This document shows, one piece after another, positions 1 through 64,000 of a DNA stretch of 64,000 nt. A model generated the notes under the pieces. It made no database searches and was not told where the DNA came from. It was given only the letters and a program-made list of their open reading frames with translations. Position numbers and translations under genes: made by a program. Numbering within the stretch: the first letter of the stretch is position 1; the number at the start of each line of letters is the position of its first letter. The stretch comes from Planctomyces sp. SH-PL62 (GTDB lineage: Bacteria; Planctomycetota; Planctomycetia; Isosphaerales; Isosphaeraceae): NCBI RefSeq assembly GCF_001610895.1, contig NZ_CP011273.1, positions 5,890,001 through 5,954,000 of the forward strand, read 5' to 3'.

Positions 1-46
1 CTCCTCGCGCGAAGGCGACCCGGACGGCCGACGGGCGAGGCGCGGG

Positions 47-1711
47 TCAGGAGGGCTCGGCGGCGCGGCCGAAGCAGACGATGGAGAGGTCGTCGAGCGG
101 ACGTTGATCTTTCATGTGCTCGCTGAGCACGGCCAGGATCGCCTCGCCGACCTGGTCGGCGGCCCCTTCGGTCTGGGCGAGGACCTTCTTGAGCCGATCG
201 AGCCCGAACGGGCGGAGGCGGTGGTCGACGGCGTCGACCAGGCCGTCGGAGTAGAGGACGACGACCTCGCCCGGGGCCAGGTCGACGCCGGCTGATCGAT
301 AAGTTGCGTCGCGGTCGACGCCGATCGGCGAGCCGCCGCCGGGACAATCCATGAGGTCGACGCGGCCGTCGACCCGGCGGACCAGCGGCGCCGGGTGGCC
401 GGCGGAGGCGACCGTGAGCCGGTGGGCCGCCGGATCGACCTCGATCAGCATCATCGTGACGTAGTGGTTGGAGATCCCCGAGTCGTAGAAATGCTCGTTG
501 ACGTCCGTCAGGATCTCTTCCGGGGTGTACCCGGCGCGGGCGAGGAGGCGGACCTCCGGGCAGACCCCGGCCATGAGGATCGCCGACGACATGCCGTGCC
601 CGGTCACGTCGCCGAGCGTCACGCACCAGCGCGAAGGGACCGACGCGGGGACGTCCGGGTCCTCGACGCGGATGTAATCGTAGAGGTCGCCGCCGACCTC
701 CTGCGCCGTTCGGTAGAACTCCCAGAAGGTGTAGCCGGGGATCGCCGGCCGGGCGCGGGGCAGCAAGGCTCGCTGGATCTCGGCGGCGGCGGCCCACGAC
801 GCCTGCTCCCGCACCAGCCGATCGTTCTCGACGGCCGTGGCGATCGGGACGGCCAGCGCCGCCAGCAGGTCCAGGTCTTCCTCGCGGAACTGCTCGTGGG
901 GCGAGACGCCGTCGAGCTGGACCATGCCGACGGGGCGGCCGTCGTGGCCCAGCAGCGGCGCGCAGATCGCCGTGCGGATCGCGGCGGAGAGGCTCTCGTG
1001 GTCCTTGAACCGCTCGTCGACGTAGACGTCCTTGATCAGGATCGCCCGCCCCTTCCGCAGCACCTCCTCGATGAGCGTACGGCTGAGCACGGGGGGGCCG
1101 GCCGGGCCCCTGGCGTCGCGATGGGCCCGCAGCGGCAGCGATCCGTCGGGCTCCAGGGTCGCCACGAATCCGCGCGTGCCCTTCGGCAGGATCGTCATCA
1201 GGCCGCCGAGCGCCCGGGACAGCCGCTCGTCCAGGTTAGACGCCCCCCCCAGCGCGCGGACCACCTCGATCACGCCGAGCAGCGCACCGGCCGGGTCGAC
1301 GGCGCGCTGGACCAGCCCCGACGAGCTGAGATCGGCGAGCGAGCCCAGGACGGTCGATTTCGCCACCTCGCCCGGCGCGCCCACCCGCGCCGCGGCCTCG
1401 TGGAAGATGAACTCATAGTCGACGATCCGGATCCGAGAGCCCTCGCGCACCTCGGTCGGCTCGTACGGCTTCAGCCGCACCCCGTCGAGGTGGGTCGCGT
1501 TCTTGCTCATCAGGTCGACCACGCGATAGGTGCCGTCGAACCGCCGCTCAATCCGGGCGTGGTAGAGCGACACCTTGGGATGGTCGAGCGGCACCCCGAC
1601 CATCGGATGCCGGCCGATGTGCAGGTCGGTCCCTCGCAACTCGATGACCCGCTCCGTCCGCCCCTGGCTGACCATCTCCAGCGTGGCGCCGACGCTCTCC
1701 CTGGATCTCAT
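47..1711 (-). CDS. FHA-GAF-PP2C (SpoIIE-type) serine/threonine phosphatase
   Basis: A 554-residue cytoplasmic signalling protein. Residues about 20-105 form an FHA domain (LHIGRH, then VSLYHARI and SKNATHLDG), which in this family binds phosphothreonine peptides. Residues about 140-300 form a GAF domain. The C-terminal ~220 residues are a PP2C/SpoIIE phosphatase with the metal-binding acidic motifs GGDLYDY, LGDVTGHG, YSDGLVDA and DDLSIV. By family it should dephosphorylate a serine or threonine on a partner such as an anti-sigma antagonist, in RsbU style. No antagonist gene is adjacent. The ATG at 1711 was used; an internal Met at residue 13 would also keep the FHA domain whole. No transmembrane segment is visible. 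The target is unknown. Confidence 0.9.
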   Translation of the reverse strand: MRSRESVGATLEMVSQGRTERVIELRGTDLHIGRHPMVGVPLDHPKVSLYHARIERRFDGTYRVVDLMSKNATHLDGVRLKPYEPTEVREGSRIRIVDYEFIFHEAAARVGAPGEVAKSTVLGSLADLSSSGLVQRAVDPAGALLGVIEVVRALGGASNLDERLSRALGGLMTILPKGTRGFVATLEPDGSLPLRAHRDARGPAGPPVLSRTLIEEVLRKGRAILIKDVYVDERFKDHESLSAAIRTAICAPLLGHDGRPVGMVQLDGVSPHEQFREEDLDLLAALAVPIATAVENDRLVREQASWAAAAEIQRALLPRARPAIPGYTFWEFYRTAQEVGGDLYDYIRVEDPDVPASVPSRWCVTLGDVTGHGMSSAILMAGVCPEVRLLARAGYTPEEILTDVNEHFYDSGISNHYVTMMLIEVDPAAHRLTVASAGHPAPLVRRVDGRVDLMDCPGGGSPIGVDRDATYRSAGVDLAPGEVVVLYSDGLVDAVDHRLRPFGLDRLKKVLAQTEGAADQVGEAILAVLSEHMKDQRPLDDLSIVCFGRAAEPS

Positions 1712-1819
1712 CGACTACGCCCCCGATCCGAGCCGCCCTCGCACACATGGGCCCGACACATCTGCAATCCGCCGGCTCATCCTACCGCAGCCGCGTCGAA
1801 AAATCCGGACCGATCCGGC

Positions 1820-3799
1820 TCATTCCCCACCGGCCCCCTCCCCCAGCAGGAAGGCCCTCAGGAACGAGACCTCCACGGCCTGCTGGTAGTCCTGATTCGG
1901 CTTCCTGGCGAATCCGTGGCCCTCGTTCGCGCCGACGACGTACCAGACCGGCACGCCGTTCTCCTTGACCTTCGCGACGAGCTGCTCGGACTCGGAGAGC
2001 GGCACGCGGGGGTCGTTGGCCCCCTGGACCACCAGGATCGGCGTCTTGATGTTCGCGGCCTTGCCCAGCGGCGAGGCCTTCTCCAGGAACTCGCGCATCT
2101 TGGGGTCGCGCTCGTCGCCGTACTCGGCGCGGCGGAGGTCGCGGCGGTAGCCCTGGGTGTTCTCCAGGAACGTCACGAAATTCGAGATGCCGACCACGTC
2201 GATCCCGCACTTGATCCGGTCGTTGTAGTCGGTCTGCACCGCCAGCGACATGAAACCGCCGTACGAGCCCCCCGCGACGGCCACGCGGGACTTGTCCAGG
2301 TCGGGCTGACGGGCGACCCAGTCCAGCAAGGCGCCGATGTCCTTGACCGAGTCCTCCCGCAGGAAGCCGTCGTCGAGCTTCAGGTAAGACTTCCCGTAGC
2401 CGTCCGACCCGCGCACGTTGGGCACGATGAGGACGATCCCCAGTTCGTTGATCAGATAGTTGAGCCGCCCCATGAAGCCGGGACGGGCCTGCGCCTCGGG
2501 GCCGCCGTGGATCTGGATCAGGACCGGACGAGGTCCCGACGCCGGCGCGGCCGGGCGGTAGACGAAGGCCGGGATCTGCCGGCCGTCGAACGAGGCATAG
2601 CGGATCAACCCGGGCGTGACGAAGGTCGAGGCGTCCAGGCCGCCGATCTCGCTCTCGGTCCAGCGTTCGAGCAAGCCGACGCCCCCCGTGGCGAGCCCAC
2701 GATCCAGGTCGATCGAGAAGACGTCCGACGACGTCTGGGCCGAATCGAGCGTGAAGCCGAACTCGTGCGAGTCGGGGCGGAACTCCAGGCCGGTGATCCG
2801 GCCCGTCGGGATCGTCGGCGCGGCCCGCTCGGTCGCGGTGGCCGTCTGGTAGACGTGCAGCGCGCTCAAACCGTCCTCATTCGTCGCGGCGACGATGAGC
2901 GTGCCGTCGTCGGAGAGGTCGAACGCCTCGACGTCCCAGGGGGTTCCGGCGCTGTACCAGGTCTCGGCGGCGGTCGCCAGGTCGTAGCGGGCGAGGCGGC
3001 GGAACTCGCTCCCCTTGTCGGACGTGTAGAAGATCGACTTCCCGTCCTTCGACCACCTCGGCCCGGAGACGGCGACCTTCGGCTCGCCCTCGGCCGGCTT
3101 CGGGGTGATCGTCCGCACCGCGCCGTCGGCGATCGCGACGATGTGGACGTAGGATTCAGTGATCGAGATATATTCCTCGACGACGACGCTCTTGCCGTCG
3201 GGCGACCAGTCGGCGACGTTCCACTGGCCGGAGACCTCCTTGAGCAGCTTGCGGAACGAGACCTCGGCCGGGGAGGCGAGGTACAGGTCCATGTCCTTGC
3301 CGTTGCGGGCGTTGGAACTCCAGGCCACCAGCTCGCCGGAGGGGGACCATTTCGCCGATTCGTGCCGACTCCTGCCGTCGGTCAGCCGCACGGGCTCGCC
3401 GCCGGCCCGATCCTGCAGGAAGAGCTGGTAGTTCTCGGCGCCCCCCTCGTCCATGACGAACAGGAACTGGTCGCGCCTCGGTCGCGGCGAGACTCCCAGC
3501 ACGCGCTCCGGCGAGAACGTCAACTGCCGACGCGCCGCGCCGGGGGCCGGGACGTGGTGGACCTGCAACGTGTCGGCGAACCGAGTCGTGACGTAGACCG
3601 CCCGAGGCTTGCCCCGGTCCCACCCCTGGAAGCCCGCCCCGCGGATGTTCTGATATCGGCCCAGCGCCGCGGCGGTCGACTTCGGGATCGCCGGCGTCCC
3701 CTCGGACCGGATCGAATCCGGCACGGGGATCGTCGGCTCCTGCGCCGGGGCGAGAGGGGCGACGGCGAGGAGGGCGAGGATCAGCGAGGCTCGATGCAT
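1820..3799 (-). CDS. Secreted S9 family peptidase (prolyl oligopeptidase type)
   Basis: A 659-residue protein when started at the ATG at 3799. That start gives a clean signal peptide (MHRASLILALLAVAPLAPAQ); the frame stays open upstream to 3988 but that stretch looks non-coding. The first ~390 residues carry beta-propeller repeats (WSPSGELVAW, WSPDGKSVVV, WSKDGKSIFY). The C-terminal alpha/beta-hydrolase domain has the S9 triad: Ser in GGSYGG (residue about 512), Asp in GANDPRV (about 596) and His in NEGHGF (about 628). Family role: hydrolysis of short peptides, often after proline or at acyl-peptide N-termini, here in the periplasm or outside the cell. It runs on the same strand as the phosphatase at 47-1711 but about 110 bases separate them. 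Confidence 0.92.
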   Translation of the reverse strand: MHRASLILALLAVAPLAPAQEPTIPVPDSIRSEGTPAIPKSTAAALGRYQNIRGAGFQGWDRGKPRAVYVTTRFADTLQVHHVPAPGAARRQLTFSPERVLGVSPRPRRDQFLFVMDEGGAENYQLFLQDRAGGEPVRLTDGRSRHESAKWSPSGELVAWSSNARNGKDMDLYLASPAEVSFRKLLKEVSGQWNVADWSPDGKSVVVEEYISITESYVHIVAIADGAVRTITPKPAEGEPKVAVSGPRWSKDGKSIFYTSDKGSEFRRLARYDLATAAETWYSAGTPWDVEAFDLSDDGTLIVAATNEDGLSALHVYQTATATERAAPTIPTGRITGLEFRPDSHEFGFTLDSAQTSSDVFSIDLDRGLATGGVGLLERWTESEIGGLDASTFVTPGLIRYASFDGRQIPAFVYRPAAPASGPRPVLIQIHGGPEAQARPGFMGRLNYLINELGIVLIVPNVRGSDGYGKSYLKLDDGFLREDSVKDIGALLDWVARQPDLDKSRVAVAGGSYGGFMSLAVQTDYNDRIKCGIDVVGISNFVTFLENTQGYRRDLRRAEYGDERDPKMREFLEKASPLGKAANIKTPILVVQGANDPRVPLSESEQLVAKVKENGVPVWYVVGANEGHGFARKPNQDYQQAVEVSFLRAFLLGEGAGGE

Positions 3800-4083
3800 G
3801 TCCCTGAACTCCGGCAAAGTCGTTGGCGGCTTTTCAAGACGCGGCGCGCGCCATTCCTCATTTCGGCGCATCCTCTCTTCAGGAGGGGATGCTGCGCGCG
3901 GAGATGACCTGCAAGGGCTTCGAAGCAGTCGACGCGAGGCGATCGGACATGACGAAAACCACCGAACGAAGCCAATCGCCGAACCCAAAAATCACACCCA
4001 ACACACTCCCCACCAAGGCTTTACGCCGCCACCCCCAACACACCGGCCGGCGCGAACGAACCCAATTCGGACCGGCGACCAGC
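3800..4083. other. Intergenic gap with one copy of a paired 15-nt repeat
   Basis: No gene is supported in these 284 bases. On the minus strand they contain ATTGGGTTCGTTCGC (4052-4066) and ATTGGCTTCGTTCGG (3962-3976), two versions of a unit that recurs several times at 44.7-45.0 kb. The apparent open frames here, including the upstream extension of the S9 peptidase, seem to come from this repeat. Confidence 0.7.
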
Positions 4084-6878
4084 TCAGGGAGCATAAACGA
4101 ATTCATTGGCGTTATAGAGGGCCCGGCAGAACGAGGGGGCGCCGTGGGAGCGGATCAGGGCGGCACCGGCGGCGCGTTCGGCGGGGGTCGGCGGGCGGGC
4201 CAGCGCGAGGGCGAACCCCCGTTCGACCTGCTTCTCGGGGTCGGGCCCGGCCTCGGCGGCGATCCGCCTGGCGAAGGCATCGGCCTGCTGGACGACGAAG
4301 CCGCTGTTGAGCAGGTCGAGCGCCTGCAAGGCCGTGGTCGAGGTGTTCCGGCGCGGGGCGACGAGCGCGGCGTCGGGGCAGTCGAACGAGCCGAAGGTCG
4401 GGTCCTGCTGGCTCCGGGGCTTGAACTGGTAGACCATCCGGCGGAAGGCGTCCGGCCCCAGCTCGGCGCGGGGCTTGTAGATGGCGACGTAGTTCGAGTT
4501 CTTCTCCCAGATGTTGTAGCCGGGGCCTCCCATCTGGGCGTCGAGCAGGCCGCTGGCGGAAAGGACGGCGTCGCGCACGGCCTCGGCCTCCAGGCGGCGG
4601 GGGGTCATGCGCCAGAGCAGGCGGTTCTGGGCGTCGACCTCGCGGGCCTTCGGATGGATCCGGGACGACCGCCGGTACGCGGCCGAGAGGACCATCAGGC
4701 GATGGATCGGCTTGAGCCGACTCCCCTCGGCGATGTAGCGCGAGGCCAGCCAGTCGAGCAGCTCGGGATGGGACGGCGGCCCGCCGTTGAACCCGAAGTC
4801 GCTGGGCGTGGCGACGATCCCCCGGCCGAAGTGGTAGTGCCAGAGCCGGTTGACCATCACCCGCGCCGGGAGGGGGTTGGCCGGATCGCCGATCCATCGA
4901 GCGAGGGCGAGCCGACGCTCGGCCTCGGGGGCTCCGGGGGAGGCGTCCCAGTCCCACCCCGGATTCACGGCGGCGATCGCCGACGGCGAGACCTCGGCCC
5001 CCGGCTGCATCGGGTCGCCGCGGCGGAGCAGGTGCGTCGGCCCCGGCTGGCTGAACATCCCCGCGTAGATCGCGATCGTGTCGCCCAGCCGACCGAGCTC
5101 GGCGGCCAGTTCGGCCCGTCGGCCGCGCAGCTCGTCGCGACGCGCCGCGTCGTCGGCCGCGAGGGCCGGGGCGGGCGCTTCGGCGGCTCCCGGCTGGGGG
5201 TGGCGCGGTCGAGCGACGTGGCGACGACCCGCCAGGCGTCGGGGGTCTCGGCGGCCTCGATCACGTAGTGGACCGGCAGACGGTCGCGATACGCCCCCTC
5301 GCGGTCGCGTCCCCAGACGACGCGGTCGATCGCGACGGCCTCGGGCCAGGCGACGGTCGCCACCCCCCGGCCGGGCGAGTGCGAGATCCAGCTCCGGCCG
5401 TTGCCGAGCCGGCCGTCGTTCAGGTGGGCGATCTTGTGGATCGCCGCGCCGGGGTACTCGGACGACGCCGAGGCGGTCCCGCCGGCCGTCGCCAGGGCCA
5501 CGTTCCTCGGGGAAGGCCCGGCGGAATAGACCTCCAGCTCGTCGAGGCAGGGCTCGTTCGAGTCGCCGGTCGCCAGGATCGTCATGCGGACCATCCGCGC
5601 CTTCACCGCCGCGAACCGCTCGACGTTGCGCCGGGGGTCGACCATCGGCCGAGTCGGGGCGTCGGCGTCGGGCCGGGCGAGGGGTTCGAGGCCGTCCAGC
5701 TCCAGGTCGACCTTCGACATCTCCTCGCGGACGACGGCCGCCCGCGATCGGCGTTCCTCGACGTCCGCCGCCTCCACCTGACGCGAGCCGTGGTTCACGC
5801 CCGCGAACACCGCTTGCAGGCCGTAGTAATCCTTCTGCGAGATCGGGTCGAACTTGTGGTCGTGACACCGGGCGCAGTTGACGGTCAGGCCGAGGAACGC
5901 GGTGCTGGTCGCCGTGATGATGTCGTCCAGGTCGTCGGCGCGCTGCTGCTTCATCCCCTCGATCGCCAGGTTGCCGACGATGTCGTGGGTGCCGCCGACG
6001 AGGAACCCGGTGGCCGCCTGGGTGAGCCAATCGTCGCCCGGCTCGGGGGGGAGGGCGTCGGCCGCGAGCTGCTCGGCGACGAACCGGGGGAACGGCGTGT
6101 CGCGGTTGAACGACCGGATCACGTAATCCCGATACGGCCAGGCGGCGGGCCGGGGCATGTTCGTCTCGTACCCTTCGCTCTCGCCGAACCGGACGACGTC
6201 CAACCAGTGCCGCCCCCAGCGCTCGCCGTATCGCGGGCTGGCGAGGAGCCGGTCGACGAGCTTCTCATACGCCAGCGGATCGGGGTCGGCGACGAACGCG
6301 GCGACCTCCTCGGGCGTCGGCGGCAGGCCGGCCAGGTCGAACGAGACGCGGCGGATCAGGGCCGCGCGGTCGGCCTCGGGCGCCGGGGTCAGGCCGGCCT
6401 CCCCGAGTTTCGCCAGGACGAAGGAATCGACGGGCGTGCGGACCTGGGCCTCGGCTTCGGGGTCGAGCGTCGGCGGCGAGACGCTCGCGATCGGCCGGAG
6501 CGACCACCAGTCGGCCCCGGCCCTCGGGGGGGCGATCGGCTCATGGGAGTACGCAGCGCCCGAGGCGACCCAGGCGCGGAGGGCCTCGACCTCGTCGGGC
6601 TTGAGCGGGGTCTTGGGAGGCATCTCCCCCCCTTCGACCTTCTCGACCAGGAGGCTCTCCTCCGGCTTGCCGGGCTCGACCGCCGGGCCGCTGTCGCCCC
6701 CTTCCAGGGTCGAGGCCCGCGTGCTCAGGTCCAGCCCCCCCTTCTTCGCGTCCGCCCCGTGGCAACGCACGCAGGAGTTCGCCAGGACGGCCTCGGCCCT
6801 GGCGGCCGTCGCGACGTCCTCGGCCGAGGCCGATGTCGCCCAGAGCACTCCCGCGGCCGCGATCCATGTCCGCATCAT
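4084..6878 (-). CDS. PSCyt1-DUF1549-DUF1553 (PSD1) cytochrome protein, frameshifted
   Basis: A planctomycete-type secreted protein of about 931 residues, read only if one base is restored. The N-terminal part (6878 down to about 5200) has a signal peptide ending in SASAED, a haem-binding CxxCH (SCVRCH, residues 36-40), the DUF1549 domain with a second [11 protein letters not shown] motif, and a discoidin-like segment. The DUF1553 C-terminus ([22 protein letters not shown] through NANEFVYAP) lies in another frame, down to 4084. The frames join at a run of five G at 5196-5200; one extra G gives a continuous protein. This could be an assembly error or a real inactivating mutation. Function is unproven; the family often neighbours DUF1501 genes and is suspected in polysaccharide or organic-matter degradation. 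Two start Met codons are adjacent (6878 and 6875), with AGGAG just upstream. Confidence 0.85.
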
Positions 6879-7125
6879 GACGCTCCTGGAGGGAGGCGGA
6901 AAATCTTCAACCGATCTCCAACATGATAGCGGCGATGACCGCCGGATTGTAGCAGGTCGATCTCGCGGGGGCGTCCCATGGGTCTCATGCTGGCGCGATC
7001 ATGTGACCAGGCCGAAGCGGATGGGCGCTTGAGGATCGGCCCTCCCTGCCGTACGATCGGCGCGGCCGACGGCGGTCCTCGTTCGACTTCCGGGCGTCCC
7101 GCACCGTCAGGGGAGAATCCGTCGC

Positions 7126-8361
7126 ATGCGTCTCACGAGCCCCCTGAGATCCGGATGGCTGCTCGCGCTCCTGTTCGCGGCGGTCGCGCCGGCAGCCGAA
7201 GCCGCTCCCGAGGCGGACGGCTTCGAGTACATTGACACGGGCTTCGAGAACGCCTCGCCGCTCTGGTACGAGACCGGGCCGGACGGTGCGATCCTCGTGC
7301 ACCTGCTTTACGACCACGAGCGGTCGTCGCCGAACCGGGCGGCGGGGCACATCCACTTCCGCCTCCACGCCCGTCCGGGCGCCTCGCTGACCCTGGAGTT
7401 CCGGAATCTGGACAACGTCTGGAACGGCCGGAAGGCGTCGGTCGCCGGCGAGTTGAAGGTCGCGGTCGTCTCTCCGGACGGGAAGGCCTGGAAGCCGGTC
7501 GCGCTGGAGCGGCTCCCCGGCGACCGCGTCCGCCTCGCCGTCACGATGCCCGGCCCGGTGCTTTACGTCGCGCGCGTCGAGCCTTATCGCCTGTCGGACC
7601 TCGACCGATGGCTGAAGGCGATCGCCACGAATCCGCTGGTGGAGATCGCGCCGATCGGGCGGACGGCGGAGGGGCGCGAGCTGGAGATCGTCCGGGTCGG
7701 CCGCCCCGACGCGCCTTATCGGGTCTTCCTCAGGGCCCGGGCGCACCCCTGGGAGCCGGGCGGGAACTGGGTCGTCCAGGGGCTCGTCGCCCGGCTGCTC
7801 TCGGGCGACGACGAGGCGAAGCGTCACCTGGAGCGGTACTGCGTCTACATCCTGCCGATGGCGAACAAGGACGGCGTCGCGCTGGGCCGGACTCGGTTCA
7901 ACCTTCGCGGCAAGGATTTGAACCGGGACTGGGGGCGGCCGGCCGACCCGGGGCTCTCGCCGGAGAATCACGCCCTGGAAGCCTGGCTGGAGGAGATGAT
8001 CCGGCGCGGCGAGCGGCCCCACCTGGCGCTCGAGCTGCACAACGACGGCGACGGCCGACTGCACGTCAGCCGCCCGCCGGTCGAAGGGCTGGAGCGCCAC
8101 CTGGACCGCATGAAGACCCTGGAGGCGCTGCTCCGCGAGCACACCTGGTTCACCGAGGGGAGCACGACGGCGGAGTTCCGAAACGCCGGGACTCTGGGCG
8201 AAGGCTGGCTCCAGCGATACGGCGTCGACGCGGCGGTCCACGAGCTGAACGTCAACTGGATCGCCGGCCTCCAGGACTACCCCTCGGCCGCTCACTGGGA
8301 ACTCTACGGCGGCCAGCTGGCGCGGGTCTTCCACGAGTACTTCGACGCCGTCCGGCCTTGA
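7126..8361 (+). CDS. Secreted M14 family zinc carboxypeptidase
   Basis: A 411-residue protein with a signal peptide (residues 1-26). Residues about 27-150 look like an accessory beta domain. From about 155 on it is an M14 carboxypeptidase: zinc ligands His207 and Glu210 in RAHPWEPGGNW, the third ligand His305 in LELHND, substrate-binding Asn266-Arg267 in KDLNRDW, and catalytic Glu373 in AVHELNVNW. All expected catalytic residues are present, so it should be an active metallopeptidase acting on peptides or peptidoglycan fragments outside the cytoplasm. It is transcribed away from the PSD1 gene at 4084-6878 across a 247-base gap. Confidence 0.9.
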   Translation: MRLTSPLRSGWLLALLFAAVAPAAEAAPEADGFEYIDTGFENASPLWYETGPDGAILVHLLYDHERSSPNRAAGHIHFRLHARPGASLTLEFRNLDNVWNGRKASVAGELKVAVVSPDGKAWKPVALERLPGDRVRLAVTMPGPVLYVARVEPYRLSDLDRWLKAIATNPLVEIAPIGRTAEGRELEIVRVGRPDAPYRVFLRARAHPWEPGGNWVVQGLVARLLSGDDEAKRHLERYCVYILPMANKDGVALGRTRFNLRGKDLNRDWGRPADPGLSPENHALEAWLEEMIRRGERPHLALELHNDGDGRLHVSRPPVEGLERHLDRMKTLEALLREHTWFTEGSTTAEFRNAGTLGEGWLQRYGVDAAVHELNVNWIAGLQDYPSAAHWELYGGQLARVFHEYFDAVRP

Positions 8362-8364
8362 TTC

Positions 8365-8385
8365 GCCTCTCGTGACACGAGAGGC
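8365..8385 (+). terminator. Hairpin after the M14 gene
   Basis: An 8-bp perfect stem (GCCTCTCG / CGAGAGGC) with the 5-nt loop TGACA, four bases after the stop codon. No T-tract follows, so intrinsic termination is only a possibility. Confidence 0.4.
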
Positions 8386-8410
8386 CGGGGCCGGGGCCGC
8401 CCAGGACGGA

Positions 8411-8995
8411 TCAGAAGTCGTCGCGACGCTTGCCCGCCAGGTTTTGGAGCTGGGCTTCGAGCCAGATCTGGATGCGGTCGGCGGTGGGGAAGCGGGTGAG
8501 CATCAGGGCGAGGAGGACGCCGGCGACGAGGATCGACGCGGCGTGATGCTCCATCATGTAGGCGATCCCCGCGAAGAACGCCGCTCCTTCGTTCAGGGCC
8601 GACGCGACGATGAGCTGGGAGATGTAGACGGGCAGCAGCTTCTCGACGTCGCCGGCGGGATAGATCTGCTTCGCGCCCGGGGGGGCGTCGGTGGTGGAGT
8701 CGGGCGAGAGGCCCTTGGCGATCCCCCGGAGGGCGCCGTCGACCATCACCCGAGGCAGGGCCAGCGACATCACCACGCTGACCGCGCCGAAGCCCACGGC
8801 CAGGGCCGTCAGGATCGGCAGGCCGAGGATGTCCGGCCCGGCCGCGCCGGGGGCGGGCTGCGGGCCGACGCCGGCGGGCAGGACCAGCGTGATGATCGCC
8901 CAGAACATCACCACGCCCATCACCAGGGCGGCGATGATGATCTGCGCGGTTCGGGTGGAGCCCTGGAGAGCGTCTGCGTCTTTCATCATGGACAC
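8411..8995 (-). CDS. Hypothetical membrane protein
   Basis: A 194-residue protein of no family I recognise. About four hydrophobic segments are visible: residues ~18-40 (IIIAALVMGVVMFWAIITLV), ~60-82, ~130-150 and ~160-172. A polar stretch between the second and third contains DSTTDAPPGAKQIYPAGD. The fold suggests an inner-membrane protein. It lies downstream of the DUF1501 gene on the same strand with only a 51-base gap, so the two may be cotranscribed. No catalytic motif is visible. Confidence 0.75.
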   Translation of the reverse strand: MSMMKDADALQGSTRTAQIIIAALVMGVVMFWAIITLVLPAGVGPQPAPGAAGPDILGLPILTALAVGFGAVSVVMSLALPRVMVDGALRGIAKGLSPDSTTDAPPGAKQIYPAGDVEKLLPVYISQLIVASALNEGAAFFAGIAYMMEHHAASILVAGVLLALMLTRFPTADRIQIWLEAQLQNLAGKRRDDF

Positions 8996-9046
8996 GGGAG
9001 GGCCCCTTTAGGCGACGGTTTCGGCGTCTGGATCGGCTTCGATTCG

Positions 9047-10519
9047 TCAGGCCAGGAGGTCGGTGATCACATGCCCGTGGACGTCGGTCAGGCGGCGGTC
9101 GACGCCGTTGTTGCGGACGGTCAGACGGGTGTGGTCGACGCCCAGCAGGTGGAGGATCGTCGCGTGCAGGTCGTAGACCTCGGTCGGGTGCTCGCGGTCG
9201 ATCGGCTTGAAGCCGGTCTCGTCGCTGGGGCCGTAGCTCACCCCAGGCTTGACGCCGCCCCCCACCATCCAGCTCGTGAAGCAGTGGGGGTTGTGGTCGC
9301 GCCCCTTGCCCCCCTGGCTCGACGGCATCCGGCCGAACTCGGTCGTCCAGAGGACGATCGTATCCTCCAGCAGGCCCGTCCGCTTGAGGTCCTGGATCAG
9401 GGCCGACGCCCCCCGCGCCATCCCCAGGGCGAGCGGGCCGTGGTCCTGCTCGACGTTCTCGTGCGAGTCCCAGTTCCGGCGCGGGAAGCCGTTGTCGTTG
9501 CCGCTCCAGATCTGGACGAAGCGGACGCCCCGCTCCAGCAGCCGACGCGCCGCCAGGCAGCGACGGCCGAAGACGATCGTCTCCTCCTCGGCGTTGATCT
9601 CGGCCGGGAACGACGACGGGATGTGATCGAGCCCGTAGAGCTTCAGGACCTCCGGCGGCTCATTCGAGATGTCGAGCGCCTCGGGCGCGGCGAGCTGCAT
9701 GCGGGCGGCCAGTTCGTAGCTCTGGATGCGGCCTTCGAGGCGGTCGTCGCCGGGCCGGGCGTCGGCGTGGGCGCGGTTGAGCCGATTCAAAATGGCGACG
9801 CCCGCGTCGTCCCCCGCGCGGCCGGCGAAGGCGACGCGCTCGTCGGGGAACAGGTCGGCGATCGGCGTCTTCGCGCCGGGGTTCACGACGGTCCCCTGGC
9901 ACCGCGAGGGGAGGAACGCCGCGTCCCAGTTCTTGGAGCCGTTCGACGCCAGGCCGCGGGGGTCGGGGAGGACGACGAACGACGGCAGGTCGTCGCTCAG
10001 CCGTCCCAGGCCGTAGGAGACCCAGCTCCCCATCGACGGGAACCCCGGCCGGTTGAAGCCGGTGGTCTGCAGGAGCGTCCCCTGGCTGTGCACGCCCGTC
10101 TTGCCGACCATGTTGTGGATGAACGCGATGTCGTCGACCACCGCCCCCAGGGGCGCGACGACCTCGGAGAGCATCTTGCCCGACCGTCCGTAGGGCTTGA
10201 AATCCCAGATGGGACGCAGCCAGGGGCCGAGCCCGTCCTGGAACGTCTCCACCTTCTCGCCGAAGCTCGACGGCCGGCCGTGGAGCTTGATCAGGTCGGG
10301 CTTGAAATCGAACAGGTCGACGTGGCTCGCCCCGCCGGCCATGAATAGCTGCACGACCCGCTTCGCCTTCGGCGCATGATGCAGCCCGCCGTCCGGCCGC
10401 AGCTTCAGCCCGCCGCCGACCGCGTCGGCCGCGAGCAGGCCGTCGGCACCCAGCAGCCCCGCCAGCGCGAGCCCGCCGAGGCCCCCCCCGCTCTGCCATA
10501 AGAATTCACGACGGTGCAT
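9047..10519 (-). CDS. DUF1501 family secreted protein
   Basis: A 490-residue protein opening with a twin-arginine-like signal (MHRREFLWQSGGG, then a hydrophobic stretch to GLLAAD). It matches the DUF1501 family, which is related to sulfatases and alkaline phosphatases: VVQLFMAGGASHVDLFDFKP near the start, VLWTTEFGRMPSSQGGKGRDHNP and a C-terminal TVYDLHATILHLLGVDH-like block with metal-ligand-type Asp and His. In planctomycetes DUF1501 genes usually follow DUF1549/DUF1553 genes. Here the candidate partner (11287-14262) is upstream on the same strand but separated by the small gene at 10633-11241. The substrate is unknown; export by Tat is inferred from the signal. Confidence 0.9.
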   Translation of the reverse strand: MHRREFLWQSGGGLGGLALAGLLGADGLLAADAVGGGLKLRPDGGLHHAPKAKRVVQLFMAGGASHVDLFDFKPDLIKLHGRPSSFGEKVETFQDGLGPWLRPIWDFKPYGRSGKMLSEVVAPLGAVVDDIAFIHNMVGKTGVHSQGTLLQTTGFNRPGFPSMGSWVSYGLGRLSDDLPSFVVLPDPRGLASNGSKNWDAAFLPSRCQGTVVNPGAKTPIADLFPDERVAFAGRAGDDAGVAILNRLNRAHADARPGDDRLEGRIQSYELAARMQLAAPEALDISNEPPEVLKLYGLDHIPSSFPAEINAEEETIVFGRRCLAARRLLERGVRFVQIWSGNDNGFPRRNWDSHENVEQDHGPLALGMARGASALIQDLKRTGLLEDTIVLWTTEFGRMPSSQGGKGRDHNPHCFTSWMVGGGVKPGVSYGPSDETGFKPIDREHPTEVYDLHATILHLLGVDHTRLTVRNNGVDRRLTDVHGHVITDLLA

Positions 10520-10632
10520 TCAAGCCCTCCGACGGGGTCGTCTTCCGCTCCACGTGGCCGTTCACGATAACCGCCGCGACGCGGGCCGCGAGCGACCAGA
10601 ATCCAGGTCGCCCTTCCGCACGCCGCCCCGAT

Positions 10633-11241
10633 TCATGCGTTGGGGCCCGTCGACGGAGGACTGAAGAAGTATTCGATCACCTTCGGCGAGCGTCTCTCCA
10701 GGTCGGCCCATTCATCGCCCGGGAGGACGGCGTAACACCAAGTGTCCGAGCCGTGATTCCATCGGCTCGATCGGAACTCGATCCCCGAGGGGACGACTTG
10801 TTGGACGCCCCGAACCACATGATCGAAGTCATCGTCTCTCGGCCCATAGCTTACGACAACCGGGGGCCCATCGCCGCAGGAGAGTCGCCCCGTATCCCCG
10901 CCATCCGCGTCTTCTTCCAGTTCAACCCGAAGGGGGACGCCCAGAAGGCCGAGCGCGTCGGCTGCGTAGCCAAGCCCCGCTTCCAACGGAGAACGCCAAT
11001 CGACCGTGATGATGTAGGGGCTATCGAAGAGCACCGAGTCGAAATCCTTCAAGTCGAAGCCGTCCACCTTCCCATCGCCCTCCCCCTCTTTGACCCACCG
11101 TTCGTAAGTGGACGTCGACCGCGTGATCCCGAACGTCGCGAGGATGTGATTGGCGTCGTCGAGCGGGATCCGGTAGGCCTCCGGGTCCTCCGCCCGTCGT
11201 CGCAATCGGCCGAGGAGGCCTGAGATGATCCGCCCCAGCAC
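10633..11241 (-). CDS. Hypothetical protein
   Basis: A 202-residue protein from a GTG start, not assigned to any family. It has a basic N-terminus (GLLGRLRRRAEDPEAYRIPLDD) and no signal peptide or membrane segment, and looks like a small soluble alpha/beta protein (for example SPYIITVDWRSPLEAGLGYAADALGLLGVPLRVELEEDADG). It sits between a PSD1 gene and a DUF1501 gene on the same strand, where these two are normally adjacent. It could be a late insertion into that operon. Codon use is like its neighbours. Confidence 0.7.
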   Translation of the reverse strand: MLGRIISGLLGRLRRRAEDPEAYRIPLDDANHILATFGITRSTSTYERWVKEGEGDGKVDGFDLKDFDSVLFDSPYIITVDWRSPLEAGLGYAADALGLLGVPLRVELEEDADGGDTGRLSCGDGPPVVVSYGPRDDDFDHVVRGVQQVVPSGIEFRSSRWNHGSDTWCYAVLPGDEWADLERRSPKVIEYFFSPPSTGPNA

Positions 11242-11286
11242 GTTTGCCCCCCCGCCGTCCCGACGACCGTCCGGCTGATCGGCCGA

Positions 11287-14262
<2,976 letters not shown>

Positions 14263-14484
14263 GTCGTGCGTTCCTGGAGGCCGCTTTCCACAAGCCACAA
14301 TGTCCTCTTCAGCATAGCTCCCCCGCCGGGCCCTGGCGAGGGGGCGCCCCGTCGGGGGCGGCTCGCCGCGACCCTGAATTTTCTCAAAGACGGATGCGGC
14401 CGGCATGGGCGTTGCACCTGGCTCAATGACCTTCGGGCGGGGAATCGCCCGTCCCCGAGGAACGACCCAAGGAGATCGACGCAT

Positions 14485-14913
14485 ATGAAGACTTCCAGGC
14501 ATTTCTTCGCCGCGACGGTCGCGGGGCTCGTCGGCATCATGGCCGTCGGGGGAGTGGCCCGCGCCCAATCGGGGAGGGTGCTCGACTTCGGCCGGCCGGG
14601 AGGGCGCGTGATGATCGATCCGGGCCGCCCGGGGGGCCGCCTCATCCCCGGGTATGATCCGGGTCGGCCGGGAGGCCGCGTGGTCCCCGGGCAGCCGGGC
14701 GGCTATCCCATGGGTCCCCGGAGCCGTTACGGTCGCGGCCGCTGGTATCCGCCGCCGCGCTACGGGCCGCCGCGCTACGCGCCGCCGGTGGTCGTCCAGC
14801 GCTACCTGATCCCGAGCGCGTACGTCGGCGTCGCCCCCGGCTACATCATCAACTACGGCGGCGTGAACTACATCACCAACGTCGACGGCACCATGTCGCC
14901 GTACGCGTATTGA
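14485..14913 (+). CDS. Secreted glycine/proline-rich repeat protein
   Basis: A 142-residue protein. An AAGGAG Shine-Dalgarno lies about 10 bases before the ATG. Signal peptide: residues 1-28 (MKTSRHFFAATVAGLVGIMAVGGVARA). Then come near-perfect GRPGGR repeats (FGRPGGRV, PGRPGGRL, PGRPGGRV, PGQPGGY), an Arg/Pro/Tyr-rich stretch (PPPRYGPPRYAPP) and a compact C-terminus (YLIPSAYVGVAPGYIINYGGVNYI). The function is unknown; it looks like a small envelope or matrix protein. The open frame runs far upstream in phase, but that part is antisense to the PSD1 gene. Confidence 0.8.
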   Translation: MKTSRHFFAATVAGLVGIMAVGGVARAQSGRVLDFGRPGGRVMIDPGRPGGRLIPGYDPGRPGGRVVPGQPGGYPMGPRSRYGRGRWYPPPRYGPPRYAPPVVVQRYLIPSAYVGVAPGYIINYGGVNYITNVDGTMSPYAY

Positions 14914-15009
14914 TTTTCGATCCCGCCCGGGACGGCGGACGGCCTCGGTCGACGGTCCGTGGGGACCCGACCGAGGCCGTCGCTCGCGCTTCGCCCGTCG
15001 CGTCGAGGT

Positions 15010-17118
15010 TCACGCCTGCGGGCGGTCGTGGGGCTGCGAAAGGGGGCCGATCTGCTGGAGCTTGGGGACGAACGTCACGCCGCCGCGGCTCCCCGCCGAG
15101 CGGGCCGTCGAGGAGATCACGACGTTGTCGCGGCGGTTGATGCGGACGTGGGCGACCGGCTCGCCCACGATCGCCGAGTTCGTCACCTGCTGGAACGAGA
15201 CGAGGTTCAGCAGGCCCGCGTTGTTGACGACCATGCCGTCGGCGGTCGTCCCCCGGATCGACTGGATGGTCCCCTGGACGTCGATCAGGACCGAGCCGGC
15301 GATGTCGGGGCGGAAGCTCTCGCTGAGGTCGGAGAGCTGGTTGCCGTAGGCCAGCACCACCGTCCCGCGACGGCTCTGCGTCTGCTGGCTGAAGAGCTGG
15401 ATCGTGTTCGGGGCCGGGGCGCCGTTGGTCGTCCCGGTGTTCACGGCGAGGTTGCGGTCGATGCTGCCGACCGCCGTGGCCACGTCGTTCGGGTTGCCGG
15501 CGGGGATGGGGACGAAGGTCCCTCCCGGCGTGAACGCCTGCTGCTGCACGGTGCTGAACCGGTTCACCAGATTCAGGCCCCCCTCGGGGTCGGCCGTGGT
15601 CGTCGCGGCCGCGACGTTCAGGTAGCCGAGCTGGTTCTCCAGGGGCTGGAGCGTGTTGAAGGGGGCCGCGACCGTCGAGTAGACCTGGAACGAGCCGGGC
15701 AGGCCGGTGAGCCCGCCCAGGAGCGAGAGGCCCGCCGGCGGCGTGTAGGGGGCGGGGTTCGCCGGCGGGGCGACGGCCGTCCCGGCGGCGAGGCTGGCGG
15801 CCACGTCCACCTGCCGGAGCTGATTCTCGGCGACGCTGCCGATCACCGTGACCGAGTCGGTCGAGCCCATCTCGCTGAAGCCGGCCGGGACGGAGAACGA
15901 GCCCAGGCCGGTCCCGAACGTCGCGTCGTACACCGAGACGTTCGACGCCGCGTTCACCAGCAGCACCTGACGCTGGCCGACCCGTCCCAGGGCCACGCCC
16001 ACGTCCGCCGGCGCGCCCGCCACGGCGATCGGCGCGAAGGCCGCGTCGACGACGCCGGTCCCCTGGTTCAGGTCGATCTGGAAGCGGAGCACCCGGCCCG
16101 TGACCGGGTCGTAGCCGAAGATCCGGGCGTCGGTCTGGACGTCCGGAACCACCGGCAGGCGGCCCTGGACCCGGTCGATCGTCAGGACCACGCCCGGGGG
16201 GGGCGGCGGCGGGCCGGGGTCCGGGCTCTCGTTGGTCTGGAGGGCGATGTCGCCCGCCGAGACGAACTCGCCGTCGGAGCCGGCCAGCGACTGCACGAAG
16301 AAGATGTCGCTGATGACGTTGTTCTGGATGTTGGTCGAATCGGTCGAGCTGCTCGACCCGACGTCGATGATGTTGGCCAGGCTGTTGTTGTAGGTCGGCG
16401 TGTTGCCCCGGGTGTCGCTGCGCTCGGAGGCCGGCAGCGTCACGCTCTCGGGCAGGGCGCGAAGCTGGATCTGCGAGTTCGGCCCGGCCGACCGCAGCCC
16501 CATCACCCCGATGCCCGCCGTGACGTTCACCGTGCCGTTGGGCACCAGGTCGAACTGCCTCAGGTTGATCATGCCGATCAGGGGCGAGCCGATGCCGCTG
16601 ACGCTGTTCAACGCGCCGCTCTCCGCCTGGTCCCGACTGTACACCGAGGCCAGGTCCGCCCGGCCCGTCCCGCCGTGGACGTTGGCGACGATCTTGGTGT
16701 AGGCGTTGCTCAGGTCGTACCGCAGGTTCAGCGCCCCGGCCGAGTCGACGTAGGTCCCTTCCAGGCTCCCGCGACCCTGGATCGAGAGCACCACCCGCGT
16801 CCCTCTCGGCGTGGTGTACGAGAATTTCTGGAAGTTGTTCGAGAACCCCCCGCTCGACCCCTGGGCCGGGATCGCCGCGCCGCCGCGGGCCATGAGCGGC
16901 GCCGCCGTCTCGGCGATCCGGGGATCGTACGGGGCGTCGCCCGGGTCGGCGGTCGCGGCGACGTCGACCTGCGCCAGGGTCATCGGGTCCACGCCCGTCC
17001 CCCCGGCGAGTGCGCCCATCGGGTCGGCGCTCATCACCTGACGCGCTTCAAGGCCCTCCATGATGGGCCGAACCCGACGCATCAGGCTCCTCCTGGTGTC
17101 CGACGGCGAGCGTCCCAT
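15010..17118 (-). CDS. Large extracellular protein with N-terminal sorting-like motif
   Basis: A 702-residue protein. GGGAGGAA precedes the ATG and supports the start. The N-terminus is basic with the motif GLEARQVMSA, similar to the L-E-P-R-x-L-L motif found at the start of many giant planctomycete surface proteins. The body is low in cysteine and rich in Ala, Gly, Val and Thr, as expected for beta-rich secreted proteins. A proline run (DPGPPPPPPGV) near the middle separates two halves; the C-terminal half contains FDPFT-like propeller-type strands (RVLRFQIDLNQGTG, VNAASNVSVYDATFG). No enzyme motif was found. Location is inferred as cell surface or outside. Confidence 0.8.
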   Translation of the reverse strand: MGRSPSDTRRSLMRRVRPIMEGLEARQVMSADPMGALAGGTGVDPMTLAQVDVAATADPGDAPYDPRIAETAAPLMARGGAAIPAQGSSGGFSNNFQKFSYTTPRGTRVVLSIQGRGSLEGTYVDSAGALNLRYDLSNAYTKIVANVHGGTGRADLASVYSRDQAESGALNSVSGIGSPLIGMINLRQFDLVPNGTVNVTAGIGVMGLRSAGPNSQIQLRALPESVTLPASERSDTRGNTPTYNNSLANIIDVGSSSSTDSTNIQNNVISDIFFVQSLAGSDGEFVSAGDIALQTNESPDPGPPPPPPGVVLTIDRVQGRLPVVPDVQTDARIFGYDPVTGRVLRFQIDLNQGTGVVDAAFAPIAVAGAPADVGVALGRVGQRQVLLVNAASNVSVYDATFGTGLGSFSVPAGFSEMGSTDSVTVIGSVAENQLRQVDVAASLAAGTAVAPPANPAPYTPPAGLSLLGGLTGLPGSFQVYSTVAAPFNTLQPLENQLGYLNVAAATTTADPEGGLNLVNRFSTVQQQAFTPGGTFVPIPAGNPNDVATAVGSIDRNLAVNTGTTNGAPAPNTIQLFSQQTQSRRGTVVLAYGNQLSDLSESFRPDIAGSVLIDVQGTIQSIRGTTADGMVVNNAGLLNLVSFQQVTNSAIVGEPVAHVRINRRDNVVISSTARSAGSRGGVTFVPKLQQIGPLSQPHDRPQA

Positions 17119-17537
17119 CGCATTCCTCCCTGAAACCTTCCGGGCGACGACCGATTCGTCTTGATCTCGCGATCAGACGGCTTCCTCCTCTCATTTCGGC
17201 AATCCCGGCCGCCCGCATAACTCGACTTTCCCGAACGACCTTCGCGAAACGCGAACCCGGAAAGTTGAAATCTGGAAAAGCTGGGGGAAACAACGAATTC
17301 AGGGGGTCTGGAGGCCGACGAATCTGGAAGATCGCTCAGGCGATTCCCACCCCTTCCGACCCCGACGTCCCCTAGCGGCCGACAATCACGCCCGTTACAT
17401 TGGCGGGATGTTTCCGCCGGGACGTACTGGTAGCGGGAATGGAAACGAAGTCGACGTCGGGAACGACGAATTCCCCGGACGCGGCCGGCTCCCGCCGACG
17501 CGCCGAGACCGGCGACGAGTCGAAACAAAGGAGAACG
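17119..17537. other. Divergent intergenic region
   Basis: A gap of 419 bases between two divergently transcribed secreted-protein genes. It is expected to contain both promoters and the 5' untranslated regions. No gene, repeat or strong consensus promoter could be recognised. Confidence 0.5.
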
Positions 17538-18353
17538 ATGGTGTTGCGCCGCAACGTCTTGCTTGCATGGTCCGCGGGCCTCGTGATGTCGTTGAGCGTC
17601 CTCGGCCTGGGCCGCGGCCTCGCCCAGGAGGCCAAGGTCGAGGCTCCCAAGGAGGAGCCCAAGGTCGAGGTGAAGGCCGAGGAGCCCAAGGTCGAGGCCC
17701 CCAAGGAGGAGCCCAAGGCCGCGGCCGAGGCCCCCAAGGCGGCCGAAACCCCGGCCGACACCGCCCCGCCGACGATCCCCCCCGAGGTCGAGGCCAAGCT
17801 TGAAGCCGCCCGCAAGGCCGTCGCCGAGGCGATCGTCGCGGCCCAGGACGCCGGCCTGGTCGACTCCTCCATCGACCCGCCGCCGATCCTCGACATCCTC
17901 ATCCAGGGCTACGCCAACGACGGCAAGCTCCTCAAGAACAAGGACGGCAAGAAGCCCTACGCCGTCAGCCCCGAGGTCCTGGGAGCCTGGTTCACCGGCT
18001 ACGGCAAGGTCGAGGGCGTCGACTACGTCAAGGACGTCCGGATCGTGAACCCCAACGCCGGCCTCAAGGCCTGGTACGACCAGCGCGCCGCCATCCTGAA
18101 CCGGACCATCGAAGCCGTCCGCAAGGAAAAGGCCGCCGCCGCCCCCGCCGAAGCCCCCAAGGAAGAGCCCAAGGTCGAGGCCCCCAAGGAAGAGCCCAAG
18201 CCCGAAGCCCCCAAGGAGGAGCCCAAGGCCGAGGAAGCCAAGCCCGAAGCGCCCAAGGCTGAAGAGGCCAAGGTCGAAGCTCCCAAGGAGGAGCCCAAGG
18301 CCGAAGAAGCCAAGCCCGAAGCGCCCAAGGCCGAAGAGCCCAAGCAGGACTGA
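17538..18353 (+). CDS. Secreted Lys/Glu/Pro-repeat protein
   Basis: A 271-residue protein. The ATG at 17538 is preceded by AAAGGAG and gives a signal peptide ending in GRGLAQ. It has two low-complexity arms made of EAPKEEPKVE / EEAKPEAPKAE units (residues ~30-75 and ~195-271). They flank a conserved-looking central block of about 120 residues (IDPPPILDILIQGYANDGKLL, VLGAWFTGYGKVEGVDYVKDV). The arms are strongly charged and likely extended, as in TonB-like or wall-spanning linkers. The central block is not a family I recognise. In-frame repeats make this locus prone to length variation. Confidence 0.8.
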   Translation: MVLRRNVLLAWSAGLVMSLSVLGLGRGLAQEAKVEAPKEEPKVEVKAEEPKVEAPKEEPKAAAEAPKAAETPADTAPPTIPPEVEAKLEAARKAVAEAIVAAQDAGLVDSSIDPPPILDILIQGYANDGKLLKNKDGKKPYAVSPEVLGAWFTGYGKVEGVDYVKDVRIVNPNAGLKAWYDQRAAILNRTIEAVRKEKAAAAPAEAPKEEPKVEAPKEEPKPEAPKEEPKAEEAKPEAPKAEEAKVEAPKEEPKAEEAKPEAPKAEEPKQD

Positions 18354-18359
18354 TCAGGA

Positions 18360-18379
18360 AGCGACGGTAAGCCGTCGCT
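18360..18379 (+). terminator. Hairpin after the Lys/Glu/Pro-repeat gene
   Basis: A perfect 8-bp stem (AGCGACGG / CCGTCGCT) with a TAAG loop, seven bases after the stop codon. No T-tract follows. Confidence 0.4.
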
Positions 18380-18401
18380 GCCTTGCCATCCGGTCTCGCA
18401 A

Positions 18402-18453
18402 CCCCTTCCCCCTCGCGGGGGAAGGTGGCCCGCAGGGACGGATGAGGGGGAAG
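18402..18453 (+). repeat. Dispersed CCTTCCCCC/GGATGAGGG intergenic repeat, copy 1
   Basis: It reads CCCCTTCCCCCTCGCGGG, then GGAAGGTGGCCCGCAGG, then GGATGAGGGGGAAG, forming a G/C-rich hairpin. Two more copies lie at 59.7-59.9 kb. Elements of this form are common in intergenic DNA of many high-GC bacteria. Confidence 0.7.
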
Positions 18454-18639
18454 ACGGGCGCGAAACCCGTCGGAGTCCTCGGTTCGACCACCTTGACGGC
18501 CCCCTTCTCCCCCGCCAGGGCGGACGAGCCCCGGATCGAATCGCTTCCCAACCGCATCCGCAAAGGTCCGCCGCGCCCGGAAGGTCCTTCCGGGCGCCGT
18601 TCTTTCGACATCCCGACCGACTGACCGAGGCAGGATTTC

Positions 18640-19686
18640 GTGACGCCGCCCAACACGTCCAAGGGGACCGCCGCACTGCCGATCCTCTCGATCGCGTCGG
18701 GGTCCGCGCAGCGCCTGGGGGCGTCGGCGGTCCTGGTCATGCCCGAGGGCCCGCTGGAATGGGACCTCCTCCGCCCGGTGGCCAACCACGGCACCGGATT
18801 CCTGATCGCCAGCTCCTCCGCTCGCCAGCTCGAGGCCGTCCGCAAGGCGGGGCTGGTCGCCATCGAGCTGGAGCCGAGCGAGGCGGCCATCGCCGAGCGG
18901 ATCACGCTGGCCTTGATCGAGGCCGTCGCCAACGACCACGTCAAGGCGGGCGCCCGCGTGGTCGTGGTCTACTCCGCGTTCGAGGCCGAGGCGCTGGACT
19001 CGATCAGCGTCATCCGCCTGGGCGAACACCTGGAACGGCTCTCCGCCCGCGACCTCCGGGCGCTGGAGACCTCCGTCCCGTTCGACACGCTCAAGGCCGT
19101 GGTCGACACCGCCGTCGAGATCGGCCGCGAGGGCCGCGAGGGGAAGGCCGTCGGCTCGCTCATCGTCGTCGGCGACGTCCGCAACGTGCTGACCCGCACG
19201 CGCCCCCTGGGCTTCGACCCCTTCAAGGGCTACAAGCGCAAGGAACGAAACGTCCGCGACCTGCGGGTCCGCGAGGCGATCAAGGAGATCGCCCAGATGG
19301 ACGGCGCCTTCGTCGTCGCGCGCGACGGCACCGTCGAGGCCGCCTGCCGCCTGGTCGACGCCCCGGTCGCCGGCCTCACGCTCTCCAAGGGGCTGGGGAC
19401 GCGCCACTGGGCCGCCGCCGCCATCACCAGCGTGACCAAGGCCATCGCCGTGGTCGTCAGCCAGTCCAACGGCACCGTCCGCATCTTCCAGGACGGCGAG
19501 GTCATCCTCCGCATCGCCCCCATGCGTCACGCCCGCGCCATGAAGTGGCAAGACGCCGAGAGCGAACCCGGCGAACCCCCGCGCCCTCGCGAACGGGATC
19601 GGGAACGGGACAAGGAGAAATCCGCCAAGGCCGCCGAGAAAGCGGCCGAGAAGCCCCCCGAGAACGCCCCCCCCAAATCGGCTTGA
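18640..19686 (+). CDS. DisA_N-type diadenylate cyclase
   Basis: A 348-residue protein from a GTG start. Residues about 180-300 match the DAC (DisA_N) domain that condenses two ATP into the second messenger c-di-AMP. The DGA motif is intact (MDGAFVV, 221-223). The RHR motif reads RHW (GLGTRHWAAAA, 255-257), so its third residue is changed. Residues 1-170 form a separate alpha/beta region seen in planctomycete homologues (PLEWDLLRPVANHGTGFLIASS). The tail (~310-348) is a highly charged Arg/Lys/Glu/Pro segment. No membrane segment and no DisA DNA-binding C-terminus are seen, so it is neither classical DisA nor CdaA. Cyclase activity is likely but the RHR change leaves doubt. Confidence 0.85.
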   Translation: MTPPNTSKGTAALPILSIASGSAQRLGASAVLVMPEGPLEWDLLRPVANHGTGFLIASSSARQLEAVRKAGLVAIELEPSEAAIAERITLALIEAVANDHVKAGARVVVVYSAFEAEALDSISVIRLGEHLERLSARDLRALETSVPFDTLKAVVDTAVEIGREGREGKAVGSLIVVGDVRNVLTRTRPLGFDPFKGYKRKERNVRDLRVREAIKEIAQMDGAFVVARDGTVEAACRLVDAPVAGLTLSKGLGTRHWAAAAITSVTKAIAVVVSQSNGTVRIFQDGEVILRIAPMRHARAMKWQDAESEPGEPPRPRERDRERDKEKSAKAAEKAAEKPPENAPPKSA

Positions 19687-19855
19687 CCTGGCGCCCGCGA
19701 GGCCGCATCCTCGACGAGCGCCCGAGCCGTGCGGGCCCCGCCGCCGGCGATCACGCCGCCAGGAGCGATCCCATGCGCCAATCAACGGTTTCGGTCATGG
19801 CGGAGCCGCGAACGACCCGGCGGCGGCCGTCCAGTCCCGGCGACGAAGGGGCCTC

Positions 19856-20617
19856 ATGAGCTGGTTCCGCAAGCGTGACGCCGATCGCACCTCGGCCGCC
19901 GCCGCCGTCGCCGCGATCACCGATCCCGCCACCCCGTGCGAGGGCCTGGTGCTCGTGGCCGACGGCATCGGCGGCTTCGACCTGTGCGGAAAGGCTCTCT
20001 CGCGATGCGTCCGGCGTGCGGGGCTGGCCTACACCACCTGGATCGTCCGCTGGGGCCACGGCGTCGGCCGCTGGTACGCCGATCTGACCAACGCGGCCGA
20101 CTGCGCCGCCCGCGCCGGCGACGTTGCCGAGACCGTGCGGCTGTTCCACGACCAGCGCCCGGACGTCCCCATCTTCCTGGTCGGCAAGTCGGGGGGATGC
20201 GCGGTCATGGTGCAAGCCTTGGAGCGGCTCGACGCCCCGCTGGTCGAGCGCGTCGTCCTGCTAGCCCCCGCCCTCTCCCCCGGCTACGACCTGACCCGCG
20301 CCCTGGGACGCGTCCGGCGCGAGGCCGTGGTCTTCTGGTCGCCGCTCGACGTCTTCTTCCTGGGGCTCGGCACCGGCGTCTTCGGCACGTCCGACCGCGT
20401 CCGGGGCCGGGGCGCCGGGCTCGTCGGCTTCCGCCCGCCGGGGCCCACCGACGCTCCCCATCGGGTCGAGGCCTATCGCAAGCTCCGCCAGGTCCGCTGG
20501 TCCCCGAAGATGAGCTCGACGGGCTATTTTGGCGGCCATCTGGGGCCGGATTCGCCGCGCTTCCTGTCTAAATACGTCGTGCCCTTGTTGCGGATCGAAG
20601 GGGCGGAAGACGCTTGA
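19856..20617 (+). CDS. Alpha/beta-hydrolase-like protein
   Basis: A 253-residue soluble protein. It shows an alpha/beta-hydrolase pattern: LVLVADGIGGFDLCG resembles the strand with the oxyanion loop, and VPIFLVGKSGGCAVM carries a nucleophile-elbow-like G-x-S-x-G with Ser112. A later Asp (WSPLDVFF) and His (GYFGGHLGPDS) could complete a triad. The substrate is unknown. It starts 169 bases after the diadenylate cyclase on the same strand, so cotranscription is possible but not shown. No signal peptide. Confidence 0.7.
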   Translation: MSWFRKRDADRTSAAAAVAAITDPATPCEGLVLVADGIGGFDLCGKALSRCVRRAGLAYTTWIVRWGHGVGRWYADLTNAADCAARAGDVAETVRLFHDQRPDVPIFLVGKSGGCAVMVQALERLDAPLVERVVLLAPALSPGYDLTRALGRVRREAVVFWSPLDVFFLGLGTGVFGTSDRVRGRGAGLVGFRPPGPTDAPHRVEAYRKLRQVRWSPKMSSTGYFGGHLGPDSPRFLSKYVVPLLRIEGAEDA

Positions 20618-22648
<2,031 letters not shown>

Positions 22649-22669
22649 GCCGAACCCGTTTGAACGACG

Positions 22670-22701
22670 CCCCGGCGCGAAATCCCGAAGTCGCGCCGGG
22701 G
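22670..22701 (+). terminator. Hairpin after enolase
   Basis: An 11-bp perfect stem (CCCCGGCGCGA / TCGCGCCGGGG) with a 10-nt loop, 21 bases after the stop codon. No T-run follows. Confidence 0.5.
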
Positions 22702-22762
22702 AGTTCGGCCTCCCCGACCCCCACGCCCTGCTCTGGTTGGTCCGGGACGACCGCCTCGCCCA

Positions 22763-23218
22763 TCAGGGCTTGCACCGCTCCCATTTCTCGTCGATCTTGA
22801 AGTCCCGTCCGTCCAGGCGGATCGTCCCGACCTTCGTGAAGGTATCTCCGTCGAGTTCGATGGTGAACTCGAACGACTTGCCCACGAACGATTCAACGAC
22901 CGCTCCACCGCTCGCATACTCGATGGTCTCGGTGAATTTGCCCCCTTCCGCCTTGTAGCGACCGCCAGCGAGGGCGAGAACCTTACCGTTCTGGGCGACC
23001 GTCCAGACGAACCGTCCGCCGACGATGTAGTCGATCATCTCCGCGCCGTCGGGGGACCCCTGATATTCCTGGGCTCCGCCGTTCCTCTGCCCGACCTGCC
23101 TCCAGGCCCCTTCGAGGGGCCCCGGCTTTTCCTGGGCCCGCGCGGTCACGGCGAGCGAGGGGAAGGCCACCAGACCGATCACAACCATTTGGATCGCGCG
23201 GTTCATGGGCGTGTCCAT
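22763..23218 (-). CDS. Secreted lipocalin-like hypothetical protein
   Basis: A 151-residue protein with a signal peptide (residues ~1-28, ending LAVTARA). The mature part opens with GPLEGAWRQVG and continues as alternating beta strands (GGRFVWTVAQNGKVLALAGGRYKAEGGKFTETIEYAS, EFTIELDGDTFTKVGTIRL). This is like small lipocalin-type domains that begin with a G-x-W motif. It ends with KIDEKWERCKP. No ligand or enzyme role can be assigned. A second Met at residue 5 (23206) is an equally good start. It converges on the enolase gene. Confidence 0.75.
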   Translation of the reverse strand: MDTPMNRAIQMVVIGLVAFPSLAVTARAQEKPGPLEGAWRQVGQRNGGAQEYQGSPDGAEMIDYIVGGRFVWTVAQNGKVLALAGGRYKAEGGKFTETIEYASGGAVVESFVGKSFEFTIELDGDTFTKVGTIRLDGRDFKIDEKWERCKP

Positions 23219-23324
23219 CAGGGGGTCTTGTCGAACGAAGGGTCATGCGAGACAGCATGCCCTCGGCGTCCCGATCAGCGACGACGGCCCGCGACTCGGC
23301 TCGACGCGGGCCGTCGTCGTTTGC

Positions 23325-24449
23325 TCATTTCTCGACCCGTTTCAGCGGCCGGGGCGAGCCGTCGCCGATGGTGAGTTGCACGGCCTTCGCGCGGCCCTTT
23401 TCGTCCTTCTCGAAGGTCAGGCCCCCCTGGGTGTAGGGGAGGACGAACTGGAGCGGGGCGATGGGGACGATCCGCAGCGGGGTGGCGCGGAAGGGGAGCC
23501 TCATCAGCAGGTCGTCGCCCTGGCGGGTCACCTCGATCGTCAGGCCGCGCTCCTCGGCCTGCTCCGCATAGGAGCCGGCCAGGGCGTCCAGCTCGGCGGC
23601 GGGGAGGGCGACGACCTTCGGCTCCTGGCGTTCGGCGTCGGTGGGAGGGCGGCGTTCGGGGAGCTTGCGGAGCCAGATGTTGCGGAACTTGACCGGGTGG
23701 CCGTGGTCTTGCAGCTCGATCGGGCCGGTCGAGACGCCCGGTTCGTAGGCGACCGCCTCCAGCCACGAGGTCCCGCCGACGAGCGACTCGTTGTCCTGCA
23801 CGAGGACACCGTTGAGGAACGCCGAGACCCGCGCGGGCTCGCGGAGGGCGCCGTCGGGGCTGAACCGGGGGGCGCGGAAGGCGATGTCGTAGGCCTGCCA
23901 CGCGCCGGGGGGCTTCGTGGCGTTGTAGAGCGGCGGATACTGGCCGTAGAGGGCGCCAGCCATGCCGTCGGCGTAGGTGTCGGCCTTGTAGGAGTCGATG
24001 ATCTGGAGTTCGAAGGCCCCCATCACGAAGAGGCCGCTGTTGCCCCGGTTCTGGCCGGTGCCGACGGCCGGGTCGGGCGAGGCCCATTCCAGGTGGATCT
24101 GGACGTCGCCGAACTCCTCCTTCGTGCGGATCGCCCCCTTGCCGGGCGCGACCGCGAAGCCGCCGTCGGCCACGGTCCACTCGGCCGGGCCGCCCGACGC
24201 CGACTCCCAGGCGTCGAGGTTGCGGCCGTCGAAGAGGACCACGGCGTCCGGGGGGGCGGGGGCGGCGAGCGACCAGTCGGCCGGTTCCGCGACGGTCGGC
24301 TTGGGCCGGTGGACGTCGTGCTGACGCCAGCCGCTGGGGGTCGGGATCGAGGCGACGCGGGGCTGATCCCCGGCCGTCGCCAGCGAAGCCGCGACCACCG
24401 CCGAGCCTCCCAGGACGATGCGACCAAGCCGGACTTTGCGGGCGCTCAT
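23325..24449 (-). CDS. Secreted DUF1080 (3-keto-disaccharide hydrolase-type) protein
   Basis: A 374-residue protein when started at the ATG at 24449, which gives a signal-like N-terminus (VRLGRIVLGGSAVVAASLATA). Residues about 60-255 are the DUF1080 concanavalin-like domain (VVLFDGRNLDAWES, GDVQIHLEWASP, RGNSGLFVMGAFELQIID, VKFRNIWLRKL). Some members hydrolyse 3-keto-glycosides. The last ~100 residues (AELDALAGSYAEQAEERGLTIEV through PRPLKRVEK) form an extra beta domain. It should act in the periplasm on sugars or glycosides; the exact substrate cannot be read from the sequence. It is divergent from the enzyme I gene. Confidence 0.88.
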   Translation of the reverse strand: MSARKVRLGRIVLGGSAVVAASLATAGDQPRVASIPTPSGWRQHDVHRPKPTVAEPADWSLAAPAPPDAVVLFDGRNLDAWESASGGPAEWTVADGGFAVAPGKGAIRTKEEFGDVQIHLEWASPDPAVGTGQNRGNSGLFVMGAFELQIIDSYKADTYADGMAGALYGQYPPLYNATKPPGAWQAYDIAFRAPRFSPDGALREPARVSAFLNGVLVQDNESLVGGTSWLEAVAYEPGVSTGPIELQDHGHPVKFRNIWLRKLPERRPPTDAERQEPKVVALPAAELDALAGSYAEQAEERGLTIEVTRQGDDLLMRLPFRATPLRIVPIAPLQFVLPYTQGGLTFEKDEKGRAKAVQLTIGDGSPRPLKRVEK

Positions 24450-24832
24450 GATGCGGAATCCTCGATCCAGGTCGGCGCGGGAGCGGGCCCCCGCCGCGAC
24501 CACGACCCGTCGTCGGAGGACCCCGCCGGCCCGCGCGGCGACATCCGGCGGGACGGAAAAAACGGAGCAGAAAATGTCGAGGCTCAGTATACTCCTCATC
24601 GGTTCGGAAACGAGTCCCTCGCGAAAAAGGCCCTCTTCGCCGCTCGCCCGGCCTTGCCCGATCGTCGTGCACGGCTTGCCTGAACGTCGGGCGTCATTGC
24701 GGCGGGGGAGCCCGCGAGAGGGACCTTTGGGCTCATGGCACGATTTATGCTCCGTCCAGCCGCCTGGCCGACCTTGCCCGGAACGGCGGCGTCCCCATCT
24801 CGCCCGACAAGGCCAACCGGACACCTTTCGCC
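24450..24832. other. Divergent intergenic region
   Basis: 383 bases between the DUF1080 gene and the enzyme I gene. It contains the palindrome AGTATACT (24586-24593), which gives a TATACT -10-like hexamer on both strands, though no good -35 partner is seen on either. No gene is supported. Confidence 0.45.
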
Positions 24833-27124
24833 ATGCCGCAAGCCGCGACCGCCGCGAATCAGGAGAACTCGCTGCTGCTGACCTTGGAAGAGATCAGCCG
24901 GCTGGTTTCGCATTCCCACGACCCGCAAGAGACCCTGACGAACACCGTCCGGCTCATCCAGGGCCGATTCCAGACCGACGTCTGCTCGGTCTACCTGATC
25001 GACCCGGTGGGGGGCGACCTGGTGCTGGCGGCGACGGTGGGGCTGGACCCGTCGAGCGTGGGGAACGTCCGGATGCGGTTCGACGAGGGGCTGACGGGCC
25101 TGGTCGCCGAGCGGATGGGGGCGGTGATGGAGGCCGACGCGTCGGTCCACCCCCGGTTCAAATACTTCGTCGAGGCGGGTGAGGACCAGTTCCGCTCGTT
25201 CCTCGGGGTGCCGATCATCGAGGCCGGCGCGGTCGAAGGGGTGCTGGTCGTCCAGACCCGTGAACGGCGACCGTTCCAGCCCAACGAGTGCCGGATGCTG
25301 GTGACGGTCGCCTCGCAGCTCGCGCCCCTGGTCACGGGGGCGAGGCTGCTGGAGCAGGTGACCGCCGCCGGGGCCTCGCGAACTCCCGAGCCGCCCGCCG
25401 AGCCCGACGCCGCGCCGGCGCGGGAGCTCCAGGGCCGCGGGCTCTCTTCCGGCCGGGGCTCGGGCCTGGCCTACGTGATCGACGACCAGTCGGCCCTGGG
25501 GCCCCTGCCCGACCGCCCGGCCGAGGACCCCGCCGCCGAGAAGGTCCGGCTGGCCTCGGCCGTCGAGGCCGCCCGCGAGGAGATCGCCCGGCTCAGCCGC
25601 CGGATCTCCCTGCTGGTGGGCGAAGACCACGGGGCCATCCTCCAGGCGCAGCTCATGATCCTGCAGGATCGGAGCGTGGAACGCGACCTCGACGCCCGGC
25701 TCGACGGCGGCGACACGGCCGAGGCCGCCGTGTCCCGGACGCTCGAGAAGTACGTCGCCACGTTCGCCCGGATGACCAACCCGTTCTTCCAGGAGCGGAT
25801 CTTCGACATCAAGGACGTCTTCCGGCGCATCTTCTGGCACCTCCGGCCGCGCGACGCCGAGGTCGTCGCCGGCGACCGGATCGTCCTGATCGCGCGCGAG
25901 GCCTCGGTGCTCGACCTGTTCACGGTCGACCTCGACCGCCTGGCCGGCGTGGCCGTCGAGCACGGAGGCCCGCAAAGCCACGCCGGGATCATGGCCCGGA
26001 GCCTGGGCGTCCCCATGATCGGACAGGTCTCCGGCCTGCTCGACCAGGTCCGGTCGGGCCGCCGCATCGCCATCGACGGCGACGACGGCTCCCTGACCCT
26101 CGACCCTCCCCCGGACCGGGACGTCCCCTCGCCCCCCCCCCTGCGGATCGCGGCCACGGCCGAGGACGCGGGCGAGGTCGCGACCGTCGCCGAAACGCCC
26201 CGCATCGAGGCCAACGTCAACCTGCTGGGGGAGATCGGCCGGGTGGTGGACGAGAGGGCGGCCGCGGTGGGGCTGTACCGCTCGGAGATGATCTTCCTCG
26301 CGCGTCGGACCTTGCCGACCGAGGAGGAGCAGGTCGAGATCTACCGCAAGCTCGTCGACGGGGTCCAGGGCCGCTCGGTCACGATCCGGACGTTCGACCT
26401 CCGGCCCGACAAGCTCGCGCACGGCTCGGTCGCCGCCTCGACGGCCTCGCAGGCGCTCGACTGGCGGCTGGTCCTGGAGGCGCCGGCCTTGCAGCGGCTG
26501 TTCAAGGAGCAGGTGCGGGCGATCCTCCGCGCCGCGGCGAACGGCCCGGTGCGGCTCCTGGTGCCGCTGGTCGACCGCACGGCCCTGCTCGACTTCGCGC
26601 TGAAGACGATCCGGGAGGCCCGCGGCGAACTGGCCCGCGAGGGCCTGGCGTTCGGCCGCGAGGTCCCCGTCGGCGCGATGATCGAGGTGGCCGCCGTCGC
26701 CCCCCTGATCGTCGACTGGGCCGAGCGGGTCGACTTCTTCTCGCTGGGGACGAACGACCTCATCGCCTCGGCGCTGGGGCAGGACCGCGACCACCCCGTC
26801 GGCGCGCGAGCGGACGACGCCCTGCACCCCGGCCTGATCCGCATCCTGGCGGCCGTGATCGACGCCGCCCACGCCGCCGGCCGGCCCGTCTCCGCCTGCG
26901 GCGAGATGGCCGCCGACCCCGCCGGCTCGCTCGTCCTGACCGCCCTCGGGGCAGACTCGCTGAGCGTCGCCGTCGACCGCCTCCGGGCCGTTCGCCTGCA
27001 CCTCGCCCCCCTCACCCCCGAGGCCCGCCCCCGCCTCCGCGAGCTCCTCCTCCGCGCCCGCTCGACCGCGGACGCGTGCGTCGCGGTGCGATCGTTCCTC
27101 CCCGCCGCCTCCCAGGCCTCCTAG
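24833..27124 (+). CDS. ptsP: GAF-containing PEP:protein phosphotransferase (enzyme I, PtsP type)
   Basis: A 763-residue cytoplasmic enzyme. Residues ~15-175 are a GAF sensor domain. An enzyme I region follows: the phosphohistidine swivel domain with His383 (GGPQSHAGIMAR), then the PEP-binding barrel (TIRTFDLRPDKLAHG, MIEVAAVAP, VDFFSLGTNDL, GQDRDHP) and the catalytic Cys689 (SACGEMAA). By family it transfers phosphate from PEP to an HPr-like protein, in regulation rather than sugar uptake. All key residues appear intact. No HPr or EIIA gene is nearby, so the acceptor must be elsewhere. The Pro/Ala-rich stretch at ~180-220 is a linker. Confidence 0.92.
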   Translation: MPQAATAANQENSLLLTLEEISRLVSHSHDPQETLTNTVRLIQGRFQTDVCSVYLIDPVGGDLVLAATVGLDPSSVGNVRMRFDEGLTGLVAERMGAVMEADASVHPRFKYFVEAGEDQFRSFLGVPIIEAGAVEGVLVVQTRERRPFQPNECRMLVTVASQLAPLVTGARLLEQVTAAGASRTPEPPAEPDAAPARELQGRGLSSGRGSGLAYVIDDQSALGPLPDRPAEDPAAEKVRLASAVEAAREEIARLSRRISLLVGEDHGAILQAQLMILQDRSVERDLDARLDGGDTAEAAVSRTLEKYVATFARMTNPFFQERIFDIKDVFRRIFWHLRPRDAEVVAGDRIVLIAREASVLDLFTVDLDRLAGVAVEHGGPQSHAGIMARSLGVPMIGQVSGLLDQVRSGRRIAIDGDDGSLTLDPPPDRDVPSPPPLRIAATAEDAGEVATVAETPRIEANVNLLGEIGRVVDERAAAVGLYRSEMIFLARRTLPTEEEQVEIYRKLVDGVQGRSVTIRTFDLRPDKLAHGSVAASTASQALDWRLVLEAPALQRLFKEQVRAILRAAANGPVRLLVPLVDRTALLDFALKTIREARGELAREGLAFGREVPVGAMIEVAAVAPLIVDWAERVDFFSLGTNDLIASALGQDRDHPVGARADDALHPGLIRILAAVIDAAHAAGRPVSACGEMAADPAGSLVLTALGADSLSVAVDRLRAVRLHLAPLTPEARPRLRELLLRARSTADACVAVRSFLPAASQAS

Positions 27125-27155
27125 CCGAGTGCGGGAAGCCGCGATTCGACGGGGC

Positions 27156-29018
27156 TCAACCTCGTCCGGCGGCCCCCGGCTCCTCGCCGGCACCCCCGAC
27201 CTGGTCGAGTTCGACGCGGTCTCGGCCGCGGTCCTTGGCGCGATAGAGGGCGGCGTCGGCGCGGCGGATGAGCTCGGACGCGGACTCGCCGGCGAGGGCC
27301 TGGGCGACGCCGAAGCTGGCGGTGAGCCGGCGGTCTCCCAGTTCGGGCGGGGCGGATGAGGGCGTGGCGGCCCGGAGCCGCTCGGCGATCCGCGCGGCGA
27401 CGTCCAGCGAATGGTCGGGCAGGAGGATCACGAATTCCTCGCCGCCGAAGCGGACCACCACGTCCTCGGCCCGGCTCTGGTTCTGGAGCATCCTCGCGAA
27501 CGCGGTCAGGGCGCGGTCGCCGACGGCGTGGCCCCAACCGTCGTTGATCGACTTGAAGTGGTCGATGTCAGCCATGATCAGGCAGAAGGGCCGGCCCTCG
27601 CGGGCCTGCATTCGGAGGTGCAGATCGAGCAGGCGGTCGAAGGTCCGGCGGTTCGCAAGGCCGGTCAGCGGGTCGCTCTCCGCCTCGCGGCGGGCCTGCC
27701 GAAGCGCCTGCTCCACGACGATCGAGGAGGTCGCGTCGCGGAGCACGACCAGGCACCCGGCGACGCCGCCCGAATTGTCGCGCACGAGCGAGCCGCGGAC
27801 CTCCACCCAGAGCTGGCGGTGGTCGCGATGGTGGAAGAACAGATGGAGCTCGACCGAGCGGCCTTCCCGAAGGCAACAGGCCGCGGGGCGTTTCTCCCGG
27901 CTCAGCGGCACGCCCAAACTGTCCGTGAAGGCGATCCGCTCGACCGTCGCGAACGGACGAATCATCTCCTCGCGCGAATAGCCCGTGAATCGGACGGCGG
28001 CCTCGTTCCAGTAGAGGATCCGCCCGGTGGCGTCCACCATGTAGGCGGCGTCCGGGAACGCTTCGATCAGTCGCCTAGCGGAATCGTGGTCCGTCGCCTC
28101 GCCCGCCGGGCGGCCCTGTCGGGAGGCCAGACGCTTGACGAGCGTGACCCCGTCGCCGTCGCGGTCGAACCGGACCTCGTCCATGAACGACCGCATGAGT
28201 CGCAGCGCCCGCGTCGAGAACCGTCGCGACGGCTCGGCCGCGAGGGGGCCGGCGGCGGGGGGAGGGGCGGCTCCCTCTCCGTCCTTGCGGAGCGTGAATC
28301 GCGAGGCGTCGGGTTCGTGGACGACCGTCAGAGCCGCGCGGCGGTCGGGGCCGACGACCGCGCGGAGGGCCTCCTCCAGCGCGATTGCCATCCGCAGCGA
28401 GTCGGCCGGGTCCCAGCCCCCCACGACCTCGAACTGCTCACGAACCGCGGCGATCGCGACGGCGAGGGCCTCGGGGTCGTCGGCCACGACGAACCGCGAT
28501 TCCTGCCGGACCAGCCCCTCGCAGCCCCGCGGCGGGACGGGCGAAGTGAGCCGCCGCAGTCGATCCAGGGTCGGCCCCAGCTCGGCCTCCAGGCGATCCC
28601 GGGCGACGTAGTCGGTCGCGCCCATACGGAGCGCCTCGGCCACCTCGGCCTCGCTTTTCTCATCCCCCTCGTCGCCGGCGATCACGACGACGGGGATCTC
28701 GGGACGACTGCGGCGCAGGGACCGGACCAGCTCCAGCCCGACTCCATCATCGGTTTGCAAGCCGGCCAGGACCGCCGCGACGTCCTCGCCGCGCACGACG
28801 GCCGTCGCCTCCTCGGGGCCGCATGCGTACCGGACCCGGCGGCCGAGTTGGTTCGCGATCACCACTCCCGCTCGCGAGCGTCGGGCCGGATCGCGATCGA
28901 CCACCAGCACGACGGCCGGCTCGCCCGGAACGATCCCGAAAGCCTGGCGCGGCGTGGACGCCACGTCGTCTCGACCCGCTCCCCGGTGCACGGTCACGGC
29001 GACTCCTCGGGATTCCAT
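27156..29018 (-). CDS. Pseudo-receiver/HATPase/PAS/GGDEF diguanylate cyclase
   Basis: A 620-residue protein. Residues ~35-155 resemble a receiver domain, but the phosphoacceptor Asp is replaced (VAAVLAGLQTDDG) and the usual Lys is lost (ATDYVARDR). Residues ~165-310 resemble an RsbW-like HATPase (SLRMAIALEEALRAV, ALRLMRSFMDEVRFDRDGDGVTLVKRL) with a shortened ATP-lid region. Then a PAS domain (~320-440) and a GGDEF domain with an intact GGEEF (525-529) and the RxxD inhibitory site RAED (516-519). It should make c-di-GMP with product feedback. Its front half resembles the neighbouring gene at 29206-30066, suggesting duplication followed by fusion to PAS-GGDEF. Confidence 0.88.
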   Translation of the reverse strand: MESRGVAVTVHRGAGRDDVASTPRQAFGIVPGEPAVVLVVDRDPARRSRAGVVIANQLGRRVRYACGPEEATAVVRGEDVAAVLAGLQTDDGVGLELVRSLRRSRPEIPVVVIAGDEGDEKSEAEVAEALRMGATDYVARDRLEAELGPTLDRLRRLTSPVPPRGCEGLVRQESRFVVADDPEALAVAIAAVREQFEVVGGWDPADSLRMAIALEEALRAVVGPDRRAALTVVHEPDASRFTLRKDGEGAAPPPAAGPLAAEPSRRFSTRALRLMRSFMDEVRFDRDGDGVTLVKRLASRQGRPAGEATDHDSARRLIEAFPDAAYMVDATGRILYWNEAAVRFTGYSREEMIRPFATVERIAFTDSLGVPLSREKRPAACCLREGRSVELHLFFHHRDHRQLWVEVRGSLVRDNSGGVAGCLVVLRDATSSIVVEQALRQARREAESDPLTGLANRRTFDRLLDLHLRMQAREGRPFCLIMADIDHFKSINDGWGHAVGDRALTAFARMLQNQSRAEDVVVRFGGEEFVILLPDHSLDVAARIAERLRAATPSSAPPELGDRRLTASFGVAQALAGESASELIRRADAALYRAKDRGRDRVELDQVGGAGEEPGAAGRG

Positions 29019-29205
29019 GCCCGTACCCCGAGGGGGCGTCTCAGGCGCGAAGCCTCGGCCCCCAGGCGGCGAAGATTCGAGGGCCGGGGGCGCCTCGACC
29101 CGCGCCGACGGCCCCCCCTCTCCTCTTCCTCAACACTAGAATCTGAAAGCCGCTTCTTCCAGGGAATCGACCGAATCTCGAGCGGCGGTCGACTCGCCGG
29201 CCGGG

Positions 29206-30066
29206 TCAGCGAGTCGTCGCGTCGACGTCGGGGGCGTCGAGGCGCTTGATGAGCGTGACCTCGTTGCCCCGGGCGTTGTAGCGGAAGTCGTCGACGAGGC
29301 CGCGGGCGAGCATGATCCCGAAGCCGCCTTCACGAATCCCCAGCTCGTTGCGGAGGTCGATGTGGCCGATCGGGTCCTCGTCGGACGCGGCGTGCGGGAC
29401 GTCGCCCGGATTGAAGCCCGGCCCCTGGTCCTGGATGATCAGGGTGATCGCCTCGGAGTCGATCCGGTAGGTGATCCGGAGCACCAGGTCGGCGTTCTTA
29501 CGGTGCCCCCACTCGATCGCGTTGCCCCCCATTTCCATGACGGCCTGCTTCAGATCCTTGATCTGGCGGTCGGTGAGGGGGGTATGGGCGAACATGTCGG
29601 CCAGCATGTCGTTGGCCTGCTGAAGATAGGTCAGCTCGCTGCGGATGTCGAAATTGATCTCGCCCGAGGTGCCCCGCTTGCGGTGTTCGTCGCTCCAGGC
29701 GAGCGCCTCGTCCATCGTCCGGAAGAGGGCTTCGGGCGTGAACGGCTTGGACAGGTAGCCATTGGCCCCGACCCGGACGCCGGTCACCCGGTGGTGGTCC
29801 TCTTGCAAGGCCGTGACCATGACGATCGGGATCAGGTTCGTCTCGCGGTCTCGCTTCAGGTCGTCGCAGATGGCGAAGCCGTCGAGATCGGGCAACATCA
29901 CGTCGAGCAGAATCAGCGCGGGTTTATGCTCGGCGACGGCGGCCTTGACCTGCGCACCGGCGTACAGCTGGATCGGTTCGAAGCCGCGAGACCGAACGAA
30001 GCTGGCCAGGATGTCGTTGGTGTCGCGCTCATCGTCGACGATCAAAACCGTGCGCGGCATGGGCAT
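29206..30066 (-). CDS. Response regulator with RsbW-like HATPase output domain
   Basis: A 286-residue protein. Residues 4-120 are a complete receiver domain: Asp11-Asp12, phosphoacceptor Asp55 (LLDVMLPDLDG), Thr85 and Lys107 (YLSKPF). Residues ~150-280 are an RsbW/SpoIIAB-type HATPase (AVMEMGGNAIEWGH, IQDQGPGFNPGD, GGFGIMLARGLVDDFRYNARGNEVTLIKRL). This pairing suggests a phosphorylation-controlled partner-switching kinase or anti-sigma factor. No antagonist or sigma gene is next to it. The start at 30066 (MPMPRTVLIVDDE) was chosen because the frame upstream to 30168 is Arg-rich and non-conserved. A weak ribosome site is visible. Confidence 0.9.
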   Translation of the reverse strand: MPMPRTVLIVDDERDTNDILASFVRSRGFEPIQLYAGAQVKAAVAEHKPALILLDVMLPDLDGFAICDDLKRDRETNLIPIVMVTALQEDHHRVTGVRVGANGYLSKPFTPEALFRTMDEALAWSDEHRKRGTSGEINFDIRSELTYLQQANDMLADMFAHTPLTDRQIKDLKQAVMEMGGNAIEWGHRKNADLVLRITYRIDSEAITLIIQDQGPGFNPGDVPHAASDEDPIGHIDLRNELGIREGGFGIMLARGLVDDFRYNARGNEVTLIKRLDAPDVDATTR

Positions 30067-30488
30067 AACTCGAAAGGACGTACGGAATAGCGATGAGGTC
30101 CGGCGACGTCGCCCGGGACGTCGGCGGAAGGTCGGGCTTATTGTCCCGCGCCGCCCCGATCGTGGCAAGGGATTGATCGGCTCGACTTCTCCGCCGGGAC
30201 GCGCCGGGGCGTCGTCCTCGCGTCTCGCCCGAGCCTCGATCCCCGGCCGCGATCGCGATCGCGATCGCGACGGATCGCCCTTCCCTACGTTTTCTATGCG
30301 AGGGTCGTCGGATTCGTGACCCTCCCGGCGCCCTCGAAATCGGCCCGCCGTCTCCCTAATAATTTAGGAGCCCGGGGGCCTCCCTGTCCAGCCCCCTGGC
30401 CGCCGGGCCCCGGCGCCGGAGTTGCAGCCGGGGATCTGGAGTCGGCTGGTTCGAGCCTCGCGAGTCCGGACGGAAAGGAGCCCAAGCC
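30067..30488. other. Divergent intergenic region with GCGATC repeat
   Basis: 422 bases without a gene. 30249-30270 is a short tandem of GCGATC (three full units plus GCGA), giving overlapping GCGATCGC palindromes. An unusually AT-rich patch (TAATAATTTA) lies at about 30357-30366, upstream of the SDR gene, and could be part of a promoter. Confidence 0.5.
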
Positions 30489-31514
30489 ATGCACAGCGGC
30501 CTGAAGAAAGCCCTCGCCCTCACGGCGGCCGGCGTCGGCGCGGCGGTCGCCGCGCGGGCCTTCGTCCGAAATCGTCGGCGGATCCCGCTCCGGGGCCGGA
30601 CGGTCCTGATCACCGGCGGCTCGCGCGGCCTGGGCCTGGTGACCGCCCGGGAGTTCGCCCGCGAGGGCGCGCGGGTGGCCCTCTGCGCCCGCGACGCCGA
30701 CGAGCTGGCCCGCGCCCGGGCCGACCTCGCCTCGCGGGGCGCCGACGTCGCGACGTTCGTCTGCGACGTGACGGACCAGGATCAGGTCGACCGCACGGTC
30801 GCCGACGTCCTGGAACGATTCGGCCGCCTCGACGTCCTGGTCAACAACGCCGGGGTCATCCAGGTCGGCCCGTTCGAGGAGACGACCCTGGACGACTTCG
30901 ACGAGGCGATGCGCACCCACTTCTGGGGCCCTCTCTACGCGACCCTGGCCGTCCTCCCGTCGATGCGAGCGCGGGGCGAGGGCCGGATCGTCAACATTTC
31001 GTCGATCGGCGGCAAGGTCTCGGCTCCCCACCTGCTCCCCTACAGCTCCAGCAAGTTCGCCCTCGTCGGCCTGTCCGAGGGCCTCCGCGCCGAGCTGATC
31101 AAGGACGGCGTGTACGTCACCACGGTGGCCCCCGGCCTGATGCGCACCGGGAGCATCCACAAGGCGACGTTCAAGGGCCAGAACCACAAGGAGTTCGCCT
31201 GGTTCGCCATCGGCGACTCCCTCCCCGGCCTCTCCATCAGCGCCGAGGCCGCCGCGCGGAAGATCGTCGACGCCGCCCGCCACGGCGACGCCGAGGCCAT
31301 CCTCTCGCTCCCCGCCAAGCTGATGGCCACGGCCCACGGGCTCGCGCCGGGTCTCTTCGCCGAGACGATGGGCGTGATGAACCGCTTCGTCTTCCCCGCC
31401 CCCGGCGGGATCGGCCGGGCCAAGGTCGAGGGCAAGGACAGTCGGTCCGCCCTCACCCCCCACTGGGCCACCTACCTGAGCGACCAGGCGGCGCTGCGCA
31501 ACAACGAGACGTGA
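30489..31514 (+). CDS. Membrane-anchored short-chain dehydrogenase/reductase
   Basis: A 341-residue SDR with a good Shine-Dalgarno (AAAGGAG). Residues ~8-26 are hydrophobic (ALALTAAGVGAAVAARAFV) and may anchor the protein. The cofactor motif TGGSRGLG is at 42-49, NNAG near 119, and the catalytic Tyr/Lys in YSSSK at 185-189, with the Ser upstream in NISSIGG. The ~80 residues after the core include AKLMATAHGLAPGLFAETMGVMNRF, an extension seen in larger SDRs. It should be an NAD(P)-dependent oxidoreductase; the substrate is unknown. It converges on the zinc-ribbon gene with a 12-base gap. Confidence 0.9.
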   Translation: MHSGLKKALALTAAGVGAAVAARAFVRNRRRIPLRGRTVLITGGSRGLGLVTAREFAREGARVALCARDADELARARADLASRGADVATFVCDVTDQDQVDRTVADVLERFGRLDVLVNNAGVIQVGPFEETTLDDFDEAMRTHFWGPLYATLAVLPSMRARGEGRIVNISSIGGKVSAPHLLPYSSSKFALVGLSEGLRAELIKDGVYVTTVAPGLMRTGSIHKATFKGQNHKEFAWFAIGDSLPGLSISAEAAARKIVDAARHGDAEAILSLPAKLMATAHGLAPGLFAETMGVMNRFVFPAPGGIGRAKVEGKDSRSALTPHWATYLSDQAALRNNET

Positions 31515-31526
31515 GGGACGCCGCGA

Positions 31527-32000
31527 TCAGGCGAGGCCCTGGAGCACGACCGCCAGGGCCCCGCACAGGACGATCGCCGCGAGGAGCAATCCCGCACACC
31601 CCGAGCCCTTCGCGGCGATCCCATGCCGCCGGCCCAGGTCCTCGACGGCGTCCTTGGCCTCCTTCAAACCCACGCCGGTCCGCTCCCTGTAGAGCTTGAC
31701 GGCCTGGATCTTCTCGTTTCGTCCAAGAAGCGAGAGGAGTTCCGGCTCGATCGCCCGCGAGCCCTTGCCCGGCGTCGGGACTCCTTCCCCGCGGATCATG
31801 GCCTCGACGGCGTCCTTGGATTCCTTCAACCCCGCGCCCGTCGCCTCGCGATAAACCTTGATCGCCTCGATGATCCTCCCTTGCGCCGCGATCGCGCGGA
31901 CGCGAGCCTCCAGCGGATTCGGGGCGAGCTGGGCTCCGCATCCCTCGCAAAACGACGCCTCGGCCGAGACGCCGCGCTCACAGGACGGACATCGCGGCAT
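31527..32000 (-). CDS. Zinc-ribbon membrane protein with two L7/L12-like repeats
   Basis: A 157-residue protein. Residues 1-25 are a zinc ribbon with two CxxC pairs (CPSCERG, CEGCGAQ). Two repeats follow, about residues 38-68 (IIEAIKVYREATGAGLKESKDAVE) and 93-123 (KIQAVKLYRERTGVGLKEAKDAVE). These match the core helix-turn-helix of the ribosomal protein L7/L12 C-terminal domain, which recruits translational GTPases. The last ~23 residues are a transmembrane helix (GCAGLLLAAIVLCGALAVVLQGLA). Function is unknown. The arrangement suggests a membrane-tethered protein with the zinc ribbon and repeats in the cytoplasm, possibly binding a protein partner. Confidence 0.8.
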   Translation of the reverse strand: MPRCPSCERGVSAEASFCEGCGAQLAPNPLEARVRAIAAQGRIIEAIKVYREATGAGLKESKDAVEAMIRGEGVPTPGKGSRAIEPELLSLLGRNEKIQAVKLYRERTGVGLKEAKDAVEDLGRRHGIAAKGSGCAGLLLAAIVLCGALAVVLQGLA

Positions 32001-32043
32001 GACTCCCCCCTCGATTCATGGGACTTCAGCCCGGCCCCGCGGT

Positions 32044-32808
32044 TCAGTGCCTCCTGAAAACGGCGCCCGTGTCGAGATCCAACTCGTAGACCTCGACGTC
32101 GAGCCCGCCGGGAGGGTTCACCGCGAACGCGAGCTTTTTGCGATCGTACGACAGGCGCGGCTGGGATTGAGAAGCATGCGGCGGGGGAGGATCGACCGAA
32201 GAACCGACCGAAAGCTCGCGCGAGGCCTCCTGGCCGCCGCGAAACGAAGTGAGGTCGACGACCAGCGGGCCTTGCTGGAGGGTCGTCGGGATTGGGGCGC
32301 CGGGGGGGAGCTTTTGGAGATTCTTGCCGTCGGCGTCGATCCGCCACCAGTCGGCGGAGCGGGCGAGGCCCGTCGAGGGAGAGACGCGGACGAAGTAGAG
32401 GAAAGAGCCGTCCGCCGAGAACTCGCGGGGGCTGTCCAGGAACGCGCCGCTCGTCAACGGCCTCGGATTCGCCCCCTCGCTCGACATCGACCAGAGATGG
32501 GTCCACCCGCCGACCTGTTTTGCGTAAACGATCGTCTTCCCGTCCGGGGAAAACAACGGTTGGTTCTCGAACGCGGGATCGCGGGTCAACGGGACCGGAT
32601 CTTCGATCCCCTCGCCGCACACATAGAGGTCGCCGCGACCGGACCGAGGGGAAGAGAAGACGATCCGCCCGGTGGTCGGGGAGATCGAGGGCGATCCGCC
32701 CTCGTAACGCCCCGTTTCCAGGAAACGCCCCCAGTCGTCCTCCCCCCGGTCGCAGCCCGCGACGAAGGCGACCGTAAGAAGCGCCGCGAACCACGCGAAC
32801 CCTCTCAT
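32044..32808 (-). CDS. TolB/PD40-like lipoprotein
   Basis: A 254-residue protein with a lipoprotein signal (VAFVAGC, lipidated Cys about residue 19). The mature part holds PD40/TolB-type beta-propeller repeats (SPTTGRIVFSSPRSGRGDLYVC, FSPDGKTIVYAKQVGGWTHLW, FSADGSFLYFVRVS, LSYDRKKLAFAVNPPGG). Five or six blades can be counted, so a full single propeller is plausible. It probably acts as an envelope protein in binding; no catalytic residues are seen. It lies between the zinc-ribbon gene and the metalloprotease on the same strand, with about 40 and 108 bases of spacing. Confidence 0.82.
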   Translation of the reverse strand: MRGFAWFAALLTVAFVAGCDRGEDDWGRFLETGRYEGGSPSISPTTGRIVFSSPRSGRGDLYVCGEGIEDPVPLTRDPAFENQPLFSPDGKTIVYAKQVGGWTHLWSMSSEGANPRPLTSGAFLDSPREFSADGSFLYFVRVSPSTGLARSADWWRIDADGKNLQKLPPGAPIPTTLQQGPLVVDLTSFRGGQEASRELSVGSSVDPPPPHASQSQPRLSYDRKKLAFAVNPPGGLDVEVYELDLDTGAVFRRH

Positions 32809-32916
32809 GGAGCGATCCCCCCGGGGGGCCCCCCCCGCCCGGCCCTCGGCCCTCTCCCGCCGCGAGGGCCGAAGGAGGCGGTCGGGCCGGCCGAAGAGGG
32901 CCGTCGTCGATCTCGA

Positions 32917-35874
32917 TCAGGGCTCGTTGGCGTAGAGGTTCGCCTTGAGGATCTGGTCGATCCGATGCCGCATCTCGGTGAGATGGGCCAGGGAGGTGTC
33001 ATCGATCTTGCCCTGGTCGCGGGCCACGGCCTCGTCGATCTTGCGGCCGATCTCTTCGAGGTGCAGCCGGGCGAGGTTCTTGGCGTCGGGGGGCGTCGAG
33101 CTTGAGCCGCCGAGCATGACGACGTAGCCGTAAAGCGCCCCGAAGTTGTTGTCGTTCTTGGGGCCGAGGACCATCGCGCCCAGCCGCTTGACGTACTCGC
33201 GCTGGAGGTTGCGGCGGATGGTCGAGACGGCGGCGGGGGACGGCCCGGCCGGCGGCGGGGCCAGCTCGGTGAAGATGCCGTCGGTGAACGCCCGGAAGAC
33301 GTCCTGGATCTTCAGCGGGTTCGAGCCGGGGTCGCTCTGTGCCTCCTGGTTCTGGAGCCTCTGGAGCGTGGCCGGGGCGAGGCATTCGTCGAGCGCGATC
33401 TCCTGGATGTTCAGGATCGCGTTGTAGACGGGATAGCCCGCGCTCCCGCCGGAGAAGTAGCGGTTGTCCTGCCAGGACTCGCGGACCAGCTTGCGGAGCA
33501 GGGCCGGGGAGAACTGGAAGGCCTTGTCCGAGAGGATCCGCTCGACGAGGAGCTTGAGCGCCTCGCGCTGCTTGTCGCCGGCGACCGGGATGACGGGGTC
33601 CTGGGCCTTCTCGGTCCCCTTGAAGTCGCGACGGACGGACTGGCCGCCGATGTGCTCGGCCGCGAGATACGCCCCGTTGCCGAACTGGCTGATACACGAG
33701 CCGAAGGCGGCGCGCAGGCGGCTCCACGACTCGTTGTCGCGGACGACCTTGGCGTCGAGATCCTTCAGCAGCTCGGCCGCCATCTCCATGCGCTGCTTGC
33801 CGTAGGCGAGCGTGTCGTTGCTGAGGTCGTAGGTGTTGACCTGGGGGTCGTTGTTGCTGAAGTCGTCGTCGGTGGCGAAGGTCAGGTCGGGATCGGGGGA
33901 CTTCGCGGCGATCTTCTTCAGCTCGGCCGCCTCGTCCCCCTCGACCTGCTTGTAGGCGTACTCGATCGCCCAGTAGTCGTAGGGGCCGATGGTGGTGGAG
34001 GCGTAATCCCCCTGCTTCTGGCCTTTGGGGGCGACGTTGATCGGGTTGTAGTCCATCACGCTCCCGGCCATCCCCTTCACCCGGGTGACCGCCGTGTCGT
34101 TGATCTCCTCGGGCCTGAGCATGACGCTCGCCTTGAAGTTGTGGCGGAGGCCCAGCGAGTGGCCCACCTCGTGCATCACCACTTCCTTGATCGCCTGGCC
34201 CAGGAACTCCTCGGGGAGTTTGGGCTCGTCCTTCTTCGCCTGGTCCTTATCCTTGTCCTTGTCGTCGCCGTCCTTCTTGGCGTCGTCGAGGGCGAGGCCG
34301 GCCAGCGCCAGCGAGGCGAACCGCATCTCGCTCGACTTGGCGGCGGAGTAGTTGCAGGCGGCCAGGCGGCCCTGGCTCATCCGGCGCTGGAGCTGGGCCT
34401 GGATCGGGTCCCAGCCCATCGGCACGACGTCGAGGGCCATCGGCGCGACGCCCCCGGGGGCGATCGGCAGCCCGACGGCCGCCGCCTTGCGGATGGCGTC
34501 CCGGCGCGAGCCCGGCGGAGGGACGGAGAAGCCGAAGCCCTGCTTGCCCGCCATGATCGGGCTGATCACCTCGACCATCGCCAGCGGGACCACGTCGGCG
34601 GACGGCTCGCCGGGACGGGCGACGGGCGTGGGCACGCCCACGAGCATCGCGTACTCCTCCTTCCACGTCTTGATCCAGCTGGCGTCGAAGATCACGTCGC
34701 CGTCGATCATCTCGCCCGTCAGCGGGTTGCTCCGCAGCCCCGACATCGCGTAAGTCGACCCGGTCGTGATCCAGCGCAAGGTGCAGTAATTGATGTCCTC
34801 GGGATCGAAGTCGTCCTGATCGTTCTGCCAGCGGACCGCCAGCGCATTGGCGAAGCCGATCTTCTCGAACGCCTTGTTCCACTCCAGGATGCCCTGCTCC
34901 ACGTACGGCCGGTGCTCCAGCGGCACGTTGTCCTCGATCCACCAGACGATCTGCTTCTTCGGCGGCGAGAGCTTGGCCTTGGGATCGGCCTTCTCCAGAC
35001 GCCAGCGATTGATCATCCGCCTGGAGTCGGTGTCCGGGTTCGCCTGGCTGTAGTCGGTCACGGCGTTCAGAAAGTGCCCCACGCGGTAGTCGGCCGTCCG
35101 GGGCTTGTAGCTGGAGTCGGGCGCCTTGCAGAGGCTGTAATGGATGACCATCGTCGTCCCCCGAGGGTCGACCACCGGCGACGAACCGCCACCAAAAGAG
35201 TAGTAGCCGGATCGCCCACCCGAGAACGTCGCCTCCACCTGGATTTCGACGTTGTTGGGATACGCGCGGATTTTAAACCAACGCGACCGATTTTTATCAA
35301 AGCCTCCCATGCCGACCTGGGCGAAATCGCTCAAGAAAACATCGCCCAGATCCACGACCAGGCCGCCGCCGTTGGGGCTGATGCTCAGGATCGGCAGCGC
35401 CATGAGGATCGAGTCGGTGTAGTTCTGCTTGACCGCCTTCTCAAGCGGCGTCCCCGCCGCCGCCGTGAAGTGGATGTTCTTGCGGACGAGCTGCAACTTG
35501 TCGTCGACCCGACGGAACGAGAGCACCCACTCGTCGCCGAAATTCAAAGGGTTCCCCGCGCTCGCCCCTCCACGCGCGATCACGATCGGCGCCAGGATCG
35601 GCTGATCGAGCTGATTCGGCTTGATCTCGGCGTAAAGGTGCTGCTCCTTCTCATGCAGCGTGAGAAACCCTTCGTACTTCTTCGAGTCCTTCGTCAGTTC
35701 CGCGAAGTCCTGAAACTTCTTCGGCTCGGCCGGCTTGGCGGCCGTGGGCGTCTTCTCACCCGCCGCGTCGGGCGGCTTGGCCGCCTCCTGCCCCCAGGCG
35801 CCCACCCCCCCCAGCAACACGGCCAGGAACGCCGACGCCCGCGCAGAGTCCGACAATCGCCTCGACACGTCCAT
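32917..35874 (-). CDS. Secreted zinc-dependent metalloprotease (DUF5117/DUF4953 type)
   Basis: A 985-residue protein. The ATG at 35874 gives a signal peptide (RASAFLAVLLGGVGAWGQ); the 36 residues upstream in frame look spurious. A Pro/Ala/Lys-rich linker follows. The N-terminal half matches DUF5117-type proteins (FLTLHEKEQHLYAEIKPNQLDQPILAPIVIARG). The zinc motif is HEVGHSLGLRHNF (from about residue 567), HExxHxxGxxH, with SVMDYNPINV nearby as the Met-turn. A charged insert (KKDGDDKDKDKDQAKKDE) precedes the active site. It should be an extracytoplasmic metalloendopeptidase. Key residues are intact. Confidence 0.92.
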   Translation of the reverse strand: MDVSRRLSDSARASAFLAVLLGGVGAWGQEAAKPPDAAGEKTPTAAKPAEPKKFQDFAELTKDSKKYEGFLTLHEKEQHLYAEIKPNQLDQPILAPIVIARGGASAGNPLNFGDEWVLSFRRVDDKLQLVRKNIHFTAAAGTPLEKAVKQNYTDSILMALPILSISPNGGGLVVDLGDVFLSDFAQVGMGGFDKNRSRWFKIRAYPNNVEIQVEATFSGGRSGYYSFGGGSSPVVDPRGTTMVIHYSLCKAPDSSYKPRTADYRVGHFLNAVTDYSQANPDTDSRRMINRWRLEKADPKAKLSPPKKQIVWWIEDNVPLEHRPYVEQGILEWNKAFEKIGFANALAVRWQNDQDDFDPEDINYCTLRWITTGSTYAMSGLRSNPLTGEMIDGDVIFDASWIKTWKEEYAMLVGVPTPVARPGEPSADVVPLAMVEVISPIMAGKQGFGFSVPPPGSRRDAIRKAAAVGLPIAPGGVAPMALDVVPMGWDPIQAQLQRRMSQGRLAACNYSAAKSSEMRFASLALAGLALDDAKKDGDDKDKDKDQAKKDEPKLPEEFLGQAIKEVVMHEVGHSLGLRHNFKASVMLRPEEINDTAVTRVKGMAGSVMDYNPINVAPKGQKQGDYASTTIGPYDYWAIEYAYKQVEGDEAAELKKIAAKSPDPDLTFATDDDFSNNDPQVNTYDLSNDTLAYGKQRMEMAAELLKDLDAKVVRDNESWSRLRAAFGSCISQFGNGAYLAAEHIGGQSVRRDFKGTEKAQDPVIPVAGDKQREALKLLVERILSDKAFQFSPALLRKLVRESWQDNRYFSGGSAGYPVYNAILNIQEIALDECLAPATLQRLQNQEAQSDPGSNPLKIQDVFRAFTDGIFTELAPPPAGPSPAAVSTIRRNLQREYVKRLGAMVLGPKNDNNFGALYGYVVMLGGSSSTPPDAKNLARLHLEEIGRKIDEAVARDQGKIDDTSLAHLTEMRHRIDQILKANLYANEP

Positions 35875-36552
35875 ACATCGCCTCCCGAATGAAGCCCGAG
35901 GAATCAGCGACCCGTCGCGGGCGCCCCGGCGACCGCACAACCCCCGCAGCCCGCGCATCTCCGATCTTTGACAAAAGTCCAAGTCGATTGCAAGAACCTA
36001 ACCTCGGTCCCGGCGTCCTTCCGCACGACCCTCCTTCCCCGGCCTCCGCTTCGTTCGCCTACGATCGCGGCCGCCACGTCGATCCCCCCAACCCCCGAGG
36101 AGGCCCCCCGCCACTTACATCGAGCTCAGGTCCCCATTTTCGACCCGACGAAGAACGCTTTGAATAGCAGCGAATTCCCGTATCCCGGAGGATCCTGCAG
36201 CGAAATCTCCAGGCATCAGCCTTACGCAAACAACCAGGCTTACCAAGACAAATATCGATACTGAGGAGGACAAGAAAGCCGCCGAAAATGCCACTGCTTA
36301 TCATAGCGTAAAGCTTTATGTTTCCATTTGTCGACATCGCCTTCGCAAATCCAATCGAAACACTCCACAAACCGACATGATCCTTGACAACACCACATGG
36401 GCAAGTGTCTTATAGCAGCGTCCCTCGCACTTCCAAGAATGCAACCCGCCTGCGAGTGACGCGACACACGCTGATTGAGACACCGAATCCGCAGTGGTCG
36501 TTCCGATTGGTCAAGGATGCAACAAACAACGGATTCTCTCGAGGCCCACACC
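35875..36552. other. Gene-free, lower-GC intergenic region
   Basis: 678 bases between the metalloprotease start and the PEP-CTERM gene. GC is visibly below the surroundings, most clearly at 36230-36480. A plus-strand TTGACA occurs at 35968-35973 but lacks a convincing -10 at the right distance. Short open frames on both strands have no recognisable features. Confidence 0.5.
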
Positions 36553-37155
36553 ATGCGAACTCTTCGTCCCCTCGCGCTGCTCGCCGCCTTGGCCGCAGCC
36601 GTCGCGGTCGCCCCCGCCGTCCAGGCCGAGACGGTGCTCTTCGGCACCGACGGCGTCTTCACGTCGAGCGGCACCAGCACGCTCGACCTGGGGAATGGCA
36701 ACTCCATCTCGTTCAACGGCCAGGGGTTCAACACCGCCAACCCCAACCCCTTCACCTTCGCCACCTTCGGCCAGTTCGACACGAGCGGCTTCACGACGGA
36801 CATCGAAACCCCGGTCACGACCGGCTTCGAACTGACCATCGGCCAGTTGGCGCCGACCTTCGGCGAGGCCCAGTTCATCGGCACCATCGCCGGCAACCTG
36901 ACCGTCTCCAGCAGCGGCGTGGTCCTCACGTTCACCTCGCCGCTGGCCGTGATGATCGGGAACATCAAGTATGAGATCCTCTCCTCCGACCTGGGCGCCG
37001 GCACACTCGTCCTGTCTCCTCCGGAGATCAACAACGGCCTGACGAGCATCAACGCCCGGATCACGGCCATCCCCGAGCCGTCGGCCTTCATCCTGATGGG
37101 CCTCGCCGCCCCGGCGGCGTTCCTCTACCGTCGGCGCACCGCCACGGTGGCCTGA
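36553..37155 (+). CDS. PEP-CTERM sorting domain protein
   Basis: A 200-residue secreted protein. The ATG at 36553 gives a signal peptide (LALLAALAAAVAVAPAVQA). The middle is a beta-rich domain (GNSISFNGQGFNTANPNPFTFATFGQFDT, IGTIAGNLTVSSSGVVLTF). The C-terminus is a typical PEP-CTERM signal: IPEPS, then a hydrophobic helix (AFILMGLAAPAAFLY) and RRR. Such proteins are processed by an exosortase and attached to or released at the cell surface, often with exopolysaccharide. No exosortase gene is in the window. A strong intrinsic terminator follows about 30 bases after the stop. Confidence 0.9.
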   Translation: MRTLRPLALLAALAAAVAVAPAVQAETVLFGTDGVFTSSGTSTLDLGNGNSISFNGQGFNTANPNPFTFATFGQFDTSGFTTDIETPVTTGFELTIGQLAPTFGEAQFIGTIAGNLTVSSSGVVLTFTSPLAVMIGNIKYEILSSDLGAGTLVLSPPEINNGLTSINARITAIPEPSAFILMGLAAPAAFLYRRRTATVA

Positions 37156-37187
37156 CCACAGACCTCTCTCACTCGCCGATCAGCGTG

Positions 37188-37224
37188 AAAGGCACGCTCC
37201 CGGAGGTCCGGGAGCGTGCCTTTT
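37188..37224 (+). terminator. Intrinsic terminator of the PEP-CTERM gene
   Basis: A perfect 16-bp stem (AAAGGCACGCTCCCGG at 37188-37203, its complement at 37208-37223) with an AGGT loop and a TTTT tail. This is the strongest terminator in the window. Confidence 0.9.
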
Positions 37225-38462
37225 CGATTCTTGAGACGATGAGACGCCGACTTTCACCACACTTCCTGCCGCCGAACCCCTCAGGGCTCCACCCCTCGGC
37301 CGCATCGGACCGCGTCCGTCGACGATGGAGGGTGGCCTTTCGTCGCCCTCCTCGACCGATGACGCCACTGCTCGCCACGGAAAAGCAGGCTCGACCTCGA
37401 ACTTCGGGGAGGAACGGCGAGCCTCCTGATCGCGATCGCCAGGGTCGACGTCCTGGATCCAGACGTCTCCTTACGCACGAAATTGATCACTTCCCCCCAT
37501 CGTCCGGCGCGACCGTTCCCGTCGCCAGCGTTCGCGGATTCCCGGCCGAGCTCCACGAGCCCAAACTCGCTCCGACGCTCCGCCCGCCCTGTCGTACGCG
37601 AGTCGATCCTTCTCCCGGCCCGCCCCCCATTCGCGCGCCGGAAGCCGTTCAAGCCGCCAAAATCCACCGGATCCCCCTGCAGGAGCCCCGCCGAGGCGGC
37701 CCGCACGTCGCCCGACTTCGACGCGGAAGCATCGCGGCCGCGACCGGGCCGGGCTCTCTCTTGAAGAGACCCGATCGGCCCCTCGCGCCGCCGTTCTCAA
37801 CACGTTTCATGCACATATCGACCAGAGCGATCGAGACGACCGAAACCGTCCGTCGACTGACACGACATCCGTATCCGCATATTTTCACTGCTTATTCTTT
37901 ATAGAGGGCAGGCTGCGGCTCGCATGCCTCGATCGACGAAAACCCTGGAGAATCATCGCGTCGCCGGCTTGATCGAGCCCGCTCGATCAAGCCGGCGCAC
38001 GGCGCCAAGGGTGCATTCAGGCACAGAAGCATTCCGTAAAAAAACCGACATATCTTCGATCAGATTCTTGACGCGGCCGTCGAAAGCCGCTAGGTTCGTG
38101 TCGACCTTTAGATGTGACTTCGCCGATCAGTTCGAGTCGCATCCCGCCGAGACCACGTTGAGCGTGGTCGACTGCAATGAATCGGAGGGGGGCCGTTCGA
38201 CGGCCTTCCACTCCAACCATCCGTACCTGACGCATCGAGGACGTCCGCGGACGCGCCGACGTTTGGCGCCTCCACGCACTGACTTGAACGTCTCCCAAGC
38301 TTTTTCAGATCCAATTCGACACGATCGCCAACCTTCGTTCGATCCCTGAACTATGTTCTGGGTGGTCGACCGGTGCCGCCGCGGATTCTCGCACAGGCGC
38401 CAGCTCCAGCTTCATGACGGACCACACCCGGCCCTCTAACATGATATGAGCGAGAACAACGT
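37225..38462. other. Long gene-poor region
   Basis: About 1.2 kb with no gene that can be supported. Open frames such as 37185-37904 and 37924-38349 on the plus strand are Arg/Ser/Pro-rich, lack a ribosome site and lack recognisable motifs. GC falls toward the right end. It includes the perfect palindrome at 37962-37997. Confidence 0.5.
37962..37997. repeat. Perfect 16-bp inverted repeat
   Basis: CGCCGGCTTGATCGAG (37962-37977), a CCCG centre, and the exact complement CTCGATCAAGCCGGCG (37982-37997). There is no T-run on either side, so a terminator is unlikely. It could be a protein-binding site or the hairpin of a small RNA. Confidence 0.8.
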
Positions 38463-39245
38463 ATGTTCTTCGACAGATTCATTGCCCGGCGTCGCCGCCA
38501 GGCCGCCGTCCGCGCCAACGTCCGGTCCCGCCGCCCCGCCGTCGAGCTCATGGAGCAGCGTCAGCTCCTGGCGACCTACATCACCGTCGGCAACGTCACG
38601 ATGACCGAGGGGACCGGCGGCACATCCACGGCGAACTTCGTGGTCAGCCTCTCGGCCCCCTCCACGCAGTCGGTCTCCGTCGACTACGACACCGCGGATT
38701 GGACGGCCCACGCCGGCTCGGACTACGTGGCCGCTTCCGGGACGTTGACGTTCGCCCCGGGCGAGAAGACCAAGGTCGTCCCGGTCTCGATCGTCCCCGA
38801 CGCCACCCCCGAGTTGAGCGAACTCTTCAATCTGAATCTGTCCAACTCGACCAACGGCACGATCTTCACGAAGTCGGCCACCGGGAAGATCGTCGACGAC
38901 GACACCGTCCTGGCCCCGAAGCTGGCCGTCGCCGACGTCCGGATGCTGCGAGGCATGACCGGGCCCCGGACCATGACCTTCAACATCACCCTCAACTCGG
39001 CGCAGCGGACCTCCGTATCGGTGAAGGCCGCCACGTCCAACTGGTCGGCCGTCGCGGGCGTGGACTATACGGCGAAGGCGGAATTGCTGACGTTCGCCCC
39101 CGGCGAGACGACCAAGTCGTTCACCGTGACGATCTTCGGGACCTCCACGGCGACGAGCGACAAGAAGTTCCTCGTGACGCTGAGCGGCACGAGCGCGTCG
39201 CTCGCCCGCGGGACCGCCGCCGGCACGATGGCCTACGGCGCGTGA
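38463..39245 (+). CDS. Calx-beta domain surface protein with sorting-like N-terminus
   Basis: A 260-residue protein. The N-terminus is very basic (RFIARRRRQAAVRANVRSRRP) and runs into VELMEQRQLLATY, which resembles the planctomycete L-E-P-R-x-L-L surface-protein motif. Two Calx-beta repeats follow, about residues 42-145 (TEGTGGTSTANFVVSLS, DYVAASGTLTFAPGEKTKVVPVSI, LSELFNLNLSNSTNG) and 155-260 (DYTAKAELLTFAPGETTKSFTVTI). Calx-beta domains often bind calcium. The protein is short compared with the giant Calx-beta proteins of this phylum. No clear Shine-Dalgarno precedes the ATG. Confidence 0.85.
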   Translation: MFFDRFIARRRRQAAVRANVRSRRPAVELMEQRQLLATYITVGNVTMTEGTGGTSTANFVVSLSAPSTQSVSVDYDTADWTAHAGSDYVAASGTLTFAPGEKTKVVPVSIVPDATPELSELFNLNLSNSTNGTIFTKSATGKIVDDDTVLAPKLAVADVRMLRGMTGPRTMTFNITLNSAQRTSVSVKAATSNWSAVAGVDYTAKAELLTFAPGETTKSFTVTIFGTSTATSDKKFLVTLSGTSASLARGTAAGTMAYGA

Positions 39246-39268
39246 CCCAGGGTCCCGCCAAATCCCGG

Positions 39269-39294
39269 CCGGGGACGTCCCTCGACGTCCCCGG
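39269..39294 (+). terminator. Hairpin after the Calx-beta gene
   Basis: A perfect 11-bp stem (CCGGGGACGTC / GACGTCCCCGG) with the loop CCTC, 24 bases after the stop. No T-tract. Confidence 0.5.
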
Positions 39295-40450
39295 TCGCAT
39301 CCATCGACCCAACACCTTCGCATCAGCCAATCATCATCATTCTCGCAATCATCAAGATCTCGCGATCGCGCCCGCCCGGCATGCGGACGCCTTCGTGATC
39401 TCCAGGGAAGCTGAAACGCCATCTCGGCTTGCGACCGACGGAACGTGGTGAGGCTCCAGGCCTCATTCGCGACACAAATCCGACACGCTCGGCCCCGCCC
39501 CGAGTTCGAAGCCGCCGAGGCGGCGCAACACCCGGCCGCTGGCGTTCCACCGTTCGCGTTCGACCCATGTAGGGCGTAGCGAGGTAGGCGGCCTTGCCAC
39601 CGCGTGGCGGCCCGAACATCGCGATGGATCGGACTGGTGCCTTCGCGCGTCGTTCCTCAAAGCATCCCGGAGGGAAAGCGGCCCTGTTGTCGAGGGTGGG
39701 GCCGAACGGCATCGTGAACAGCGGTCGTAGCACGAAGCCTGCCATCGGACTCGCGGCATTGCGAGCATGACGCGGTCGGCGATGCCCAGGAGGCCCCGGC
39801 CCACCGCGTCGACGACCTCGATCCCGAGTCGCGCGGGTTCCCTCACGACCCGTTCCGTCGGGCCCCCGGCGGTTTCGTGAAATTGCTCCGGGGCCGCCAG
39901 GTAGCCAGCGACCGGTCCACACTTTGGGTAGCCCGTAGGGATCGTTCTAACGAGCCTCCCGTGTTCGTGCTGACCGAGGCATGAGGCGGCCCGTTCAACC
40001 CCCTCCGCGCCGACCTCACCGGAATGGCCCCGCAGGAATAGGTGCCAGGCACGCGAGCCGAACCTGGCGAGGATCCACTCCGCGATCGGGACGTCCCGGC
40101 CCAGAATGCGGTGGGACGTCCCGTCCTCGCACCGTCGGCTGGATCGGTCGAGGACGCTCATCCATCGCCCGTATCGTGCGGGCGAATCCCTGGATCCTAA
40201 CTCGCCCAACTTGAGCGACCGCGATACCAGGACCCTTATTCGGGAGATCGCGCAAGCCCAGCCTGGAAATCCAGGTAGACTCGAGGCCGGTGGCGGCCTG
40301 GTCGTCGCACACAACGGACGACATGGGTCGAACTTGATCGACTGGAGTCGCCATGGACGGCCCGGACGAGCCGATGGGCAAAGTGAAATTCACCCGAGAA
40401 AAGACAGCGTCCGACGGGCCGGGACGGCCTGTGGCGGACGATGTTGGAAG
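39295..40450. other. Long gene-poor region
   Basis: About 1.2 kb without a supported gene. A minus-strand frame (39463-40314) is open for 283 codons but is rich in Arg, Ser and Cys, has no known motif and no ribosome site. It may be a decayed gene or chance in high-GC DNA. Another minus-strand frame (39323-39922) overlaps it with no better support. Confidence 0.45.
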
Positions 40451-40523
<73 letters not shown>

Positions 40524-40731
40524 GAGTGGCAGGTGTGATTGACTGGGGTATCATGACCGGTTTCCGGCTCTTTTGCAAGGGGGTGGCGGGCGAGATTTCG
40601 GGAATTCGTCTCCTGGCGCGTCGCGGGTGGGGGACGGGTCGCGGCAGTTAGAATTCCGGCGATCGAGGGGCTATAATCCTTCAGAGGAAACGGGAACGAG
40701 GCGGTCAGGGACGCGCTCGGGGGGCTCGAGG

Positions 40732-41502
40732 ATGCGGAAGGATTTGGACGACGTCATCCAGGGGTGGCCTTATGATCCCGAACCGGGCGAGGTCCTGGCT
40801 CGCGAGGTCCGGGCGCGGGATGGCCGTAACGTCTTGCAGATCCGGATCGAGCTCGGCGTACTCCAGCTTGAGGTCGCAGGCCGGCCCGACGGATCGCGGC
40901 CGCACGGTGCGTCCACCTACCTGGACTACCTGCGTTACCACGCCGCCAACCAGGCGACGGACGGCGATAAAGGCTCGGACTGGCTGATGTCGCAGCATCA
41001 TTGCGTCGAGGCGGATCGCGAGTTCGTCCAGTTCTACCACCGCCGCATGGCCTGGCTGTCGCTCCGGCGCTATGAGCTGGCGATCCGCGATTCCGACCAC
41101 ACGCTGGCGCTCATGGATTTCGTGCGAAAGCATGGATCGGACGAGGATTACATCGCCTCGCACGAGCAGTTCCGGGGGCTCGTCCAGTTTCACCGGGCCC
41201 AGGCCCAGGCGGCCCTCTCCCTCGAACACAGGCGTCCGGAGGAGGCGATCGACGCTCTCCGCGACGGCGTCGAGAGGCTCCTGAGTCATCAGCGGGCCTG
41301 GTGGGAGGAACGTGACGCGACCGATTCCCCCAACCCCTCTCTGATCGAGCAGCTTCGGCTCAACGAGCAGGAGATTCGCCGCAACTTCGCCGTAGAAAAG
41401 ACCTTGCGCGAGCAGCTCGATGAGGCCGTCGCGCGAGAGGACTATGAGCAGGCGGCCCGGATCCGCGACCAGATCCGCGAGCAGGCCCGGACCCACCGCT
41501 GA
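40732..41502 (+). CDS. UvrB/UvrC-motif protein of unknown function
   Basis: A 256-residue soluble protein from the ATG at 40732. The last ~40 residues form a UvrB/UvrC (UVR) motif, LREQLDEAVAREDYEQAARIRDQIR, a helical hairpin that mediates protein contacts in UvrB, UvrC, McsA and ClpC. The rest shows a short beta region (LQIRIELGVLQLEVAGRPDG) followed by long helices with a TPR-like look (AWLSLRRYELAIRDSDHTLALMDFV, HRAQAQAALSLEHRRPEEAIDALRDGVERLL). No nuclease, helicase or zinc site is visible, so it is not UvrB or UvrC. It probably acts as an adaptor. It converges on pyrK. Confidence 0.82.
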   Translation: MRKDLDDVIQGWPYDPEPGEVLAREVRARDGRNVLQIRIELGVLQLEVAGRPDGSRPHGASTYLDYLRYHAANQATDGDKGSDWLMSQHHCVEADREFVQFYHRRMAWLSLRRYELAIRDSDHTLALMDFVRKHGSDEDYIASHEQFRGLVQFHRAQAQAALSLEHRRPEEAIDALRDGVERLLSHQRAWWEERDATDSPNPSLIEQLRLNEQEIRRNFAVEKTLREQLDEAVAREDYEQAARIRDQIREQARTHR

Positions 41503-41523
41503 CCGTCGCTCAGTGCGACGGTC
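41501..41523. terminator. Shared hairpin between convergent genes
   Basis: A perfect 9-bp stem (GACCGTCGC / GCGACGGTC) with the loop TCAGT. It overlaps the stop codon of the UVR-motif gene (41500-41502) and that of the pyrK-like gene (41510-41512). It could stop transcription in both directions; there is no T-run. Confidence 0.5.
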
Positions 41524-42403
41524 GCGACCAGTCGACGCGGTGGGAGGGGAAGACGGGCCCTTCGACGCAGACGCGCCGGAGGTCGGGCCGGCCGTCGTCC
41601 TGGAGGATCGGGGTCACGCAGCTGAAGCAGGCCCCGAAGCCGCAAGCCATGTGGTTTTCGAGGGATACGTCGCAAGCCACGGCGTACTCCTGGGCCAGTC
41701 GGGCGACGGCCGCGAGCATCGGCGGGGGACCGCAGGCGACGATCTTGGCGGGCCGTTCCCCGGCCTGAAGCCGATCAGACAGAAGTTGGGTGACGAAACC
41801 GTGACGGCCGGCGGAGCCGTCGTCGGTGGCGATCTCGACGCCGACGCCCGCCCGCTCGAAATCCTCGACCCCGGCCAGCAGCCCGGCCGAGCGGACGCCG
41901 TAAAGGAGGGTCGCGGAATCGACCGGCGGACGCCGATCTTCGCCCGCCTGGTCGCCGTAAGTCGTTCGTCCCAGCCATTCTCGACCGAGGGCAACGAACG
42001 GGGTCTGGCCGATCCCGCCGGCGACGAAAAGGGCGGAGCCCGGCCCGGGCGAGGGGCCGAAGCCGTTGCCCAGCGGTCCCCAGACGTCGACCCGATCGCC
42101 GGGCTTCCGGCGCGACAGGGCGGCGGTCCCCCGGCCGATGACCAGATAGACGACATCGAACGAGACCGGCTCGCCCTCGCCGTCGCGCTGGACGTCGTAG
42201 AGGGCGAACGGCCGACCCAGCAGCGGATCGTCGGTCCCTTCGTCCACGCCTCGCACCATGACGAACTGGCCGGGGAGGATGCGCCGGGCGATCTCCGGGT
42301 CGGCGACCCGGAGGCGGAACGTGCCCCGCGCGACCTCCTGGTTTTCCAGGATGGTCGCGGTGGGACGCATCACGGCCCGACTCTGGCAGGTCGCGTCGCT
42401 CAT
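41510..42403 (-). CDS. pyrK: Dihydroorotate dehydrogenase electron-transfer subunit (PyrK-like)
   Basis: A 297-residue flavoprotein/iron-sulfur protein. The N-terminal ferredoxin-reductase FAD domain has RPFALYDV and GRGTAALSRRKPGD. The NAD-binding part has ALFVAGGIGQTPFVALG and KIVACGPPPMLAAV. The C-terminal 2Fe-2S site has Cys254, Cys259, Cys262 and Cys279 (ACGFGACFSC, RRVCVEG). By family it passes electrons from dihydroorotate oxidation to NAD in pyrimidine synthesis. No pyrD is in the window, so a related electron-transfer role is possible. The start overlaps the upstream pseudouridine synthase stop as ATGA, indicating coupled translation. Confidence 0.9.
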   Translation of the reverse strand: MSDATCQSRAVMRPTATILENQEVARGTFRLRVADPEIARRILPGQFVMVRGVDEGTDDPLLGRPFALYDVQRDGEGEPVSFDVVYLVIGRGTAALSRRKPGDRVDVWGPLGNGFGPSPGPGSALFVAGGIGQTPFVALGREWLGRTTYGDQAGEDRRPPVDSATLLYGVRSAGLLAGVEDFERAGVGVEIATDDGSAGRHGFVTQLLSDRLQAGERPAKIVACGPPPMLAAVARLAQEYAVACDVSLENHMACGFGACFSCVTPILQDDGRPDLRRVCVEGPVFPSHRVDWSRPSH

Positions 42404-44385
42404 GCTTTGCCGCCCGGTCGCTTCCTCTTGATACCCATCGCCTTACGCAAAGGCCGACGCTTCGGCATGGGCCGCTTGGGGGCCTGGCCTTCGTTCACGG
42501 CCTCGGTCGTCTCGCGATAAATCTTGGCATCGAGGCCGATGACCCGACGCCCCTTCGGTGCGGGTCCCGGCGGCGGTCCCTGCTCCGTGCTCCGTCGCTG
42601 CGACGGCGGCGGCCCGGCCGGACGAGGCACTCGCCCCGGACCACCCGGCGGACGCGGGCCAGGCCCCTCGGGGCGACCCCCACCTTCGGGACGGGGGGGC
42701 CGCTGCGACGGCGGGCCTCCCTCGGCACGATAGCCGCCCTGCGGGCGCGACGGCGGGCCCCCTTCGGCACGATAGCCTCCCTGGGGACGCGGCGGGCCAC
42801 CTTCGGCGCGATAGCCGCCCTGGGGTCGCGACGGACCTCCTTCGGGGCGGTAGCCCTGGGGACGCGACGACGGCCCTTCGGGACGATAGCCCTGGGGACG
42901 GCCTCCCGGCGCTCCCGGGCGGCCTCGACCGGAGGGACGCGACGGCGGGCCTCCCTGGGGACCTTCGCTGTAATGCGAGCGAGGCGGGACGACGCCGCTG
43001 GGCGACCGGACCGGCTGATTCTGTCGGTCGTCATTGGGCCGTCCCTCGGGGCGTGCCCGGCGCTGGGAGGGGGGCGGCCCCAGGGCCTCGATGTCGATCT
43101 CATGTCCCGGACCTCGGCCTTCGGCCGCTCGCGGTCCGGCGGCCGGGCGACCCTGGCCGTAGCCCTGGTTGGGACGGTTCTGGCCGTAACCCTGATTCGG
43201 GCGACCCTGGCCGTAGCCCTGGTTCGGCCTGCCCTGGCCATAGCCCTGATTGGGGCGGTTCTGGCCGTAGCCCTGATTCGGCCGCGGGCCCTTGCCGGGG
43301 GGGCGGGCGTTGTCCGGGAGGAAGCGAGTGGGGGAGATGGCGACGCCGGCGGCGACCTTGCGGAGCATGTCGACTTCGGTCCGCGTGAGCTGCCGGTGCT
43401 CACCGACGCTGATCCCCTTGAGGGTGATCGGGCCGATCGCGATCCGGGTCAGGATCATGACCTTGTGGCCGAATTTGGCGAGCATCCGGCGGATCTCGCG
43501 TTTCTTGCCTTCGGCCAGGACCAGTTCCAGGATGGTCGCCTCGCCCTGGGAGCCGACGATGCGGCTCCGCTTGGCGCGCACCTTGCCTTCGGAGAGCCAG
43601 ACTCCCTCGGTCAGCCGGGCCAGGATGTCGGGCCCGGGGCTGCCGGCGACGACGGCGCGATAGACCTTCTCGACGCCGAACCTGGGATGGGCGAGGCGGT
43701 TGGCGAGCTGGCCGTCGTTGGTCAGGATCATCAGCCCGGTGCTGTCCTCGTCGAGCCGGCCGACGGTGTAGACGCGCTCGGGGATCTCGGAGAGCAGGTC
43801 GACGACCCGAGGACGCCCGGCGGGGTCTTCGTTAGTGGAGACGTACCCCTTGGGCTTGTTGACCGCGAAGTAGACGTGGCGCTCGGCCTTGAGCCTCTCG
43901 CCGTCGACGGCGATCACGGAGGAGCCGGGGTGCACCCGCGCGCCAAGCTCCTTGACGGTCTTGCCGTCGACCGTGACACGGCCCTGGAGGATGTATTCCT
44001 CGCAGGCGCGGCGCGACCCCAACCCGGACTGGGCCAGGACTTTCTGGAGGCGGTCGCCCTTCTCATTCTCGGGGCCGCCCTGGGCCTCGAACCGTCGGGG
44101 CTGGCGCGGGGCACCGCCGGCGGGGCCGCGAGAGGGCTTGCGGTCGCCGTAATTCGACCCCGGCCCCTGCCCCGGTCCGCCGGGCCGAGGGGGCCGACGA
44201 TCGCCGTAGTTGGACTGCGATCCCTGAGGCTGGCCGGGGCGAAACGGCTTGGCCCCCTTGTTGAATCGCCGAGGTCCTGACCCGGAAAGGCTCCGCTGGG
44301 GGCCGCCGGGCGGTTTGGGTCCGCCCCCTTCTTTTCGCGCCGGTCGGCCTTTTCCGCCTCCCTGGAATGATCGTCGCTCCGCCAT
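42400..44385 (-). CDS. RluB-type pseudouridine synthase with long disordered tails
   Basis: A 661-residue protein starting at 44385, where GAGGAG precedes the ATG. The core (~120-350) has an S4 RNA-binding domain (DRLQKVLAQSGLGSRRACEEYILQGRVTVDG) and a RsuA/RluB catalytic domain (FAVNKPKGYVSTNEDP, GRLDEDSTGLMILTNDG with the catalytic Asp). Family role: pseudouridine formation in 23S rRNA. Both ends are low complexity: residues 1-115 are Gly/Pro/Arg/Gln-rich, and the ~280-residue tail holds NQGYGQxRP repeats then RPQGGYRAEGGP repeats, ending in basic KRPMPKRRPLRKAMGIKRKRPGGK. The tails are likely disordered RNA-binding regions. It overlaps the pyrK start by four bases. Confidence 0.92.
   Translation of the reverse strand: MAERRSFQGGGKGRPARKEGGGPKPPGGPQRSLSGSGPRRFNKGAKPFRPGQPQGSQSNYGDRRPPRPGGPGQGPGSNYGDRKPSRGPAGGAPRQPRRFEAQGGPENEKGDRLQKVLAQSGLGSRRACEEYILQGRVTVDGKTVKELGARVHPGSSVIAVDGERLKAERHVYFAVNKPKGYVSTNEDPAGRPRVVDLLSEIPERVYTVGRLDEDSTGLMILTNDGQLANRLAHPRFGVEKVYRAVVAGSPGPDILARLTEGVWLSEGKVRAKRSRIVGSQGEATILELVLAEGKKREIRRMLAKFGHKVMILTRIAIGPITLKGISVGEHRQLTRTEVDMLRKVAAGVAISPTRFLPDNARPPGKGPRPNQGYGQNRPNQGYGQGRPNQGYGQGRPNQGYGQNRPNQGYGQGRPAAGPRAAEGRGPGHEIDIEALGPPPSQRRARPEGRPNDDRQNQPVRSPSGVVPPRSHYSEGPQGGPPSRPSGRGRPGAPGGRPQGYRPEGPSSRPQGYRPEGGPSRPQGGYRAEGGPPRPQGGYRAEGGPPSRPQGGYRAEGGPPSQRPPRPEGGGRPEGPGPRPPGGPGRVPRPAGPPPSQRRSTEQGPPPGPAPKGRRVIGLDAKIYRETTEAVNEGQAPKRPMPKRRPLRKAMGIKRKRPGGKA
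42715..42905 (-). repeat. In-frame repeats coding SRPQGGYRAEGGP
   Basis: Imperfect ~40-base tandem units inside the pseudouridine synthase tail, coding for variants of SRPQGGYRAEGGP. They are in frame and do not disrupt the gene. Confidence 0.7.
43155..43285 (-). repeat. Tandem 27-base repeat coding NQGYGQxRP
   Basis: Five tandem 27-base units inside the pseudouridine synthase gene, each coding NQGYGQ(G/N)RP. The copy number may vary between strains. Confidence 0.8.
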
Positions 44386-44823
44386 GGCCCACGCTCCTCG
44401 TCTTCTCTCTTGCACGGCAGCGAACGGGCCACCGGAACCGATTCGACCACCCCCCGAGGCTGCTCGCGCTCAGGGCGGTTGGATAGCCTTCCATCTTACG
44501 ATTTTCGGGGCCCATTCGACCAGCACGGGCGTGCGATTGGATCCGACTTTCGCCTCGCCGCCGGGCGCCCCCCGAAAACCGGCGCCCCGTCCAACTCCCC
44601 ATCCTGCAAATTTCGTCGACGTCCCAGGTTGCGAAACCGGCTCCGGCCCTAAAGGGGGGCTCCGGTCGACTGCTCCCAAACCGCTCAGCGAAACGCTCCG
44701 GGACGCCGCCGCGATTGGGTTCGATCGCTCCCGCAATTGGGTTCGATCGCGCCGCCCACAAACGGACCCAACCTATGCATCCCCTGACAAGACAAGCTCT
44801 TTCGTCAAAACCTCGGCCGTCGA

Positions 44824-44850
44824 AATTGGCTTCGTTCGGCGCTTTTGATG
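44824..44850 (+). repeat. 27-base direct repeat, copy 1
   Basis: It starts AATTGGCTTCGTTCGG and ends CTTTTGATG. It is identical to 45007-45033 and related to 3962-3976 on the minus strand. Confidence 0.85.
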
Positions 44851-45006
44851 AATCTCGGGGCGTCGCAACGCGATTGGGTTCGATCGCTCGGGCCGGGGAC
44901 GGATTCGACTCACGCATCCTTAACCAGGCAAATCCCTTACGTCACAACATCGATCGCCGTCTCCTGCCCCCCTTGAGGTAGTGGAGTCAAACGAGGAGCA
45001 TTCCGG

Positions 45007-45033
45007 AATTGGCTTCGTTCGGCGCTTTTGATG
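45007..45033 (+). repeat. 27-base direct repeat, copy 2
   Basis: Exact match to 44824-44850. The flanks (CTCGGGGCGTCGC versus CTCGGCGCGTCAC) remain partly similar, so the repeat unit is longer than the exact core. Confidence 0.85.
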
Positions 45034-45277
45034 GACCTCGGCGCGTCACGCCGTCAAGACGCTCGCCGTCATGTCATCCCACGGTGCCTCGTCCCGGTTC
45101 GGGATCGGCACATCATCCCAATTTAGATTGTACGACCGGATGCGCGGGTTGATCGCAGGGATCTGCGGAATCCGTCGACGGATCGCGAGCCGCCTCGGCG
45201 TCCGTCATCCTGGTACGGCCTCATAGGATGTCGTCGTCGAGCGTCCCTTCCCTGTCGACGACGGTGAGCCTCCGACC

Positions 45278-45523
45278 ATGAACACAAAGCAAAAGGCCGT
45301 ACTTGAACGCATCAAGGCCCTGGAGAACGCCATCGCGAGGGGGCGCGAGTTCCTGGAAACCGGCGCACATGCACACTGGCCTGGTTTTCGTCCCGTCTTC
45401 GTCCCCAAGGTCCGGGACGGCAAGGCCTTGCCACCTCACCCAGACTGGGTGAGACACGTGTTCCTTCCGGTTCGAGAACGGGCCCTGAGACGAGCGGAGG
45501 ATCTGCTGGAGAAGTTGATGTAG
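45278..45523 (+). CDS. Small conserved-looking hypothetical protein
   Basis: An 81-residue protein. It begins and ends with amphipathic helices (KQKAVLERIKALENAIARGREFLE and VRERALRRAEDLLEKLM) around a middle with HAHWPGFRPVFVPKVRDGKALPPHPDW. The pattern is protein-like and unlike the chance frames nearby. Family and role are unknown. No strong Shine-Dalgarno is seen. A 9-bp inverted repeat (CTCACCCAG, A, CTGGGTGAG) lies inside the gene at 45435-45453. Confidence 0.6.
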   Translation: MNTKQKAVLERIKALENAIARGREFLETGAHAHWPGFRPVFVPKVRDGKALPPHPDWVRHVFLPVRERALRRAEDLLEKLM

Positions 45524-45632
45524 GTCGTCCTGACGGACGGCCCCAAGCGCCGACGGTCTTGCAAGCACTGACGAAACCCCGGGAGGGGGTTTGCGCCAAG
45601 GCACCCCGAGCCCTGGTCGACCGCCCGCCGGG

Positions 45633-46673
45633 TCAAAACTCGTCGGTAGCGACGACGTCGCCGAAGTTGCGGGTCGAGAGCTTCTGCCAGACGCCGAAGT
45701 ACGTCCCCGGAGCGATCGTGTACAGGCTCATGCCGTCGATGTCGGGCTCGCCGGTCCCGTCACGGCCGACCTCCGGCGGGTAGCCGGTCGCCGGGTCGTT
45801 CCGCCAGCTGTCGACCGTCTCCTTGATGAACCGCACCGAGCCGTCGCAGAAGGCCGCGTTGACCCCGCCGGGATGGAAGCTCGCCGGGTTCCTCGGGACA
45901 TGGTTGACCGTGGTCGGGCCGATCTTCCCCGACCCGTTCGGCGGGAAGAACGTCTCGACCTGCGAATGCTTGCCCGCGCCCAGGTGCCACCAGTGGTAGC
46001 CGGACGGCGGCCGGGTGAGGCCGTCGGTGTTCACCTTCCCCCCGGTCAGCACGCCATGGGCGCACTCGCCGAAGAGCAGGGTGTTGCTCGCGCCATCGGT
46101 GATCCCGGAGAGCCCGACCGCGCCCTCGCCATAGATCACGCCATTCATGCTGGCATATCGCTGGGCGAATCCGTCGCTGCCCAGGCTCAGCGTCCAGGTG
46201 CCCGAGAACCCGGCGTAGCTGGAGAAGCACTGCCGCCACAACCCGATGGAAGGTGCGAACCACTCGCCCGCGTCCACCGACACCGGGGCTGAATCGGTGT
46301 CGCTGGGACAGATCAAGCCGCCGATGGCCTGACCCGCGATCGTGCTGTTCTCCGGGTAGAGAGCCTGCCGGTCGAAGTTGGCCGAAGCATAGGCCGGGCC
46401 CTGCTCCAGGTAGGGCAGGAGGCGGACGAACTGGCCGAGCGTGGCCGCCCCGTACTGGCTGCCCGGGAGGACGCCGTTGACGTCGTGGTAGTTGGCCGCC
46501 GCCAGGGCGAGTTGCTTGAGGTTGTTCGTGCACTGGACCCGCCGGGCCCCCTCGCGCACGGCTTGCACGGCGGGCAGCAGGAGCGCGATCAACACGGCGA
46601 TGATCAGGATCACCACCAGTAGCTCGATCAAGCTGAAACCACGGCGGACTGTGGTGGGGTTGGTATCCGCCAT
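45633..46673 (-). CDS. DUF1559 prepilin-like protein
   Basis: A 346-residue protein with a type IV prepilin/pseudopilin N-terminus (RRGFSLIELLVVILIIAVLIALLLPAVQAVREGARRVQC), processed by prepilin peptidase before Phe. The rest is DUF1559: CTNNLKQLALAAANYHDVNG, a variable middle, a FCDGSVRFIKETVDSW block and a C-terminal tail (FGDVVATDEF). The family is greatly expanded in planctomycetes and is thought to form pseudopili or a surface lattice. The start at 46673 places the prepilin helix at the N-terminus. It is less similar to the two DUF1559 genes at 51.5-54.7 kb than those are to each other. Confidence 0.9.
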   Translation of the reverse strand: MADTNPTTVRRGFSLIELLVVILIIAVLIALLLPAVQAVREGARRVQCTNNLKQLALAAANYHDVNGVLPGSQYGAATLGQFVRLLPYLEQGPAYASANFDRQALYPENSTIAGQAIGGLICPSDTDSAPVSVDAGEWFAPSIGLWRQCFSSYAGFSGTWTLSLGSDGFAQRYASMNGVIYGEGAVGLSGITDGASNTLLFGECAHGVLTGGKVNTDGLTRPPSGYHWWHLGAGKHSQVETFFPPNGSGKIGPTTVNHVPRNPASFHPGGVNAAFCDGSVRFIKETVDSWRNDPATGYPPEVGRDGTGEPDIDGMSLYTIAPGTYFGVWQKLSTRNFGDVVATDEF

Positions 46674-47105
46674 GACAAATCCCCCGCCCGGGCATGAGAA
46701 CGACGCCAACGAACCCATGACAAGCATCGGAGATGAGGTACGGCGTGGCAATATCGATGTTGAGGCGAAGATCGCCGGGACGATCGACTTCTGGTCGCCG
46801 GCCCCGACCGTGCGGAACGCTCGACTCGCCCACAATTTCGGCAAGCGTCGGCTGGGAGCTCGAAGAGGGAAAGCGAGGTGATATGGGTGGAATCGAAGCG
46901 CCGACGGAACGCCCCGCCCTCCCAAATTCGGCGCCTGGCCGATCGTGGCCTCGCGAACGTCCCTTGCCGAAGACCATCGATAAAGTTACTCTTATGAACT
47001 TTATTCCGACTCTCGACGCCTGATTTCGACGACGGGACCGGCCGGACTTCGATTCGGCGTTCGGTCCCCCCCTTCCTGCCCGCCATCCGCGAGACGAACC
47101 CCCCG
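46674..47105. other. Divergent intergenic region with AT-rich palindrome
   Basis: 432 bases between a DUF1559 gene and the ABC-F gene. It contains the AT-rich inverted repeat at 46980-47004 (listed separately). No gene is supported. Confidence 0.5.
46980..47004 (+). promoter_or_regulatory. AT-rich inverted repeat upstream of the ABC-F gene
   Basis: ATAAAGTT (46980-46987) and AACTTTAT (46997-47004) form a perfect 8-bp palindrome around a 9-base spacer, about 100 bases before the ABC-F ATG. It stands out in a GC-rich genome. It could be an operator or promoter part; this is inference. Confidence 0.45.
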
Positions 47106-48809
47106 ATGATCCGTTTGGTCAACGCCCACAAGAAGTTCGGCCATCAGACGATTTACGACGGCATCGACGCCTCGATCACCCGAGGCGAGCGGATCGGCCT
47201 GCTCGGGAAGAACGGCACCGGCAAGTCGACCCTGTTCAAGGTGTTGATGCGCGAGGAGTCGCTGGACTCCGGGGAGATGCTCCGCGACCGCAAGTGCTCG
47301 ATCGGCTATCTCTCGCAGGAGATGCACCCGCTCCGCGAGGGGACGGTCTTCGAGAACATGCTGAACCATCTCGGCCCCTGGACCGAGGCCGACGTTCGGC
47401 TCAAGGCGGTCATGAAGGGGCTGGAAGACGGCGACCCGCAGGCCCTGGACGACTACGACGACGCGATGGAAGCGTTCGTCTCGGCCGGCGGCTACGACAT
47501 GGAAGCCCGCGCCAAGGCGATCCTGCTGGGCCTGGGATTCTCGGTCGCCCAGCTGGACGCGCCGGTCGCCACCCTCTCGGGGGGCTGGGCGATGCGGCTG
47601 GCGCTCGGCGGCCTGCTCGCCTTCGAACACGACCTGCTGCTCCTCGACGAGCCCACCAACCACCTCGACCTTTTAAGCGTCAAGTGGTTCGAGGATTTCC
47701 TCCGCTCCTACTCCGGCGCGATCCTGATCACCTGCCACGACCGCGACTTCCTCGACCGGGTGATCACCAAGACGTTCGAGCTGGAGCTGGGCAAGCTCCA
47801 CTCCTACCCCGGCAACTATTCGGCCCACATCCCGCAGAAGGAGCACCGGCTGGCGGTCCACCAGGCGTCGTTCGACACGCAGCAGAAGAAGATCCGCCAG
47901 ATGCAGGATTTCGTCGATCGCAACCGCGCCAACGCGGCGACCGCCTCGCGGGCCCAGAGCCGGCTGAAGGCGATGGACAAGATCGATCGGATCGACGCGC
48001 CCCGGACCGACAACGCCACCGCCCGATTCCGCCTGCCCGAGCCGCCCCGGAGCGGCCACATCGTCGCCAAGTTCGTCGACGTCGCGTTCTCTTACGGCGC
48101 CAGGGAGGTCTATCGCAGCCTCTCGCTGGAGATCGAGCGAGGCGACAAGGTGGTGCTGGTCGGGCCCAACGGCGCCGGCAAGACGACGCTCATGAAGCTG
48201 CTGGCGGGCGTCCACGCGGCGACGCGGGGCGAGGTCGCGTTCGGCAGCAACGTCCTCGCCACCTACTTCGCCCAGCACCGGGTCGAAGGCCTGAACATGA
48301 AGTCGACCGTGATCGCCAACCTGCGCGACGTCCACCCCGGCGCCAGCGAAGGCGCCCTGCGGCACATGCTCGGCGCCTTCCTCTTCTCGGGCGACGCCGT
48401 CGAGAAGACCGTCGGGTCGCTCTCCGGCGGCGAGAAGACCCGCCTCTGCCTGGCGCGGATCCTCACCGTCGCCCACAACTTCATCATGATGGACGAGCCG
48501 ACCAACCATCTCGACATCGCCAGCCGCGACGTGCTCGAGGAAGCCCTGAACGAGTATTCGGGCTCGCTCTGCTTCATCTCGCACGACGAGCACTTCATCC
48601 GCGCCGTGGCGAACAAGGTGATCGAGGTCGAGGCGGGCAAGCTGACGGTCTACCCCTGCAGCTACGACGACTACCTCTACGCCAAGCTCAAGCGGCAAGA
48701 GGCCGACAGCCCCTTCGCCGTGCTCACGCGCAGGGTCAAGCCCCGGACCGAAGACTCCCCCAACGGCGCCGATCCCAAGGCCGGCCGCCGGGCGTCTTCG
48801 GTCGGCTGA
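47106..48809 (+). CDS. ABC-F family ATPase (ribosome-associated)
   Basis: A 567-residue protein with two ABC ATPase domains and no membrane segments, as in the ABC-F family that acts on ribosomes. Domain 1: Walker [10 protein letters not shown] (34-42), signature LSGGWAMR, Walker [12 protein letters not shown]. The inter-domain linker contains the helical [34 protein letters not shown] segment. Domain 2: Walker [10 protein letters not shown] (about 353), signature LSGGEKTR, Walker [13 protein letters not shown]. Members relieve ribosome stalling or give antibiotic protection; which subgroup this belongs to cannot be told here. The ~60-residue C-terminal extension is basic. Confidence 0.93.
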
Positions 48810-48827
48810 GGTCGGGCCGAGGAAACC

Positions 48828-49286
48828 TCACCCGAACGCCCGCTTGAGGCTCTCCTGGATCGTGGGGAGGGTGAGGAGGACGCCCACGACGATGAGGGCG
48901 GCGCCGAGGAGGGTGAGGGGCTTGATCGGCTCGCGGAGGATCAGGAAGCCGAGCGACATGGCGATGACGAAGCTGAGCTTGTCGATGGGGGCCACGCCCG
49001 AGATCGGGCCGGTCTTCAGGGCGGCGAAGTAGAAAAGCCAGGAGAGCCCGGTCGCGACCCCCGAGAGGACCAGGGCCGTCCAGTCGCGGGCGGTGAGCGC
49101 GCCGAGGCCGCGCAGCTCGCCCCGCGCCAGGACCAGGACCGTCGCGAAGGCGACCACGACGAGGGTGCGGATGAGGGTCGCCAGGTTCGACGGGACCTGG
49201 CTCACGCCGATCTTCGCGAGCAGCGCCGTGAGCCCGGCGAAGACGGCCGACAGCGCGGCGCAGGCGGGCCAGTTCAGGTCCATCAT
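48828..49286 (-). CDS. EamA-like half-size membrane transporter
   Basis: A 152-residue protein with about five transmembrane helices. It corresponds to one half of a DMT/EamA-type transporter (ALSAVFAGLTALLAKIGVSQVPSNLATLIRTLVVV, LSGVATGLSWLFYFAALKTGPISGVAPIDKLSFVIAMSLGFLILREPI, LLGAALIVVGVLL). Single-domain EamA proteins usually function as dimers. It lies 31 bases after the DUF190 gene on the same strand, so it is probably the last gene of the crcB operon. Substrate unknown. Confidence 0.85.
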   Translation of the reverse strand: MMDLNWPACAALSAVFAGLTALLAKIGVSQVPSNLATLIRTLVVVAFATVLVLARGELRGLGALTARDWTALVLSGVATGLSWLFYFAALKTGPISGVAPIDKLSFVIAMSLGFLILREPIKPLTLLGAALIVVGVLLTLPTIQESLKRAFG

Positions 49287-49317
49287 CGCGAAGGACTCCG
49301 GCAGGGTCGGGCGGGCT

Positions 49318-50049
49318 TCACTTCAAGGGGGACGAGGGCCGGAAGTCGACGACCCGGACGTCTTGCACCACGATCAGGCCGCCGTCGACCATCTCTTTCA
49401 GGATCGGGAGGATCGCGTCGATCCGCTCGGGCCGGTCGACGATCTCGACCTTCTCGGGCACGTCCTCGGAAAGGCCGAGGAGGTGGGCGCGGTGGATGAC
49501 GGAGGTGCGGCCGAACCCCATCACGCCGAGGCTCGCCGTGGCGCCGGCCAGGCCCAGCTCGCGGCACCGCATGACGATCGCCGAGGCCAGGTTGCGGCCC
49601 CGCCACAGATCCGAGCTGCCGAGGTAGAGGGTCACGCGCCGCGCTTCGCCTTCGAGCGTCATCGACGAGACTCCGGGGAGCGGAGAGACGGCGGCGGGAC
49701 TTCCGACGCCCGCGACGCCGGCATGGGATGCATAAACGACGACCCGGACCGGCTCGACCGTGACGAGCCCGGCGGGCTCCATCGCGGAGAGGTCGCCGAG
49801 CAGGGAGTCGACGCGGTCGGCCCCGTCGACCACCTCGACGGCGACCGGCACGTCGAGGCCCTGATACTCGCTGCGGGCGTCGTGGATCCGGCGGCGGGCG
49901 CCGTAGCTGAGGTCCACGAGGAAAACCGAGGCCCCCGCCACTTGCCGCGAACGGGCCGTCTCGACGACGGCCCGGTAGACGGGCCGACCGCGCCATCGCC
50001 GGCTCGCGTTCAGGAGGAGCCGCAGGAGTACGGCGTCCGGCGGGATCAA
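49318..50049 (-). CDS. Tandem DUF190 protein
   Basis: A 243-residue soluble protein made of two DUF190 domains, about residues 5-115 (AVLLRLLLNASRRWRGRPVYRAVVETARSRQVAGASVFLV) and 140-243 (VTLYLGSSDLWRGRNLASAIVMRCRELGLAGATASLGVMGFGRTS). DUF190 proteins usually have one domain and often neighbour fluoride-channel genes. The start is most likely the TTG at 50049, giving MIPPDAVLLRLLL; it overlaps the crcB stop as TTGA, implying translational coupling. The first domain is the more diverged. A regulatory role beside CrcB is inferred from context. Confidence 0.85.
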   Translation of the reverse strand: MIPPDAVLLRLLLNASRRWRGRPVYRAVVETARSRQVAGASVFLVDLSYGARRRIHDARSEYQGLDVPVAVEVVDGADRVDSLLGDLSAMEPAGLVTVEPVRVVVYASHAGVAGVGSPAAVSPLPGVSSMTLEGEARRVTLYLGSSDLWRGRNLASAIVMRCRELGLAGATASLGVMGFGRTSVIHRAHLLGLSEDVPEKVEIVDRPERIDAILPILKEMVDGGLIVVQDVRVVDFRPSSPLK

Positions 50050-50525
50050 GATCCCTCCTCGTCCACGGTCGCGGTCGCGTCGTTCGCGCCCTGCTCGAAC
50101 GCCGCCGACCGGGGGGCGTCGGCGCTCGCCTGAGAGGCCCCGTAAGAGGGGAAGAGGTCTCGGGCCAGGATGATGCCCAGGAACGCGGCCAGGAATCCGG
50201 TCGCGACGCTCCCCGCCATGTTGAACGCCGCCGCGCCGCGCTCGCCGCGCTGCCAGAGCGTGACCGATTCGAACGCGAAGGTGGAGAAGGTCGTGTAGCC
50301 GCCGAGGAAGCCGGTCAGGATCGCCAGCCGGGCGTGGGGATGCGGCAGCCAGTGCGTCAGCGCGGTGGTGAGGAAGCCGATGGCGAACGAGCCGCTCGCG
50401 TTGATGACGAAGGTCCCCCAGTGCGAGGCGACCCACCGGCTCAGGCCCACGCCCACCCAGTAGCGGGCGTTGACGCCCAGCATCCCCCCCAGCGACAACA
50501 CCAGGACACGGCTCCAGACTTCCAC
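50046..50525 (-). CDS. crcB: CrcB/Fluc fluoride channel
   Basis: A 159-residue membrane protein with four predicted helices and the Fluc motifs: GGMLGVNARYWVG, HWGTFVINASGSFAIGFL and GFLGGYTTFSTFAFE. Fluc channels are dual-topology dimers that export fluoride passively. The start is a GTG at 50525. About 35 residues after the last helix form a polar tail (SQASADAPRSAAFEQGAND) not usual for the family. It is the first gene of a probable crcB-DUF190-EamA operon. No fluoride riboswitch could be recognised upstream. Confidence 0.92.
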   Translation of the reverse strand: MEVWSRVLVLSLGGMLGVNARYWVGVGLSRWVASHWGTFVINASGSFAIGFLTTALTHWLPHPHARLAILTGFLGGYTTFSTFAFESVTLWQRGERGAAAFNMAGSVATGFLAAFLGIILARDLFPSYGASQASADAPRSAAFEQGANDATATVDEEGS

Positions 50526-50604
50526 GGCGCGGCTCCCGACGATCGTTGCGAGAGGGTGAGGAACGAGGCGAGGCGAGGCGGGGTTCGGGCCGCTCGCCGA
50601 TCAG

Positions 50605-51297
50605 TCAGGGGCGCTCGGGCTTCTCGAAGTGCTGATAATCGGTGGGGCTGGGGGACTTCCAGTCGCCGGCCCAGGTCCAGCCGCGTTCGACGAAGGCGCG
50701 GGTGACGGGGTGGTCTCGGGTCAGGGTTCCGGGGGCCCTGGGGTCGTAGGTCGCGCCCGGCGGCAGGACGAGCTTCCCCTTGACGTAGGGGTTCTGGACG
50801 GTGTTGAGGTCGATGGCGCGGCCGTAGCCGTGGTTGGAGATCCGGGTCCCGCCGGTGATCGGGCGGTAATTGAAGCTCGACGAGTTGTTCGCTTCCATCG
50901 AGAGATCATCATCCCAGAACCCGTTCTTGCGGAACCTGGGGTGGGAGACCGGGACGGCCGACTGGATCGGGAACTTCTCGCGGAGGGCGACGGCGAAGGC
51001 GTGGCGGATGTCGTCGACGAGGTCCTGGTGGGCGACGATCTGGCCCTTGTGGACCTTGCCGTCGAAGCCGAGATAGAGGACGTCGAAGAGCCGCTGGGCG
51101 TCGCGGATGGCGTCCGGGCAGCCGGGGCGGAGGCCGTCGAACGCCTCGGCCTCGGTCATGGCGCTGTCGATCACGGGGTCGTCGATCGTGCCCGCGGGGG
51201 GATCGGCGATCGCCCTCCCGGCGGCGAGTCCGCCGAACAGGGCCGCCGCGATGATCCCCATGCGGCAGGCGCGGGCCGTTCCGCTCGTCGTTCCCAC
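50605..51297 (-). CDS. Secreted M15-type D-Ala-D-Ala carboxypeptidase-like protein
   Basis: A 230-residue protein with a signal peptide (GIIAAALFGGLAAGRAIA); the second Met (residue 13) is an alternative start. It has M15/VanY-like zinc-site motifs: His156 and Asp163 in SNHGYGRAIDLN and His223 in TDYQHFEKP. These fit the family's peptidoglycan D,D- or L,D-peptidase role in the periplasm. The N-terminal part (MTEAEAFDGLRPGCPDAIRDAQRLFDVLYLGFDGKVHKGQIVAHQDLVDDIR) is shared by M15 subfamilies that act on cell-wall peptides. Key residues are present. Confidence 0.85.
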   Translation of the reverse strand: MGTTSGTARACRMGIIAAALFGGLAAGRAIADPPAGTIDDPVIDSAMTEAEAFDGLRPGCPDAIRDAQRLFDVLYLGFDGKVHKGQIVAHQDLVDDIRHAFAVALREKFPIQSAVPVSHPRFRKNGFWDDDLSMEANNSSSFNYRPITGGTRISNHGYGRAIDLNTVQNPYVKGKLVLPPGATYDPRAPGTLTRDHPVTRAFVERGWTWAGDWKSPSPTDYQHFEKPERP

Positions 51298-51439
51298 GTC
51301 GTCCCCCCCAGGTCGGGCCGGCGGTCGACCGGCGGCCGTCGGCCGCGCCGACGAGGCCCCGTCGAGCCGCGTCCAGTGTAGCCGACCCGGCGGGCCCGCC
51401 GCAATTTCCAGCCCCGGCGGCCGACCCCGGCGCGAGGCG

Positions 51440-51470
51440 GCCCCGCCGGGTCGCGAGGACCGGGCGGGGC
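51440..51470 (-). terminator. Hairpin after DUF1559 cassette B
   Basis: A 13-bp stem with one C-C mismatch. It is a 31-base sequence identical to the terminator at 53597-53627, 37 bases after the DUF1559 stop. Here no T-run follows. Confidence 0.6.
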
Positions 51471-51507
51471 CGTCCGAGGAGCCCTGGGGACGTGGTCCGG
51501 GCGCGGG

Positions 51508-52551
51508 TCAGAACTGGTCGGAGCCGACGACCTCGCCGCCGTTCCGGGTGCCGATCCCCCACCAGGCGGTGCGGTTGACCGTGTCCTTGACGAACCGGAC
51601 CGAGCCGTCGGCCATGGCGAGATTCACGCCGCCCGGGTGGTTGCTGCTCGGCGGGGCCGAGCCGAAGTAGTCCACGCCCCAGGTGTTGCCGGCCCAGATC
51701 TGGCTGGTGACGCAGGTCCGGGTGTTCGGCGTGCCCATGTGATTATAGACCGCGTAATTGATGTACCAGGGGAAGGCCGTGAACCAGTCGCCCCGCGCGC
51801 CTCCCCAGCCCTCGGTCGTGGGGGGGACGGCCTGGCAGGCCGCGACCTCGGCGTTCGCGGCGACCGGCGTGGCGGCGAAGTTGGTCATCCCCGTCGCGTT
51901 GTAGTGGGCGCGCCGGGAGCGCGGGGAGCCGGCGAGCACCGTGGCCACGTTGTTGGCGCCGGTGAGGACCTCGCTGAACAGGGCCGTGTTGCTGGTGCCG
52001 TCGGTGATCGTCCCCATCTTGACCGGGACGGAGCCGGGGTAGTCCGTGTTGGGGGTCGGGAGGAAGGTCCCGCTGAACGCCTGGAGCTGGTGCGGGCCGC
52101 CGACGTTGCCGACGTAGTTGCACAGGCTCACGGTCCGCTCCGGCCCGTCCGACGGGCAGAGGAACGACGCCACCTGCGTGTTGAACACCGTGGTGTTCTG
52201 ATAGTACTGGCCGCAGCCGTTGGCGTTGCAGGCGACCGGTCCCACGTTATACGCGTTCCAGAGCGTCCCCTGCTCGATGAACTGGAGCATGCTCAGGTGG
52301 CCGCTCGGCCCCCATCCCCAGTTGTCCACCGGCGAGGGATACATGCAGCTCGGGATGAACGAGCCGTGCGTGCTCTCGTAATTGTGGAACGCCAGGCCGA
52401 TCTGCTTGAGGTTGTTGGTGCACTGGGAGCGGCGGGCGGCCTCGCGCGCCGCCTGGACCGCCGGGAGCAGGAGCGCGATGAGGACCGCGATGATGGCGAT
52501 CACCACCAGCAATTCGATGAGCGTGAAGCCTCGGGACGATTTCTTGTCCAT
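51508..52551 (-). CDS. DUF1559 prepilin-like protein, cassette B
   Basis: A 347-residue DUF1559 protein with a prepilin N-terminus (RGFTLIELLVVIAIIAVLIALLLPAVQAAREAARRSQC). It is nearly colinear with the gene at 53665-54711, which is also 347 residues. Both share NNLKQIGLAFHNYESTHGSFIPSC, SFLCPSDGPER, SGTF(L/I)PTP, SNTALFSEVLTG, SVRFVKD and GSDQF or SSDQF ends. The middles differ most in loops, including Cys pattern. A small lipoprotein gene (52723-52929) is directly upstream. Exported by a type II/IV-like pathway, by family inference. Confidence 0.92.
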   Translation of the reverse strand: MDKKSSRGFTLIELLVVIAIIAVLIALLLPAVQAAREAARRSQCTNNLKQIGLAFHNYESTHGSFIPSCMYPSPVDNWGWGPSGHLSMLQFIEQGTLWNAYNVGPVACNANGCGQYYQNTTVFNTQVASFLCPSDGPERTVSLCNYVGNVGGPHQLQAFSGTFLPTPNTDYPGSVPVKMGTITDGTSNTALFSEVLTGANNVATVLAGSPRSRRAHYNATGMTNFAATPVAANAEVAACQAVPPTTEGWGGARGDWFTAFPWYINYAVYNHMGTPNTRTCVTSQIWAGNTWGVDYFGSAPPSSNHPGGVNLAMADGSVRFVKDTVNRTAWWGIGTRNGGEVVGSDQF

Positions 52552-52722
52552 GGATCGACTTCCTTATGAGATGTAACGCTCGAGCGGAGGTGCATTCGAC
52601 GTGGAGAGGCGTGGGACTTGAGAGCCCGAGAGACGTGCGAGGAGAGTCTGAGGCCGCGGCGACCGCGGCCAGGCGGCGTTGCGACGGCGACTCGAGACCG
52701 GCGTCGGAGCCGGGCCTCGGGC

Positions 52723-52929
52723 TCAGCGTCCCGGCATGATCGGGGCGCCCCCGCCCTTCTTGCCGGCCGGCGGGGTGGCGTTCTTGAGCGCCTCGGGGGT
52801 GGGCGAGCCGTCGGCCGTGACCGAGGAGCCGGTCCCCTGGGAGGGGGTGGTCCCGGAATCGCAGCCCATCGACGCGATCGGAAGGACGGCGCACATCAAG
52901 GCGAGGCGACGGCATAGGCGACCGGACAT
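52723..52929 (-). CDS. Small lipoprotein, cassette B
   Basis: A 68-residue precursor with a signal peptide and lipobox (VLPIASMGCDSG, lipidated Cys at about residue 23). The mature part is short and polar, rich in Gly/Ser/Thr/Pro, ending APIMPGR. It is too short for an enzyme. It sits 171 bases upstream of the DUF1559 gene on the same strand, matching the arrangement in cassette A. It may tether or assist the DUF1559 protein; this is inference. Confidence 0.75.
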   Translation of the reverse strand: MSGRLCRRLALMCAVLPIASMGCDSGTTPSQGTGSSVTADGSPTPEALKNATPPAGKKGGGAPIMPGR

Positions 52930-53038
52930 TCGATTCCTCCTGGGTGCCTGGACGAGATGGCGGGAACGCCGATCGTCGGGGACGCCGGAAGCCGGCGAGC
53001 CCCCGCGCCGATCTGCATTCGCTTATACATTGACTCAA

Positions 53039-53067
53039 GATATATCCCGTCCCACCGGACATGCCAA
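53039..53067 (-). promoter_or_regulatory. Predicted promoter of cassette B
   Basis: Minus-strand TTGGCA (53062-53067), a 17-base spacer and TATATC (53039-53044), about 110 bases upstream of the lipoprotein ATG. This is close to a sigma-70-type consensus. Confidence 0.5.
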
Positions 53068-53590
53068 GATCCAACTTCTCCGATTTTTTCGGGCCTTCCG
53101 GTCGGCAGGCTCGTCGACGACGACGGCCCGTTTTCGAGGCCCGACGCAGGCTCGCCGACCGGTCGGGCGTTGCAAGCCCGCTCCTTCAGCAAACGTCGTT
53201 CCGACGCCGCCGAGCCCCTCCCCCGGGGCCGCGCCGCCGGCGCGAGATCGAGGGGGCGGCGGGCCGCGGCGACCGTCGGGCCGGCGTCAGCGGCGCGGGC
53301 CGTCCGGCCTCCTACCCATGAAGTCATTCGGATTTTCTAGTCTTACACGGACGCCGTCTTGCGGCTCGCCCCCGATCGCGCCGACGCCCGGAGAGGCCGT
53401 CGTCCCCCGCCCTCGACGGCGACCCGGACGCCGCCGGAGGTCGTGGGCGAATCGGGGCGCGGGACGGTTGGGAGGCGATTGCGGCAGCTCTGGAATCCTG
53501 CGCCGCGCGGGCGGCTCGCGATCAAATTCCGGGCACGGCCGCCCGATCTCGTGGCGGCGGCCCGCCCATCGGTCGCGCGGTCCGGCCACG

Positions 53591-53627
53591 AAAAAAGCCC
53601 CGCCGGGTCGCGAGGACCGGGCGGGGC
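53591..53627 (-). terminator. Intrinsic terminator of DUF1559 cassette A
   Basis: A 13-bp stem with one mismatch (GCCCCGCCCGGTC / GACCCGGCGGGGC on the minus strand), followed by TTTTTT on that strand. It lies about 38 bases after the DUF1559 stop. Confidence 0.85.
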
Positions 53628-53664
53628 GGTTGGGAAATTTTGGAAAATTCGAGAGGCGGGGGGG

Positions 53665-54711
53665 TCAGAACTGGTCGGAGCTGAGGACCTCGCCGCCGTT
53701 CCGGGAGCCGAGAGCCCACCAGGCGGTGCGGTTGATCGAGTCCTTGACGAACCGGACCGAACCGTCGGCCAGGGCCATGTTCACGCCGCCGGAGTGGTTG
53801 CTGCTCGGCGGGGCCGTGCCATAGTAGTCCTGGCCCCAGGTGTTGCCGGCCCCGGTCTGCGAGGAGGCGCAGGCGATGGAGTTGGGCGGGGAGACGTGGT
53901 TGTAGACGCAGAAGTTGACGTAGAACGGATAGGCGCGGAACCAGTCGCCGCGCTCGCCGCCGGCGCCCGTGGTGGTGGGCGGCAGGCTCTGGCAGGCGGC
54001 GATGTTGGCGTTGACGGCGTCGGCCGTGGCCGCGAAATTCGACATCGAGGGGGCGATGAAGTGGACCCGCTTGGCCTTGGGCATGGCCCCGGGCGTCGTC
54101 TGGGCGGTGTTCGGCGTCCCGGTGAGGACCTCGCTGAACAGGGCCGTGTTGCTCGTGCCGTCGGTGATCGACGCCATCTTGACCGGGACGGAGCCGGGGA
54201 AATCCGTGTGGGGGGTCGGGATGAAGGTCCCGCTGAACGCCTGGAGCTGGAAGGGCCCGCCGTAGTTGCCGACGTAGTTGCACAGGGTGACGTTCCGCTC
54301 GGGACCGTCCGACGGGCAGAGGAACGACGCCACCTGGGTGTTGAACACCGTGGTGTTCTTGTTGTACTCGGCGAAGCCGCTGGCGTTGCTGGAGACCGGG
54401 CCGACGTTATAGGCGTTCCAGAGCGTCCCCTGCTCGATGAACGGCAGCATGCTCAGGATGCCGCTGGGGCCCCAGCCCCAGTTGTCGGTCGGCGAGGGGT
54501 AGATGCAGCTCGGGATGAACGAGCCGTGTGTGCTCTCGTAGTTGTGGAACGCCAGGCCGATCTGCTTCAGGTTGTTGATGCACTGGGAACGGCGGGCGGC
54601 CTCGCGGGCCGCCTGCACGGCCGGGAGGAGCAAGGCGATCAGGACCGCGATGATGGCGATGACGACCAGCAGTTCGATCAGCGTGAAGCCGCGGGACGGA
54701 CGTGAATTCAT
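53665..54711 (-). CDS. DUF1559 prepilin-like protein, cassette A
   Basis: A close full-length paralogue of the DUF1559 protein at 51508-52551, also 347 residues and with the same prepilin N-terminus. It differs in loops; for example YNKNTTVFNTQ replaces YYQNTTVFNTQ, and TTPGAMPKAKRVHFIAPSMSNFAAT replaces the matching segment. Preceded by a lipoprotein gene (54795-55031) 83 bases upstream. The tandem order lipoprotein-DUF1559, lipoprotein-DUF1559 on one strand points to duplication of a two-gene unit. Confidence 0.92.
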   Translation of the reverse strand: MNSRPSRGFTLIELLVVIAIIAVLIALLLPAVQAAREAARRSQCINNLKQIGLAFHNYESTHGSFIPSCIYPSPTDNWGWGPSGILSMLPFIEQGTLWNAYNVGPVSSNASGFAEYNKNTTVFNTQVASFLCPSDGPERNVTLCNYVGNYGGPFQLQAFSGTFIPTPHTDFPGSVPVKMASITDGTSNTALFSEVLTGTPNTAQTTPGAMPKAKRVHFIAPSMSNFAATADAVNANIAACQSLPPTTTGAGGERGDWFRAYPFYVNFCVYNHVSPPNSIACASSQTGAGNTWGQDYYGTAPPSSNHSGGVNMALADGSVRFVKDSINRTAWWALGSRNGGEVLSSDQF

Positions 54712-54794
54712 ACGAAACTTTCCTTGAACTGAAATCGCGAAGGTTGGAAACCGACGGGGTCGGAGAAGGGACGGGTGCGAGGCGAAGGCGAGGC

Positions 54795-55031
54795 TCAGCG
54801 GCCCGGCAGGTGGCCCGGGGTGGGCGCCGCCGCCGCGGCCCCGGCCTTCTTGATCCGATTCACTTCCTCCTTCGGGTCCGCTCCCAGGGCGTGCTGCGCC
54901 CCCGAGGGGCCGAAGCTCTTCTCATCCCGAGGCGCGGCGGCCTCTGACGTGGACCCCCCCGACCCGCAGCCCGCGGCGGCGAAAGCGGCCAGCATGCACG
55001 ACATCGAAACGATTCTCAGACGACCGAGCAT
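54795..55031 (-). CDS. Small lipoprotein, cassette A
   Basis: A 78-residue precursor with the start at 55031, where AAGGAG precedes the ATG. The lipobox is FAAAGCGSGG (lipidated Cys about residue 22). The mature part is polar (EAAAPRDEKSFGPSGAQHALGADPKEEVNRIKKAG) and ends TPGHLPGR, echoing the PGR end of the cassette B lipoprotein. The frame is open 14 codons further upstream, but that would hide the signal peptide. Confidence 0.75.
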   Translation of the reverse strand: MLGRLRIVSMSCMLAAFAAAGCGSGGSTSEAAAPRDEKSFGPSGAQHALGADPKEEVNRIKKAGAAAAAPTPGHLPGR

Positions 55032-55587
55032 CAGGACTCCTTCTTTCTTGGAACGTAGTGATCGAACGAACATATCTGCATGCGAATTCGCCCGACCTGA
55101 AACGCAAGGCTCGCTGGCACCGCTTCATGAACACGCCATCAGCCAGCACGCCACACGAAATAGCTCGCACAGCCTAAAGGCGTGTATACGTCGGAACAAG
55201 GGGTCTGAGGAGGATTCGGCGAGGCGGCCTGGTCGGCTGACGCGCTTTCGGGCAGGTTGGGCCCAACGAATCGACGTCGATGCGAGGAGCGGGGCGGAGG
55301 AAGCTACCTAACTCGTTTCCGGGGCGAACCTTGACTCAAAGCCGAGTCACAACGACGAGGTTCGTTAACGCAACTTCCGTTCCAAGCCCACTTCCGCCCG
55401 GCCCGAAGCCGGAGATCCCCCTCCGCGGAAATGGCGAGCCGTCGCCGTCCTCGGCTCTCGCCGAGGTCGAGGCGTGACGCCCCGCCCGCCCCGACCCGAT
55501 CCGGCCGGCGGCGTACGTTCGAGCGCCCGTGCGGGGCCGGGTCCGTCGGCGGCAGGACGCTGGTCGGGCTTCGAGCGCGGCGACCGT
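55032..55587. other. Intergenic region
   Basis: 556 bases between the cassette A lipoprotein and the 3' end of the glycoside hydrolase. Its right part should contain the glycoside hydrolase 3' region and its left part the cassette A promoter. No convincing hexamers, repeats or genes were found. Confidence 0.45.
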
Positions 55588-58527
55588 TCAGGGGGTGCGC
55601 GCGATCCGGGCGGCCAGGTCGCGTTCGAAGTCGGGGGGGGCGAGGGTCAAGGCCCCCGCCCCGGCGCGGGCTTCGTCGGTGCGGACGACGACGCCCCGGA
55701 AGGTGTCCCACCACTCGACGCGCCAGGCGTCCGTCGAGTCGGTCGGGACGGCGAGCTTCAGGCCCTTCCGGGGGACGGGGGGCTCGCCGGCGTAGGGGTC
55801 GCGCCAGGTGCTGCGGCGGTCGTGGACCCAGAGCACCATCAGGTCGTCGCCGGCGATCCCCAGGGCGTCGACGTCGGGGAAGCGGCTGGAGCGGTACGCG
55901 GGGAGGGTGATCGATTTCACCTGCATCCAGTCCCCGTCCGCGTTGGCGATCGTCAGCGCATGGCGGCCGGCGGGGACCTCGACGGCGACGTCCTCGTCGT
56001 AGTCGGCGACCCAGACCTTGTAAGGTTCGAGGAGCCTGGCCCCCTTCCACGGCCCCTTGCCGGGCTCGCCGGCGGGGAGCGCCCGGTCCACGACCTCGCG
56101 GCCGTCGAGGGCGATCCGCAGGCGGGCGGCGGTGCAGACCTCGCCGATGCGGACGAGGACCTTTCCGGCCTCGGGCAGGTCGAGCGTCCAGGCGACCTCG
56201 GAATACAGCTCCTTGCCGTCCCCCCCGCGCCTCGGGCTGCCGAGCGTCGTTGCGACCGGCCCCCCTTCGATTGTGCCGTCGCGGAGTGCCGTGTAGCGGT
56301 TCGAGGGGGTACGCCCCCAGCCCTGCGACGAGGAGATGGTCAGGTCGGCGAACGTCTCAGGGGCGTCGGCGGGGGCTTCGACGGCGATCTTGCCGAGGGG
56401 CTTCATGGGGTTCCTGGCCCAGTCGATCGAGTCGACGAACGACCGGACCGGGGTCAGCACGTGATAGACGTTCTTGGGATGCACGTAGCCGTCCCACCAC
56501 CAGAGCATCGAGGTGCCCGCCGCGCCCGAGGCGATCGAGGCCCACGCGCCGTTGTGCATGTTCAGGCCCCGGCCTTCGGGGTCCCACTTCTCGTCGCCGG
56601 CCTGCCAGTCGATGCCGAACTCGGCGAGCAGGTACGGCTTGCCGAACTTCAGGTTGGCGTGCGTTTCGCCCTGGATCCGATCAGTGAAATCCAGGGTGCC
56701 GCCCCCCTGTCCGTACATATGAGTCATCGTGAAATCGACGTTCGAATCGTTCCAGATCGGCGGCGATCCGTAGCTGGTGCTGACGAGACGGCGGTTGGGG
56801 TCGATCGCCTTGAGATAGGCGGCCATCTCGCTCGTCCAGGCCTCGACGACCGGGCTCGGCTCGACCTCGTTCCAGAACTCCCAGGCGAAGACGAACGGGG
56901 AATGCCCCCAGCGCGCCGTCAGATACCGCAGGCGTTGCTTGTAGAGTTTGCGGGCCGTCGGGTCGGTCCAGAAGTCCTCGGGACGGGCGCAGGGGCCGCC
57001 GTTGCGGGCGTTGTAGGGGTTGCTGATCCAGCTTCCCTCGTTGAAGAAGCCGCCGTCCTTGAACTCGCCGTAGGTGCCGATGCAGTACATCAGGCGGATC
57101 CCGTTCGCCTCGGCGATCCGCAGCACCTCGTCGAGCCGCCAGGCGTTGTCGAGCGCGTAGCGGCCGAGCCCTTGATAGGCGCCGATCCCCCCCTTGGGCG
57201 TCGGCGCGGGGCTCCATTCGAGCCCCTTCTCATTGAACGCCAGCCAGAGCCGGGCCCAGTTGCCGCCGGCCTTGCCCAGGCCCTCGAACCACGCGCCGTA
57301 GGTCGCCAGCGGGTTGCGGCCGTTGGCCCAGCAGACGTTCTCGCCGACGGCGAAGTACGACGAGCCGTCGTCGAAGGCGAAGTATCGCGGCGACTTCGGC
57401 GCGACCCGGACGAACCCCGGCGACTTCGACGCGACGGCCGTGAACGTCAAGGGCTCCGCGCGGACCTCGCCGCTCGCGTCCTTGACCTTGAGCGTGATTC
57501 GATGCGCCCCGGCGACGGTCGGCGCGTAGCGGACGCGGAAGCCCGGCGCCCCGGCGACCTTCAGCGACTCGGCCCGGCCCCGGGTCTCCAGCCGGAACGG
57601 GACGTGATAATATCCCGGCGCGTCCACCTTGCGGCCGTCGGGGGCGAGGATCTCGGCGTCGACGGCGATCTGCTCGGGATCGAACGGGTTGTCGTACCGG
57701 GCGTGGACGTCGGCGTCGAGCGTGACGGTCGCGAAGACGTCGACCCGATCGCGATCGAGCCGGGGGGCGACGATCGCCAGCGGCCGGTCGTCCGTCCCCG
57801 CGGCCGGAACCGGCTTCGCGGCCTCCTGCGCGAGCGCGCCGGCGGCCTCGGCGCGGAGCGCGACGCCGAGCCGGATCGGCTTGCGCGCCAGCACCTCTCC
57901 GCCGCTGGTCATCGCCAGCAGGCTGAAGTGGGGCGCGTTCCATTTGCGGTCGTCCTGGAGCTGGAGCCGCGCGCCCTGGGGAGAGATTCGCAGGCCCCCG
58001 GCGCCGGGCCGTTCCAGGCCGAGCCAGTCCGGCTCGCCGGACCAGGCGATGTGGCGGTCGGCGTCGAGCGAGGCCGGCAACACGCCGCGGGCGCCGTCCG
58101 GGTCGTCGACGAGATAGGCGGTCTTGCCGGCGTGCTCGGCCGTCGCCAGCGATCCCCGGAGCAGGACCGCTTCAAGCTCGACCTCGCGGTCGGGGATCAC
58201 CTCGAACTCCAGGGTCGCGCCGTCCTTGTCCCGGACGATCCGCTCGATGAGGAGGCCCGAGAGGGCCCCCCCGGCGAGCGGCATCGTGTAGGTCGTCGTC
58301 GCGCCTTCCCGGTGGACCTTCACCGCCGCCGGGTCGACCGCCCGCTGGTTCGCCAGGTCGCCGCTCCACCCCGGCGCGACCACGGAGACCGCCAGGTCTG
58401 ACAGGTACGCCGTCCCCCCCACGCGAGCTTCGATCACCCCTCGGGCGTCGGCCTCCACGGAAAGCTGGGCTCGCGCGATCGCGGGGACGAGGCACAGGAG
58501 GAAGGCGGTCCAGGACGCGGTCTTCAT
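55588..58527 (-). CDS. Secreted GH5-like glycoside hydrolase
   Basis: A 979-residue protein. The ATG at 58527 gives a signal peptide (MKTASWTAFLLCLVPAIARA); the open frame continues upstream only as antisense-like sequence. A beta-rich N-terminal region (to ~420) includes a DUF5060-like part (SGEVRAEPLTFTAVASKSPGFVRVAPKSPRYFAFDDGSSYFAVGENVCW). It leads into a TIM-barrel glycosidase: the acid/base Glu in FAWEFWNEVE (about 552) and the nucleophile-type Glu in YLLAEFGID (about 638). Beta-sandwich modules follow. It should cleave a beta-linked polysaccharide outside the cell; the substrate cannot be named. The gene follows aguA after 41 bases. Confidence 0.88.
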   Translation of the reverse strand: MKTASWTAFLLCLVPAIARAQLSVEADARGVIEARVGGTAYLSDLAVSVVAPGWSGDLANQRAVDPAAVKVHREGATTTYTMPLAGGALSGLLIERIVRDKDGATLEFEVIPDREVELEAVLLRGSLATAEHAGKTAYLVDDPDGARGVLPASLDADRHIAWSGEPDWLGLERPGAGGLRISPQGARLQLQDDRKWNAPHFSLLAMTSGGEVLARKPIRLGVALRAEAAGALAQEAAKPVPAAGTDDRPLAIVAPRLDRDRVDVFATVTLDADVHARYDNPFDPEQIAVDAEILAPDGRKVDAPGYYHVPFRLETRGRAESLKVAGAPGFRVRYAPTVAGAHRITLKVKDASGEVRAEPLTFTAVASKSPGFVRVAPKSPRYFAFDDGSSYFAVGENVCWANGRNPLATYGAWFEGLGKAGGNWARLWLAFNEKGLEWSPAPTPKGGIGAYQGLGRYALDNAWRLDEVLRIAEANGIRLMYCIGTYGEFKDGGFFNEGSWISNPYNARNGGPCARPEDFWTDPTARKLYKQRLRYLTARWGHSPFVFAWEFWNEVEPSPVVEAWTSEMAAYLKAIDPNRRLVSTSYGSPPIWNDSNVDFTMTHMYGQGGGTLDFTDRIQGETHANLKFGKPYLLAEFGIDWQAGDEKWDPEGRGLNMHNGAWASIASGAAGTSMLWWWDGYVHPKNVYHVLTPVRSFVDSIDWARNPMKPLGKIAVEAPADAPETFADLTISSSQGWGRTPSNRYTALRDGTIEGGPVATTLGSPRRGGDGKELYSEVAWTLDLPEAGKVLVRIGEVCTAARLRIALDGREVVDRALPAGEPGKGPWKGARLLEPYKVWVADYDEDVAVEVPAGRHALTIANADGDWMQVKSITLPAYRSSRFPDVDALGIAGDDLMVLWVHDRRSTWRDPYAGEPPVPRKGLKLAVPTDSTDAWRVEWWDTFRGVVVRTDEARAGAGALTLAPPDFERDLAARIARTP

Positions 58528-58568
58528 GAGACGACCCTTTCGCGCGGACGGACGAGGGAGGGACGCGG

Positions 58569-59678
58569 TCAGTCGACGGCCGGGGCGGCCGGCTGCTGCT
58601 GGGAGAGGCAGTGGAGCGTGCCGAGGCCCAGGACGAGGTCGAGGCAGTGGATGCCGACGACCCGGCGGTCGGGGAACAGCTCGGCGAGCGTGTTCAGGGC
58701 GATCCGGTCGTTGGGGTCGTTGAACGTGGGGACGATCACGACGCCGTTGGCGATGTAGAAGTTGGCGTAGCTGGCCGGCAGGTTCTCGCCCTCGAAGATC
58801 ACCGGGCCGGGCATGGGGAGCGTGACGACGCGGAGGGGCTCCCCGTCCTGGTCGCGGGCCGCGCGGAGCCGGTGGAGGTTGTCCTGGAGCGGCTCGTGGT
58901 TGGGGTCGTCCGGGTCGCCCTCGACGGCCGCGACGACGGTCTTCGCGTCCACGAACCGGGCGATGTCGTCGACGTGGCCGTGGGTGTCGTCGCCGAGGAC
59001 GCCGCGGCCCAGCCAGATCACGTTCGAGATCGCCAGGTAGTCGGCGAAGACCCGCTCGATCCCCTCGCGGCCGAGCCCCGGATTCCTCGCCTGGACGGAG
59101 CTGAGGAGGCACTCCTCGGTCGTCAGCAGCGTCCCCTTGCCGTTGACGTCGATCGCGCCGCCTTCCAGGACGACGCGGCGCGACGCGCCGTCGATCTCGG
59201 CGCGCGGGGCCCAGCGATGCAGGCCCGTCTTGCGGCCGATCCGACGGCCCAGGCGCTTGTCCTCATGATGGTTGTCGTACTTGGCCCAGGCGTTGAACTT
59301 CCAGTTGACCATCGCCACGGCGGAGTCGGGCTCCCCCTCGACGCCCATCGGCGCGCGGTCGCGGACGACGAACGACGGCGCCGAATCGCGGAGCCAGACG
59401 CGGTCGGTCGCGGCCCTGAAGAACCGGACGCGGTCCAGATCCGCCGCCGCCTTCTCGAGCAGCTTGGAGACCCGGCGCTTCATGTCGCGGTCGGCCACGA
59501 CGATCACGACGGTCTCATGGGCGCTCAGGACGCGGACGATCTCGGTATAGACCCAGGGGGTCGGCGCGAACTTGCCGGGCCAGTCCTCGCGGTTGTGCGG
59601 CCAGGCGATCCAGGTCGCCTCGTGCGGCTCCCATTCGGCGGGCATCCGAAAACCAAGCTGGGCGGGCGTGAAAGTCAT
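58569..59678 (-). CDS. aguA: Agmatine deiminase
   Basis: A 369-residue enzyme that converts agmatine to N-carbamoylputrescine, releasing ammonia. It matches the peptidyl-arginine-deiminase-like family: N-terminal RMPAEWEPHEATWIAWPHN, RVWLRDSAPSFVV, EGGAIDVNGKGTLLTTEECLL, GDDTHGHVDDIARFV and the catalytic Cys357 in GLGTLHCLSQQQPA. All expected residues are present. It is cytoplasmic. The next enzyme in the pathway, N-carbamoylputrescine amidase, lies just upstream on the same strand, so both are probably transcribed together for putrescine synthesis. Confidence 0.95.
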   Translation of the reverse strand: MTFTPAQLGFRMPAEWEPHEATWIAWPHNREDWPGKFAPTPWVYTEIVRVLSAHETVVIVVADRDMKRRVSKLLEKAAADLDRVRFFRAATDRVWLRDSAPSFVVRDRAPMGVEGEPDSAVAMVNWKFNAWAKYDNHHEDKRLGRRIGRKTGLHRWAPRAEIDGASRRVVLEGGAIDVNGKGTLLTTEECLLSSVQARNPGLGREGIERVFADYLAISNVIWLGRGVLGDDTHGHVDDIARFVDAKTVVAAVEGDPDDPNHEPLQDNLHRLRAARDQDGEPLRVVTLPMPGPVIFEGENLPASYANFYIANGVVIVPTFNDPNDRIALNTLAELFPDRRVVGIHCLDLVLGLGTLHCLSQQQPAAPAVD

Positions 59679-59719
59679 GGCGGCGTCCGGGCGTGGGGTG
59701 GTTCGGGTTCTTCGTTGAT

Positions 59720-59767
59720 CCCTTCCCCCCGCTGGGGGAAGGTGCCGCGCAGCGGCGGATGAGCGGG
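59720..59767 (+). repeat. Dispersed CCTTCCCC/GGATGAG intergenic repeat, copy 2
   Basis: CCCTTCCCCCCGCTGGGGGA then AGGTGCCGCGCAGCGGCGG then ATGAGCGGG. Same family as 18402-18453. Confidence 0.65.
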
Positions 59768-59812
59768 ACCATCAAGGCGGACGAACTGGAACGCCGACGC
59801 TTCTCATGCTCG

Positions 59813-59864
59813 TCTTCCCCCTCATCCGGCCCTGCGGGCCACCTTCCCCCGCAAGGGGGGAAGG
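59813..59864 (-). repeat. Dispersed CCTTCCCC/GGATGAG intergenic repeat, copy 3
   Basis: An inverted copy (reads CTTCCCCCTCATCCGGCCC on the plus strand) facing copy 2 across about 45 bases. Both lie between aguB and aguA. Confidence 0.65.
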
Positions 59865-59880
59865 GTTGCGATCGTGGATT

Positions 59881-60774
59881 TCACCCCCCGTCCAGGAATC
59901 GCTGGGTGATCGGCGCGTAGGCGTCGATGCGGCGGTCGCGGAGGAAGGGCCAGTTGCGGCGGGTCTCTTCCTGGAGTCGGGGGTCGCATTCGGCGACGAG
60001 GACTTCCTCGCGGTCGCGGGAGGCTCGGGCGAGGATGCGGCCGAACGGGTCGGCGAGGAAGGAGCCGCCCCAGAATTCGATGCCGCCGTCGGGCGCGCCT
60101 TCGTGGCCGAGGCGATTGACGGCGCCTACGAAGACGCCGTTGGCGATCGCGTGGGCGCGCTGCATGGTCTCCCAGGCGCTGGCCTGGGCCTCGCCGAACT
60201 CGGCCTTCTCGCTGGGGTGCCAGCCGATCGCCGTGGGGTAGAAGAGGACGTCTGCGCCTTGCAGGGCCGTCAACCGGGCGGCCTCGGGATACCACTGGTC
60301 CCAGCAGACGAGCGTGCCGACGCGGGCGTGCTTGGTGTCGAAGGCCTTGAAGCCCAGGTCGCCGGGCGTGAAGTAATACTTCTCGTAGTAGAGGGGGTCG
60401 TCCGGGATGTGCATCTTGCGATACTTGCCGACGACCGAGCCGTCGGCTTCGAGGACGACGGCCGTGTTGTGGTAGACGCCGGCGGTCCGCCGCTCGAAGA
60501 TCGAGCCGACGATGGTCATCCGGGTCTCGACCGCCACGGCGGCCAGGGCGTCGGTGGTCGGGCCGGGGATCGGTTCGGCGAGGTCGAAGGTGGCGGCGTC
60601 CTCGGTCTGGCAGAAGTATTGCGTGAGGAACAGCTCGGGGAGACAGGCGACCTGCGCCCCCTTCGCCGCCGCCTCGCGCAGCATCTCCGAGGCCCGGTCG
60701 AGATTCTCGGCCGGGTCGGTGGAGCACTTCATCTGGATCAATCCCACGCGGAACGGCGGGCGGTTCGCCCTCAT
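59881..60774 (-). CDS. aguB: N-carbamoylputrescine amidase
   Basis: A 297-residue nitrilase-superfamily amidase that hydrolyses N-carbamoylputrescine to putrescine. The catalytic triad is Glu47 (LPELF), Lys120 (KYRKMHIPDD) and Cys157 (TLVCWDQWYPE). Substrate-class markers such as YYEKYYFTPGD and AIGWHPSEKAE match AguB. The start at 60774 (MRANRPPFRVGLIQM) fits homologues; a Met at 60828 would add 18 residues. It forms a polyamine pair with aguA, separated by ~200 bases holding two facing repeats. Confidence 0.94.
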   Translation of the reverse strand: MRANRPPFRVGLIQMKCSTDPAENLDRASEMLREAAAKGAQVACLPELFLTQYFCQTEDAATFDLAEPIPGPTTDALAAVAVETRMTIVGSIFERRTAGVYHNTAVVLEADGSVVGKYRKMHIPDDPLYYEKYYFTPGDLGFKAFDTKHARVGTLVCWDQWYPEAARLTALQGADVLFYPTAIGWHPSEKAEFGEAQASAWETMQRAHAIANGVFVGAVNRLGHEGAPDGGIEFWGGSFLADPFGRILARASRDREEVLVAECDPRLQEETRRNWPFLRDRRIDAYAPITQRFLDGG

Positions 60775-61004
60775 GGCGTCGAGCCTCGATTTCTGCGGTT
60801 GGCGGTCGAAAAATCCCCTCGACGCCATGGTAACAGAACGATCGAGGGGGGGCTAAGGCCAGCCGGCGGCGGGGTTCCCGGCGCGGGCCCGGTTGAATCG
60901 CGGGCGTCGCGCCGTTAGGCTCGTTCGATGTCCCCGAGGCCGCGACCGCCGCCCCGGGGGTTTCCCCCCGACCGCCAGCCGCCAGACGAAGGAACTCGCC
61001 GCCC

Positions 61005-61466
61005 ATGGGAGCCGAAGAACGCCTCGCCGCCTTGAAGCTGGAGCTGCCCGCCGCCCCCAAGCCGGTGGCGACGTACGTCACGGCCCTGCGCGTGGGCGAA
61101 TTCCTGTACGTCTCGGGCCACGGGCCGCTGAAGTCCGACGGCTCGTTGATCGTGGGGAAGGTCGGAGTCGACCTGAACCTGGCCGCCGGCGTCGTCGCCG
61201 CGAGGCAGACCGGCCTGGCGATCCTGGCGACGCTCAGGGACCACCTGGGCTCGCTCGACAAGGTCGTCCGCCTGGTCAAGACGCTGGGCCTGGTCAACTG
61301 CCCGGCCGACTACCAGGACCAGCCCAAGGTCATCAACGGCTACTCCGACCTGATGCGCGACGTCTTCGGCGAGGCCGGCGTCGGCGCCCGGAGCGCCGTC
61401 GGCGCGGGCTCGCTGCCGGGCGGCATCGCGGTGGAGATCGAGGCCATCTTCCAGGTGAAGGACTGA
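61005..61466 (+). CDS. RidA family protein
   Basis: A 153-residue protein of the RidA/YjgF family (VATYVTALRVGEFLYVSGHGPL, ILATLRDHLGSLDKVVRLVKTLGLVNCPADYQDQPKVINGYSDLMRDVFGEAGVGARSAVGAGSLPGGIAVEIEAIFQV). RidA proteins hydrolyse reactive enamines and imines formed by PLP enzymes. The conserved Arg of the active site is seen in GARSAVG. It is the first gene of a RidA-SDR-SIS operon; only 7 bases separate it from the SDR. Confidence 0.92.
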   Translation: MGAEERLAALKLELPAAPKPVATYVTALRVGEFLYVSGHGPLKSDGSLIVGKVGVDLNLAAGVVAARQTGLAILATLRDHLGSLDKVVRLVKTLGLVNCPADYQDQPKVINGYSDLMRDVFGEAGVGARSAVGAGSLPGGIAVEIEAIFQVKD

Positions 61467-61473
61467 CCGGATC

Positions 61474-62342
61474 ATGGGGCGCCTCGACGGCACGCGCTGC
61501 TTGATCGTCGGCGGGACCAGCGGGATCGGCCTGGCGTCGGCCCGCCGGTTCCTCGCCGAGGGGGCGGCGGTCGTCGTCTGCGGACGTTCGGCGGGCTCGT
61601 GCGCCGCCGCGCTCGCGACGCTCGGCCCCTCGCCCCCGCCGAACTTCGCGGCGATCCCGGCCGACGCGACCGCGCCGGACGAGGTCGACGGCCTCTTCGA
61701 CCGGACGCTCGACTTCTTCGACGGCCGCCTGGACCTGCTGTTCCACGTCGCCGGGATCAGCGGCCGGCGGTTCGGCGACGGCCCGCTCCACGAATGCTCG
61801 GTGGAGGGCTGGGACGCCGTGCTCGCCGCCAACGCCCGTTCGACGTTCCTGACCAACCGCGCCGCGACGCAACGGATGCTCGGCCAGGAGGTCGACGTCC
61901 ACGGCCTGCGGGGGACGGTCCTGAACATGGGCTCCGTGCTGGCCCGGTCCCCCGCGCCCGACTTCTTCGGGACGATCGCCTATGCGGCGAGCAAGGGGGC
62001 CGTCGAGGCGATGACCCGCGCGGCGGCCTCGCGGTACGCCCGCGACCGCATCCGGTTCAACCTGATCGCGCCCGGCCTGATCGAGACGCCGATGGCCGCG
62101 AGGGCCTGCGGCGACCCGGCCATCCTCGGCTACCTCGCGGCCAAGCAGCCGATGGCCGGCGGCCCCGGCTCGGCCGAGGACTGCGCCGAGGCCGCGCTGT
62201 TCCTCTGCGAGCCCGCCTCGCGGTTCACGACCGGCGTCGTCCTGAGCGTCGACGGCGGCTGGAGCGTCTCCGAAGGCCGCCTCCCGGACGCCCCCCCTCC
62301 CCTTCTCCCTCTCCCTCCCCCCCGAACACCGAGCCGACATGA
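61474..62342 (+). CDS. Short-chain dehydrogenase/reductase, frame disturbed at 3' end
   Basis: An SDR with the cofactor motif GGTSGIG (from ~13), NxAR-type loop and catalytic Tyr170/Lys174 in YAASK. The frame runs on past the normal end (SVDGGWSVSEGRLPD) to 63522, antiphase to the next gene. If one base is added to a C run (62291-62297 or 62317-62323), the protein ends after PPNTEPT at a TGA (62340-62342). That TGA overlaps the next start as ATGA and gives about 289 residues. The coordinates given assume this correction. Otherwise this is a readthrough fusion of no sense. An assembly error is likely. Confidence 0.75.
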
Positions 62343-63115
62343 GCGACGACGTCCTCTCCCAGTACCTCCGCGCCGCCCGCGCGGGGCTCGACGCGATCGA
62401 GTCCACGCAGCTCCCGGCGGTGCGCCAGGCCGCGAAGCTCTTCGCCGATGCGATCCTGGCCGACCGCCTGGTCCACGTCTTCGGCACCGGGCACTCGCGG
62501 ATGGCCGTCGAGGAGATGTTCCCGCGCTACGGGTCGTTCCCCGGTTTCCACCCGATCGTCGAACTTTCGATGAGCTTCCACAACCCGGTCGTCGGCGCGA
62601 ACGGCCAGCGGCAGGCGATGTTCCTGGAGAACGTCCAGGGCTTCGGCCCGGTCCTGTGGCGGAACTTCGCGACCAGCCCCGCCGACGTACTGCTGGCGAT
62701 CTCCAGCAGCGGCTGCAACGCGGTGACGATCGACGTGGCGGCCGAGGCCAAACGGCTGGGCATGGCCGTCGTCGCCCTGACCTCGCGGGCCAACGCCGAC
62801 GTCTCCACGTCCCGGCACGAATCCGGCCGGAAGCTGCACGAGATCGCCGACCTGGTGGTCGACCAGCAGGCCCCGCCGGGAGACTCGGCGGTCTGGATCG
62901 ACGGCCTTCCGACCCCGGTCTCCCCCGTCTCGACCGTCACCGGCTGCACCCTGGTCAACCTGATCAAGGCCGAGGTCGCCCGGCTGCTCACCGAGGCCGG
63001 CAAGCCCCCCAAGGTCCTCACTTCCGCCTGCCACCTCGGCCCCGAGGCCGCCCGCCGCCTGTTCGAGGAAACCTACGACGACTACCGCCGCCGGATCGGC
63101 GTCCTCTACCGCTGA
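62339..63115 (+). CDS. SIS-domain sugar isomerase-like protein (UPF0309 type)
   Basis: A 258-residue cytoplasmic protein of the UPF0309 group in the SIS (sugar isomerase) superfamily. Conserved parts: LVHVFGTGHSRMAVEEMFPRYGSFPGFHPIVELSMSFHNPVVGANGQRQAMFLE, the second SIS region (DVLLAISSSGCNAVTIDVA), GDSAVWIDGLPTPVSPVSTVTG and KVLTSACHLGPEAA. It should bind a phosphosugar; the exact reaction is unknown. It is probably translated with the SDR through a 4-base ATGA overlap and ends only 3 bases from the convergent Ig-like gene. Confidence 0.92.
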   Translation: MSDDVLSQYLRAARAGLDAIESTQLPAVRQAAKLFADAILADRLVHVFGTGHSRMAVEEMFPRYGSFPGFHPIVELSMSFHNPVVGANGQRQAMFLENVQGFGPVLWRNFATSPADVLLAISSSGCNAVTIDVAAEAKRLGMAVVALTSRANADVSTSRHESGRKLHEIADLVVDQQAPPGDSAVWIDGLPTPVSPVSTVTGCTLVNLIKAEVARLLTEAGKPPKVLTSACHLGPEAARRLFEETYDDYRRRIGVLYR

Positions 63116-63118
63116 CCC

Positions 63119-64000
63119 TCACGCCGAGCCGGGCCGCTTGCCGAGCCGGCCGGAGGCGAAGAGCGTCGGATCGACGGCCCGAGGGCGTGGGCGGATCGGC
63201 GCCGCGGTCGGGATCGACCGTGGGCCCCGCGTCGCGCGAGCCGCGAACGCCGACGCCACGCCTCGCGGCCGGGACGGCGTCGCAGGGGAGTCCGCGACGA
63301 CGGCGGTCGAGGTCGTCGGCGCGAGAGAATCCGCGCGGCCCGGCTGGGGACTCGTCGGCCCCGCGACCGCGACCGGGAGCGAGACGGGGGCGGGAGCGGG
63401 GGCCGCCCCACCTCTCGTCGTCGGCTCCGGCGAGACGACCACCCGGTAGACGCCCGAGGAGACCATCTGGGTCTTCGGGTCTCCCAGGTAGACGAACTGG
63501 AGGTAATGATCGCCGGCCGTGAGCCGCAACGAGGCCGCGGTCGTGGCGTAATAGCCGTAGGGGCCCAGCGGGAGCAGGGCGATCGGCTGGCCGCCGTCCA
63601 GCACCATGACGCCCCCCGTCGGTATCTCCCTCCCTTCCAGCGCCCGAACGTTGACGATGAGTTCCAGGGCGTTGGGCAGGCGGACGTCCAGCGGCACGGC
63701 GGCGGTGAAGCCCGCCGCGCCCCGGCCGACGGCCACGGGCGCCTCGATCGACGCCGCGGCGAACTCGGGGCTGGACGCCTCGTAGGTCACGCGGGCCGTT
63801 CGATATCCCGCCGGGGTCGTGCCGGGGATGTCGAACCGGGCCGTGCCGTCGACCAGCGGGCGCGTCTGCGTGAACGTCCCCAACGTCAGGGTGACGTTCC
63901 CCTCCGGCGGTCGCTCGCCATGCGAGAAAAGGGGGGTCGCGCGGACCGCGATCGTGAAGCCGTCGCCGATGATCGGACGCGAGGGGAAGGATTCCAGGAA
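63119..64000 (-). CDS. Ig-like repeat surface protein, 5' part off the window
   Basis: The 3' end (293 codons) of a longer gene whose start lies beyond 64000; the frame is open to the window edge. It contains a Big_3_5-type Ig-like module: IIGDGFTIAVRATPLF, EGNVTLTLGTFTQTRPLVDGTARFDI, ARVTYEASSPEF. This is followed by a second beta domain (LELIVNVRALEGREIPTGGVMVLDGGQPIALLPLGPYGYYAT) and an Ala/Pro/Arg-rich C-terminal tail (~100 residues). Such Ig-like repeat proteins are usually large, secreted surface proteins. Confidence 0.8.
   Translation of the reverse strand, partial: FLESFPSRPIIGDGFTIAVRATPLFSHGERPPEGNVTLTLGTFTQTRPLVDGTARFDIPGTTPAGYRTARVTYEASSPEFAAASIEAPVAVGRGAAGFTAAVPLDVRLPNALELIVNVRALEGREIPTGGVMVLDGGQPIALLPLGPYGYYATTAASLRLTAGDHYLQFVYLGDPKTQMVSSGVYRVVVSPEPTTRGGAAPAPAPVSLPVAVAGPTSPQPGRADSLAPTTSTAVVADSPATPSRPRGVASAFAARATRGPRSIPTAAPIRPRPRAVDPTLFASGRLGKRPGSA

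Follow-up and report, generated by a model that had tools for sequence, protein, structure and literature searches.

What would a small bacterial membrane protein do with two copies of a sequence that resembles the factor-binding part of the ribosomal stalk protein bL12 (L7/L12)? The question is raised by a gene of Planctomyces sp. SH-PL62 located within a stretch of 64,000 nucleotides (the window) on contig NZ_CP011273.1. The open reading frame at 31527-32000 of the minus strand has an ATG start and encodes a membrane protein of 157 amino acids. The sequence-only reading of this DNA had arranged the protein as a zinc ribbon, two repeats and a transmembrane (TM) helix, and this order was found to be correct (Table 1). 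The cysteines are spaced as CxxC-x10-CxxC (C4/C7...C18/C21). The zinc-ribbon models of Pfam remained below their cut-offs (PF13240, Zn_Ribbon_1, 20.2 versus 25; PF12773, 20.6 versus 27.3), and thus the label of zinc ribbon is taken from the four cysteines.

Table 1. Positions in the window of the gene and of the parts of its 157-residue product.
Feature	Position	Strand	Basis
Whole gene, zinc ribbon - hairpin - hairpin - C-terminal TM	31527..32000	-	ORF; ortholog with dN<dS overall; profile match
N-terminal zinc-ribbon motif, residues 1-25 (C4, C7, C18, C21)	31926..32000	-	Sequence; 4 Cys kept in congener ortholog
Repeat 1, residues 29-69, three predicted helices (29-39, 43-54, 58-69)	31794..31916	-	AlphaFold2 model, mean pLDDT 90
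Repeat 1 core, residues 43-66, matching E. coli bL12 65-88 (helices 4-5); I at K65 position	31803..31874	-	Profile/hairpin scan
Repeat 2, residues 85-125, three predicted helices (85-93, 97-108, 112-125)	31626..31748	-	AlphaFold2 models
Repeat 2 core, residues 97-120, matching bL12 65-88; 8/8 positions kept (66, 69, 70, 73, 80, 81, 82, 84)	31641..31712	-	Sequence, profile, hairpin scan
C-terminal TM helix, residues 134-156; K/R richer on hairpin side	31533..31601	-	Model helix; charge count

The ortholog from the congener G003 is 62% identical over 156 codons, with dN of 0.27, dS of 0.63, and dN/dS of about 0.43; from these values the gene was concluded to encode a real and mostly constrained protein. 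The identity of each repeat to its counterpart in G003 is about 0.69, and all four cysteines of the zinc motif are retained there. The 14-codon linker between the repeats is 0.21 identical, and in this segment dN exceeds dS. Of the 914 open stretches in the six frames of the window, this reading frame alone matched a profile of the hairpins at E <= 1 (E 8e-43, with two of the 92 profile rows being the protein's own repeats). The presence of the protein is patchy. Matches at E <= 0.001 were obtained in 27 of the 59 genomes searched (its own included), and among five congeners the match was strong in G003, weak in G002, and absent from G001, G004, and G005. Elsewhere in its own genome, a weak hairpin-like stretch (L161, G000:C1:4278868-4278957; E 0.001) is found in an open frame of 145 amino acids, with M in place of R73.

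The proposed resemblance of both repeats to L7/L12 was found to be statistically strong. The Pfam family Ribosomal_L12 (PF00542) matched the 157-residue protein with E 3.5e-14 and 53.3 bits, above the gathering cut-off of 25.9, so that the repeats score as related to L7/L12 in the profile search. The match consists of two stretches, one for each repeat, and the better of them covers only positions 8-37 of the 67 in the profile. The cut-off of a second family, DUF6793 (PF20593), was also exceeded (31.5 versus 27 bits), its best stretch being limited to positions 75-100 of 107 and located on the same hairpin. A dedicated hairpin profile (A3; 92 rows, 47 columns) was built from 90 of the 96 listed hairpins and the two of the window, leaving out the degenerate repeats L018 and L038 as well as L057, L062, L067, and L082. 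When A3 was searched against the PDB (177,635 distinct sequences), bL12 took the first 12 places, with a best E of 3.9e-10 and with the matches confined to columns 15-43; one lower-ranked bL12 match (8yeq) extends over columns 6-41. The profile-profile comparison of the hairpin with L12 gave a score of 59.7 and a probability of 98. The homology of the hairpins to bL12 is therefore well supported by sequence comparison. Besides Ribosomal_L12 and L12, the families that matched over the hairpin at E < 1e-5 were DUF6793, PRK06771 (below its cut-off), and PHROGs, none of them with a function.

The protein is not the L7/L12 of this genome. The rplL gene, encoding 134 amino acids with a full match to the C-terminal domain (CTD), is found at C1:805460, where the preceding reading frame is presumably rplJ; this rplJ-rplL context is absent from the locus at 31527-32000. 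The NCBIfam equivalog for L12 (TIGR00855) was not reached by the 157-residue protein (54.6 versus 84.4 bits), and the N-terminal domain of bL12 for dimerization and uL10 binding was not found in it, with a CxxC motif in its place. In further contrast to bL12, the hairpins are present in tandem and are combined with a zinc-ribbon motif and a TM anchor. In other Planctomycetota, full-length matches to the L12 CTD were observed within long frames of 532 and 594 amino acids (G124:C1:3323756 and G138:C206:58549).

The bL12 CTD has an alpha/beta fold. AlphaFold2 predicted the full protein from a 27-row alignment with a mean pLDDT of 90 and with the helices listed in Table 1, and a single repeat (92 rows; pLDDT 90.8) as three helices without strands. 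Because of this difference the repeat as a whole is predicted not to have the fold of the L7/L12 CTD, which was the structural outcome that the sequence-only reading had named as evidence against itself. A complete alpha/beta CTD is absent: the best match ends at position 37 of 67, both models list only helices, the later part of the CTD is unmatched, and an extra helix precedes the hairpin. What the repeats share with PF00542 is the sequence helix 4-TGxG-helix 5 together with the residues of the factor-binding face, and according to the models the helix pair is the only common element. The description of the repeats as L7/L12 C-terminal domains thus stands for the helix 4-5 hairpin and fails for the remainder of the domain. 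The extra N-terminal helix might cover the factor-binding face.

Residues V66, I69, R73, L80, and E82 of bL12, which we take to be contact sites, were compared together with K70, residue 81, and K84 in 52 distinct hairpins from Planctomycetota. Position 66 was found to be I/V/L in 100%, 69 to be I/V in 100%, 70 to be K/R in 100%, 73 to be R in 98%, 80 to be L in 100%, 81 to be K/R in 77%, 82 to be E/D in 81%, and 84 to be K/R in 90%. These hairpins were taken from the best-scoring loci and include the protein's own two repeats and the weak stretch L161; they exclude L093, whose row is shifted in register, and L160, which is the L12 of the genome itself. All eight positions were kept in 33 of the 52, compared with 29 of 31 true L12 sequences (30 loci and the genome of the window). 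The first relatives had been found with peptide patterns that include KEAKDAVE, so the conservation of these letters is biased, and the count given here was redone on hairpins extracted with the profile. The pattern common to hairpins of the L12/EF-Ts type (hydrophobic 66/69, K70, R73, L80, and K84) is present in both repeats, and in the degenerate repeat of L018 both R73 and L80 are missing.

In bL12, helices 4 and 5 of the CTD bind IF2, EF-Tu, EF-G, and RF3 (PMC6753160), and the resembling segment is indeed, as had been claimed, the factor-binding part of L7/L12. Mutation of either K70 or K84 (71 and 85 when Met is counted) lowers the association with EF-Tu, and K84 forms a salt bridge to D141 in helix D of EF-Tu (PMC4335977). 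Weaker binding of EF-Tu has also been reported for mutants of K65 and K70 (PMC10602876), and the helix D mutant L148A of EF-Tu binds less in live cells (PMC5770553). When the consensus sequences of L12 and of the hairpins are compared, seven of seven residues agree on the face that carries K70 and K84, and four of 11 agree elsewhere in the helices; these faces were assigned post hoc by helix geometry from K70 and K84, with the data already seen. V68, V72, and L86 of L12 are replaced by A, Y, and A. The natural reading of these sequences is that the binding side was held while the packing side was rebuilt.

A common motif in EF-Ts and L7/12 was reportedly described by Wieden in 2001. The hairpin profile aligned with the N-domain of 25 EF-Ts sequences from Planctomycetota over 22 columns, which contain the shared motif V..K.LR..TG.GMM.CK.AL, with an hhalign score of 27.4 and a probability of 84. 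Among the controls, the score did not exceed 15.3 for 150 column shuffles or 17.8 for 150 flanking reading frames, the latter being single sequences rather than alignments. In an earlier version of this comparison, a motif filter had retained 14 of the 25 loci, and the comparison was redone with all 25 and with the controls; L12 itself scored 23.5 (probability 43) against the 14 filtered sequences. By these profile-profile scores the hairpin is placed between bL12 and EF-Ts, the two known binders of helix D in EF-Tu. EF-Ts was absent from the PDB matches of A3 at E <= 1, the curated tsf cut-off was not reached by the 157-residue protein (12.9 versus 104 bits; E 0.045), and the core domain of EF-Ts is not present in it. 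The third helix of the EF-Ts N-domain follows the helix pair and does not precede it as found here.

At least 199 relatives were found in the genome scan, and the 80 that were kept for comparison include, by their record titles, Planctomycetota, Chloroflexi, Acidobacteria, Myxococcota, Actinobacteria, Proteobacteria, Cyanobacteria, and Verrucomicrobia. Among these 80 proteins and that of the window, 114 hairpins were located in 79 proteins, with one to three in each, and none in the chosen frame of the other two (L054 and L059). The order of zinc motif, hairpin, and TM helix was recognized by eye in 15 of the 80 loci, of which 11 are from Planctomycetota or Chloroflexi. At least 35 of 195 Planctomycetota genomes contain a match at E <= 2e-12 that also covers the first helix, one of these with an internal stop. 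Two proteins of the family Isosphaeraceae (L093 and L095) carry two hairpins that differ in type, with L at 68 and the sequence KILLIKALR, and may form a second subfamily. Short actinobacterial proteins annotated as "ribosomal protein L7/L12", such as the Streptomyces plasmid match H5, contain one hairpin of the same family; they differ from the 157-residue protein in having a single copy, no zinc motif, and the TM segment before the hairpin, and several relatives have an N-terminal TM segment. A search of mobile elements with the whole protein returned one phage record and four plasmid records, and the defense models of PADLOC gave only a weak REase match (E 0.0023).

By hydropathy, 53 of the 79 hairpin proteins have a TM segment and 26 do not. 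More K/R residues were counted on the hairpin side of the segment in 48 of the 53, an equal number in one, and fewer in four, in a set of proteins that are not independent, that includes the protein of the window (P0001), and for which the start codon was chosen by eye in up to 22 cases. The excess is found in 22 of 22 proteins with an N-terminal TM segment, in nine of nine with a TM segment followed by an ectodomain, and in 17 of 22 with a C-terminal TM segment. From this excess, a cytosolic position of the hairpin is the most likely one in all three architectures.

We propose, with a probability of roughly 0.4, that the protein is a receptor in the membrane which faces the cytosol and binds EF-Tu or a different translational GTPase. 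It would be a tail-anchored protein of the inner membrane, with a cytosolic part composed of two pared-down factor-binding hairpins. Each hairpin would correspond to helices 4 and 5 of the bL12 CTD and be similar to EF-Ts, without the beta-sheet and with an added N-terminal helix. Its face would dock on helix D of EF-Tu or on the equivalent helix of EF-G, IF2, RF3, or LepA, with EF-Tu as the first candidate among these partners. The two copies could provide avidity, like the several copies of bL12 on the stalk, and a translation factor docked in this manner would thus be held at the membrane. For the zinc ribbon, we presume a role as a further surface for docking. The proposal is supported by the homology to bL12, the helix-only prediction, the kept factor-binding face, and the cytosolic topology deduced from charge; we infer from these the partner, the affinity, and the purpose. 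The GTPase tether that the sequence-only reading had suggested as possible is backed indirectly by the kept positions, the charge count, the EF-Ts comparison, and the phage fusions to RF-1 described below. Counted against it are the patchy presence, the fraction of hairpins that keep the full set of eight positions, and the isoleucine at the K65 position of repeat 1.

In the titles and the opening parts of abstracts in the open-access literature, to which the search was confined, no membrane-anchored protein with an L12 hairpin was found to be described. The protein is a known module, the L12 hairpin, in a new membrane-anchored form and not a new kind of module. If the proposal is correct, then the factor-binding hairpin of the stalk would be a portable module that works without the beta-sheet and without the ribosome, and translation factors could be bound by a dedicated membrane receptor. 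EF-Tu is frequently detected at membranes and on the surface of cells, and we know of no general anchor for it; the hairpin family would then be a direct candidate. The proposal would also explain why small non-ribosomal proteins, H5 among them, are annotated as L7/L12.

Relatives of the hairpin are also encoded by phages. When viral contigs were scanned on the basis of an alignment, 56 loci were identified, mostly with proteins of fewer than 230 amino acids, and at least two of them (L204 and L214) match the L12 profile over almost its full length. In five proteins, which are from phages of Otagovirus and from similar contigs, an RF-1 domain precedes the hairpin (L243:2231-2704, L244:2282-2704, L212, L213, and L238). 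For gp5 of Pseudomonas phage REC, the E values are 4.1e-14 for RF-1 and 4.9e-7 for L12; for the protein of Psxphi15 they are 6.6e-9 and 9.3e-6, and EF-Ts_N (1.4e-4, below cut-off) matches over the same hairpin. The GGQ loop, which is the consensus of release factors, reads GGM in four of these five proteins. As judged from their sequences, the five look like one gene family and are thus probably the result of one fusion event. They provide a context of translation and were counted in favor of a receptor for translation factors. Mizuno et al. (2019) reported bL12 domains inside larger phage polypeptides with the contact residues for EF-G and EF-Tu kept, and suggested that these domains are interfaces for translation factors (PMC6375957). 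Their proteins share with ours the placement of a bL12 domain in varied polypeptides; the relevant passages mention no membrane anchor or zinc ribbon for them, and neither "transmembrane" nor "release factor" is found in the main text (PMC6375957). Since a phage bL12 protein was detected in ribosome fractions (PMC6375957), the use of the hairpin by phages may be ribosomal.

A broader version of the proposal is that, in bacteria from many phyla, membrane-bound hairpins of the stalk type that face the cytosol, and that are single, in tandem, or joined to a sensor-like propeller on the outside, keep a translational GTPase such as EF-Tu sequestered or positioned at the membrane, and that phages adopted the same hairpin in small proteins, including the fusion to RF-1, in order to reach the same factors. 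We regard this generalization as possible but rather doubtful.

The strongest alternative is that the hairpin, whether derived from or akin to those of bL12 and EF-Ts, now serves as a general module for interaction or self-association at the membrane, with a partner that is not a translational GTPase. This is quite possible, if short of even odds. The architectures are varied: an N-terminal TM segment with a coil in Actinobacteria, a C-terminal TM segment, NHL or PQQ propellers as ectodomains after the TM segment, a ClpB-like AAA+ protein by Pfam (L055) with a single C-terminal hairpin, and an esterase. None of the fused AAA+, esterase, and propeller domains suggests a role in translation, and one to three copies are found per protein in the listed loci. 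In an all-against-all comparison of 642 flanking reading frames from 80 of the at least 199 loci and from the window, no widely shared neighbor was found; no cluster exceeded six loci, the largest was entirely from Nocardia, and the largest clusters that cross phyla had four loci. A general module would fit the varied fusions and the missing shared neighbor equally well. However, the GTPase-binding face of L12 is the best-kept part of the hairpin while most other helix positions have changed, and this speaks against a general module. Two long proteins of about 1160-1190 amino acids, from Polyangiaceae and a deltaproteobacterium (L055 and L078, the latter AAA+ by eye only), each end in one hairpin. 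The esterase domain (PF00756) is fused after the TM helix in an ortholog from another genus of the family (G013, L098:5457-6746, minus strand), and with it the anchor carries an outer domain of a second type.

The fold searches suggested a different role, in which the three-helix unit would act like the C-terminal part of eukaryotic eL36, also of three helices, and bind rRNA, making the protein a membrane tether for ribosomes or RNA with help from the zinc ribbon. Zinc ribbons often bind nucleic acid. The closest solved folds of the single repeat are ribosomal chains, which we take to be eL36 (in Foldseek, the probability reaches 0.99 and TM reaches 0.79; in VIA, Z 7.8 and rmsd 1.3 over 44 residues). 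The Foldseek E value is 0.35 at best, and this and a Z below 8 may reflect no more than a common helical arrangement; moreover, eL36 is absent from the 23 PDB sequence matches at E <= 1. We regard a tether of this kind as unlikely. L12 was absent from the fold-search lists, an absence that is not taken as evidence against L12.

That the repeats are of the TPR/PPR type and resemble L7/L12 by convergence is very improbable. In its favor, phmmer matched 6een, a designed PPR protein (E 8e-5), and weakly an alpha-solenoid (4ozs, 0.025), the thirteenth PDB match of A3 was a designed TPR protein (E 1.7e-5), and TPR_WDR35 exceeded its cut-off in the relative L023 (30.8 versus 27). The weak Pfam matches of the 157-residue protein, however, stayed below theirs (TPR_14, 13.3 versus 23.5 bits; TPR_WDR35, 18.5 versus 27), the E value of the best bL12 match of A3 is lower than that of the designed TPR by four orders of magnitude (the twelfth is about equal to the latter), the profile-profile probability favors L12, and the unit has three helices rather than two.

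The neighborhood of the gene is the same in the window and in the congener G003, where the adjoining SDR gene and a large metalloprotease gene further upstream are shared; the gene directly upstream differs, as judged by eye from the lists of reading frames. In the window this upstream gene (32044-32808, minus strand) encodes a PD40 propeller, in which a lipobox-like VAGC was recognized by eye. It was considered as an operon partner, that is, as the split equivalent of the Chloroflexi fusions of zinc ribbon, hairpin, TM segment, and propeller, and was rejected because a different reading frame lies upstream in G003. The metalloprotease (32917-35982, minus strand) is conserved in the congener and contains Met-zincin (DUF4953) and DUF5117, with DUF5118 below cut-off. 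Further along the window, the gene at 36475-37155 of the plus strand encodes a protein that by eye has a PEP-CTERM-like tail (IPEPSAFILMGLAAPAAFLYRRR).
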